A stretch of 36,577 nt of DNA. Source: Actinomycetota bacterium. GTDB taxonomy: Bacteria > Actinomycetota > CADDZG01 > WHSQ01. The first letter of the stretch is position 1. Each line of letters starts with the position of its first letter. The stretch is taken from positions 1 through 36,577 of the forward strand of contig CADDZG010000001.1 in assembly GCA_902812355.1 (NCBI GenBank). The letters are read 5' to 3'. A program made the position numbers and the translations under genes. The notes beneath the pieces were generated by a model. The model made no database searches and had not been told where the DNA came from. It saw only the letters and a list, made by a program, of their open reading frames with translations. Positions 1 through 36,577 of this stretch are shown piece after piece.

Positions 1-10
1 CCCGGCCCCC

Positions 11-952
11 CTACAGCCCGGCGCCGCCGAAGAACTGCTGGGCTATGCGGATCACCGCCGGTCCGAGCACGACCACGAAGATCGACGGCATCACGCAGAA
101 GATCGTGGGGAAGAGGATCTTGACCGGCAGCTTCATCGCCTTGGCTTCGGCCCGCTGCCGGCGCTTGCGCCGCATCTCGCCCGCCTGGGCCCGCATCACG
201 TTGACGATGCTGACGCCGAAGACGTCGGCCTGGACCAGAGCGAGCACGAAGCCGTTGAGGTCCTCGACGTCGGTGCGGGTGGCCAGGTTGCGCAGGGCGT
301 CGGTGCGCGTGACCCCGAGGTGCATCTCACGCAGGGTGCGCCCGATCTCCTGGGACAAGGGGCCCGGGACGTCCCGGGCGACGTGGGCGAGGGCGGCGTC
401 GAAGCCGAGGCCGGCCTCGACCATGATCGTCAACAGGTCGAGCGTGTCGGGCACCGCGGACCTGATCCGGTCCTGGCGCTGGCGTGTGTACATCGACAGC
501 ACTGCGTCGGGCAGGAAGAAGCCGAAGAAGACGGCGAGGGCCGTGAGCAGCACGATCGCGCCGCCCCCGGGGGAGCCCACCGCCGCCACCAGGACGACGA
601 AAGCGATCCCCACGAACAGGCCGAGGAGCTTGACCGCCACGAAGCGCTCCGCATCCCACCCGGCAGGGCTGCCTGCGAGCACCAGCTTGTGCTCGAGGCG
701 GCGCCGTGTCCCCGATGGGGTCAGAGCCGCGGCCAAGCCGCCGAGGCGCTGCAGCGCCGGGGTCACCAGACGGTCTGTTAGCGGCCGGGCGAGCTCGACC
801 TCCCTTACGTTGGTGTGCAGCGGCTGCACCTGGCGGGCCAGCACCCTCAGCGCGCGCCGGCGGTCGGCGGCGCCGAGTGCGGCGGTGGATACCAGCAGGG
901 CCACCGCGGCGAACGTTCCGGCGAGAGCCGCCGGCAGCATGAGCTCAGACAT
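11..952 (-). CDS. tadC: TadC-like pilus assembly membrane protein (type II secretion F domain)
   Basis: Inner-membrane platform protein of the Tad/Flp pilus machine, expected to work with TadB and the ATPase TadA to extrude Flp pilin. The 313-aa protein has an N-terminal helix (about 8-28), a paired hydrophobic region (about 107-150), a cytoplasmic T2SSF core (about 165-285; DTLDLLTIMVEAGLGFDAAL is the family signature) and a last C-terminal membrane helix (FPTIFCVMPSIFVVVLGPAV). Its start overlaps the end of the VWA-TadB gene by 8 nt, so it is the last visible gene of the leftward operon. The stop is a TAG at 11-13. Length and order match TadC of other actinobacterial tad loci. The family is certain; pilus function is inferred from context. 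Confidence 0.93.
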   Translation of the reverse strand: MSELMLPAALAGTFAAVALLVSTAALGAADRRRALRVLARQVQPLHTNVREVELARPLTDRLVTPALQRLGGLAAALTPSGTRRRLEHKLVLAGSPAGWDAERFVAVKLLGLFVGIAFVVLVAAVGSPGGGAIVLLTALAVFFGFFLPDAVLSMYTRQRQDRIRSAVPDTLDLLTIMVEAGLGFDAALAHVARDVPGPLSQEIGRTLREMHLGVTRTDALRNLATRTDVEDLNGFVLALVQADVFGVSIVNVMRAQAGEMRRKRRQRAEAKAMKLPVKILFPTIFCVMPSIFVVVLGPAVIRIAQQFFGGAGL

Positions 953-2837
953 CGATCCTCACGATCCTCCGCATCCACACGATCCCGGCGACGAGCAACA
1001 CGGCCCCGCCTGCGACCATCACCAGCCCGATCCCGGTGCCGAACAGCAGCCCGAGGGACTGTGGCGAGGCGAAGGCGAGGTAGAGCCCGAACAGGAAGGG
1101 CAGCGCCGCGAGCACCCACAGCGACAGCCTCCCTTCGGCCGACAGGACGTCGACCTGGCGCCTGATGTCCTCCCTCTCCCGCAGCGTGTCGGCGACGTTG
1201 TCGAGGACCTCGGCGAGGTTGCCGCCGACCTCGCGCTGGATGTTGACGGCCATCACCGCCCAGCGGAAGTCCTCGCTTCCGATGCGGTCGGCGAGCTCGT
1301 TGAGGGCCTCGTCGACCTGGCGGCCGAGACGGATCTCGGTGACCACCCGGCTGAACTCCTCGGCCGGGGCCCCCTCCATCTCGCGCGCCACCGAATCGAG
1401 GGCCTGTATGAAGCTGTGGCCGGCCCGCAGCGAGGACGCCAGCAACGCCAGCACCTCGGGCAGCTGGGACCGGATCGAGCGTAGGCGGACCCGGGCGCGG
1501 TGGCTGACCCATCCGAGCGGGGCGGCACCGCCCACCACCGCGAGCAGCACGGCGAGGGCCGGACCGAGGACCAACAGCCCGAGGGCCGCGCCGCCGAGGG
1601 TGCCGGTGGCGATGAGCACGAGCAGCTCGTCGCGACGCAGCTTGAGCCCTGCCCGCTCCAGCATCGGGTCCAGGGCCCCGCCCATCTTGCCCGAGGACAC
1701 CTTCTCTGCCGCCTTGCGGATGCCGACGGCCACCGGGCTCGGCCCCCGGTCGTGCGCCTCGTCACCGGGCTCTGGGCGCACCGGGCGCACCGCCCTGGTA
1801 ATCCGTGCCCGGCTGCGGGCCTGGTCGCGTGCCCGCAGACCGAGGAACACGAGGGCGAAGACTGCCAGGAAGCACGCGGCCAGACCCGTGTACAGGGCGG
1901 CCTGCCCGCCCGGCAGGGCGGCGCCGACGCTCCGGCGGGGAGCCGCAGGCGCCGGCTCGGTGTGCACCGGACGAGCCGGCGCCTGGAGCACCGCTGTGTC
2001 GCGACCGCTCCCGGCCTGCACCACGACGTCGGCCTGAGCGCCTGGGCTTAGTTCCGAGCGGTAGGTGATCACGTACTGGTCGCCGATGCTCCGGGCCAGT
2101 CCGGAGTAAATCGAGTTCAGGTCGGCGGTCGCCGCCGGCTGGTAGCGCCCGCCGGTGCGGGCGGCGAGGGCCCGGAGCGCGGCAACGTCGGTATCTGGGG
2201 TCTTGAGCCCGACCGTGTCGATCGTGGCGTGGGCCCGGCGAGCGGCGGCGATCGCCGTGCCGAGGTCGTGATGCCCGGTGGTGTTGCCGCCGTCGGACAG
2301 CACGATGATGTAGCGCTGGTCCGCATCGGAGAAGGACGCGGACGCGGCCGCGACCGCGTCGTAGAGGGCCGTCTCGCCGGCCGCGTGCAGTGCGCCCAAC
2401 GCTCGGGTGGCACGGGCATGGTCGGACGTTGGCGCCGTGACGAGGCGGGGGCGGTCGCTGAAAGCGACGACGCCGACCTCGAGCTTGGACGGCATGCCGC
2501 GCACGAACACGCGAGCCGCATGCACCGCGGCCACCAGTGCCTTGCCCTGCATGCTGCCCGAGGTGTCCACGGCCAGTACGGTGGCGACCTTGGGCGCGTG
2601 CCGTGCCTCGCCGATCGCGTCGACGCGCAGCACGTCGGCGTTCTTGCCGTTCTCGGACACGGACACGTCGCCGGGATGGAGCTGCTTGCCGGGGGCCGAC
2701 ACGACCACCTGAACCTTGGGGAAGTCCGCGGTGTTCACCTTGCGGATCTGCACCGATGCGGCGGCGGTACCGGCGATCGCGATGCTCGCCAGCGCGCCGG
2801 CGAGCACTCCGGCGAGCGTGCGGCGCCCGATCACCAT
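945..2837 (-). CDS. tadB: VWA domain fused to TadB (T2SSF) protein
   Basis: This 630-aa protein joins two normally separate modules. Residues 1-28 look like a signal peptide. Residues about 85-260 are a von Willebrand A domain with an intact MIDAS: DTSGS at 91-95, T156 in GETALYD, and D182 in SDGGN. A Pro/Ala linker (285-310) leads to a membrane helix (about 315-334), then a TadB-type half: membrane pair about 405-445, T2SSF core about 458-560 (LPEVLALLASSLRAGHSF, VGGNLAEVLDNVA), and C-terminal helices 571-620. The topology would place the VWA domain outside the membrane and the T2SSF core inside. It lies between tadA and tadC, where tadB belongs, with a strong SD (GGAGGA) 7 nt before the ATG and a 7-nt overlap with tadA. 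The role of the VWA part (adhesion, pilin or metal binding) is unknown. Confidence 0.92.
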   Translation of the reverse strand: MVIGRRTLAGVLAGALASIAIAGTAAASVQIRKVNTADFPKVQVVVSAPGKQLHPGDVSVSENGKNADVLRVDAIGEARHAPKVATVLAVDTSGSMQGKALVAAVHAARVFVRGMPSKLEVGVVAFSDRPRLVTAPTSDHARATRALGALHAAGETALYDAVAAASASFSDADQRYIIVLSDGGNTTGHHDLGTAIAAARRAHATIDTVGLKTPDTDVAALRALAARTGGRYQPAATADLNSIYSGLARSIGDQYVITYRSELSPGAQADVVVQAGSGRDTAVLQAPARPVHTEPAPAAPRRSVGAALPGGQAALYTGLAACFLAVFALVFLGLRARDQARSRARITRAVRPVRPEPGDEAHDRGPSPVAVGIRKAAEKVSSGKMGGALDPMLERAGLKLRRDELLVLIATGTLGGAALGLLVLGPALAVLLAVVGGAAPLGWVSHRARVRLRSIRSQLPEVLALLASSLRAGHSFIQALDSVAREMEGAPAEEFSRVVTEIRLGRQVDEALNELADRIGSEDFRWAVMAVNIQREVGGNLAEVLDNVADTLREREDIRRQVDVLSAEGRLSLWVLAALPFLFGLYLAFASPQSLGLLFGTGIGLVMVAGGAVLLVAGIVWMRRIVRIDV

Positions 2838-4150
2838 GGCCTGTCCTCCGACATGAACAGGGATGCCGGCACGTGCACGCCCTGGTCCTCGAGCTTGCTC
2901 ACGAAGTGCGGGCGCAGACCCGTCGGCTTGAGGTTCCCGCGGAAGCGTCCCTGATCGTCGACCCCGGCATGGAAGTCGAACAGGAAGATGTCCTGCAGGG
3001 TGATGACGTCGCCCTCCATGCCCAGCACCTCGGTCACGTGCGTCACCCGCCGGGTGCCGTCCTTGAGGCGGGTCTGGTGCACGATGAGATCGAGGGCCGA
3101 AGCGACTTGCTCCTTGATCGCCCGCATCGTGAGGTCCATACCGGCCATCAGCGCCATCGTCTCGAGCCTCGCCAGCGCGTCGCGCGGCGAGTTCGCGTGG
3201 ATCGTCGAGATCGATCCGTCGTGACCGGTGTTCATCGCCTGGAGCATGTCCAGCGCCTCACCGCCGCGCACCTCACCGACCACGATGCGGTCCGGACGCA
3301 TGCGCAGGGCATTGCGTACGAGATCCCTGACCGTGACCTCGCCGCGGCCCTCGATGTTGGGCGGGCGGTACTCGAGCCGCACCACGTGGGGTTGCTGCAG
3401 GCGCAGCTCGGCGGCGTCCTCGATCGTGATGATGCGCTCGTCCTCGGGGATGAAGGACGACACGACGTTGAGGCTCGTAGTCTTGCCGGCGCCGGTGCCG
3501 CCGGACACGAGCACGTTGAGCCGGCCCCGGACCGCCGCCTCCAGCAGCTGGGACACCTCGGGGGTGATGGTTCCGAAGCTGATGAGGTCCGAAGCGCTGA
3601 AGGGTTCGCTGGAGAAGCGTCGGATCGTCAGTGCCGGCCCGTCCACGGCCAGCGGCGGGATTATCGCGTTGACCCGCGAGCCGTCGGGCAGGCGGGCATC
3701 GACGTAGGGCGACGATTCGTCGATCCGCCGGCCCACCCGGGCGACGATGCGCTCGATCGTCTGGCGCAGCTGGTTGTCGTCCATGAATCGGGCGGCGGTG
3801 CGGTGCAGCTTGCCGTTCCGCTCGATGTAGATCGTGTCGGATCCGTTGACCATCACCTCGGTGATGCCGGGATCGCGCAGGAAGGGCTCGAGGGGCCCGA
3901 GTCCGAGCACGCCGTCTCCGATCTGGCGCACGAGCTCGGCGCGCTCGGTGGTGGACAGGCTGCCGTCCTCCTCCTCGATCAGCTTGCGCAGCTCGCCGTG
4001 CACGAGCTCGCGCATCTCGGCCTCGGACATCTTCGAGTCGTAGAGGCGGGGGCCGAGCCGCTCGATCAAACGCTGCTGTATCCGGGTGCGGGCCTCCGCG
4101 AGCCGATCGAAGCGCTCCGGGTCGCTGGCGAGTCTCTCTGCGAGTGACAA
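2831..4150 (-). CDS. tadA: TadA/CpaF-type pilus assembly ATPase
   Basis: Hexameric secretion ATPase that powers Tad pilus assembly at the cytoplasmic face of TadB/TadC. An N-terminal helical domain (1-90) is followed by the RecA-like domain: Walker [10 protein letters not shown] at 217-225, the Asp-box ITIEDAAEL at 241-249, and Walker B/His-box [12 protein letters not shown] with the later STIHAN motif at 315-320. I place the start at the TTG at 4150. It has GGAGGT 4 nt upstream and lies 10 nt after the stop of the upstream cpaE-like gene, giving 439 aa. An in-frame ATG at 4201 would add 17 residues inside the upstream gene and has no such SD. Family assignment is secure. Confidence 0.94.
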
Positions 4151-4160
4151 GGTGACCTCC

Positions 4161-5345
4161 CTACTTGCGCCCGAAGAGGCGACGACGGGCCGGGGTGGCA
4201 TCCCGGCGGGACGTGTGTGATTCGACCAGTCGTGCCGCCAGTGCCTGCACGCTGCGCGCCACGTCGGATCGGGGATGGGCGACGACGGCTACCTCACCGC
4301 CGTTGAGTGAGGTCGGCACCAAGCGATCGGAGGGGATCATGGCGTCGACCTTCACGTCGAGGACCTGCTCGACATGAGCCGCGTCCAGCCCGACCTTGCT
4401 GTCGGCCCGATTGAGCACGAAGCGCATGCGGCTGCGCTCGACCCCGAGCTTGTGCAGGGTCCCCACCGCCATCGACAGGTGGCGCAGGCTGACGACGTCG
4501 AGCGAGGCGATCATGAGCACGGTGTCGGCGGCATCGAGCGCAGCCAGCACCCTGTCGGAGTAGTCGGCCGGCGAATCGATCAGGACGAAGGGGAAGCTGC
4601 GGCGCAGCGCGCCGAGGACGGCCGTCGCCGTCTCGCCCGACATCGTCGCGGTCGGGTCGTCGGGCACGCCGTAGGCGTAGACACCCGGCAGCACCTTGGC
4701 TCCGGCCCGGCGGACCTCATCGCGGGTCCCCGAGGCCGGGATCGCCAGCAGGCCCCCCTCCTTGCGGTCGGCGCCGAAGTAGCTGTACACATCGCCGAGG
4801 CCGAGGTCGAAATCGACCACCGCGACGTCCTTGCCGCTCGTCGAGGCGATCGCGGCGGCGAGGTTACAGGACAGGAACGACTTGCCGGTGCCGCCCTTGG
4901 ACGAGAAGACCTGGATCAGTGTTCCCTTCTCGACCGGTGCAGGGGGCGGGGGGACGCGCGTGCTGCCCGCTACACCCTCGACCCACGTCATCGCTCGGCG
5001 GAGGGCCTCGGCGAGCTCGCCGTCGCCCTGGCTGAGGTCGACGACGTCTCGCACCCCGGCTCGCATCGCGGCCGGCAGGGTGCCGTTGAGCGATCCGTGC
5101 CGTGCGAGGATCACCGCCGTTGCGGGAGCCGCGGCGAGCACCGCCTCGGTGGTGGCCAGGGCCTGGGCTTCGGGCGTGTCGGGGGACAGCACCACGACCC
5201 CTGCCGAGATGCCCTCGCGGCGCAGGACGTCTGCGAGTGCGAGCTCCGGCGGTACCAGATGCACCTCTTCGGCCGCGATCCCCGCCGCGCGCGCCACGCG
5301 GTCGCGCAGCGCCGGCGACGATGAGCTGACGACGACCGCGCTCAC
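4161..5345 (-). CDS. cpaE: CpaE/TadZ-like pilus localisation ATPase (MinD/ParA superfamily)
   Basis: Predicted membrane- or pole-localising ATPase of the Tad system. Residues 1-125 form a receiver-like domain that lacks a clear phosphoacceptor motif, as in CpaE/TadZ proteins. Residues 140-375 are a MinD/ParA ATPase with a deviant Walker A (SKGGTGKSFLS, 149-159), the A' motif DFDLGLGD (178-185) and the switch-like LIDSPADYSD. A Pro-rich linker (131-138) joins the halves. Length 394 aa, normal for the family. The GTG start overlaps the stop of cpaB (GTGA), which shows tight coupling. Confidence 0.9.
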   Translation of the reverse strand: MSAVVVSSSSPALRDRVARAAGIAAEEVHLVPPELALADVLRREGISAGVVVLSPDTPEAQALATTEAVLAAAPATAVILARHGSLNGTLPAAMRAGVRDVVDLSQGDGELAEALRRAMTWVEGVAGSTRVPPPPAPVEKGTLIQVFSSKGGTGKSFLSCNLAAAIASTSGKDVAVVDFDLGLGDVYSYFGADRKEGGLLAIPASGTRDEVRRAGAKVLPGVYAYGVPDDPTATMSGETATAVLGALRRSFPFVLIDSPADYSDRVLAALDAADTVLMIASLDVVSLRHLSMAVGTLHKLGVERSRMRFVLNRADSKVGLDAAHVEQVLDVKVDAMIPSDRLVPTSLNGGEVAVVAHPRSDVARSVQALAARLVESHTSRRDATPARRRLFGRK

Positions 5346-6073
5346 GGTGACACCATCTGCTGGGCGGTGGCCGTCGGCAGCGTCGTCACCGGCTTGTCGC
5401 CGGGGCCGAGCAGACCGAGGGCGACGCTGCCCTCTTCCTGGGCCAGCAGGACCTTCTGGGCCTCGGAGGCCTTCAGCGCGAGGGTCACTACGACCTTGCC
5501 GGAGTCGGTCGCCGACGACGTGAGCCCGCCCGTCGCGGCCGGCTTGGTCACGTCGAGCACCCGTGCGTCGGGCACGATCTGTGCGGCGAAGGGGTGGTTC
5601 TGGCCGTCCTTCATCTCGGCCTGCAGCTCGCCGTAGACCGCCACCCGGTCGCCCTTGGCGATGGCGGAGCCGACCGCAGCGGAGGGGTCGAGCGCAACCG
5701 TGTAGGCCTGGTAGCCCTTGGGGATGCCGAGGTTGCCGCCGGGCAGCTGGCCGCCGGACAGGCGCGCGGTCGGGATCTGCTCGCCGGCGAGGATCGCGGC
5801 CGAAGCGGTCTTGCCGCGCAGCTGGTCGAGCGAGGTCACAGCTCCGGGGACGACGTCGTCGCGCGGAACCGAGATCGTCTGGAACCCGCCGGACGAGATG
5901 ACGTCGTTCATGGCGGTCCCGGCGCGGATGTCCTGCTTGGCCACGATGACGGAGGCCTGGGCCCCGCCCCCCTGGGCGTGCTTCTTGACCCCGTTGGTGT
6001 AGCCGTACACGGCAAGCGTCGCCACGCCTGCGAGCAGCAGAGCGGCGATGATCGACAGGGATCGAGATCTCAT
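5342..6073 (-). CDS. cpaB: CpaB/RcpC-like Flp pilus assembly protein (SAF domain)
   Basis: Tad pilus accessory protein with one N-terminal membrane anchor (about 7-25) and an extracytoplasmic SAF domain (about 40-105; IVAKQDIRAGTAM, LRGKTASAAILAGEQI), followed by a C-terminal RcpC-like region (about 125-225). Length 243 aa. In didermic species CpaB pairs with the secretin CpaC. No secretin is seen here, as expected for a monoderm, so it probably acts in the wall space. It follows the Tad-domain protein after a 19-nt gap that contains ACGGAGGGTCATCAG before the start. Function is inferred from the family and operon. Confidence 0.88.
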   Translation of the reverse strand: MRSRSLSIIAALLLAGVATLAVYGYTNGVKKHAQGGGAQASVIVAKQDIRAGTAMNDVISSGGFQTISVPRDDVVPGAVTSLDQLRGKTASAAILAGEQIPTARLSGGQLPGGNLGIPKGYQAYTVALDPSAAVGSAIAKGDRVAVYGELQAEMKDGQNHPFAAQIVPDARVLDVTKPAATGGLTSSATDSGKVVVTLALKASEAQKVLLAQEEGSVALGLLGPGDKPVTTLPTATAQQMVSP

Positions 6074-6092
6074 CTGATGACCCTCCGTTTCC

Positions 6093-7415
6093 TTACTCGG
6101 ACAACCTCACGGCCGGCAGGCCGAAGTCGGGACAACTTGCTTGTTGGTCGCATGGCTCCTGGCCCCCGATCCGGGTGCCCATCCACTGCGTCACGAGACA
6201 CACGGCGTTGGGGTTGCTGGCGTGATCGGGGCACGCCCCGCCGCTGGTGAACGTCCAGTCGAAGCTGATCGTCAGGCTCTTGGGCTTGTCGTCCAGCCAG
6301 GTGAGCGTGCGGGTCGCCGGATCGTAGCGGTAGTCGGTGCCCTCGACGAAGGTCTGCTTCTTGTTCTTGAGCATCCCGGTCAGGGTCGGGGTTCCGATCG
6401 TGGTGTAGGTGCTCGGGAAGCACGACATCGAATCGAGCCTCTTGGTGGCGTTCTTGACCGGCAGCGGCGTCCAGTCGCCGGAGCACGTACCGGTGGTGGT
6501 GCTACCGATCGCCGCGGGATCGTTGCCCTTGAGCACCTGCACGATCTTTAGGTCCGTCCATCCGATCACGTCGTACTTGTCGGCCGCCGACGGGTAGGCG
6601 GGGATCTGCTGGGAGGGATCGGTCAGCGGGAAGCTGCGGATCTGGCCCACTACGCTTCCGAGATCCTTCTCCCAGTTGCCCGACGCGTGACCGGAATCTG
6701 AGCACACGTAGGTAGGCTCAGGGTAGTTGATCGCAAGGAAGCCGGGGTAGCCCTGCGTTATCCAATCCCCACGGTTCGACGCGCCGGCGTTGGAGCAGTT
6801 GTAACCGGCGGCCACGTCCCACTGGTCGAGGTTCATGAACCCCCAGTTGTTCTGGCTGCCGGAGGTCGTGTTGCTGTTGTCGTACCAGAAGGCGCACTGC
6901 GTCCCTACCGGGGCCTCTGGAAGGTGACAGTTGTCCTTGAGCCAGGTGGAGTCGAGCATGATCGGCACCGCGCCCTCGACCTGACGGGCGGGCCCCCAGA
7001 TCGCCGTCGCCTTCGCCCCGACGTTGCCGTTGCTGCCCAACCCCGCGATCGGGGCGACGTTGTAGGCGACGTTCGACGAATAGGCGGTGGATACCGAGCC
7101 GGAACCGGTCACGCAGTCGGCGGAGGTGATGCTGCCCTGGACGCCGGGACGGTTGTCGGTGGCATAGGCATCGGCCTGCGCGGCCGCGTCCCCCAGGCCC
7201 TTGCCGGTGGCACACGATTGTGCTGCCGCCAGCGCGGCTGAATCGGCGGCTGCGACCACTTGGCGCTTGACCACCAGCGACGCGCCGATGTCGAGCACCA
7301 CGGCGACGACGGCGAAGATCGCCAGCATGGTGATGACGACGATCACGATCACCGCGCCGTCCTCGGATCCGCTGCGCTGCAACCGCCGCGCAAACCGGCC
7401 GCCGGTCATTCGCAT
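6093..7415 (-). CDS. Tad-domain (TadG-like) envelope protein, Cys-rich
   Basis: Putative minor component of the Tad pilus. The N-terminus has a short basic leader and the Tad signature GAVIVIVVITMLAIFAVVAV (about 20-39), a membrane helix like that of PF13400 Tad/TadG proteins. The rest (about 60-440) is predicted to be outside the cell. It has 12 cysteines, an even number that would allow disulfides, and many Asn, Ser and Trp residues (NSNTTSGSQNNWGF). I prefer the ATG at 7415 (GGGGA 7 nt upstream); an ATG at 7409 gives an exact ATGA overlap with tadE. A longer in-frame start at 7532 lies inside tadE and looks wrong. The C-terminal part was not recognised. Confidence 0.85.
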   Translation of the reverse strand: MRMTGGRFARRLQRSGSEDGAVIVIVVITMLAIFAVVAVVLDIGASLVVKRQVVAAADSAALAAAQSCATGKGLGDAAAQADAYATDNRPGVQGSITSADCVTGSGSVSTAYSSNVAYNVAPIAGLGSNGNVGAKATAIWGPARQVEGAVPIMLDSTWLKDNCHLPEAPVGTQCAFWYDNSNTTSGSQNNWGFMNLDQWDVAAGYNCSNAGASNRGDWITQGYPGFLAINYPEPTYVCSDSGHASGNWEKDLGSVVGQIRSFPLTDPSQQIPAYPSAADKYDVIGWTDLKIVQVLKGNDPAAIGSTTTGTCSGDWTPLPVKNATKRLDSMSCFPSTYTTIGTPTLTGMLKNKKQTFVEGTDYRYDPATRTLTWLDDKPKSLTISFDWTFTSGGACPDHASNPNAVCLVTQWMGTRIGGQEPCDQQASCPDFGLPAVRLSE

Positions 7416-7849
7416 CGGAAGGTCCCCGATATCTCCCGGGTGGGGTTGAGCACCGGGAGCCCGAGGATCTCGACCGTGATCGTCTGCGTCCACGACACCG
7501 TCACCGGACTGCCGGCGGTGTCCTCGTTGCACTGTTGGGAGATCGCCGGGGTCTGGCTCAACGTGTAGGGCTCGGCGGCAGCGACCACCGCGGCCTGGAC
7601 CTCGGCCGGGGTCGCCCTGACCGCAGCGGTGCGCGCTCCTTCGCGCGCGGCCCCGGTGAGGACCTCGAGCTCGTTGTAGGCCTTACCGAAGGCGACGATC
7701 GCGCTGATGATCACGATCAGGATCGGAACTATCAGCGCAAACTCGACGGCTACGGAGCCGGTCTCGTCGCGTCGGATCTTGCGCAGTTGCGGTCTGAGGG
7801 AGGACATGGTGTCTGTAGGGGAAAGATGCGGGCCGGCGGACGTTCCCAC
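7406..7849 (-). CDS. tadE: TadE-like pseudopilin
   Basis: Minor pilin-like protein of the Tad system. A basic leader ends in DETG, followed by SVAVEFALIVPILIVII, the class III prepilin-like signal with the conserved Glu five residues after the Gly; processing would be by a prepilin peptidase not found in this window. About 110 extracytoplasmic residues follow with two cysteines (QQCNED and the penultimate FRCE). The GTG at 7849 has AAGGGA 8 nt upstream (147 aa). An ATG at 7807 (MSSLRPQLRK) gives a more typical short leader but has no clear SD, so the start is uncertain. Confidence 0.87.
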   Translation of the reverse strand: MGTSAGPHLSPTDTMSSLRPQLRKIRRDETGSVAVEFALIVPILIVIISAIVAFGKAYNELEVLTGAAREGARTAAVRATPAEVQAAVVAAAEPYTLSQTPAISQQCNEDTAGSPVTVSWTQTITVEILGLPVLNPTREISGTFRCE

Positions 7850-7879
7850 CGGCCCGATCCCTTCCGCGGTTCCAGGCCC

Positions 7880-8074
7880 TCAGAGCCCCAGCTGACCGGC
7901 CAGGCCGTTGAACCAGCTGTTCAGCGCGCCGCCGAACGCGGTGACGCCGGCGATGATGACGAGGGCGATGAAGGCGATGAGGATCGCGTACTCGGTCGCG
8001 ACCGCCCCATCCTCGTCTCGCAGCTCGCCGAAGCGGCCGAGCAGGCGGGTGGCCAGCTCCACAAGGTGAGACAC
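7880..8074 (-). CDS. flp: Flp-family type IVb pilin
   Basis: Major structural subunit of the Tad pilus, 64 aa. The leader ends RDEDG and the mature part would begin AVATEYAILIAFIALVII, the classic Flp motif (cleavage after Gly, Glu at position 5, adjacent Tyr). The hydrophobic N-terminal helix is followed by a short tail AFGGALNSWFNGLAGQLGL, normal for Flp. The GTG start has a near-perfect SD (AAAGGAGGT, then 7 nt), the strongest in the window, fitting an abundant subunit. It is the first gene of the pilus operon, with a hairpin-rich leader upstream. Confidence 0.94.
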   Translation of the reverse strand: MSHLVELATRLLGRFGELRDEDGAVATEYAILIAFIALVIIAGVTAFGGALNSWFNGLAGQLGL

Positions 8075-8094
8075 CCTGCAACCTCCTTTACGGT

Positions 8095-8135
8095 CCCCGT
8101 GCCCATCACGGGGCGTTGCTGCGAAGCTATGCAGC
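8095..8135 (-). other. Hairpin pair in the flp mRNA leader
   Basis: Read on the minus strand, the flp leader has two adjacent perfect stems. GCTGC/GCAGC at 8135-8118 has an 8-nt loop. CCCCGTG/CACGGGG at 8113-8095 (7 bp, 5-nt loop) ends 6 nt before the SD at 8081-8089. No U-run follows, so these are not an ordinary terminator. They may stabilise the pilin mRNA or control its translation. Confidence 0.5.
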
Positions 8136-8196
8136 CGGCGAAGCGCTCACCATTCGCAGGATTGCCGAGGATCGTTACGTAGATGTACGCAAACGT

Positions 8197-8213
8197 TTCC
8201 GGTAGGTCCGGAA
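8197..8213. promoter_or_regulatory. Palindrome TTCCGG-N5-CCGGAA upstream of flp
   Basis: A perfect 6-bp inverted repeat with a TAGGT spacer lies midway between the LuxR-type regulator and flp, next to a second small palindrome, AAACGTTT, at 8191-8198. Its size and position suit a dimeric regulator, possibly the adjacent LuxR-type protein. The link is inference. Confidence 0.4.
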
Positions 8214-8363
8214 CGACCGGATCGGGACGGGTGTTGCGCCGTGGCGTAGTACCGCCGGCAGCGACCGAGGCGGCCAACCCCTGTGTGTTGCGTTGGATCG
8301 GTCGTCGCAGAGATGCGATGCAGCAGAAACAGATGGGAAGAACGCGGCGCAGCTCGCGGTCCG

Positions 8364-9077
8364 TCAGCGACCCTGGGCGACGACGGACTCGTGCTCGTGC
8401 CGTGCCGGTGTCAGGGTGATGAGGCCGGCGCGCACTGCGGCCGAAACCGCGGCGGCGTGGCCGTGCACGCCGAGTTTGGCGTAGATCCGGCCGAGATGCG
8501 TGGTCACCGTGCGCTCCTTGAGCCCGAGCAGGCGCGCCGCCTGGCGCGCGGTGAGGCCGCCGGCCGTGGTCTGCAGGACCTCGATCTCGCGCCGCGACAG
8601 CATCTTCGGGTCGCGCGCCGGACCGTCGAGGGCCCGCAGGATGCTGCCGAGGGCGTCGGGGGCGACGCCGACGAGCACCATCTCCCCGGACGAGGCCTCG
8701 AGGATCCCGGCAACGAAGCGCTCGGTCTCGGCCGCCTGGTCTAGGAAGCCGTCGGCCCCGCTGAACAGAGCCCTGGACACCACGACCGGCGGCGCATGCC
8801 CGCCGTAGGCGAGCAGACGCACGGTTGGGTGGTGGTTGCGGATCGCCCGCAACAGCCAGAAAGCATCGTGGTCACCTGCGAGCTGGACCGATACCAGCAC
8901 GCAGATTTGCCCGGCGTCGAGACCCTGGAGCACGGCGAGGGCGTCGGAGGCCGATGACGCCTCCGCCTCCACCGTGAGTCCGGCGTCCTCGAGGGCCAGC
9001 CTTAAGGATCGCCGCGCCACGGGGAGCGCGTCGACGACCACGAGGGTGGGACCTCCACCGCTGATCCGGGACTCCAT
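8364..9077 (-). CDS. LuxR/NarL-family regulator with degenerate receiver domain
   Basis: Predicted DNA-binding regulator, 237 aa. The C-terminal HTH (about 158-215: LSRREIEVLQTTAGGLTARQ, then LGLKERTVTTHLGRIYAKLG) is a textbook LuxR domain. The N-terminal part (10-125) has the receiver fold but lost its chemistry: the acidic pair after beta-1 is D16-A17 (VVVDALP), the phosphoacceptor position is S63 (CVLVSVQL), and neither the beta-4 Ser/Thr nor the beta-5 Lys is evident (LLAYGGH, GFLDQ). It probably does not respond to phosphorylation; another ligand or constitutive dimerisation is likely. Transcribed in the same direction as the pilus operon and 289 bp upstream of flp, it is a good candidate for its regulator. 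Confidence 0.88.
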   Translation of the reverse strand: MESRISGGGPTLVVVDALPVARRSLRLALEDAGLTVEAEASSASDALAVLQGLDAGQICVLVSVQLAGDHDAFWLLRAIRNHHPTVRLLAYGGHAPPVVVSRALFSGADGFLDQAAETERFVAGILEASSGEMVLVGVAPDALGSILRALDGPARDPKMLSRREIEVLQTTAGGLTARQAARLLGLKERTVTTHLGRIYAKLGVHGHAAAVSAAVRAGLITLTPARHEHESVVAQGR

Positions 9078-9133
9078 GCGCCTGCCGTTGGTCGATGGCT
9101 CCGTCGGCTACCTCGTCGGCAGCCGGCGAGCAG

Positions 9134-9162
9134 ACGATAGCTAGCAGGAAATGCCACAGCAA
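9134..9162 (-). promoter_or_regulatory. Candidate promoter of the LuxR-type regulator
   Basis: On the minus strand, TTGCTG (9162-9157) and TATCGT (9139-9134) are separated by 17 bp. This is a fair sigma-70-like pair that would start transcription about 50 nt before the ATG at 9077. Judged by eye only. Confidence 0.35.
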
Positions 9163-9225
9163 GGAGGTTGGACCAAGAGCTCGTTTCCGGTTGGGCCTCA
9201 GCCATGGCGCGATGCCGCTCCCGCC

Positions 9226-9240
9226 TATGATGATGGGCCT
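9226..9240 (+). promoter_or_regulatory. -10 box TATGAT for a leaderless mauE-like transcript
   Basis: TATGAT at 9226-9231 lies 9 nt before the ATG at 9241 and no SD is present, so transcription would start at or just before the start codon. Confidence 0.5.
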
Positions 9241-9777
9241 ATGCCTGCCGAGCTCGGCGCCGCCTGCGCGCTCGCCCTCGCCGCGGTGTTCGGGTGGGCG
9301 GCGCTGGCCAAGGCCCTGTACTGGCCCGCGTGGCGGCAGGCGCTCGTCTCCTACGAGCTGCCGGCTCTGGCGCGTGCCGCCGCCGCCTACGCGGTCCCGG
9401 CTGCAGAGCTCGCCCTGCTCGTGCTGCTGCTGTCGGGCCGGGTGGTGATCGGGGCCGCCCTCACGATCATGATGCTGGCCGGCTTCTCGTTGGCGGTCAT
9501 GAGGGCCCAGGTACGCCAGCGCGACCGGCTCGTACCCTGCGGCTGCTTCGGGCGCCTCAAGGCGCGCGACTACCGGTTCTTCGCCGTACGCAACTTCCTG
9601 CTCGGGTCTCTCGCCGCCGTAGCGCTCGTCGCCGGCCGTGAGGGCGACCCCCTGGCGGTTCTCGGCATCGCCGCGGCCCCGGCACCCGTGTGGGTGGCGG
9701 TCGGCGCGGCCCTCGCCGTGGTGGCGGTGCACGCCGCGGGGCGGATCGCCCTGCCGGTGCGCCGGCGGGCCGGTTGA
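9241..9777 (+). CDS. MauE/DoxX-like membrane protein
   Basis: Four to five membrane helices in 178 aa (about 5-25, 44-64, 66-80, 106-122, 128-160) with the MauE hallmark CGCFG at 90-94 on a loop after RDRLVP. MauE-family proteins are linked to methylamine dehydrogenase maturation, and wider relatives probably handle disulfide or thiol exchange with thioredoxin-like partners. No mau gene or thioredoxin is nearby, so the substrate is unknown. The ATG at 9241 fits the leaderless -10; an upstream in-frame ATG at 9151 would add 30 low-quality residues. The stop overlaps the next gene as TGATG, implying translational coupling. Confidence 0.82.
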   Translation: MPAELGAACALALAAVFGWAALAKALYWPAWRQALVSYELPALARAAAAYAVPAAELALLVLLLSGRVVIGAALTIMMLAGFSLAVMRAQVRQRDRLVPCGCFGRLKARDYRFFAVRNFLLGSLAAVALVAGREGDPLAVLGIAAAPAPVWVAVGAALAVVAVHAAGRIALPVRRRAG

Positions 9778-11375
9778 TGGCTCCGCGCCTCATCGTCCTG
9801 GGATGGGACTCGGCGACCTTCGACGTCGCCGATCCGTTGCTGCAGGAGGGATCCCTGCCGGCCCTCGCGAGCCTGATCGAGCGCGGCATCCACGCCCCTC
9901 TGCGCTCGACGTGGCCGCCGATGACCGACTGCGCCTGGACCTCGGCCTTCACCGGGCTGACGGCCGCAGGCCACGGCATCTTCGGCTCGTGGTACCGGGC
10001 CCCCGGCGCCTACGCCTGCCGCTACTTCTCGGGACGCGACCGCACCGCCCCCGCCGTGTGGGAGCTCACCGAGGACGTGCGCTGGCTCGTGTGGAACGTG
10101 CCCATGACCTACCCGCCGCGCCCGGTGCAGGGCGGGATCGTCGCCGGTTACGGGGCGCCGCCGGGTGCCCGGGTGACCCAACCCGCGGCCTTCCAGGAGG
10201 AGCTGGCGGCGCACCATCCGCTCGCCGACCTCATGGACGTCGCCCCCCACGGCTCGCTTGAGAGGTTCCTCGACGACCTCCTGCGGGGTCTGCGCGCCCA
10301 GGGACCGGCCCTGGTGTGGGCCGCGCAACATATCGGAGCCGACTGCGTGGTCGCGGTGTGGCCACACATCGACAGGGCTCAGCACTTCTTCTGGCGCTTC
10401 CGCGGGGGGCCGGAACCCCTCGGCGACGCGATCGACGAGGTCTACCGGGCGATGGACGCGGCCACCGCGACGGTGCTGGAGGCGTTCCCCGATGCCGACG
10501 TCATGGTCGTGTCCGATCACGGGGCCGGGCCCCTTTTCGGCGACGTCAACGTCGCGGCGTGGCTGACGGCTCACGGCTATGCCACGCCCGTGGCGAGGCG
10601 GTCGCTGCGAGCCGTCCCCGCCCGGGCCGCGTGGGCCCTGCCGCCGGTGCTGCGTCGTGCCGCGCGACGCGTCGCGCCGGGCCTCGCACGGCGGACGATG
10701 GCCCAAACGCTCGCCAGTGGCCTGGCGCCCTTCGACTGGGACCGCACCACGGCTTTCTTTGGGGTGCACTCCGACCTGTGGCTCAACCTCGAGGGTCGCG
10801 AGCCGCGCGGGATCGTCTCTCCGGACGACGCCGACGAGGTTCTCGACGAGGTCCTCGACGGCCTGCTGGCGGCTACCGACCCGCGCACCGGGCGTCCGCT
10901 GTTCGCCGGGGCGATCCGCCGCCGCGACTACTTCACCGGCCCGCATCGCGACCTCGCCCCCGACGCGATCGTGGACACGTGGTCGGCGGGCTACCGGATC
11001 GCTCCCGGTCGCGCCGTCGGCAGGGAGCTCGTGACGGAACCCGCTGCGCTCGCCGGGGTGTCGGCCTCGTGGTCGGCCGATCACCGTCCCCTGGGCATCC
11101 TCGCCGCCGCCGGCCCCCGCATCGCGCGGGGGGCGATCGAGGAGCCGTCGTTGCTCGACGTCGCCCCGACGATGCTGGCGCTGCTCGAGCAACCGGTGCC
11201 CGAGGGCCTCGACGGGGCGGTCGCCGCGGGACTGCCGTCGCCGTCGTTCCTGCAGCGTCACCCCGTGCGCACGGCGCAGGCGGAGCGCACCCTGGGAGCC
11301 GCCGGCGGGGACTATTCCGAGGACGAAGCCGCCGCGGTCGCGGCCCACCTCAGAGATCTCGGCTATATCGAATAG
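9777..11375 (+). CDS. Alkaline-phosphatase-superfamily phosphohydrolase/phosphodiesterase
   Basis: 532-aa member of the AP superfamily (predicted phosphohydrolase or phosphomutase type). Metal-site motifs are present: D11 in LGWDSATFD, the nucleophile region WPPMTDCAWTSAFTGL with AGHGIFGSW, the VWPHIDRAQHFFW block, VVSDHGAG, and a late SADHRPLGIL. No signal peptide is evident, so it is probably cytoplasmic. The C-terminus ends YSEDEAAAVAAHLRDLGYIE, the short amphipathic tail seen in many of these proteins. It starts within the stop of the MauE-like gene (TGATG), so the two are co-translated. The substrate is unknown; nucleotide-linked, phospholipid or glycan phosphodiesters are all possible. 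Confidence 0.85.
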   Translation: MAPRLIVLGWDSATFDVADPLLQEGSLPALASLIERGIHAPLRSTWPPMTDCAWTSAFTGLTAAGHGIFGSWYRAPGAYACRYFSGRDRTAPAVWELTEDVRWLVWNVPMTYPPRPVQGGIVAGYGAPPGARVTQPAAFQEELAAHHPLADLMDVAPHGSLERFLDDLLRGLRAQGPALVWAAQHIGADCVVAVWPHIDRAQHFFWRFRGGPEPLGDAIDEVYRAMDAATATVLEAFPDADVMVVSDHGAGPLFGDVNVAAWLTAHGYATPVARRSLRAVPARAAWALPPVLRRAARRVAPGLARRTMAQTLASGLAPFDWDRTTAFFGVHSDLWLNLEGREPRGIVSPDDADEVLDEVLDGLLAATDPRTGRPLFAGAIRRRDYFTGPHRDLAPDAIVDTWSAGYRIAPGRAVGRELVTEPAALAGVSASWSADHRPLGILAAAGPRIARGAIEEPSLLDVAPTMLALLEQPVPEGLDGAVAAGLPSPSFLQRHPVRTAQAERTLGAAGGDYSEDEAAAVAAHLRDLGYIE

Positions 11376-11383
11376 CCCCGCCG

Positions 11384-11686
11384 TCAGCGCCGCGGCGGAC
11401 GTCCGCGGCTGCCGTGGGCGTGGCGTCCGGTCGTGCGTCCTCCGGTGCTGCGCACCGCGCGTGCCGCACGCTCACGCGTCGCGCTGCGTGAAGCTGCGGC
11501 GCGCGTCCTCCGTGCCCGGCTGAGGTCCTTCTGGGTGCGCGCGAGGCTGCGGGCCACGGCGATCCACCCGATGCTCACGACGATCAGCAGCACGCATGCG
11601 AGCGTGAGGGCCGGGTCGGTGAGGAAGTCGCGTAGCGGCTGCTGGCGGACGGCGAAGAAGAGGTGGCCGGCGAGGGCGGGATCCAT
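11384..11686 (-). CDS. Small single-span membrane protein with Arg-rich tail
   Basis: Unrecognised 100-aa protein. One clear membrane helix (about 24-44, DPALTLACVLLIVVSIGWI) is followed by a very basic, Ser/Ala/Thr-rich cytoplasmic tail that ends RGRPPRR. It is convergent with the phosphohydrolase gene (8-bp gap) and divergent from larE. On the minus strand, TAGGTT lies 8 nt before its ATG, like other leaderless genes here, which supports a real gene. No function is proposed. Confidence 0.62.
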   Translation of the reverse strand: MDPALAGHLFFAVRQQPLRDFLTDPALTLACVLLIVVSIGWIAVARSLARTQKDLSRARRTRAAASRSATRERAARAVRSTGGRTTGRHAHGSRGRPPRR

Positions 11687-11728
11687 GCGCCCTCAACCTA
11701 CCGGGTCGGATGCGATGATGGCGGGAGC

Positions 11729-12574
11729 ATGCCCGCACGTCGCCCGCCCCCGGACTCGCCGGAAGCCGCACGCGGCATCCTCGAAGGCGTCCTGCGCCGC
11801 TACGAGCGCGTAGTGGTCGCCTACTCGGGCGGAGTCGATTCGACCCTGCTGGCGGTGGTCGCCCACGAGGTCCTCGGCGACGGATCCCTGGCGGTGACGG
11901 CGGTGTCACCGAGCCTCGCGCGGCGCGAGCTACGCGCGGCGCGCGCCCTGGCACGGGCGCGCGGCTTGCAGCACAGGCTCGTGCGCACGCGCGAGGTTTC
12001 GCGGCCCGAGTACGCCCGCAACTCGCAGGACCGCTGTTACTGGTGCAAGAGCGAGCTCTTCGACGTGCTCGAGCCCGTAGCGCGCGAACGCGACGCGGTG
12101 GTGTGTCTCGGTACCAACACCGACGACCTATCGGACCGCCGTCCGGGTCTTGTGGCCGCGGCCGAGCGCGGGGTGGCGTCGCCGCTGGTGGAGGCGGGGT
12201 TGGGCAAGCGCGACGTGCGCGAACTGTCGCGCCGCATGGGATTGCCCACGGCCGACAAGCCGGCTTCGCCGTGCCTCGCTTCCCGCTTCGCCTACGGGGT
12301 GCGAGTGACGCCGGCGGGCTTGCGTCGGGTCGAGGCCGCCGAGGAGGCGGTGCGCGCTTTCGGCTTCGACGAGCTGCGGGTGCGCGATCTCGGGGGCCGG
12401 GCGCGGGTCGAGGTTGCTCCGGCCAGCCTCGAGCGAGCGCGCGCCCTGTGGGATCGCATCGCACCTGCGGTGCTGGCCACGGGCTTCGAGACGGTCGAGC
12501 TCGACCCCCGAGGCTTCCGCTCGGGTGCGCTCAACGAGCTCCTGCCGCCCCCGCGTCTGCCGGCGCGGCCGTAG
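11729..12574 (+). CDS. larE: ATP-dependent sacrificial sulfur transferase LarE
   Basis: PP-loop ATPase of the LarE family (281 aa), which adds sulfur to the pyridinium dicarboxylate precursor of the nickel-pincer nucleotide cofactor of lactate racemase and related enzymes. Visible motifs: SGGVDST at 33-39, CYWCKSELF with C103 and C106, GTNTDDLSDRRPG at 128-140, and PCLASRF with C182. The CxxC plus C182 set resembles the LarE subgroup proposed to use a [4Fe-4S] cluster rather than sacrificing one cysteine. No larA, larB or larC is in the window. The ATG at 11729 has GATGAT 9 nt upstream and no strong SD. Confidence 0.9.
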   Translation: MPARRPPPDSPEAARGILEGVLRRYERVVVAYSGGVDSTLLAVVAHEVLGDGSLAVTAVSPSLARRELRAARALARARGLQHRLVRTREVSRPEYARNSQDRCYWCKSELFDVLEPVARERDAVVCLGTNTDDLSDRRPGLVAAAERGVASPLVEAGLGKRDVRELSRRMGLPTADKPASPCLASRFAYGVRVTPAGLRRVEAAEEAVRAFGFDELRVRDLGGRARVEVAPASLERARALWDRIAPAVLATGFETVELDPRGFRSGALNELLPPPRLPARP

Positions 12575-12576
12575 CC

Positions 12577-12816
12577 CTACAGCTGGACGATGGGGCAGGT
12601 GAGGGTGCGGGTTATCCCGTCCACCGCCTGGATCCGAGACACGACCAGGCGACCCAGGGTATCCATATCGGGAGCGCTCGCCCGCACGATGACGTCGTAG
12701 GGCCCCGACACGTCCTCCGCGGATTCCACGCCCTCGATGTCGCCGATCTCACGGGCGACGTGGGCCGCATTGACCGCGGTCTGGATCAGGATGTAGGCCT
12801 TCACGCCAGAAGCCAC
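12577..12816 (-). CDS. Stand-alone Lrp/AsnC ligand-binding (RAM) domain protein
   Basis: 79 aa corresponding to the C-terminal effector-binding domain of Lrp/AsnC regulators, without any HTH. The sequence AYILIQTAVNAAHVAREI, then GVESAEDVSGPYDVIVRA and a final TRTLTCPIVQL, follows the beta-alpha-beta-beta-alpha-beta fold. Such proteins form rings and probably bind amino acids; target and partner are unknown. The GTG at 12816 has AAGGGGG about 4 nt upstream; a GTG at 12804 would also be possible. Its stop lies 2 bp from the larE stop (convergent). Confidence 0.86.
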   Translation of the reverse strand: MASGVKAYILIQTAVNAAHVAREIGDIEGVESAEDVSGPYDVIVRASAPDMDTLGRLVVSRIQAVDGITRTLTCPIVQL

Positions 12817-12994
12817 AAGACCCCCTTGAGCTCGCGGTGGACAGGTCGTGCATCCGCAGTATCGCGGGATCCTACTGCCCCGTTACCGAGCGCGCCGGGC
12901 GGTGCAGGCATGTCGCGCCGTGCCGCGCGGCCGCTGTAGGGTGCGCATGGCCGTGGCTGCCGGGCCGGCGGCAGGTTAGCTCCGACCGGCAGGA

Positions 12995-13007
12995 TAGGGT
13001 GGCTGCG
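12995..13007 (+). promoter_or_regulatory. -10 box TAGGGT before the qcr operon
   Basis: TAGGGT (12995-13000) lies 7 nt before the ATG at 13008 with no SD, indicating a leaderless start for the first gene of the bc-complex operon. Confidence 0.45.
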
Positions 13008-13361
13008 ATGGCAGAGGTTCACTACGCGCTGGGTATCGTGGTCCTCGCGGCGACCGCGCTGTTCACCCTCACGGCCGGAGGCCTCGCCTTCTCCACAGGT
13101 GCCACGGCGTGGCTGGAGTGGGCCCGTACCGGCCTCCTGGTGCTGGTCGCAGCTCAGATAGTGCTGGGAGCAGTGGTGTTCGGAACCGGACGCAGGCCGC
13201 AGGAACCGCTGCACTTCCTCTACGCGGTCCTTCTTCTGGGGGTGTTGCCGCTGGCGAGCAGGTTCGCCGCGGAGGCCCCGCCCAAGCCGCGCGCCGCGGT
13301 GCTCGGCGTCGCCGGCGCGGTCATGGTCGGCATCGCGTGGCGCCTGCTGGTGACGGGCTGA
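13008..13361 (+). CDS. Four-helix membrane protein leading the qcrCAB operon
   Basis: 117-aa integral membrane protein that I do not recognise. Four hydrophobic helices (about 6-28, 38-58, 67-86, 95-115) with two His residues near membrane faces (VHYALG at 5 and PLHFLY near 69). It overlaps the qcrC start by TGATG, so it is co-translated with the bc complex and may be an accessory or small subunit. In well-known actinobacteria this place is held by ctaE, but the protein is too short and lacks ctaE features. A heme- or assembly-related role is possible but unproven. Confidence 0.75.
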   Translation: MAEVHYALGIVVLAATALFTLTAGGLAFSTGATAWLEWARTGLLVLVAAQIVLGAVVFGTGRRPQEPLHFLYAVLLLGVLPLASRFAAEAPPKPRAAVLGVAGAVMVGIAWRLLVTG

Positions 13362-14200
13362 TGGGGCTGAGGCTGACCCTGCCCAACCGGCGACGGGTGA
13401 TCGCGGCCGCGTGCGTGGGGACCCTGTCGATCCTCGGCGGAGCGCTGTGGGCCCAGGCCCCCGGTTCCACCTCGACGCCGAGCCCGGCGCCGACCTCAGC
13501 ATCGCCTGCCGCGGCGTCGGCCACCGGCGATCCATCGCTGATCGAGCGAGGCCAGCAGCTGTTCGGCGACAACTGCGCGTCGTGCCACGGCACCGGCGGC
13601 GTGGGGACCAGCTTCGGGCCGTCGTTGATCGGCGTCGGCGCGGCCGCGGCCGACTTCATGCTGCGAACCGGGCGCATGCCCCTCGCCGATCCCACCGAGC
13701 AGGCGATCCGTAAGCCCCCGGCGTTCACGCCGTCGGAGATAAAGGCGCTGGTGGCCTACGTCGGTTCGCTGGGTCACGGCCCTGCGATCCCCACCTTCTC
13801 GCTGCGCAACGCGAGCCTGTCCGAGGGCCAGGACTTGTTCACGATCAACTGCGCACCGTGCCACGGCATCACCGCGGCGGGCGACGCGATCGGGGGCCCC
13901 GCCTTCGCTCCGAGTCTGCACCAGTCGAGCCCTTTGGATGTCGAGGAAGCGGTCCGTATCGGTCCCGGTCAGATGCCGAACTTCTCCACCGTGCTCACCG
14001 ACGCGCAGATAGACGACATCGCTCGCTACGTACAGTACAGCCACGACATCGCCCATCCGGGGGGCGCCAACCTCGGGTGGATGGGACCGGTGCCCGAGGG
14101 ATACATAGCCTGGTTCATCGGCAGCGCCGCTATCGTGGTGATCCTGATCCTCTTCGTCGCCCGTTCCCACGGGTCGGCGGGGCCGAGCGAGGAGCACTGA
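13361..14200 (+). CDS. qcrC: Diheme cytochrome c subunit QcrC of the bc complex
   Basis: 279-aa membrane-anchored cytochrome cc. An N-terminal signal or anchor helix (about 12-31) and a Ser/Pro/Ala linker (35-56) precede two c-type domains: CASCH at 72-76 with probable axial Met in GRMPLAD (M106), and CAPCH at 164-168 with M205 in GQMPNF. A C-terminal helix (about 248-267) anchors it. This duplicated form replaces cytochrome c1 and passes electrons straight to CtaC in actinobacterial supercomplexes. It is second in the operon, followed after 1 nt by qcrA. Confidence 0.95.
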
Positions 14201-14201
14201 G

Positions 14202-15083
14202 GTGAGCGACGCGATCGGCCAGGAGCAGCGCTACGACAACGAACGGGGCGCCCGGGGCCAGCGGCTCGTCCTCGTGTCGTTCGCGATCTCGATGCTCGCC
14301 TCTGCGGGCTTGATCGTCTTCTACGTCTTCTCGGGCTGGACCCAGGTTGAGGGAGTGCTGTTGGGCCTCGCCCTTGGGGGCCTCGGGATCGGCATGATCG
14401 CGTGGTCCACCGACGTTCTGCAGATCCCCGACCACGTCGAGGACCGGGCCGAGCTGCGCTCATCAGAGGAGGCCCGGGCGACCGCCGAATCGCTGCTGGA
14501 CAGCCCCGGCATCACCAGGCGCACGATGCTGCTGCGCTTGCTCGGCGGCGCAGGCGGCTTGCTCGCCGCCGCCCTGGTGGTGCCGGCCCTCTCGCTCGGT
14601 CCTCACCCCGGCCAGAGCCTCTTCCGGACCAAGTGGCGGCGCGGCTCGCGCGTCGTCGATGCCGACGGCAACCTGCTGCGTCCCGATTACATCGGGATCA
14701 AGAGCATCACGACGATTTTCCCCGAAGGCCACGTCGGCTCGGGCGATTCCCAGGCGGTGCTGATGCGGGTCGACCCCGAGTCGCTGCAGCTGCCGCCGGA
14801 CCGCAAGAACTGGACGGTCGAGGGCATCATCGCCTACTCCAAGGTGTGCACGCACGCAGGCTGTCCCGTGAACCTCTACCGTTCACAGGCGCGCGAGCTG
14901 CTGTGTCCGTGCCACCAGTCGACCTTCAACGTACTCGACGGCGGGCAGGTGGTGTTCGGCCCTGCCAAGCGGCCGCTGCCGCAGCTGCCCCTGATGGTCG
15001 ATGATGAGGGTTACCTCGCCGCCCGGGGAGATTTCTCGGGGCCGATAGGGCCGAGCTTCTGGGACATCCACAAGAACGATTGA
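14202..15083 (+). CDS. qcrA: Rieske iron-sulfur subunit QcrA
   Basis: 293-aa Rieske protein. Three N-terminal membrane helices (about 21-41, 51-71, 109-132) are typical of actinobacterial QcrA. The C-terminal domain has both cluster motifs: CTHAGC at 216-221 and CPCHQS at 235-240. Predicted ligands are C216, H218, C235 and H238, with C221-C237 as the disulfide. It takes electrons from menaquinol and passes them to QcrC. The GTG start has GAGGAG upstream in the end of qcrC. Confidence 0.96.
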
Positions 15084-15096
15084 GACGGGGACCGCG

Positions 15097-16512
15097 ATGA
15101 AGACCGAGGAACGCAAGCTCGATCTCATAGCCAAGAGCAAGCGCCAGCGGGAGTGGCTGGACGAGCGTCTCGGCAGCGCGTCGTGGGCGGTCAAGGGTAT
15201 GCGTTACGTGTTCCCCGATCATTGGTCGTTCCTGCTCGGCGAGGTGGCGTTGTTCTGCTTCGTGATCCTGGTTGCCACCGGCATCTATCTCACGCTGTTC
15301 TTCCGCCCCGACTCGACCGAGGTGATCTACCACGGCTCGTACGCGCCGTTGGACGGCCAGGAGATGTCGGCCGCCTATAAGTCGGTCCTGGATCTGTCCT
15401 TCAACGTCAGGATGGGATTGCTGTTCCGCCAGATGCACCACTGGGCGGCAAACATCTTCGTGACCTCGATCATCCTGCACCAGATGCGGGTGTTCTTCAC
15501 CGGCGCGTTCCGCCGGCCGCGCGAGCTCAACTGGATCATCGGGGTGACGCTTCTGATCCTGGCCATCGGCCTCGGCTTCACCGGATATTCGCTTCCCGAC
15601 GACCTGCTGTCGGGGACCGGACTGCGTATCGCCTACTCGGTCGTGCTGGGCATCCCCTTCATCGGGCCGTGGCTGGCGTACCTGCTGTTCGGTGGCGAAT
15701 GGCCCACGCCGGCGACGATCTCGCGCCTGTTCGTGTTCCACGTGATGCTGCTGCCGGCTCTGATTATCGCTCTGATCGGTGCACACCTGCTGCTCATCAT
15801 GCGTCAGCACCACGCCGACTTCCCCGGGCCGGGCAAGACAGAGCGCAACGTCGTCGGCCAGCCGGCGTGGCCGTCGCAGGCCCTCAAGTCCACCGGGCTG
15901 ATGCTGATCGTGTTCGCGGTGATCGCGATCCTCGGGGGCCTGGTCCAGATCAACCCGGTGTGGGCCTACGGACCCTACCGGGCGTGGGTGGTAAGTGCCC
16001 CGGCGCAGCCCGACTGGTACGTCGGGTGGCTCGAGGGTTCGCTGCGGCTGTTCCCAGCGGTGGAGTTCTCGATCACCAAGTGGTTCACGTGGCCGACGAT
16101 CTTTGCTCCCTCTGTGCTGGTGCCGGGTCTCGTGTTCCTGGTGATGTACATGTATCCGTTCATCGAGAAGCGCTTCCTCACCCACGACTACGCCGAACAC
16201 AACCTGCTCGACTACCCTTACTCGGTGCCGGCGCGCGCCGGGATCGGCATGGCCGGGTTCACCTTTGGCTTCGTGCTGACGATCGCCGGCGGCAACGACG
16301 TGCTCGCCCAGGTGTTCAACATCTCGATCTACGAGATGACCTGGATCCTGCGCGTCGCCGCCATCGTCGGCCCAATCGTGGTCGGATACGCCGCGGCCAA
16401 GCTCGCCGAGGCGCTGCAGCGGGAGGGCCTCGGGGTGTTCCGCAGCCACCAGCCGGGGCTGCAGCTGCGACGCAACGCCGAGGGCGGCTTCGAGGAGGTG
16501 GGCGAGCACTGA
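15097..16512 (+). CDS. qcrB: Cytochrome b subunit QcrB
   Basis: 471-aa cytochrome b with about eight membrane helices. Heme ligands are visible as H114 and H128 (13 residues between) in helix B and H215 and H230 (14 between) in helix D, the b6f-type spacing. The Qo region has QPDWYVGW in place of the PEWY motif. It oxidises menaquinol at Qo and reduces it at Qi. The C-terminal tail (about 440-471) is soluble. The ATG has GGGGA 7 nt upstream, and the gene ends the plus-strand operon. Confidence 0.96.
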   Translation: MKTEERKLDLIAKSKRQREWLDERLGSASWAVKGMRYVFPDHWSFLLGEVALFCFVILVATGIYLTLFFRPDSTEVIYHGSYAPLDGQEMSAAYKSVLDLSFNVRMGLLFRQMHHWAANIFVTSIILHQMRVFFTGAFRRPRELNWIIGVTLLILAIGLGFTGYSLPDDLLSGTGLRIAYSVVLGIPFIGPWLAYLLFGGEWPTPATISRLFVFHVMLLPALIIALIGAHLLLIMRQHHADFPGPGKTERNVVGQPAWPSQALKSTGLMLIVFAVIAILGGLVQINPVWAYGPYRAWVVSAPAQPDWYVGWLEGSLRLFPAVEFSITKWFTWPTIFAPSVLVPGLVFLVMYMYPFIEKRFLTHDYAEHNLLDYPYSVPARAGIGMAGFTFGFVLTIAGGNDVLAQVFNISIYEMTWILRVAAIVGPIVVGYAAAKLAEALQREGLGVFRSHQPGLQLRRNAEGGFEEVGEH

Positions 16513-16639
16513 CGCCCGTCCGGGGCCACGACGAGGAGGTATCGGCGCGATCGTCGCTCGGGTTCCTCGCAGGCCCCCCGGTAGCGGTGCCCGTCGTCGG
16601 TCGCAGGCCGGATCCCGCGCGGGAGGTGAAGGAGGACTT

Positions 16640-17155
16640 TCAGCGGCGGACGCGTACCTCGAGGATGCCGATCCCTCGGTAACAGCACTGCAGCGTGCGC
16701 GCTGCCTGAACCGGAGGCGTGGCCAACGACAGCTTCGGGGGGTGGCGCACCATGGCGTAGAGCACGAACTCGTAGGTGTGCCCGCGGCATGGGGCGTCGT
16801 AGGCTCGCCGGCCGGAGGCGTTGGGTCGCAGGTTCCCGACGGCTCCCCGATCGCCTGCGGGCAGAGAGTGGCGCGACGGCGGTATCGAGGTGACCAGCCA
16901 GCGCGGGCGTTCGCTCCCGGACGCGGTCATGACCACGGCATAGGAGTGGGCGCCCGGCATCGGCCCCCACCTCAGCGGCGGCGAGATCCCGGCCCCCCTG
17001 CACGTGTAGCGGCGGGGCAGGACCGGCTCGGCCCCGCCGGTGCCCGGGATGCGCAGGGGCAGCATCTCGGGGTTCGGCTTGCGCTGAGACTGGGCCATCT
17101 GAGGCGTCCCGCAGGCCGCAAGCAGCAGGGCACAGGCCGCCAGCCCCCCGACGAT
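16640..17155 (-). CDS. PEBP (YbhB/YbcL)-family lipoprotein; start codon unclear
   Basis: The C-terminal 150 residues match the phosphatidylethanolamine-binding protein fold: YTCRGAGISPPLRWGPMPGA, AYDAPCRGHTYEFVLYAM. The usual DPD and His pocket residues appear replaced (TASGSE, WLVTSIP), so ligand binding may differ. A lipoprotein signal precedes it (RRRNR, a hydrophobic stretch, then LLLAAC). No ATG, GTG or TTG exists close before this signal: the nearest upstream start in frame is an ATG at 17341 deep inside ctaF, and the next downstream is an ATG at 17098 that would remove the signal. I list the gene from an ATC at 17155 as a placeholder. It follows ctaF directly and convergently faces qcrB. 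Confidence 0.7.
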   Translation of the reverse strand: MVGGLAACALLLAACGTPQMAQSQRKPNPEMLPLRIPGTGGAEPVLPRRYTCRGAGISPPLRWGPMPGAHSYAVVMTASGSERPRWLVTSIPPSRHSLPAGDRGAVGNLRPNASGRRAYDAPCRGHTYEFVLYAMVRHPPKLSLATPPVQAARTLQCCYRGIGILEVRVRR

Positions 17156-17174
17156 CCTGTTGCGTCGTCGGGAG

Positions 17175-17732
17175 CTAAGTCTCGTGCCGCATCGTCTCCC
17201 GGTCCGCTGCCGCGCCGTCCCCGGACGCGGACGGGCGCGAGCCCTCGAAGGAGGCGTGCGCGTCCTGGTGTGTGGCGGCGCTCGGGGGTGCCAGCTGGGT
17301 CGCCCAGCCCCACAGGGCCCACAGCCCGAAGGGCAGCCCAATGACCCAGAACCATCCCCCGAACACGAGACCGACCGAAGCCAGCGCTATGGCCACCACC
17401 GAGATCAAGGGCCAGATGCTGCCGTGTGGCATGCGCTCCTCGTGCACCGCGAGGGCCTGATCGTGGGCCGCGCCGGCGTGCTCTTCGAGACCGAGCATGC
17501 GCTGGGGGACCGTGAGCGTCCGGCGCAGCCGGTCGGGCTGCTGTTCGTCGCGCAGCTCGCTGGTGGTTGCCCTCGCCAAACGGGTCATCAACACCACGAA
17601 GGCGAGGATCGCCACCACCATCACGCCCATCATCACCGAGCCTGCCCACTCGTAGGCGACGAACCAATAGACGATGGCCGCGGTGCCCATGTAGATCGCG
17701 TTGCGCAGCAGCACGCGTAGCTCTTCGCTCAT
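17175..17732 (-). CDS. ctaF: Cytochrome c oxidase subunit IV-like protein CtaF
   Basis: 185-aa actinobacterial oxidase subunit IV type protein. Two N-terminal helices (about 12-28, 30-48), a hydrophilic loop, then a helix pair in [20 protein letters not shown] and [17 protein letters not shown] (about 107-145). The tail is polar and rich in Ala/Ser/His. It overlaps ctaD by 4 nt (ATGA), consistent with being part of the aa3 oxidase. Its role in bc-aa3 supercomplexes is structural. Confidence 0.85.
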
Positions 17733-19441
17733 GTCTGTTCACCCCGAGGGTTCCGGTCGCCGAGCTCACCGGGCGGTTCCTCGCCCTCCTGGTATGCGGT
17801 GACCGCACCGACGAGCCCGAGCTCACGCATCCGCTGGTCCCACACCGGCCGCTCGGAACGGATCGGGGGCAGCGAGTGGAAGTTGTGCTCGGGGGGAGGC
17901 GACGAGGTCGCCCACTCCAGCGTGTAGCCGCCCCACGGGTCGGGACCGGCCACCTTGCCGTGGCGCAACGACCACAGGATGTTGACGGCGAAGAAGACCA
18001 TCCCTGCCCCCAGGATCCCCGATCCCGCCGAGGACAGCAGGTTGAGGGTGGTCCAGTGATCGCTCGGCAGGTAGTTGGCGATACGCCGCACCATACCGTC
18101 GAAGCCGAGCTGGAACTGAGGCAGGAAGGTGAGGTTGAAGCCGATGAAAGACAACCAGAAGTGCCAGTGGCCGAGCCTCTCCGACAGCATCCTGCCGGTG
18201 ATCTTGGGGAACCAGTAGTACAGGCCGGCGAAAGCGGCGAACACGCTGCCGCCGAGCAGCGTGTAGTGGAAGTGGGCCACCACGTAGTAGGTGTCGGTCA
18301 CCGGGTAGTCGATCGGCGGGGACGCCAGATACATGCCGGTGATCCCTCCTATAAGGAACATCGATAGGAAGCCCAGGGCCCACAGCATCGGCATCTTAAG
18401 GATGATCTTCCCCCGCCACATCGTGCCTATCCAGTTGAAGAACTTGATTCCGGTGGGCACCGCGATCAGGAACGACGTCGCCATGAAGAAGGGCCCGTTG
18501 ACCACCCCGGTGGCGAACATGTGGTGTGCCCACACCGAGAACGAATACGCACCGATCAGGATCGTAGCCAGCACGAAGCCCGTATAGCCGAACACGGGCT
18601 TGCGGGAGAACGTCGCTATCACCTCGGTGACCATGCCGAAGAACGGCAGCACGACGATGTAGACCTCGGGATGCCCGAAGAACCAGAAGATGTGCTGGAA
18701 CAGCACCGCGTTGCCGCCGGCTGCGGGCTCGAAGAAGTGGCCCCCGAGGTTGCGATCGATGAATGTGAGGATCAAGGCCGCGGTCAGCGCCGGGAACGAG
18801 AACATCACGAGGATCATCGTGACGATCATGTTCCAGACGAAGATCGACAGGCGCATCATCGTCATGCCCGGCGCCCGCATGCCGAAGATCGTGGCCAGGA
18901 AGTTGATCGAGCTCAGCGTCGTCGACAACCCGGCCAGGGCCACGCCCACGATCCACAGGTCGGCACCGACCTGTGGCGTGTACTGGGCATCGCTGAGCGG
19001 CGCGTAGAAGGTCCAGCCGAAGGTCGCCGCGCCCCCCGCGGTGAAGAAGCCGGAGAAAGCGATCAGGGCCCCGAACAGGTACAGCCAGTAGGTGAACGCG
19101 TTGAGCCTCGGAAAGGCGACGTCGGGCGCGCCTATGTGCAGAGGCACTATCGAGTTGGCGAAGGCGAAGACGATGGCGGTGGCGAAGAAGAAGATCATGC
19201 CGGTGCCGTGCATTGTCACCAGCTGGTTGTACTGGTCGAGGGTGAGGAACTGCAGTCCCGGCGTGGCGAGCTCGGCGCGCATGACTAGGGCCAGCGCGCC
19301 GGACACGAAGAAGAAGAACAGGGACGTGGCGAAGTACAGGATCCCGATCTTCTTGTGGTCGGTGGTCGTCAGCCAGTCGAGCAGCGTCGCAGCCGGTGCA
19401 GGGCGCTCGTCTATGGCTACGGGTCTGTCTATGACCGCCAC
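17729..19441 (-). CDS. ctaD: Cytochrome c oxidase subunit I (aa3-type)
   Basis: 570-aa catalytic subunit with about 12 membrane helices. Conserved elements: [11 protein letters not shown] (heme a His), [12 protein letters not shown] (D-channel Asp), WFFGHPEVY (CuB His, the E of the A-family proton path, cross-linked Tyr), WAHHMF (CuB His pair), [10 protein letters not shown] (K-channel Lys) and [12 protein letters not shown] (heme ligands). It is an A-type heme-copper oxidase that reduces O2 to water and pumps protons. The GTG start follows the ctaC stop directly (TAAGTG), and the gene is followed by ctaF with 4-nt overlap. Confidence 0.97.
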
Positions 19442-20191
19442 TTACCCTCCTCCCTGCTTCTGCGCTGCGAGCCAGCTCCGGAACTGGTTGTCGGGCACGG
19501 CCTTTATGTAGAAGATCATCTGGGAGTGCAGCAGCCCGCACAGCTCGGCGCACTGTCCCCTGTAGACGCCCGGCTTGTCTATCCCGGGGATCTGCAGGCG
19601 GTTGGTTACGCCGGGGATCGCGTCGCGCTTGAGCAGCAGGTCGGGGACGTAGAAGGAGTGGATCACGTCGCGCGCCCTGATCACGAACTGGATCGGCCGG
19701 TGCGTCGGAAGCTCGATCCGAGCGTAATCGTGTGGCTGGCCCTCGACCGTGACGCCGGCCTCGGGAAAGTTGAAGTCCCAGCCCCACTGGAAGCCGGTGA
19801 CGTTGACGATCAGCGGCTTGTCGTGGACCCCCGGCTGCGCGCTCCCGAGGGCGTTGACGTTGTTGAGCACGAACACCGAGGCCACGAACATCCCGACCAC
19901 GATCAGCTGGGGGATGGCGAAGTAAGTGATCTCGATCGGGATGTGCTCGCGGATCTGGGGTGGGATGTTGCGCGGGTCGTCGTCGCGCGCCCTGTAGCGG
20001 ATCACGCTCCAGGCAATCAGTCCCAGCACCACCGCCATCACGACCAGGGCTATGTAGGAGAAGCCGTTGTAGAGGTCACGCGTCTCGATCCCGGTCCGCG
20101 TGGGTGGGACCGGCGCGCAGGCCGCGGCGCCGAGGGCGAGGCCCACGGCACCCGCGCCGAGACCGAGGAGTCGCTTGCGCCGGGAGGTCAC
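19442..20191 (-). CDS. ctaC: Cytochrome c oxidase subunit II (CuA), lipoprotein
   Basis: 249-aa subunit II. A basic start and hydrophobic stretch end in a lipobox (ALGAAAC, C25), followed by two membrane helices (about 44-64 and 90-110) and the CuA cupredoxin domain. CuA ligands are H178 (VIHSF), C214, E216, C218, H222 and M225 in GQCAELCGLLHSQM. It accepts electrons from QcrC. I choose the GTG at 20191 (GAGG 6 nt upstream and a TAGGGT box 10 nt upstream). Alternatives are GTG 20203 and TTG 20224. Confidence 0.95.
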   Translation of the reverse strand: MTSRRKRLLGLGAGAVGLALGAAACAPVPPTRTGIETRDLYNGFSYIALVVMAVVLGLIAWSVIRYRARDDDPRNIPPQIREHIPIEITYFAIPQLIVVGMFVASVFVLNNVNALGSAQPGVHDKPLIVNVTGFQWGWDFNFPEAGVTVEGQPHDYARIELPTHRPIQFVIRARDVIHSFYVPDLLLKRDAIPGVTNRLQIPGIDKPGVYRGQCAELCGLLHSQMIFYIKAVPDNQFRSWLAAQKQGGG

Positions 20192-20254
20192 TGCGTGCCT
20201 CACCCTAACGCGCCGGGGCGTCAAGCCGCGCCGGTGGCGGGTAGGTTCGCTTTC
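20192..20254. promoter_or_regulatory. Back-to-back promoter region between ctaC and the APH kinase
   Basis: Minus strand: TAGGGT lies 10 nt before the ctaC GTG at 20191. Plus strand: TAGGTT (20242-20247) lies 7 nt before the kinase GTG at 20255. Both boxes fall in 63 bp, with no SD for the kinase. Confidence 0.5.
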
Positions 20255-21322
20255 GTGGCTCGGGGATCCAAGGCGGCGGCAGGCCCCCGGCTACCGCCGC
20301 TGGTCGATGAGGAACGGCTCGCCGCCTATCTCGAGCGTCACCTACCCGGCGGCGCCCCGCTGCGCGTGCGGCGTCTGCGCGCCGGGCACTCCAACGAGAC
20401 CTTCGTCGTCACCTGGGGAGGACGCGACTACGTGCTGCGGCGCCCGCCGCGCGGGGCGTTCCTGCCCACCGCCCACGACGTCGGACGCGAGTACCGGGTG
20501 ATGTCGGCCCTCGCCCGCACCCCCGTGCGCGTTCCCCGCTGCGTGCTGATGTGCGACGACGAGGACGTGATCGGGGCCCCCTTCTACCTCATGGAGCGCG
20601 TCGGGGGCATCGTGATCCGCGACCGCCTGCCGGCGGCCTTCGGGCGCCCGCACCGGACGGCCATCGCCCACGAGCTCGTCGACGCCCTGGTCGAGCTGCA
20701 CGCGGTGGACCCGGCCGCCTGCGGTCTCGTGGGCTTCGGGCGGCCGGACGGCTACCTCGAGCGCCAGCTGCGCCGCTGGAACGGGCAGCTCGAGCTCACC
20801 CTGCCCCACACCCGCCCCGTGCCGGAGCTCGAGGAGGTCGGGCGCTGGCTCGCCGCGCACATCCCGGCCCAGTCCGCCACCACGATCGTGCACGGCGACT
20901 ACAAGCTGGACAACGTCATGCTGGCTGCAACCCCGCCCGTGCGCGTGGTCGCGATCCTGGACTGGGAGATGTCTACGCTGGGCGACCCCCTGGCGGACCT
21001 CGGGTGGATGGTGTCGTTCTGGTGGCAGCCGGGCGAACCGGGCTGCGAGGTGCTGTCCCATCTCGCCCGGGTCACCGCGCTCGAGGGGTTTCCCTCGCGT
21101 GCCGAGCTCGTCGCTCGCTATGCCGAAGCGACCGGCCGGGACGTGACCCACCTGCGGTGGTACGTCGTTCTGGCGCTGTGGAAGCTCGCCGTGCTGCTCG
21201 AGGGTTCCTACGCCCGCCATCTCGCCGGCGCCACAGACGACCCCTTCTTCGCCACCCTCGAGCGTGGCGTGCCGGGGCTCGCCCGGCACGCCCTGGGTGT
21301 GATCGAGGGGGCCGGGCCGTGA
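20255..21322 (+). CDS. APH/ACAD10-11-type phosphotransferase
   Basis: 355-aa kinase of the aminoglycoside-phosphotransferase fold, closest by motif to the kinase domain of ACAD10/ACAD11, not to antibiotic-resistance enzymes. Motifs: LRAGHSNETFVV (nucleotide loop), YVLRRPPRG (Lys region), IVHGDYKLDNVML (catalytic Brenner motif) and ILDWEMSTLGDPLADLGW (metal-binding DWE plus a family-specific extension). In the mammalian proteins this domain is reported to phosphorylate 4-hydroxyacyl-CoAs. The GTG at 20255 fits the leaderless -10. Its stop overlaps the next HAD gene (GTGA). Confidence 0.88.
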   Translation: MARGSKAAAGPRLPPLVDEERLAAYLERHLPGGAPLRVRRLRAGHSNETFVVTWGGRDYVLRRPPRGAFLPTAHDVGREYRVMSALARTPVRVPRCVLMCDDEDVIGAPFYLMERVGGIVIRDRLPAAFGRPHRTAIAHELVDALVELHAVDPAACGLVGFGRPDGYLERQLRRWNGQLELTLPHTRPVPELEEVGRWLAAHIPAQSATTIVHGDYKLDNVMLAATPPVRVVAILDWEMSTLGDPLADLGWMVSFWWQPGEPGCEVLSHLARVTALEGFPSRAELVARYAEATGRDVTHLRWYVVLALWKLAVLLEGSYARHLAGATDDPFFATLERGVPGLARHALGVIEGAGP

Positions 21323-21978
21323 CCCGCTACAGGGGCCTGATCCTGGACTTCGGCGGGGTGCTCACGAGCTCCCTGCAGGAGGCAATGGCCGCCTTTGCCG
21401 GCGAGCTCGGGCTCGAGCTCCAGGATCTCGTGCGCATCGCGCTGTCCCCTTACGCCGGCGGCGACGATCCCTTGATCACGGGGTTCGAGACCGGCCGGGT
21501 GTCCGAAGAGCGCTTCGCCGCCGAGCTGGCCCAACGGCTGTCGGAGGCGACCGGGCGCAGGATCGAGCCCGACGGGCTGATCGAGCGCATCTTCGGACGC
21601 CTGCGCCTCGAAGAGGACATGTTTGCGGCCGTCGCCGCGGCCCGCCGTGCCGGGTTACGCACCGCCTTGTGCTCGAACTCCTGGGGCGACAGCCTCTATC
21701 CGGCCGGGCGCCTGCGGGAGTCCTTCGATGCGGTGGTGATCTCCGGCGAGGTCGGGTTGCGCAAGCCGGATCCGGCGATCTTCGAGCTCACGCTGCGGCG
21801 CCTCGAGCTGCCCGCCGAGGCGTGCGTGTTCGTGGACGATCATCCCGGGCATCTCCACGTGGCGGCCGCGCTCGGGTTGACCACGGTGCTGCACCGCGAT
21901 CCCCCGGCCACGATCGCCGAGCTCGGCGAGCTGCTGGGCCTGGAGCTGGGCCCCGGTGCGCCGCGCGCTCAGCGGTAG
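21319..21978 (+). CDS. HAD-superfamily (IA) hydrolase paired with the APH kinase
   Basis: 219-aa HAD hydrolase. Motif I is LILDFGGVLT: the second Asp of DxDxT is replaced by G-G, as in the HAD domains of epoxide-hydrolase N-termini and ACAD10. Motif II is LCSNSWGD, motif III is the Lys in GLRKPDPAIF, and motif IV is FVDDHPGH. The cap (about 20-90) is helical (C1). It starts by GTGA overlap with the kinase, so the two are co-translated. With the missing Asp, true phosphatase activity is doubtful. The final 10 nt overlap the convergent yajQ gene. Confidence 0.88.
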   Translation: MTRYRGLILDFGGVLTSSLQEAMAAFAGELGLELQDLVRIALSPYAGGDDPLITGFETGRVSEERFAAELAQRLSEATGRRIEPDGLIERIFGRLRLEEDMFAAVAAARRAGLRTALCSNSWGDSLYPAGRLRESFDAVVISGEVGLRKPDPAIFELTLRRLELPAEACVFVDDHPGHLHVAAALGLTTVLHRDPPATIAELGELLGLELGPGAPRAQR

Positions 21979-22472
21979 TTCGTGAATTGCAGGGGGATGC
22001 CGAAGTCGCGCTCCTGGAGCGCGTGGATCACCTGCTGGAGGACGTCGCGCGAGGGCGAACTGACCCTCACGTGGTCGCCCTGGACCGAGGCCTGCGCCTT
22101 GACCTTGAGGTCTTTGACCGTCTTGACGATGTCACGCGCGCGCTCGGTGGGGATGCCCTGGTTGATCGCTACGCGCTGACGGGCGGTGCCGCCGGCGGCG
22201 GGCTCGACCGTGCCCGGCTGCAGGGCCTTGAGGGGCACCCTGCGCTTGACCAGCTTCTCCTCCACCACCCGCAGGCAGTCCTTGACCTTCTGCTCGGTGT
22301 TGGAGTGGATCACCAGCGCCGCCCCGCCGCCGTCGGTGGTGAGCTCGACCGAGGATCCGGTGCCCTTGAAGTCGAAGCGCTGCGCGATCTCGCGGCGGGC
22401 CTGGTCGACCGCGTTGCGCACCTCTTGGAGATCGACCTGGGACACGACGTCGAAGGAGCTGTCCTTGGCCAC
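21969..22472 (-). CDS. yajQ: YajQ-family nucleotide-binding protein
   Basis: 167-aa YajQ protein with two ferredoxin-like halves. Signature stretches: SFDVVSQVDLQEVRNAVDQA at the start, RFDFKGTGSSVEL, KVKAQASVQGDHVRVSSPSR and the C-terminal LQQVIHALQERDFGIPLQFT. YajQ proteins bind nucleic acid or nucleotide, and some bind c-di-GMP and act as transcription co-factors. The GTG start at 22472 has TAACCT 8 nt upstream and no SD, so it is probably leaderless. It is convergent with the HAD gene. Confidence 0.95.
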   Translation of the reverse strand: MAKDSSFDVVSQVDLQEVRNAVDQARREIAQRFDFKGTGSSVELTTDGGGAALVIHSNTEQKVKDCLRVVEEKLVKRRVPLKALQPGTVEPAAGGTARQRVAINQGIPTERARDIVKTVKDLKVKAQASVQGDHVRVSSPSRDVLQQVIHALQERDFGIPLQFTNYR

Positions 22473-22486
22473 GGCGCAGAAGGTTA
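22473..22486 (-). promoter_or_regulatory. -10 box TAACCT for leaderless yajQ
   Basis: Minus-strand TAACCT (22486-22481), 8 nt before the GTG at 22472, with no SD. Confidence 0.45.
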
Positions 22487-22509
22487 GCGGACGCGGTGGC
22501 GGCTGCGGC

Positions 22510-22869
22510 TCAGGGGATCAGCTGGTGCAGCAGTGGCATCAACTCCGAGATCCGCTCTTTGTTGAGGTAGGCGTCGGCCCACTCGGGCTGGCGGTCGAGG
22601 ATCGCCGAGAAAGCCACGATCTTGGAGCTCGGGGAGATCGCCCGGAGGATCTCCGCCGCGCCCTCGCCGTCGAGCCGGGGCAGCCGGTAGTCGAGGATCA
22701 CGAAGTCGGGCTGGTGGTGGAGGGCCAGAGGCACGGCCTCGACCCCGGTGGCCGCCTCGCCTATCACGGTCATGTCCTCGGCCTCGCACAGCAGCCGCAA
22801 CACGTGGCGGATCTCGACGTCGTCGTCGACGATCAGCACGGTCGTGGTGGGGGTCCCGGGACCGGTCAC
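22510..22869 (-). CDS. Single-domain response regulator (CheY-like)
   Basis: 119-aa receiver domain alone. Acidic pair D15-D16 (VLIVDDDVEI), phosphoacceptor D60 (FVILDYRLP), S88 (VAFSAI) and K104 (YLNKERI) are all present, so it should be phosphorylatable. There is no output domain and no adjacent histidine kinase, so it probably signals by protein contact. It starts with GTG at 22869, 6 nt after GATATT on the minus strand. The stop lies 37 bp upstream of yajQ on the same strand. Confidence 0.92.
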   Translation of the reverse strand: MTGPGTPTTTVLIVDDDVEIRHVLRLLCEAEDMTVIGEAATGVEAVPLALHHQPDFVILDYRLPRLDGEGAAEILRAISPSSKIVAFSAILDRQPEWADAYLNKERISELMPLLHQLIP

Positions 22870-22906
22870 GGGCTGAATATCCCCTAGAGGTGCGGCGCTG
22901 TCCAGT

Positions 22907-22985
22907 CCCCCGTGGGGGGTGGAGCTGCCCCGCGGGACGCCTCCCGGCCCTGCGATGGGGGTGGGCAGACCCCCGGTCCGGGGGG
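22907..22985. repeat. Two G/C-run hairpins in the 22870-23157 gap
   Basis: CCCCC-GT-GGGGGG at 22907-22919 and a C5-GGTCC-G6 palindrome at 22970-22985. Neither is followed by a run of T on either strand, and no gene ends nearby, so a classical terminator role is not supported. They lie upstream of both divergent genes. Confidence 0.4.
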
Positions 22986-23081
22986 TTTCAGGCCGCGTCG
23001 GTGCTGGCCACGGCGTTCATTGGACAGCCGTAGCGGCATCTGCTAGCCATTCCGGTCGAAGCACCACGAAGCGGGTCCTAG

Positions 23082-23132
23082 CCGGCCGCCGCCCGGCCCC
23101 AGTGCCGGTGTCGCGGGACACGAGGCGGCCGG
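23082..23132 (+). ncRNA. Nested stem in the 5' leader of the first CAP gene
   Basis: A perfect 9-bp inverted repeat, CCGGCCGCC (23082-23090) with GGCGGCCGG (23124-23132), encloses a second perfect stem GTGTC/GACAC (23108-23121) with a GCGG loop. The element ends 12 nt before the SD AGGGGG at 23145. It matches no riboswitch I know; a translational control element or simple mRNA stabiliser is possible. Confidence 0.35.
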
Positions 23133-23157
23133 ACGCCGTCGAGCAGGGGGTGACTCC

Positions 23158-23658
23158 GTGGACGGACGTGCGCTCCGTCGCATGTTGTCGGGTGTCGTCG
23201 CCGCAGTCGCCGTCGCCACCACCTCCGTGGCCGCCGTGGTCCCGGCGACCACCGCCGGAGCCGGCGACTACCGGTTCAAGCGCACCGAGAAGTGCATGAT
23301 GCGCAAGATCAACCACGCCCGGGCGAATCACGGCCTGCGGCGTCTCCGCTGGGACAAGCAGCTCGGCTACGTGGGGCGTCGCCATGCCCGCGCCATGGCC
23401 GATGCCCGTGCGGTATGGGACGACCCCGACCTCGGCAACAAGGTCACGCGCTGGAGGAGCGTGGGGGAGAACTCTGGGATGGCCGGTGGATGCAAGAAGC
23501 TCTTCTGGGCGTTCATGCGCTCGCCCTCGCACCGCGCCAACATCCTCGGCCACTACCGCTACGTCGGGGTCGGCACCGACCGGGCCGGAGGCAGTCTCTA
23601 CGCCGCCCAGGTATTCGAATACCGGCGGGACCCCGGCAACGTTTGGCGCTACCCCTGA
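23158..23658 (+). CDS. Secreted CAP/SCP-domain protein (first copy)
   Basis: 166-aa exported protein with a signal peptide (about 1-33, basic start then a hydrophobic run to PATTAGAG) and a CAP domain (about 45-155). CAP motifs include INHARANHGLRRLRW, RHARAM, SVGENSG and SPSHRANILGHYRYVGVG, which carry the His and Glu cavity residues. Function of bacterial CAP proteins is largely unknown. The GTG at 23158 has AGGGGG 7 nt upstream. A second copy lies at 26967-27476 on the other strand. Confidence 0.86.
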   Translation: MDGRALRRMLSGVVAAVAVATTSVAAVVPATTAGAGDYRFKRTEKCMMRKINHARANHGLRRLRWDKQLGYVGRRHARAMADARAVWDDPDLGNKVTRWRSVGENSGMAGGCKKLFWAFMRSPSHRANILGHYRYVGVGTDRAGGSLYAAQVFEYRRDPGNVWRYP

Positions 23659-23665
23659 GCCGGGC

Positions 23666-24613
23666 TCAGGGCTTGCGGGGGAACAGCGACGCCGCGTCGG
23701 CCGCGGTCAGCGACGGGGGGTTGTCGGGCACGTGCTCGAAGGGCTCGATCCAGCGAGCGAAGAGGCGTTGCCACCTGCCGTCGCGGCGCGCGTTGTCGAA
23801 CACCCCGTTGGCGTAGGACTGGAACTGCGCCGAGCCCTGCTCGGGCAGCTCGACCCCGTAGCCCTCGGTGCTGAGCTGATCGCCGACGATGCGCAGCGGC
23901 AGTTGAGCGGGGTTCCGAGGGGGGGTCGATAGCCGGGTGCCGAGCCCCGCGGAGCGTGCCACGATCGCCAGGAGGTCGGGCTCCGGTCCGGTGGCCGCGG
24001 CCACGCGCCCGCTGCGCAGCAGGCGCAGGCAGTTGCCGACCCCGTGTCCCGGGACCGTGTGGATGCTGCGGCGCAGCACCGTGAGCCGGACCTCGGTCGC
24101 CGGCCGCACGAGGCTGCACACGCGCCGATCGGCGAGGTCGGCCACGTTGCGCACCTTCGAGCGCGACGGCACCACGAGGCGTTGATGGCCCACGAAGTAG
24201 GGGTCTGTGAACACGCGGCCCTGGACCTTGATCGCGGCCTCGGTGATCGGGTCGACCGGGAAGGCGATGTCCAGGCGGCCGGAGCGCAGCCCGCGCCGCA
24301 TGCCGGCCGCAGACATCGGGATCACCCGTAGCTCGACGCCGAGAGCGGAGGCCAGGGTGCGGGCCCAACCGACGTCGAAGCCCCGCACGGTCCCGCTGCG
24401 GTCGCGGTAGGCGAGCGGAGGCAGGGCGGCGGGGACCCCGGCCCGCAGGTAGCCCCGCTGCTGGATTTGACCCATGACCGTGCTTGCGGCGAACCGTCCG
24501 GTCGCAGCGCCCGCCCCCGAGGCCGAGCACGCCGAGGTCGAGGCGGCGAGCGCCAGCAGGGCGGCGATCAGGGCCCCCACGGTCCGGGCGGAGCGCGCCC
24601 GCGCCCCCGTCAC
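23666..24613 (-). CDS. Solute-binding lipoprotein (SBP_bac_3 type)
   Basis: 315-aa extracytoplasmic binding protein. Signal sequence to about residue 28 ending STSAC (a non-ideal lipobox), then the bilobal amino-acid-binding fold: LRAGVPAALPPLAYRDRSGT, VRGFDVGWARTLASALGVEL, SGRLDIAFPVDPITEAA and GVFDNARRDGRWQRLFARW. No permease or ATPase gene is adjacent, so it is an orphan binding protein that may act as a sensor or serve a distant transporter. The GTG start overlaps the ribbon-helix-helix gene by 4 nt (GTGA). Confidence 0.85.
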   Translation of the reverse strand: MTGARARSARTVGALIAALLALAASTSACSASGAGAATGRFAASTVMGQIQQRGYLRAGVPAALPPLAYRDRSGTVRGFDVGWARTLASALGVELRVIPMSAAGMRRGLRSGRLDIAFPVDPITEAAIKVQGRVFTDPYFVGHQRLVVPSRSKVRNVADLADRRVCSLVRPATEVRLTVLRRSIHTVPGHGVGNCLRLLRSGRVAAATGPEPDLLAIVARSAGLGTRLSTPPRNPAQLPLRIVGDQLSTEGYGVELPEQGSAQFQSYANGVFDNARRDGRWQRLFARWIEPFEHVPDNPPSLTAADAASLFPRKP

Positions 24614-24864
24614 AGGTAGCCGAGGGACTCGAGGCGCTTGCGGATCGCTTCGATCTCCTCCGGCGACAGCGGCTCGACCTCGGGCTCGGCCGGCTCACCC
24701 GGCGGGATGCGCCCGGTCGCCTCGTGATGGGACACGAGGTCGCGCAGCACGTACACCGCGAACTCGGTGACCGAGTGGAAACCCGAGCCTTCGATCACCT
24801 GCTTGAGCCGCTCGTAGAGTGGCCGCGGGATCTTGAGCGTCACCTGTGGATCGTTGCCGGCCAT
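24610..24864 (-). CDS. Ribbon-helix-helix protein with LGYL C-terminal tail
   Basis: 84-aa protein. Residues about 7-45 fit an RHH DNA-binding fold: a beta strand QVTLKIPRPLYERLKQVI followed by SVTEFAVYVLRDLVS. A Pro/Glu linker leads to a helical tail SPEEIEAIRKRLESLGYL, the same kind of tail that ends the AP-superfamily protein at 11375. No toxin gene is adjacent. It starts 10 bp after the Na/Pi-like gene and overlaps the binding-protein gene. A regulator of this small operon is a fair guess. Confidence 0.82.
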   Translation of the reverse strand: MAGNDPQVTLKIPRPLYERLKQVIEGSGFHSVTEFAVYVLRDLVSHHEATGRIPPGEPAEPEVEPLSPEEIEAIRKRLESLGYL

Positions 24865-24874
24865 GTCCTTTGGC

Positions 24875-26047
24875 TCACCCGAAGAGGTTGGAGATCGCGA
24901 CGATCGTAGCCGGTAGGACGAACAAGCCCACGGTGAACATCGCCAAGCGGGTGCGGCTCCGCAGCATCTGACGCTGGAAGCGCCAGATGCCCGAGCGCAG
25001 CGGGCGGTAGGCGAACGCCATCAGAGCGAGGCCGACCGCGGTCATGGACACGATCTCCGCCACCATGATCAGCACCGCCGCGGCCGAGTGCACGAGAAAC
25101 GCGATCACGAGCTTGTCGCCGAGCGTGCCGATGTTGGCGCCGATGATGTAGGGGAGGATCTCGTCACGCTTGAGGTAGCCCTTGGCCACCAGCGGCACCA
25201 GCGCGGTCACGGCTACCGACACCGACATCGTCGCGAGGGTGAAGACGATCCCGAGCCCGAACATCGGCCACTTGCGCCTCACCCACGCGAGGCGGGAGCC
25301 GGCGAGATCACGCTCGTCGATGTCGGGGACGAGGGCGTCAAACAGCTTGAACGACACGACGATCAGCCCCAGGCCCCCGCAGAACAACAGCCACCCGGGC
25401 CACGACGCGACCGCGTCGAGCACGGGCCCGTACACGAGGTCGAGGAGGTTGCCGAAGGAGGCCGGGAACATGAGGTGGATGTGGTGGAACGGGGGCCACG
25501 CCAGCAGGCCGAGACCGAGCAGGGTGCCGGGGACGTAGATCGCGGCCGCGGCGAGCAGGGCGATCAGCGCCGTCGACACCGGCGCCATGCGCTTGCCCTC
25601 ACCGCCGCGCAGCGCATACACCACCGCGACCAGCAGGACGATGAAGGCGGCCCCGAGCCGTGACCCGGTGACCATGGTGAAGCCCTGGGCGGTGCTGATC
25701 GTGCCCGCAGCCACCAGGGTCAGGGCGCTCGCCGCGATCGGCGCTCCCGACAGCACGATCATCGCCCCGATCCATCCCAGGCCGAGGGTCGACCCGGCGT
25801 TGCGCACCAGCCACGTGCCCCGATGCAGGAGGTCGAGCTGCCCGGCCCCCTCCTTCATGACCTGCAACGCGCCGACGAACAGCAGCAGAGCCACGAGCGC
25901 TTCGAACGTCACCCACGCGGCGTGGCGGGCCCGTGCGGCCCGTCCGGGCGCCGGCGCAGCGGTTTCGTCCCGTGCCGTGTCCGGCGGGGACGGCTGCGCG
26001 CGGCGCACGGGTGCGTCGGCCTGGGGGCCGGGTCGTTGGTACGCCAT
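24875..26047 (-). CDS. Na+/phosphate-cotransporter-like membrane protein
   Basis: 390-aa membrane protein with about eight helices after a disordered Pro/Ala/Arg N-terminus (1-42). Two inverted repeats of the Na_Pi_cotrans type are visible: SGAPIAASALTLVAAGTIST ending GSRLGA (about 101-134), and SVSVAVTALVPLVAKGYLKR ending in the hallmark GANIGT. The QSSS motifs are replaced, so phosphate as substrate is uncertain. The ATG at 26047 has AAGGGGG directly upstream. It is probably co-transcribed with the 42-codon gene before it (67-bp gap) and the RHH gene after it. Confidence 0.75.
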   Translation of the reverse strand: MAYQRPGPQADAPVRRAQPSPPDTARDETAAPAPGRAARARHAAWVTFEALVALLLFVGALQVMKEGAGQLDLLHRGTWLVRNAGSTLGLGWIGAMIVLSGAPIAASALTLVAAGTISTAQGFTMVTGSRLGAAFIVLLVAVVYALRGGEGKRMAPVSTALIALLAAAAIYVPGTLLGLGLLAWPPFHHIHLMFPASFGNLLDLVYGPVLDAVASWPGWLLFCGGLGLIVVSFKLFDALVPDIDERDLAGSRLAWVRRKWPMFGLGIVFTLATMSVSVAVTALVPLVAKGYLKRDEILPYIIGANIGTLGDKLVIAFLVHSAAAVLIMVAEIVSMTAVGLALMAFAYRPLRSGIWRFQRQMLRSRTRLAMFTVGLFVLPATIVAISNLFG

Positions 26048-26062
26048 GCCCCCTTCCTACAG

Positions 26063-26078
26063 CACTCCTACCGGAGTG
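26063..26078. repeat. Short hairpin between the microprotein gene and the Na/Pi-like gene
   Basis: CACTCC-TACC-GGAGTG, a perfect 6-bp stem with a 4-nt loop, 15 bp before the Na/Pi-like start. No U-run follows, so read-through is likely. Confidence 0.4.
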
Positions 26079-26114
26079 TGCAGCCCGGTCGGCAACCCGG
26101 CGGGGGCGGAACGC

Positions 26115-26243
26115 TCAGCGGGAGCGCGAGCGCAGGTTGCGGCGGGCCTTGACCGAGCGCCAGCGACGCTGACGGGCCGCCTCGCGCCGCAGATCGTGCA
26201 GCCGCTCGTGGGCGATGTCGCCCCACAGGCTGGGATTGACCAC
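26115..26243 (-). CDS. 42-aa Arg-rich microprotein
   Basis: Short ORF of 42 codons with an excellent SD, GGAGGAG 6 nt before a GTG start (within AAAGGAGGAG at 26259-26250). The peptide begins VNPSLWGDIAHERLHDLRRE, a plausible amphipathic helix, and continues as an Arg-rich stretch that ends LRSRSR (15 Arg in 42 residues). It matches no family I know; nucleic-acid or acidic-membrane binding is likely from charge alone. A good -35/-10 pair lies upstream and overlaps a MarR-type operator. A longer ORF in another frame over the same DNA (26057-26302) has no SD and is rejected. Confidence 0.62.
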   Translation of the reverse strand: MVNPSLWGDIAHERLHDLRREAARQRRWRSVKARRNLRSRSR

Positions 26244-26286
26244 GAGCCTCTCCTCCTTTCCGCTTTAGCTAGGCATACTCCAGATA

Positions 26287-26315
26287 AAGATACTTGATAC
26301 ATCGCTTGTAACCAA
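26287..26315 (-). promoter_or_regulatory. Promoter of the microprotein operon
   Basis: Minus strand: TTGGTT (26315-26310), 17-bp spacer, TATCTT (26292-26287). Expected start near 26280 gives a leader of about 37 nt with the SD. The -35 lies inside the CTTG-N4-CAAG operator, so repression by a bound MarR protein would be direct. Confidence 0.5.
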
Positions 26316-26316
26316 G
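26305..26316. promoter_or_regulatory. MarR-type operator 1, CTTG-TAAC-CAAG
   Basis: Perfect 4+4 palindrome with 4-bp spacer. It is embedded in a larger imperfect inverted repeat: AAAGATACTTG at 26286-26296 against CAAGCATCTTT at 26313-26323, 10 of 11 matching. It lies in the AT-rich divergent promoter of the marR gene. Confidence 0.6.
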
Positions 26317-26334
26317 CATCTTTAAGCGGTATTC

Positions 26335-26346
26335 CTTGCGAACAAG
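26335..26346. promoter_or_regulatory. MarR-type operator 2, CTTG-CGAA-CAAG
   Basis: Second copy of the same palindrome with a different spacer. Its centre is exactly 30 bp from that of operator 1, about three helical turns, so both sites face the same side of the DNA. Confidence 0.6.
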
Positions 26347-26376
26347 GGGTATCGGCAGGATGATGAGCCCCGGGCC

Positions 26377-26940
26377 ATGGCGGACCGGCCGAGGCAGGGA
26401 CGCGGGGGAGCGGTGGCGACCGGCGACGGCAAGGATCAGGTCGACATCAACGCAGAGCGCGCGGCGCAGCGCTGGGCGGGCATCGATCCCGCCGTCGAGG
26501 CGATCGTGAACCGCATCTCCAAGACCGCCCGCTACCTCGACCGCATGCTGGGCGAGACCGCCGCGCGCGAGGGCCTCAACGCGAGCGAGTACCGCCTGCT
26601 GGTGACGCTGTGGAAGTCGGGGCCCACCTCACCGGGGGACCTCGGCAAGAGGTTGTTGGTGTCCTCGGGGGTCATGACCAACCGGCTCGATCGGCTTGAG
26701 GAGAGGGGGTTCGTGGCACGGGCCCCTCACCCCTCGGACCGTCGCGGCATCCTCGTGAGCCTCACCGACACCGGGCTTGAGGTCCTGTCGCGCATGATCG
26801 AACGCCAGGCCCGGCGCGAGACGGAGCTGCTGGCGGCGCTGCAGCCGGACGAGCGTGCGGAGCTCAACGCTCTGCTGCGGCGGCTGATGACGTCCTTCGA
26901 TCCGACTATCGCGGTGGAAGAGGGCGGCCTCAGCTCGTGA
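26377..26940 (+). CDS. MarR-family transcriptional regulator
   Basis: 187-aa winged-helix regulator. The core shows ASEYRLLVTLWKSGPTSPGD, then LGKRLLVSSGVMTNRLDRLE (recognition helix) and the wing ERGFVARAPHPSDRRGILVS with the conserved DRR. An N-terminal extension of about 35 residues precedes the first dimer helix. The ATG at 26377 lacks an SD; a GTG at 26413 with GGGGGAG close upstream is the alternative. It is divergent from the microprotein operon and sits beside two matched palindromes, so autoregulation and control of that operon are likely. No cysteine sensor is visible. Confidence 0.9.
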   Translation: MADRPRQGRGGAVATGDGKDQVDINAERAAQRWAGIDPAVEAIVNRISKTARYLDRMLGETAAREGLNASEYRLLVTLWKSGPTSPGDLGKRLLVSSGVMTNRLDRLEERGFVARAPHPSDRRGILVSLTDTGLEVLSRMIERQARRETELLAALQPDERAELNALLRRLMTSFDPTIAVEEGGLSS

Positions 26941-26966
26941 CCGGGGCCATGCGGGTGGGCTCCGCG

Positions 26967-27476
26967 TCAGGAGCACACCCGGGGCATGTCCAGCCGCGTA
27001 CCGGGATCGCGGCTGCCCTCGAACTGGATCGTCACCCACACAGTGCCGCCGACCTTCTTAACGCCCACGCCGACGTAGTGGTAGCTCTTGCCGACGATGT
27101 TCGCGTAGTGCTCGGGGGAGTGGAGGAAGGCCTTGTACAGGGCGTCGACCCCACCCCCATAGCCGACGTTCTCGCCGATGGAGGTCCAGCGGGTGACCCA
27201 GCTCTCGAACTGCGACAGGGAGGTGTGGAAGAGGTAGCCCTTACGCACCATCCGACGGTTGTGGTAGCGCGCGGTGTAGCCGAGCTGGGGATCGAGGTGG
27301 AGCGGCCGGAGCCCGCGATAGCTGCGCGTGTGATTGATCTTGGCGGCGAAGAGTTTCTCCGCGGGCTTGAAGCGGAAGCACCCGGAGGCCTGCGCCGGGT
27401 CCACCTGGGACACCGGTGCGAGCGTGGCGACGATCACGGCCGCGGCCAGCAGCAACGGCAGGCGCCTGGCATCCAT
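26967..27476 (-). CDS. Secreted CAP/SCP-domain protein (second copy)
   Basis: 169-aa exported protein: signal peptide (about 1-31, LPLLLAAAVIVATLAPVSQV) and a CAP domain with INHTRSYRGLRPLHLDPQLG, RYHNRRM, SIGENVGYGGG and SPEHYANIVGKSYHYVGVG. It shares domain order with the first copy at 23158 but differs much in sequence. It is convergent with marR and lies downstream of amt on the same strand, separated by strong hairpins. Role unknown. Confidence 0.86.
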   Translation of the reverse strand: MDARRLPLLLAAAVIVATLAPVSQVDPAQASGCFRFKPAEKLFAAKINHTRSYRGLRPLHLDPQLGYTARYHNRRMVRKGYLFHTSLSQFESWVTRWTSIGENVGYGGGVDALYKAFLHSPEHYANIVGKSYHYVGVGVKKVGGTVWVTIQFEGSRDPGTRLDMPRVCS

Positions 27477-27488
27477 GTCCTACCAGGT

Positions 27489-27518
27489 CGGCCGTTGCGG
27501 CCGTGCGCTTTAGCGCAC
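27489..27518 (-). terminator. Tandem hairpins between amt and the second CAP gene
   Basis: Read leftward after the amt stop: GTGCGC-TAAA-GCGCAC (27518-27503), then immediately CGGCCG-CAA-CGGCCG (27503-27489), both perfect 6-bp stems. There is no U-tract, so an intrinsic terminator is not proven; RNA stabilisation or attenuation before the CAP gene (start 27476) is an alternative. Confidence 0.45.
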
Positions 27519-27529
27519 CGGTCGAGGGG

Positions 27530-28846
27530 TCACGTCGGGCTGCGGGTGGCGTGCCCTCCCTGATGCAGCGGAAGATGATGCCGGTGCCCGGCCGAGCGCA
27601 GCGCGGTCGTGGCGATGGGCTCGGTGAAGGCATAGCCGGTCTCCGAGTGCAGCCACACGTCGAGACCGTCGGCCTCGTGCTCGGGTTCGACCCGCAGGCC
27701 CACAGTCGCCTGCACCCCCCGGGCGAGCAGGTACGACGCGCCGAAGGAGAAGAGCCCGGTGGCGGTGACGGCGAGGACCTGGCGGGCTACGAGCCCCAGG
27801 CCGCCGCCGGCGAGCAGCCCGTCGGCGCCGGCGGGGTCGACTGCCACGGTGGCGAACACGCCCGTGAGCAGGGCCCCGAGAGCTCCCCCGACGAGGTGGA
27901 TCCCGCCGACGTCGAGGGCGTCGTCGTAGCCCAGACGGTGCTTGAGCCCGACCGCCCCGGCACACGCGAGCCCCCCGAGCAGACCGATCGCCACCGCGCC
28001 GAGGGGCCCGACGTAGCCGGCTGCGGGGGTGATCGCCACCAATCCCGCGACCGCGCCGGAAGCGATGCCCGACGTGGTCACCCGCCCGTGGCGGATGCGC
28101 TCGTAGGCGGCCCAGCCGAGGGCCCCCGCGGCCGCTCCGGCGTTGGTGGTGACGAAGGCGGTGGCGGCGAGCCCGTTGGCGCCGAGCGCGCTACCGGCGT
28201 TGAAACCGAACCATCCAAACCACAGGATCCCGGCACCGAGGATCGTCAGGGTGAGGTTGTGGGGCACGAAGGCGTCGCGCCCGAACCCCTGGCGGCGCCC
28301 GAGCACGAGCACCACGGCGAGCGCGGCCGCGCCGGCGTTGACGTGGACGACGGTGCCGCCGGCGAAATCGAGGGCCCCCAGCCGGTGCAGCCAGCCGTCG
28401 GGATCGAACACCCAGTGGGCGATCGGGCAGTAGACCAACAGCAACCACGCGCCCGAGAAGAGGACGTAACCGTCGAAGCGCATGCGCTCTGCGAAGGCCC
28501 CGCTGATCAGCGCCGGGGTGATGACCGCGAACATCATTTGGAAGGCGGCGAAGGCGAGGTGGGGTATGCCGGGAGCCAGGTGCGCGTCGGGACGCGCCCC
28601 GACGAGGTGCAGGCCGGCCCAATCGAGCGAACCGATCACGCCGTGTAGGTCGGGGCCGAAAGCGAGGCTGTAGCCCGCCATCACCCACAGGATCGACACC
28701 AGTGCGATGGCGAAGAACGAGTGCATCACGGTCGACAGCACGTTCTTGGCCCGTACCAGGCCGCCGTAGAAAAGCGCCAGCCCCACGGTCATGAACATCA
28801 CCAGGGCCGCCGACGTCAGCACCCACGCCGTGTCTCCGCTGTTCAT
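27530..28846 (-). CDS. amt: Ammonium transporter Amt
   Basis: 438-aa Amt/Mep channel with 11 predicted helices. Signature elements: FYGGLVRAKNVLS, GAFAERMRFDGYVLFSGAW, DFAGGTVVHVNAG (first pore His), WFGWFGFNAGSAL, DVGGIHLVGGALG (second pore His) and the C-terminal LDVWLHSETGYAF. The last 20 residues are His-rich (HRHHLPLHQ). No glnK or glnD follows. The ATG has GAGGAG 6 nt upstream. A GlnR-like operator at 28898-28935 indicates induction under nitrogen limitation. Confidence 0.96.
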   Translation of the reverse strand: MNSGDTAWVLTSAALVMFMTVGLALFYGGLVRAKNVLSTVMHSFFAIALVSILWVMAGYSLAFGPDLHGVIGSLDWAGLHLVGARPDAHLAPGIPHLAFAAFQMMFAVITPALISGAFAERMRFDGYVLFSGAWLLLVYCPIAHWVFDPDGWLHRLGALDFAGGTVVHVNAGAAALAVVLVLGRRQGFGRDAFVPHNLTLTILGAGILWFGWFGFNAGSALGANGLAATAFVTTNAGAAAGALGWAAYERIRHGRVTTSGIASGAVAGLVAITPAAGYVGPLGAVAIGLLGGLACAGAVGLKHRLGYDDALDVGGIHLVGGALGALLTGVFATVAVDPAGADGLLAGGGLGLVARQVLAVTATGLFSFGASYLLARGVQATVGLRVEPEHEADGLDVWLHSETGYAFTEPIATTALRSAGHRHHLPLHQGGHATRSPT

Positions 28847-28897
28847 GTCGCTCTCCTCGTGCGGTCGACCGCGGATGACACATCTGAGCGGGCGCTT

Positions 28898-28935
28898 GTT
28901 TCGCGCGCGTTTCGGCGTGGTTTCGCGCGTGTGAA
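28898..28935 (-). promoter_or_regulatory. GlnR-type nitrogen-control box upstream of amt
   Basis: On the minus strand the order is TTCAC-N6-GAAAC-N6-GAAAC-N6-GAAAC, with every spacer exactly 6 bp (11-bp period). The actinobacterial GlnR consensus is GTnAC-N6-GAAAC repeated twice with N6. Three of four half-sites are perfect GAAAC. Its 3' edge is 52 bp before the amt start, a suitable place for an activator. Confidence 0.7.
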
Positions 28936-28950
28936 CGTGCGGGCGGAGGC

Positions 28951-29622
28951 TTAGAGCTCGGAGGCCGCCGGCTCGTCGAGCAGGAGGGTGCAGTCGGGGT
29001 GGTCTGCCAGCAGCAGCACGGGCGCGTCGGCAACCTCCGCGTCGGCCCTGATCGCGGTCGCCACCGCCCAGGCCTTGGCCTCCCCGGCGACCACGAACAG
29101 GACGCGCCGCGGGGCCCGCAGCACCGGGGCGGTGAGCGTGACGCCGTTCATGCCGTCGGGGCGGGCCACCGCCACGGCGCGGTGCTCCTGCTCGTCCAGA
29201 GCCGGATCGTGCGGGAACAGTGCGGCTATATGCGCGTTGGTGCCGAGGCCGAGCACGGCGAGCTGGATGCCGCGCTCGACGATCGGGCCCATCTCGTCGT
29301 GATAGGAGCGCGCCGCGGCCTGCGGCTCATCTTCACCGCGGATCCGGTGCACGACCGCTCCATCGATCCGATCCAGCAGCGTCTCCCGGGCGAGGCGGAA
29401 GTTGCTCCGGTCGTCGTCGGGCGGGACGCAACGCTCGTCGGAGAACACGATGTCGATCCCATCCCACCGCGAGGTCATCTCCGCAAGGTGCCGGTAGACG
29501 GCGCCGACGGTGTCGCCCCCGGTGATCATGATCGGTGCCGCCTCGGTTATCGACGCGGCGATCCGGGCCGCGGCTTGCTCGGCGAACACGTTGGATGGGA
29601 AGACCTCGACGCGGAAGCTCAT
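28951..29622 (-). CDS. pgl: 6-phosphogluconolactonase
   Basis: 223-aa enzyme of the oxidative pentose phosphate pathway that hydrolyses 6-phosphogluconolactone. Motifs: MITGGDTVGAVYRHL (sugar-phosphate loop), IVFSDERCVPPDDDRSNFRL (very close to the family pattern) and LGLGTNAHIAALFPHD, where the usual G-DGHTASLFP is changed (DG to NA) but the His is kept. No zwf, gnd or other pathway gene is adjacent. The start has GGGAGGGAAAGG directly upstream. It lies between an acyl-CoA synthetase gene and amt. Confidence 0.87.
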   Translation of the reverse strand: MSFRVEVFPSNVFAEQAAARIAASITEAAPIMITGGDTVGAVYRHLAEMTSRWDGIDIVFSDERCVPPDDDRSNFRLARETLLDRIDGAVVHRIRGEDEPQAAARSYHDEMGPIVERGIQLAVLGLGTNAHIAALFPHDPALDEQEHRAVAVARPDGMNGVTLTAPVLRAPRRVLFVVAGEAKAWAVATAIRADAEVADAPVLLLADHPDCTLLLDEPAASEL

Positions 29623-29635
29623 CCTTTCCCTCCCT

Positions 29636-29652
29636 GACTCGGGGCCCGAGTC
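29636..29652. repeat. Perfect inverted repeat before pgl
   Basis: GACTCGGG-G-CCCGAGTC, 8+8 bp with a 1-nt centre, in the 33-bp gap between the acyl-CoA synthetase stop and the pgl SD. It could be a hairpin that tunes expression along the operon, or an operator. Confidence 0.4.
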
Positions 29653-29655
29653 CCC

Positions 29656-31323
29656 CTAGTGCCCGGCGCGCGCTTGCTCGGCGGCCCGTTGCTCGGCTAT
29701 CTCCTTGAGGCGGTGCTTGACGACCTTGCCGGTGCTGCTGGTGCGGGGGAACTCGTCGACGACGAAGATCCGCTTGGGCACCTTGTAGGTCGCGAGCTCC
29801 TGCTCGCACACGCGGCGCACCGTGGCCTCGTCGGTGTCTCCCTTGACGAAGGCGGCGAGCACCTGGCCGAACTCTTCGTCGTCGATACCCAGCACCGCCG
29901 CCTCGCGAACGCCGTCGATGCTCTCGATCGTGTCCTCGATCTCGACCGGGTAGACGTTCTCGCCGCCGACCACCACCATGTCGTCGGCACGTCCCTCGAC
30001 GAATATGTAGCCCTCGTCGTCGATCCGCACGGTGTCGCCGATCGACATGTAGCCCTCGCGCTCGTCCCGTCCGTCGCCCCCCGTATAACCCTCGAAGGTC
30101 ACCGCGCTGCGAACGAACAGCTCACCGACCTCGTCGACGCCCAGGCGTCGGCCGTCCGGCGAGAACACCGCGACTTCGATCCCCGGCACCGGCCGACCGA
30201 CGGTGTGAGGGTGCACGCGCATGTCCCGCGGCGTGGCGATCGACACCCAACCGGCCTCGGTCGACCCGTAGAGGTCGTAGAGCACGTTGCCGAAGGTTGC
30301 GATCGCGCTGCGGCGGAGCCCGGCCGACATCGCCGAACCGCTGGCGAGCACGATGCGCAGGCTGGACAGGTCGTAACGGGCCTTGACGTCGTCGTCGAGC
30401 GCGACGATGCGCCGGATCATCACCGGCACCAGCGACACCGCCGTCGCCCGGTGGCGGTCGATCAGCGCCAGCGTCTCCTCGGGATCGAAATGGTCGGGCA
30501 GCACGATGGTCATCCCGAGCACGGTGCACAGCGTGAAGGTGAGCAGCCCGAAGGAGTGGAACAGGGGGGCGGGGCACACGACGACGTCGTCGCGCCGGTA
30601 AGGGACCACCTGCAGCAGGTTGGCCATCGACCTCAAGCCTGCCGCGGCGGCGTCCCGCCGGGCCCCCCTGGGTGTGCCGGTGGTGCCGGAGGTATGGATC
30701 ACGATCTTGGACGCCCCCCGATGCAGCACCAGGGGGAAGGGGGGCGTTGACGGTCGGGAAGCGAGCGCGTCCTCGTAGGACGTCGACCCCGGCAGGGCGC
30801 CGGATGCGTCACCGACCCACAGCGTGGTCACGCCCTCGAGGGGGCAGCGTCGTAGCTGGTCGGCGTGGCGGGTGTCGTAGACGAGGACCCTGGGTGCGCA
30901 ACCGCGCAGGGTCGCGCCGAGCTCGCGCGGTTTGGCCCAGGTATTGAGGGGGCAGGCGACGAGCCCGAGCTTTTGGGCGGCGAGCACGATCTCCGCGTAG
31001 GTGCGCCCGTTGCGCACCAGCAGCGCCACCCTGTCGCCCCCGCGCAGGCCGAGGGCGGCCAGCGCGTGACCGGCCCGGTTGACACGTGCATCGAGCTCGC
31101 GGAACGTGAGCGTCCCGGCCGCATCGTGCAGTGCGGGGCGGTCGCCGATCGACAGGGCGTGGGCCTGGGACATGATGCCGAGCGACTGGCCCCGTCCCAG
31201 CAGCCACGGCAACGTCAGCGCCAGCCCGAGCGCGTCCCGGGGGCCGAGCACGCCGGCACGCTGGAGCTGCACGAGGGTACGAGGGTCGGCGAGCTCGCCC
31301 AGCCGCCTGAGGTCCTGCAGCAT
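29656..31323 (-). CDS. AMP-forming acyl-CoA synthetase/ligase (FadD type)
   Basis: 555-aa ANL-superfamily enzyme. Motifs: phosphate loop SGTTGTPRG at 212-220, YGSTE at 352-356, SIGDTVRIDDEGY around 427-439, the hinge GRADDMVVVGGENVYPVEIE (444-463) and catalytic K533 in STGK. It should activate a fatty or other carboxylic acid to acyl-CoA. The N-terminal extension (1-60) resembles long-chain FadD proteins. The ATG overlaps the patatin stop (TGATG). Co-translation with a lipase suggests recycling of fatty acids released from lipids. Confidence 0.92.
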   Translation of the reverse strand: MLQDLRRLGELADPRTLVQLQRAGVLGPRDALGLALTLPWLLGRGQSLGIMSQAHALSIGDRPALHDAAGTLTFRELDARVNRAGHALAALGLRGGDRVALLVRNGRTYAEIVLAAQKLGLVACPLNTWAKPRELGATLRGCAPRVLVYDTRHADQLRRCPLEGVTTLWVGDASGALPGSTSYEDALASRPSTPPFPLVLHRGASKIVIHTSGTTGTPRGARRDAAAAGLRSMANLLQVVPYRRDDVVVCPAPLFHSFGLLTFTLCTVLGMTIVLPDHFDPEETLALIDRHRATAVSLVPVMIRRIVALDDDVKARYDLSSLRIVLASGSAMSAGLRRSAIATFGNVLYDLYGSTEAGWVSIATPRDMRVHPHTVGRPVPGIEVAVFSPDGRRLGVDEVGELFVRSAVTFEGYTGGDGRDEREGYMSIGDTVRIDDEGYIFVEGRADDMVVVGGENVYPVEIEDTIESIDGVREAAVLGIDDEEFGQVLAAFVKGDTDEATVRRVCEQELATYKVPKRIFVVDEFPRTSSTGKVVKHRLKEIAEQRAAEQARAGH

Positions 31324-32342
31324 CAGCTCACCCTCTCCTCCTCGGCGTTCCGGCCGGTAAAGGCGGCGACCACCGGGTCGCCGTGGTGACGCAGCACCAG
31401 AGCGCGCGTCGAGCGCGCCGCCTCCTCGCAGATCGCCGCGCCGTCGGTCCTGCGCATAGCGTTCGTGCCGTGGCGGCGCAGCTCCTGCAGGGTCGGCATC
31501 ACCGTGAGGACTTCGATGCCCCGGGAACGGGCTTCGGACACCTCTCTTCTCAGGCTGCGGTGGAACGGCGAGCGCGCCAACCGGGGAGCCCAGGTGGTGG
31601 GGTCGCGGTCATCCTCGCCGGGATCCCTGCGGTAACCAAGGGGAGCGATCACCAGCACGTGATCGCAGCCGGCTGCGACGGCGAGGTCGACCGAGGTCGC
31701 GCTGTGTATCCCGCCGTCGACGAAGTAGCGAGAACCGATCCGCACCGGCGGGAACACCCCTGGGATCGCGGTCGACGCGAGCACCGCTTCGGGCAGCGTC
31801 GCCGGCGGCGCGCCGGGGGCGCCGAAGGCAACGCGCTCGGCGGTGTAGACGTCCACCGCGGTGATCAGCAGTCCGGGGTGGGGCCACGCGGCCGGCAGGT
31901 CGCGCTCGAGGTGGCGCCGGGTCGCGTCGCTGCGGTAGAGACCGGCGGGGAAGGCACGGCGCAGCAACGCGGCGGGGCGACGGCCGTGGGTCAGATGCCG
32001 CAGCAAACCGCGCGCGGACAGCGCGACGAACGCGCCCCCGATGCCTCTGGCGGCTCGCTGCAGACCGGTTTCGTACAGGGGCCCGAAGAGATCCCGGAGG
32101 TCGGCCCGTTCGCGCTGGAAGCCGAGCAGCGCATCGGGGTTGCGGCCGCTGGCATAGGCGCGCACCTCCATCGGGGTCCACCCTGCGGCCAGGTAGGCAG
32201 CGACCACCGCTCCGGCGCTGGTGCCGACGATCACCTCGGCGCCGCGCAAATCGAAGCCTAGGCGGTCCAGGGCGGCCACGGCCCCGGCGTGGTAGCTCAT
32301 GCCGACGAGGCCGCCGCCTCCGAGCACGAGGGCGCGTCGCAC
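31323..32342 (-). CDS. Patatin-like phospholipase/lipase
   Basis: 339-aa patatin-fold serine hydrolase. The oxyanion loop LGGGGLVG is at 7-14, nucleophile S42 in GTSAG (40-44), and the dyad D209 in DGG (209-211), all intact. There is no signal peptide, so it is cytoplasmic and probably acts on membrane lipids from inside. The GTG start has TAGGCT 7 nt upstream on the minus strand. It is coupled by TGATG to the acyl-CoA synthetase, which could take the released fatty acid. Confidence 0.91.
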   Translation of the reverse strand: MRRALVLGGGGLVGMSYHAGAVAALDRLGFDLRGAEVIVGTSAGAVVAAYLAAGWTPMEVRAYASGRNPDALLGFQRERADLRDLFGPLYETGLQRAARGIGGAFVALSARGLLRHLTHGRRPAALLRRAFPAGLYRSDATRRHLERDLPAAWPHPGLLITAVDVYTAERVAFGAPGAPPATLPEAVLASTAIPGVFPPVRIGSRYFVDGGIHSATSVDLAVAAGCDHVLVIAPLGYRRDPGEDDRDPTTWAPRLARSPFHRSLRREVSEARSRGIEVLTVMPTLQELRRHGTNAMRRTDGAAICEEAARSTRALVLRHHGDPVVAAFTGRNAEEERVS

Positions 32343-32463
32343 CCCTTCAAGCCTAAGGGAAGCGGCGCTACCAGCCGCCGTGGGCTCAAGCGTGATAGCC
32401 GGCCTGGGGCCGCGGCCGCCCGAGGGCGTCGTGGCAATCTACCCGTCCCGTATCGTGGTCGTC
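32343..32463. promoter_or_regulatory. Divergent leaderless promoters (patatin / PPOX protein)
   Basis: Minus strand: TAGGCT 7 nt before the patatin GTG at 32342. Plus strand: TATCGT (32451-32456) 7 nt before the ATG at 32464. Neither PPOX start nor region shows a clear SD. Confidence 0.5.
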
Positions 32464-32922
32464 ATGAGCCCCCGGCGCGACGTGTCGATGTCGGCGCAGG
32501 AGGTGCGCGACTTCCTCGCCTCGGACCGGCGTGTGGGCGTGCTAACCACGCTGGGGCGCGACGGCTATCCGCACAGCGCGGCGATGTGGTTCGTGCTCGA
32601 CGGCGACGTCGTGCGGATGTGGACCTACGCCAAGAGCCAGAAGGCGGTCAACCTGCGCCGCGATCCCCGGGCCGCCCTGCTGGTCGAGGACGGCACCGTC
32701 TACCGGGAGCTGCGCGGGGTGCTGGTGCGGGGACGGGCGCGCATCACCGATGCCGACGACGAGGTCGCGGCGGTGGGGCGCGCTCTGTTCGCCCGGTACG
32801 AACCCGGCCCCGAACGTCCGGCCGAAGGCACCGAGGAGACGATCCGCAAGCAGGCCACCAAGCGGGTGGCGCTGTCGTTGCCGCTCGAGCGGGTCGCATC
32901 GTGGGACCACCGCAAGCTGTGA
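32464..32922 (+). CDS. PPOX-fold flavin/F420-dependent oxidoreductase-like protein
   Basis: 152-aa split beta-barrel protein of the pyridoxamine-phosphate-oxidase-like superfamily (probable F420 type). Motifs: RVGVLTTLGRDGYPHSAAMW, WTYAKSQKAVNLRRDPRAAL and YRELRGVLVRGRARITD, which follow the FDOR/PPOX pattern including the KxxNLRRDPR cofactor-phosphate loop. F420, FMN or heme cannot be told apart by eye. The ATG at 32464 fits a leaderless start; an ATG at 32488 is possible. Confidence 0.85.
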   Translation: MSPRRDVSMSAQEVRDFLASDRRVGVLTTLGRDGYPHSAAMWFVLDGDVVRMWTYAKSQKAVNLRRDPRAALLVEDGTVYRELRGVLVRGRARITDADDEVAAVGRALFARYEPGPERPAEGTEETIRKQATKRVALSLPLERVASWDHRKL

Positions 32923-32965
32923 CCCCGCTCGCAGGACCACCGATCGCGTGCGAACATCGGGACCC

Positions 32966-33865
32966 ATGACCTCGAGCCCCCCGGTCACGATCATCGGTGC
33001 CCCGCTCGACCTCGGCCAGGAACGGCGCGGGGTCGACATGGGTCCGAGCGCGCTGCGGTGTTCGGACCTCTACCAGCGTCTCGACGCACTGGGCCTCGAG
33101 GTCAGGGACCTCGGCAACGTCGGCGTCGAGCTGCCCGAGGTGGCCGCGACGCACGACGAGCGCGCCCGATTCCTGCCGGCGATCCTCGCGTCCTGCCGCC
33201 AGATCGCCGACGTGGTGGCGTCGGCCGTGGCCTCTGGGGGACTGCCACTGGTGCTGGGCGGAGACCACTCGATAGCCATGGGCACCCTCGGCGCGCTGCA
33301 CTCCGTGCGGGGGCCCGGGGGCGTCCTGTGGCTCGACGCTCACGGCGACGTCAACCGACCCGAGACGACCCCTACCGGCAACGTCCACGGGATGCCCCTC
33401 GCGGCCGCGCTCGGCCGGGCGGGGTTCGCCGTGGAGGGGCTGCAGCCACCCCCGTGGGTCGACCCCGCACGGGTCGCCCTGGTCGGGGTGAGGACGCTCG
33501 ACCCCGGCGAGAAGGATCTGATCAAGGACCTCGGACTCACCGTGTTCACCGTCGCCGACATCGATCGCCGCGGGCTGGCCGACGTCATGCGCGAGGCGAT
33601 AGGGGTGATCGCGGGCGACGGTTTCGTGCACCTGTCTCTAGACATGGATGCCTGCGACCCCGAGATCGCGCCGGGGGTCGGCACGCCTGTGCGCGGGGGC
33701 CTGTCCTACCGCGAGGCCCACCTCGCCATGGAGATGCTCGCCGAGGCGCGCGTGCTGACCTCGATGGAAGTGGTCGAGGTCAACCCGATACTGGACGTTG
33801 CCAACACCACCGGGATGCTCGCGGCCGAGCTGATCGCCAGCGCGCTGGGGGCCCGCATCCTGTAG
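32966..33865 (+). CDS. rocF: Arginase (ureohydrolase)
   Basis: 299-aa Mn-dependent ureohydrolase that splits arginine to ornithine and urea. All metal ligands are visible: H101 (LGGDHS), D124, H126 and D128 (LDAHGDVN), D226 and D228 (LSLDMDACDP). The arginase-specific stretch PETTPTGNVHGMP (132-144) and E271 in EVVEVNP favour arginase over agmatinase. Neither urease nor other arginine-catabolic genes are near. The start ATG at 32966 follows the PPOX gene by 43 bp with no strong SD. Confidence 0.93.
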   Translation: MTSSPPVTIIGAPLDLGQERRGVDMGPSALRCSDLYQRLDALGLEVRDLGNVGVELPEVAATHDERARFLPAILASCRQIADVVASAVASGGLPLVLGGDHSIAMGTLGALHSVRGPGGVLWLDAHGDVNRPETTPTGNVHGMPLAAALGRAGFAVEGLQPPPWVDPARVALVGVRTLDPGEKDLIKDLGLTVFTVADIDRRGLADVMREAIGVIAGDGFVHLSLDMDACDPEIAPGVGTPVRGGLSYREAHLAMEMLAEARVLTSMEVVEVNPILDVANTTGMLAAELIASALGARIL

Positions 33866-33869
33866 CGGA

Positions 33870-34643
33870 TCAGTCGTGGAGGACGCGGCCCTCCATGCCT
33901 CCCGCGACGGTCACTATCTCGCCGGTGATGTGGCCGCAGAGCTCGTCGGATGCAAGCAGCACCACGACCCTTGCCACGTCCACGGCGGTTCCCAGCTTGC
34001 GCAGTGCCATCGTGCGGGTGACGCGTTCGGTGAAGCCGGGCTCGGCGACCTGGTCGCGCGTCATGTCGGTCGTGGTCCAGCCGGGGCACACGGCGTTGAC
34101 CCGGCCCCCGGGCGCGATCCGGACGATCTCGTTCTTGAGGCTGCGCGCGAACCCGTGGATCAGGGCGGCCTTGGCCGCGGCGTAATCGGCGTGGCCGGCT
34201 TCGCCGAACAGCCCCGCGGTCGAGCCGACGATCACGATGTTGCCCGTTCCCGTGGTCGCGACGTGGCGCAGAAAGGCCCGGCAGACGAGGAAGGTGCCAT
34301 CGAGGTTGACCGCCATGGTGTCGCGCCAGCGTTCGTAGGTGAGCTCCCACACCGGACGGTCCTCGGCCGGCCACACCCCTGCGTTGGCCACCAGCACGTC
34401 GAGGCGTCCGAGCGCCGCCACTGCATCGCGCACGAGCGCGTCGACCTGCTGCTCCACGCGCAGGTCGGCGCGCAGGGGGACCCCGTGGATCTCCTCCGCC
34501 AGCAGCGCGGCGCGCGCCGCACCGGTGTGGTGGTGGACCGCCACCCGGGCCCCCTCCGAGGCGAAGGCGCGGCACACCGCGCTGCCGATACCGCCCGCTC
34601 CGCCGGTGACCAGCACGCCCTTGCCCGCGAGCCCCGTGTCCAT
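33870..34643 (-). CDS. Short-chain dehydrogenase/reductase (SDR)
   Basis: 257-aa classical SDR. Cofactor loop TGGAGGIG at 13-20, NAG at 87-89, catalytic S141, Y154 and K158 (YAAAK), and the PGW turn at 187-189. Beta-2 ends in VHHHTGAARAA without an acidic residue, which leans to NADP(H). It resembles 3-oxoacyl-ACP-reductase-like SDRs; the substrate is unknown. The ATG at 34643 has TACCTT 8 nt upstream. The stop lies 4 bp from that of arginase (convergent). A much longer in-frame ORF to 35705 is a shadow over the GTPase gene. Confidence 0.92.
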   Translation of the reverse strand: MDTGLAGKGVLVTGGAGGIGSAVCRAFASEGARVAVHHHTGAARAALLAEEIHGVPLRADLRVEQQVDALVRDAVAALGRLDVLVANAGVWPAEDRPVWELTYERWRDTMAVNLDGTFLVCRAFLRHVATTGTGNIVIVGSTAGLFGEAGHADYAAAKAALIHGFARSLKNEIVRIAPGGRVNAVCPGWTTTDMTRDQVAEPGFTERVTRTMALRKLGTAVDVARVVVLLASDELCGHITGEIVTVAGGMEGRVLHD

Positions 34644-34651
34644 GGGGGCTG

Positions 34652-34680
34652 AAGGTACTACCCGGATAACCTGCTGGGCG
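34652..34680. promoter_or_regulatory. Divergent leaderless promoters (SDR / uORF-ychF-like)
   Basis: Minus strand: TACCTT (34657-34652) 8 nt before the SDR ATG at 34643. Plus strand: TAACCT (34667-34672) 8 nt before the uORF ATG at 34681. Confidence 0.45.
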
Positions 34681-34713
34681 ATGGACGCAGGAAACGCACC
34701 TTCCACGCGATGA
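34681..34713 (+). CDS. 10-codon upstream ORF coupled to the YchF-like gene
   Basis: ATG at 34681, encoding MDAGNAPSTR, ends in TGA at 34711-34713 and overlaps the ATG of the next gene as ATGA. A TAACCT box 8 nt before the ATG predicts a leaderless mRNA that begins here. The YchF-like ATG has no SD of its own, so ribosomes ending the uORF could restart there. Expression is not shown. Confidence 0.4.
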   Translation: MDAGNAPSTR

Positions 34714-35687
34714 AGGACGTCGGCATCGTCGGCGTGCCCTACTCGGGCAAGTCGACGCTGTTCACCGCGCTCACCCGCAGCGGGGCCGCCGGCGGACGCA
34801 GCAACGTCGCCGTGGTGCAGGTCCCGGACGAGCGCGTCGAGGTCCTGGCCCGTCTGGAGTCGAGCCGCAGGTCGGTGCACGCCCAAGTGCGCTTCGTCGA
34901 CGTACCCGGTGGGCTCACCGCCCAGGGCCTCGCCGAGTACCGGCAGACCGACGCCCTGTGCATCGTCGTGCGGGCCTTCGGTCCGGATGCCGAGCCGGCG
35001 CGCGAGCTGGCCACGGTCGCGTCCGAGCTCGTGCTCGCCGACCTCGCCAGCGTCGAGGGCGGGCTCACCCGGGCGCGCAAGCGGGCGCGCTCCGGCGACG
35101 CAGGCGCCGAGGTCGCGGCGCTCGAGAAGGCGCAAGCCCTGCTCGAAGACGAGCGGCTGCTGCGCGACGGCGGCTTCGACGACCCCGAGCTCAAGGTGCT
35201 GCGCGGCTACGGTGCCCTCACCCTCAAGCCGTGGATCGTGGTCGCCAACGTCGGCGAGGGCGAGCCTCCGCCTCCGGGGTTGCCCCCGGATTCGCTGGCG
35301 GTGAGCGCGGCGCTCGAGGCGGAGGTCGCAGGGATGGAGGCGGACGAGGCGGCCGAGCTGCTCGCCGGCTTCGGGATCGAGCAGCCGGGTCTTGAACGCG
35401 TGATCGCGTCCTGCTACCGCGCGCTCGACCTCATCACCTTCCTCACCACCGGGGAGGACGAGACGCGTGCCTGGGAGGTCCGGCGCGGCGCCACCGCCCC
35501 CGAGGCCGCCGGGGTGATCCACTCGGACCTGCAGCGGGGTTTCATCCGGGCCGAGGTCGTGTCCTACGACGATCTCGTGGCGCACGGTGGATGGGACGCG
35601 GCCAAGGCCGCGGGCCGCCTGCGGGTCGAGGGCAAGGACTACGTGGTCCAGGAGGGTGACGTCCTGCACGTCCGCTTCGCGGTGTAA
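34710..35687 (+). CDS. YchF/Obg-family GTPase-like protein, shortened
   Basis: 325-aa protein that is clearly YchF-related at the C-terminus: LITFLTTGEDETRAWEVRRG, PEAAGVIHSDLQRGFIRAEV and VEGKDYVVQEGDVLHVRFAV form the TGS domain. The G domain is diverged: G1 is GVPYSGKST (8-16) instead of GLPNVGKST, switch regions are compressed (usual FCTIEPN block missing), G3 is DVPGG (64-68), and the NxxE region is ANVGEGE. At 325 residues it is about 35-40 shorter than standard YchF (about 360). Nucleotide use may differ; a paralog of a canonical YchF is possible. Confidence 0.85.
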   Translation: MKDVGIVGVPYSGKSTLFTALTRSGAAGGRSNVAVVQVPDERVEVLARLESSRRSVHAQVRFVDVPGGLTAQGLAEYRQTDALCIVVRAFGPDAEPARELATVASELVLADLASVEGGLTRARKRARSGDAGAEVAALEKAQALLEDERLLRDGGFDDPELKVLRGYGALTLKPWIVVANVGEGEPPPPGLPPDSLAVSAALEAEVAGMEADEAAELLAGFGIEQPGLERVIASCYRALDLITFLTTGEDETRAWEVRRGATAPEAAGVIHSDLQRGFIRAEVVSYDDLVAHGGWDAAKAAGRLRVEGKDYVVQEGDVLHVRFAV

Positions 35688-35719
35688 GCGCGGGCGAATG
35701 CGCATGGGCGCGCGGTTGA

Positions 35720-35731
35720 TAGCGTGCGGGC
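35720..35731 (+). promoter_or_regulatory. -10 box TAGCGT for endonuclease IV
   Basis: TAGCGT (35720-35725) is 6 nt before the ATG at 35732 and 9 nt before the ATG at 35735; no SD. Leaderless start likely. Confidence 0.45.
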
Positions 35732-36481
35732 ATGATGATCGGGGCCCATGTGCCGTCGGCCGAGCCCCTCGCCGAGGCGGCCAAGGTGAGGGCCGACTGC
35801 CTGCAGATGTTCCTCGGCAACCCGCAGTCGTGGCGCAAGCCCAAACCCCGGGCCGATGCGGCCGCCCTGCGAGCCTCGGAGCTGCCGGTCTACGTGCATG
35901 CCCCCTACCTCATAAACGTCGCCTCGCCGAACAACCGGGTGCGGATCCCGTCGCGCAAGATCCTGTCCGACACGCTCGAAGGTGCGGCCGAGGTGGGGGC
36001 CGCGGGGGTGATCGTCCACGCCGGTCACGCCGAGGACGGTGTCGAGCGGGGCTTCGTGCGCTGGCGCAAGGCGCTCGACGAGCTCGAGCCCCAGGTGCCG
36101 CTGCTGATCGAGAACACCGCCGGAGGGGACAACGCCATGGCTCGCCGCATCGACGTGCTCGAGCGCCTGTGGGCCGAGCTCGAGGGTTACGAGGTGGGCT
36201 TCTGTTTCGACACCTGTCACGCCCATGCGGCCGGCGAGGAGCTCGAAGACGTCGTCGAGCGGGTGCTGCAGGCGACCGGACGGATCGACGTGGTGCACGC
36301 CAACTCGTCGCGCGACGCGCCCGGGACCGGCGCCGACCGCCATGCCAGCTTCGCCGCCGGCAAACTCGATCCCGCGGCGGTCGTGGACATGGTCAAGGCG
36401 GCCCGCTGCGACGTCGTGATCTGCGAGACGCCGTGGGAGACGGTGGCCGACGACATCGCGTACCTGCGCTCGCATCTATGA
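35732..36481 (+). CDS. nfo: Endonuclease IV (AP endonuclease, Nfo)
   Basis: 249-aa TIM-barrel AP endonuclease that cuts 5' of abasic sites in base-excision repair. All nine zinc-ligand positions can be placed: H56 (YVHAPYL), H96 (VHAGH), E127 (ENTAG), D160 and H163 (FDTCHAH), H189 (VVHANSS), D202 and H204 (ADRHA), E232 (CETPW). It is shorter than the E. coli enzyme (about 285 aa). Two adjacent ATG codons (35732, 35735) are possible starts. Confidence 0.95.
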   Translation: MMIGAHVPSAEPLAEAAKVRADCLQMFLGNPQSWRKPKPRADAAALRASELPVYVHAPYLINVASPNNRVRIPSRKILSDTLEGAAEVGAAGVIVHAGHAEDGVERGFVRWRKALDELEPQVPLLIENTAGGDNAMARRIDVLERLWAELEGYEVGFCFDTCHAHAAGEELEDVVERVLQATGRIDVVHANSSRDAPGTGADRHASFAAGKLDPAAVVDMVKAARCDVVICETPWETVADDIAYLRSHL

Positions 36482-36518
36482 GTCGGTGCCTCGTCGCCGC
36501 GCCCGGCGGCAGGCGGGC

Positions 36519-36577
36519 TCAGCCGGATGCGGCGGCGCGCCGGTCCGGCAGCCCGGCGTGGGCGCGCAGGGAGGCGA
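36519..36577 (-). CDS. Possible C-terminus of a minus-strand gene cut by the window edge
   Basis: An open minus-strand frame enters from the right edge and stops at TGA 36521-36519, giving ...ASLRAHAGLPDRRAAASG. Too short to identify. It would be convergent with nfo (37-bp gap holding a GCCGC/GCGGC hairpin at 36496-36510). Confidence 0.3.
   Translation of the reverse strand, partial: ASLRAHAGLPDRRAAASG

Follow-up and report, generated by a model that had tools for sequence, protein, structure and literature searches.

An arginine-rich 42-codon reading frame divergent from a MarR-type regulator gene very probably encodes a member of an undescribed microprotein family widespread in Actinomycetota

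The window, a stretch of 36,577 nucleotides from a genome of the Actinomycetota, contains an intact open reading frame of 42 codons on the reverse strand (26115..26243), with a GTG start, a TGA stop and the predicted product MVNPSLWGDIAHERLHDLRREAARQRRWRSVKARRNLRSRSR. The gene was called from the reading frame, a family profile match and a modeled helix. An earlier sequence-only reading had described an unannotated arginine-rich frame with a strong Shine-Dalgarno (SD) sequence, and both traits were found: AAAGGAGG lies 8 nt 5' of the GTG start (26252..26259, reverse strand), and SD-like sequences also precede the starts of the relatives. The peptide has 12 arginines and one lysine versus four acidic residues (net charge +9), and the GC content of the three codon positions, 0.76/0.57/0.90, follows the pattern usual for coding sequence in GC-rich genomes. 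A single helix spanning residues 4-41 was obtained in the AlphaFold2 model (mean pLDDT 88). The amphipathic start that had also been proposed was not borne out, as the hydrophobic moment of residues 5-22 was equalled by 29% of shuffled sequences.

No match to the peptide was found among the Pfam and NCBIfam models, and a PDB search returned nothing below E 0.6. A weak resemblance to the ArfB tail was set aside as chance. The Rfam and tRNA scans over the whole window were empty. A direct search of 60 relatives yielded weak matches only and no close relative of the exact peptide; most of those matches were attributed to chance and lay inside long frames. Only SD-preceded short frames with the motif at their start were kept, a few in number, one of them a second copy in the genome of the window.

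On the opposite strand, and divergent from the microprotein gene, lies a gene for a MarR-family regulator of 187 aa (26377..26940, forward; PF01047, E 1.6e-17). Its start is uncertain: the ATG at 26377 has no clear SD, and a GTG at 26413, preceded by GGGGGAGC, is possible. Further downstream, a CAP/YkwD-type protein and an ammonium transporter are encoded at 26967-27476 and 27530-28846 (reverse strand). Operator-like sites were found in the intergenic region between the two divergent genes.

The proposed promoter of the microprotein gene was recovered by alignment with orthologous promoters and was not detected by a consensus sigma-70 scan. The candidate −10 element TATCTT (26287..26292, reverse strand) lies within CAAGTATCTT, and the −35 element TTGGTT (26310..26315, reverse strand), which is TTGACA in a relative, is 17 nt away. 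TTGGTT-N17-TATCTT of the window (26315-26287) aligned with TTGACA-N17-TATCTT of that relative. A TTGAC-type −35 upstream of the microprotein, followed by a −10 at 17-18 nt, was seen in the loci read in detail, and AAGTATCTT at the −10 was common to the window and the MarR-linked loci G006, G007, G057 and L199, the last being closely related to G057.

Two perfect CTTGN4CAAG sites, the only ones in the window (0.12 expected), were assigned as putative operators, neither of which has a strand. Operator 1, CTTGTAACCAAG (26305..26316), covers the −35 of the microprotein and is enclosed by a 36-bp imperfect inverted repeat (26287-26322). Operator 2, CTTGCGAACAAG (26335..26346), occupies the stretch that separates the microprotein promoter from the start of the MarR gene. 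The palindromic operator-like site overlapping the microprotein promoter was conserved in the orthologs: of the 19 promoters of the MarR clade described below, 18 carried CTTGN4CAAG with no more than one mismatch (0.65 in shuffles), and in 11 the site was exact (0.01 in shuffles). Operator-like sites were looked at in the MarR-linked loci only. The double arrangement occurred once in the 2.43-Mb genome; this MarR therefore has its clearest target in its own divergon. Control of the microprotein gene by the MarR protein, as the earlier reading had suggested, is thus supported by sequence footprinting.

When the GTDB genome collection was scanned with a MarR alignment, 80 named loci were obtained. 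In a maximum-likelihood tree, the microprotein-linked MarR proteins fell into one clade of 29 rows, including ten from Chloroflexota, with a support of 100/99; long branches, that of the window MarR among them, leave the inner branching order unsure. A divergent, SD-preceded small frame of at least 34 codons accompanied all 19 actinobacterial MarR genes of the clade (18 loci and the window). Short divergent frames and CTTGAC-type sites were also present in at least four Chloroflexota rows (L240, L203, L230 and L227) and, by reading the sequence, in a fifth (L214). Only six of the 19 MarR-linked frames scored above 12 bits against the family profile, and four of those six were in the profile; the other MarR-linked frames were recognized from their position, SD and operator, with ortholog pairs as a further guide in some cases.

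Among the MarR paralogs outside the clade the microprotein was mostly absent, and the commonest divergent partner was an exporter: of the 30 divergent genes scanned, 16 encode EamA and 4 encode YdcZ proteins. Those MarR-EamA/YdcZ divergons are arranged in the same divergent way, encode related MarR proteins and, at several loci, carry the same CTTGN4CAAG operator-like site, but the partner is an exporter there and a microprotein in the clade of the window MarR. The site was seen between MarR and exporter genes at L210, L220, L224, L231, L233 and L247, the taxa being Chloroflexota and Desulfobacteraceae.

The family was collected in three steps: a four-seed profile was run over 297 genomes of the phylum, a 14-row profile was run over 397 genomes, and short SD-preceded frames were scanned mechanically. 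The profile searches and the scan gave 44 members, and two further MarR-linked ones raised the tally to 46. The members are 28-115 aa long, usually below 90 aa, and share the motif M[HY]P..(5)..A..R...L..EA...R; across the 46 rows, which include the window peptide as a seed, R26 is invariant and A22 is conserved in at least 90%. The median net charge is +7 and the median arginine content is 19%. In many Actinomycetota the members start at or near profile position 1 with an SD upstream, and the genome searches required neither. When the sequences were reversed, none of about 2,900 SD-preceded frames reached 15 bits (maximum 10.3), and within the loci L001-L198 the only non-seed frames above 15 bits were five linked to CGNR regulators. 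The window microprotein carries the N-terminal motif, A22 and R26 included, at profile register 1 and has the form of the family, a separate SD-preceded frame of 28-115 codons. Hence, as far as sequence comparison can tell, it is very probably a member of an undescribed microprotein family that is widespread in Actinomycetota and often encoded opposite transcription regulators.

The term undescribed refers to Pfam, NCBIfam, PHROGs and the open-access literature searched. The 46 members gave no match to NCBIfam or PHROGs and one marginal match to Pfam (DUF2157, E 0.0056), and no description of the family was found in the open-access literature searched. Plasmid searches for family members gave nothing; a match on a Nocardia plasmid was regarded as chance because it lay within a larger annotated gene on the opposite strand.

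Several groups were distinguished within the family. Three WYL-linked members (L123:1501-1707, L126:1474-1677 and L146:1998-2216) share a conserved C-terminal half, RARxARxxFExAxxLExEETWRAVWExLEAP. Another subfamily (L097, L118, L133, L167 and L168) has N-termini like MLTGEMAKxRI and, in several cases, a hydrophobic C-terminus such as AALLSLPFKH; no regulator was seen alongside its members, and some adjoin a large membrane protein. Two members (L100:1723-1935 and L135:1158-1385) are next to a gene resembling MobA by eye.

Selection was estimated as dN/dS by the Nei-Gojobori method from pairwise comparisons of members that are linked or similar, the window frame not being among the pairs. The ratio was below 1 in 14 of the 15 family pairs, and the frame, start and SD were kept. 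The closest pairs gave 0.09 (L199/L200) and 0.10 (L125/L129). Values of 0.23-0.30 were obtained for L204/L205/L271, 0.35-0.58 for L218/L219/L222, 0.13-0.36 for the WYL-linked trio and 0.47-0.61 for three further pairs. The MobA-adjoining pair L100/L135, with a ratio of 1.0, was unlike the others. Most ortholog pairs are under purifying selection (0.09-0.61).

These data bear on the reading that the frame is spurious and that function is confined to the promoter region of the MarR gene. Short frames are common in high-GC DNA, and the window frame has no close relative for comparison; however, the family profile, the SD, the coding-like GC3, the promoter and operator-like sites on the microprotein side and the dN/dS values below 1 in linked orthologs make this reading extremely improbable. 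It was concluded that the 42-codon frame beside the MarR gene is very probably a real microprotein gene, and that the earlier reading of it was, as a whole, partly supported.

On the other side of the microprotein gene, 67 nt after its end, lies a gene of the Na/Pi-cotransporter family (24875..26047, reverse strand; PF02690, E 1.7e-11), which is possibly co-transcribed with it in the window. The RNA of the gap (26048-26114, reverse strand) folded better than most shuffles (z −2.0) into a hairpin that pairs the SD of the cotransporter gene, and translational coupling of the two genes is possible. The shared strand, the short gap and this fold would also suit a leader peptide or attenuator, the translation of which controls the cotransporter gene. 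We consider such a role highly unlikely, since the downstream gene is usually convergent in the relatives; in addition, the cotransporter gene is not conserved there as a neighbor, a terminator-like site before it and a conserved downstream gene were sought and not found, and the protein is under purifying selection in the relatives. The mostly convergent orientation of the next gene supports the view that the microprotein genes are stand-alone units.

Of the 46 members, 19 are divergent from a regulator gene: nine from CGNR/ABATE, four from MarR, three from WYL, two from GlxA-AraC and one from ArsR. Seventeen of these regulators were called by Pfam match, and two, both WYL, by sequence resemblance alone. 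The remaining 27 members are without an identified divergent regulator, so the placement is frequent and not universal. The proportion of 19 in 46 is not an unbiased rate because most regulator-linked members other than the MarR ones were found by the family profile. Unbiased tests were begun from the regulator genes, which avoided selection on the microprotein. In such a test, 41 genomes provided 27 CGNR genes, some of them near contig ends, and a divergent family member was found at 10 of these genes; five of the ten were new loci scoring 16.7-26.7 bits, and loci without a member scored 6.4 bits or less. The genome of the window itself has a second member, of 69 aa (L064:963-1169, forward strand, contig C241), which is divergent from a CGNR/ABATE regulator. 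The MarR-, CGNR-, WYL- and AraC-linked members likely share one origin, although this falls short of proof because short helices rich in Arg, Ala and Glu could arise by convergence.

That the divergent pairing is constant for MarR genes of the clade and frequent for CGNR genes might indicate a feedback partner that binds its own regulator (MarR, CGNR, GlxA or WYL) as an anti-repressor or co-repressor, and the fast sequence change could then reflect co-evolution with each regulator. The N-terminal motif is, however, common to members beside structurally unrelated regulators, and many members adjoin no regulator; this role was judged unlikely. A membrane-active or membrane-bound small protein adjusting a transporter or the envelope is less probable still. 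It would agree with the hydrophobic C-terminal segment of several members, e.g., RRTIGSGLVRLGLRLAHD, and with the frequent pairing of MarR genes outside the clade with EamA/YdcZ exporters, but the window member has an arginine tail and no hydrophobic segment, and its hydrophobic moment does not exceed that of shuffles.

With moderate confidence, we proposed as the best explanation a real small, basic, helical protein that is the main local target of a divergent, ligand-inducible MarR and acts in trans. The gene, its family membership, its divergent placement and the conserved operator-like sites were established by comparison; the release of repression by a ligand and the action of a basic helix in trans are what we infer from them. 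In the absence of ligand, a MarR dimer would occupy the two CTTGN4CAAG operators, one covering the −35 of the microprotein and the other nearer the MarR start, and both genes would be repressed. A small-molecule signal would free MarR from the operators, and the strong SD would then allow a burst of microprotein. By analogy with the proteobacterial DUF1127 proteins, the product may be a trans-acting adaptor, a basic helix that contacts an acidic partner such as RNA, the ribosome or a protein through its conserved A22...R26 segment and its arginine tail. Because members with the same motif pair with unrelated regulators, a component common to cells is a likelier partner than the regulator itself.

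The DUF1127 proteins (PF06568; YjiS, Agrobacterium SDPs) are likewise very short and arginine-rich, with several copies in some genomes, and the window peptide shares this trait (42 aa, 12 Arg). They contain about 14% arginine and have been discussed as RNA- or protein-binding, an interaction with PhoR having been shown (PMC12501420). They differ, however, in motif and in phylum, being proteobacterial, and none of the 46 members matched PF06568 at E 0.01. The ABATE/CGNR proteins (PF07336/PF11706), which have been proposed to be stress-induced transcription regulators (PMC2954205), were in many cases found opposite genes of the same microprotein family, although their fold is unrelated to that of MarR; no microprotein partner of theirs was found in the open-access literature searched.

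More tentatively, and as a possibility short of being probable, one rapidly evolving family might serve as a shared output module of unrelated MarR, ABATE/CGNR, GlxA-AraC, WYL and ArsR regulators in Actinomycetota, and in Chloroflexota within the MarR clade, acting on one common cellular target and taking the place that an exporter has in the related MarR divergons. The family is absent from Pfam, NCBIfam and PHROGs, and many of its members are apparently ligand-regulated. If the proposal is true, the family would supply the target genes that are missing for many orphan regulators of Actinomycetota, the poorly understood ABATE/CGNR proteins among them, and would offer a testable actinobacterial parallel to the DUF1127 proteins.

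Follow-up and report, generated by a model that had tools for sequence, protein, structure and literature searches.

Two CTTG-N4-CAAG palindromes between a marR gene and a small divergent open reading frame (ORF) are likely to belong to an autoregulatory operator array, on which the adjacent PecS/TamR-like MarR protein is predicted from sequence comparison to repress both genes from units set on a 15-bp pitch. The window, by which we mean the whole 36,577-nucleotide stretch of DNA analysed, contains both 12-mers, CTTGTAACCAAG (site 1) and CTTGCGAACAAG (site 2), offset by 30 bp as a sequence-only reading had noticed, and they lie in the AT-rich patch that it described (GC 45% at 26250–26349, against about 70% around). 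That reading took the offset as three helical turns. At 10.5 bp per turn, 30 bp makes 2.86 turns; it is instead two units of 15 bp, and we have therefore dropped the helical-turn explanation.

Table 1. Features of the divergent marR promoter region. Unit scores are matches to the family palindrome CTTGANNTCAAG.
Feature	Position	Strand	Details
Na+/Pi cotransporter-like gene	24875..26047	-	67 bp past the small ORF
Divergent 42-codon ORF	26115..26243	-	GTG start at 26243; GGAAAGGAGG before start; GC3 0.88
Operator unit	26278..26289		CTCCAGATAAAG, 7/10; 27 bp left of site 1; L009 counterpart CTTGAGGTAAAG, 9/10
Large inverted repeat	26285..26324		TAAAGATACTTG-N16-CAAGCATCTTTA; 12-nt arms 26285-26296 and 26313-26324, 11/12 complementary, 16 nt between
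Presumed leftward -10, TATCTT	26287..26292	-	17 bp from TTGGTT; placed by comparison with relatives
Half unit	26293..26304		CTTGATACATCG, 6/10 (left half 5/5, right 1/5); 15 bp from 26278, 12 bp from site 1
Operator unit, site 1	26305..26316		CTTGTAACCAAG, 8/10; overlaps presumed leftward -35 (TTGGTT, 26315-26310, -)
Half unit	26320..26331		CTTTAAGCGGTA, 4/10 (left half 4/5, right 0/5); +15, midway between sites 1 and 2
Operator unit, site 2	26335..26346		CTTGCGAACAAG, 8/10; directly precedes presumed rightward -10
Presumed rightward -10, TATCGG	26350..26355	+	15 bp after the site-2 CTTG; placed by eye
marR	26413..26940	+	GTG start, GGGGGAG before; alternative upstream in-frame ATG at 26377 possible

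The regulator is a member of the MarR family (PF01047, E 1.4e-17, 63.8 bits against a cut-off of 24.6); no NCBIfam equivalog matched it at its cut-off. Within the family, conserved Trp/Asp/Arg ligand residues mark the urate-responsive (UrtR) subgroup. The solved structures nearest to it by sequence are 8ylh and 8ylf, for which we found no paper. The divergent 42-codon ORF has no Pfam or NCBIfam match and is possibly, if not demonstrably, co-transcribed with the Na+/Pi cotransporter-like gene that follows it. Small ORFs occupy this place elsewhere too: in ten loci (the window, L046, L047, L008, L009, L062–L065 and L067, the L-numbers being labels for the marR loci of relatives), marR diverges from an ORF of 36–71 codons that is often Arg-rich, and in three relatives the small ORF had no Pfam match. 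As to likeness between them, 12 of 300 shuffles did as well as the comparison of the window ORF with that of L046, and 172 of 300 did as well as that with L062; clear similarity is confined to L062/L064/L067 and L008/L009, besides the near-identical L046/L047. Across groups only position is common, and the ORFs may represent an unnamed small-protein partner.

Relatives of the MarR protein are about 32–45% identical to it, the best 42–45%, and searches in the genus, family, order and class returned few close ones. A contig scan for MarR proteins yielded mostly distant sequences, of which only L011 and L020 were counted and 18 of 20 were excluded because they were too distant or belonged to other phyla; paralogs in the organism's own genome (L002–L007) stand outside all counts. 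Removal of six duplicates from 81 upstream regions left 75 unique ones, the window among them. A palindrome, CTTGANNTCAAG, is common to these regions. First noticed by eye in 19 loci and then counted, it is matched at 8/10 or better in 61 of the 75, against 1 of 75 stretches within marR and 2 of 73 taken from farther upstream; the other 14 upstream regions hold no site at this threshold. CTTG-N4-CAAG is therefore the core of a family operator, a palindrome within the 12–18 bp range that is conserved in the marR promoters of relatives. The family motif recurs upstream of related marR genes, which supports the earlier prediction that the divergent promoter of marR would be controlled through MarR operators. 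Sites 1 and 2 each match CTTGANNTCAAG at 8/10, both missing its inner A..T (CTTGt..cCAAG and CTTGc..aCAAG). The conservation check suggested with that proposal came out widely in favour of the motif and in part in favour of the pair, 30-bp pairs being present in 18 of 74 relatives. The aligned CAAG of site 1 is retained in L008, L009, L046 and L047, where site 2 has no counterpart at the aligned place; its counterpart, CTTGACATGGAG, is found at +30 in L062, L063 and L065.

The spacing of these sites follows a regular step. Counting pairs in which both members matched CTTGANNTCAAG at 7/10 or better, we found 15-bp pairs in 30 of the 75 regions and 30-bp pairs in 19, with 35 bp next (8 regions) and a median of 1 for other lags; both spacings were missing from 40 regions. 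Lag 12 occurred in one region and lag 18 in none, which excludes a codon rhythm as the cause. In the first 23 regions (the window and 22 relatives), 15-bp pairs occurred 11 times, compared with a shuffle mean of 0.02 and a maximum of 2 at any lag in 300 shuffles. The 58 loci fetched later gave a 15-bp pair in 26 and a 30-bp pair in 15 (shuffle means 0.04 and 0.08, any-lag maximum 3), most of them being close relatives of the first set, two duplicating first-set genes and four duplicating one another. Truly new protein clusters among the 58 number two, one positive and one negative: the L062 cluster, whose five loci all have 30-bp pairs and three of which have 15-bp pairs, and the single locus L072, with neither.

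Redundancy among the regions bears on these counts. With proteins clustered at 55% identity (15 clusters), lag 15 is present in 7 clusters and lag 30 in 5. A stricter filter, by BLAST on the upstream DNA, left nine clusters and no 15-bp pair at 7/10, a result that counts against the pitch at this threshold; lowering the threshold to 6/10 gave lag 15 in five of the same nine clusters (shuffle mean 0.29). The DNA filter had chained nearly all regions together, and protein clusters were used instead. Over 25 pairs, that of the window among them and duplicates retained, the match to the motif midway between the members of a 30-bp pair averages 6.96/10; at the remaining offsets between 3 and 27 the averages run from 0.9 to 4.3. 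In an autocorrelation free of any consensus, lag 15 was also highest, at 1.30 against an any-lag maximum of 0.99 in 200 shuffles, a signal confounded by coding rhythm; since multiples of 3 rise inside marR as well, through codon periodicity, we do not use it as main evidence.

In the window, units begin at 26278, 26293, 26305, 26320 and 26335, giving steps of 15, 12, 15 and 15 bp. The nearest layout is that of L062–L065. L062 reads CTTGATATCGAA ATA CTCGCACACGGA TTT CTTGATGTCAAG AGA CTTTAGAGAGAG ACG CTTGACATGGAG, which makes five units at 15-bp intervals, strong and weak in turn, and the arrays of L063 and L065 match it. The window half unit at 26320 compares with CTTTAGAGAGAG in L062 and CTTTAGTACGAG in L065. 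L008 and L009 share the 15-12-15 portion with the window, together with the N16 inverted repeat. At 26293–26316 the step is 12 bp and off the 15-bp pitch; L008 and L009 show the same break, and in L046/L047 the step is 13. Units 12 bp apart would lie on almost the same face of the DNA and should exclude one another.

The sequence-only reading had also put site 1 over the −35 of the leftward promoter and inside a larger inverted repeat. The repeat is real, although site 1 sits off-centre in it, with its right half belonging to the right arm. A sigma-70 consensus scan passed no promoter, so the leftward −35 rests on comparison with relatives: in four of nine examined, TTGACA or TTGACT precedes TATCTT by 17 or 18 bp at the place aligned with the window, whose own TTGGTT-N17-TATCTT agrees at 7 of 12 positions overall and is weak by consensus. 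On the rightward side, hexamers at the offset of TATCGG are TACCGT in L062, TACTGT in L063, TATCGT in L065 and TATGCT in L067; we recognised no −35 by eye upstream of TATCGG. The large inverted repeat is best read as a leftward promoter apparently overlaid on the operator.

We propose that MarR dimers would bind 12-bp units of CTTGANNTCAAG repeated every 15 bp. The strong sites at 26305 and 26335, 30 bp apart, would flank the half-site unit at 26320, and together with the third good unit, at 26278, they would be the first to be occupied by regulator dimers. The leftward −10 and −35, which would serve the small ORF, would lie under the dimers at 26278 and 26305, and a dimer at 26335 would abut the rightward −10 of marR. 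With both promoters covered or abutted in this way, ligand-free regulator would shut both and release by ligand would open both. At 10.5 bp per turn, neighbours on a 15-bp step would be turned about 154 degrees from one another, onto nearly opposite faces, so that adjacent dimers could share the DNA; the 12-bp step between 26293 and 26305 would probably produce a clash, making these two units likely alternatives. The sequences, how rare they are, the family motif and its pitch among relatives are observed; we infer binding by this MarR, repression, the promoter positions, ligand control and cooperativity.

The two palindromes might instead be independent MarR sites, one per promoter, with the 30 bp set by promoter geometry and carrying no meaning for contact between proteins, a reading that we take seriously while rather doubting it. 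Site 1 does overlap the leftward −35 and site 2 does abut the rightward −10; good units also stand 27 or 28 bp apart in L008, L009, L046 and L047, near the distances between promoter elements, 33 bp apart in L051 and L011, and 35 bp apart in several Tam-linked loci. Spacing dictated by promoters sits badly with the finding of 15-bp pairs in 7 of 15 protein clusters whose divergent genes differ, and with half-sites that persist at the midpoint. A reading in which the protein recognises the large inverted repeat, and not the CTTG-N4-CAAG units, is unlikely. Where marR faces a small divergent ORF, the repeat is the best conserved block, with an identical left arm and N16 in L009, N16 in L008 and N17 in L046/L047; its spacing fits the leftward −35 to −10 distance, however, which would account for the conservation, and it is absent from L062–L067 and from the Tam group, whose CTTGANNTCAAG units are plain.

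Chance palindromes in AT-rich promoter DNA are a highly improbable source of the pair. CTTG and CAAG are commoner in AT-rich patches, and a genome search found 14 CTTG-N4-CAAG sites in 2.43 Mb, against 26 for a reversed control pattern. The window pair is the only close pair among the 14, the remaining 12 sites lying on 12 other contigs in GC-rich (57–73%) stretches covered by long open frames. Shuffles of the whole window gave an expectation of 0.12 sites, with two or more in 1 of 100; among 5000 dinucleotide shuffles of the local 167-bp AT-rich sequence, 11 had one site and none had two or a 30-bp pair. Conservation of the motif in relatives argues further against chance.

A structural precedent for the 15-bp array comes from the crystal of Rv2887, a MarR-family protein of M. 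tuberculosis, with DNA. Two dimers are reported there to share 30 bp, each covering 15 bp and the two lying almost opposite one another on the helix, a layout of the kind proposed for the window; the Rv2887 target differs in being GC-rich and a poor palindrome read out indirectly. PecS operators, as given in excerpts of the published accounts, resemble the window in having a divergent marR-type gene and several AT-rich palindromes of the TATCTT...AAGATA kind: the V. vulnificus site is TATCTTTATATTAAGATA, with sites 57 bp apart, and A. fabrum pecS-pecM has two overlapping sites. The partner there is the pecM pump rather than a small ORF, and the same excerpts describe no regular 15-bp ladder. 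SCO3205, a MarR-family protein of S. coelicolor, has the consensus TTnAAnnnTCAA, of the same sequence type as the window sites, and its two sites in one intergenic region are reported as separate and non-overlapping, unlike the window array. SAV4189 is described as a MarR regulator with three palindromes in one promoter. MarR promoters with several palindromes were already known; a literature search for a 15-bp MarR ladder and for its palindrome, within partial journal coverage, turned up no paper in which such a ladder is named.

Divergent partners vary among the relatives. Beside the window marR there is no pecM-type efflux pump as in PecS systems; the 42-codon ORF and then the Na+/Pi cotransporter-like gene take that place. 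Transporter-like partners were found in L051, L053 and L011, and these we assume, from their sequences, to be of the EamA type. L051 and L011 carry two nearly perfect sites at 33 bp, not 30, and both adjoin their transporter-like genes. In a sister group (L053, L071, L083 and L089), where the divergent genes are transporter-like wherever one was found, palindromes of the CTCAACGTTGAA type replace CTTGANNTCAAG and the 15-bp tandem step is kept, as judged by eye. Loci resembling that of TamR of S. coelicolor (L052, L059, L060 and others) also carry the family motif, in many cases at 15-bp intervals; their divergent methyltransferase-like gene is presumably trans-aconitate methyltransferase-like and their marR relatives presumably TamR-like. 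L109, whose protein is TamR-like, has three units spaced by 15 bp. The window differs in that its protein is about 42% identical and its partner is not tam, no trans-aconitate methyltransferase gene lying within the window.

We tentatively suggest, thinking it somewhat likelier to need revision than to hold, a common operator grammar for PecS/TamR-like MarRs in the phylum: 15-bp units, full and half in alternation, would carry dimers on alternating faces as a short cooperative filament across both promoters, with array length and unit quality tuning repression and the pitch outlasting change in the half-sites. With structural precedent behind it, a constant step of 15 bp would aid the prediction of operators, and hence of regulons, across many genomes, and would account for ladder-like sites in what is a very common regulator family. 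For this organism it would mean that a regulator routinely controls itself along with a small gene. We regard the system as a mostly ordinary case of a bacterial regulator controlling its own gene, its layout being unusually regular and the pitch rule being the interesting part.

The window has two further features. A perfect 6-bp hairpin, CACTCC-TACC-GGAGTG, occupies 26063–26078, between the small ORF and the cotransporter-like gene, with no T run. Similar small proteins are encoded at 23158–23658 (+) and 26967–27476 (−); the second belongs to the CAP family (PF00188), and the first appears by eye to be its paralog.
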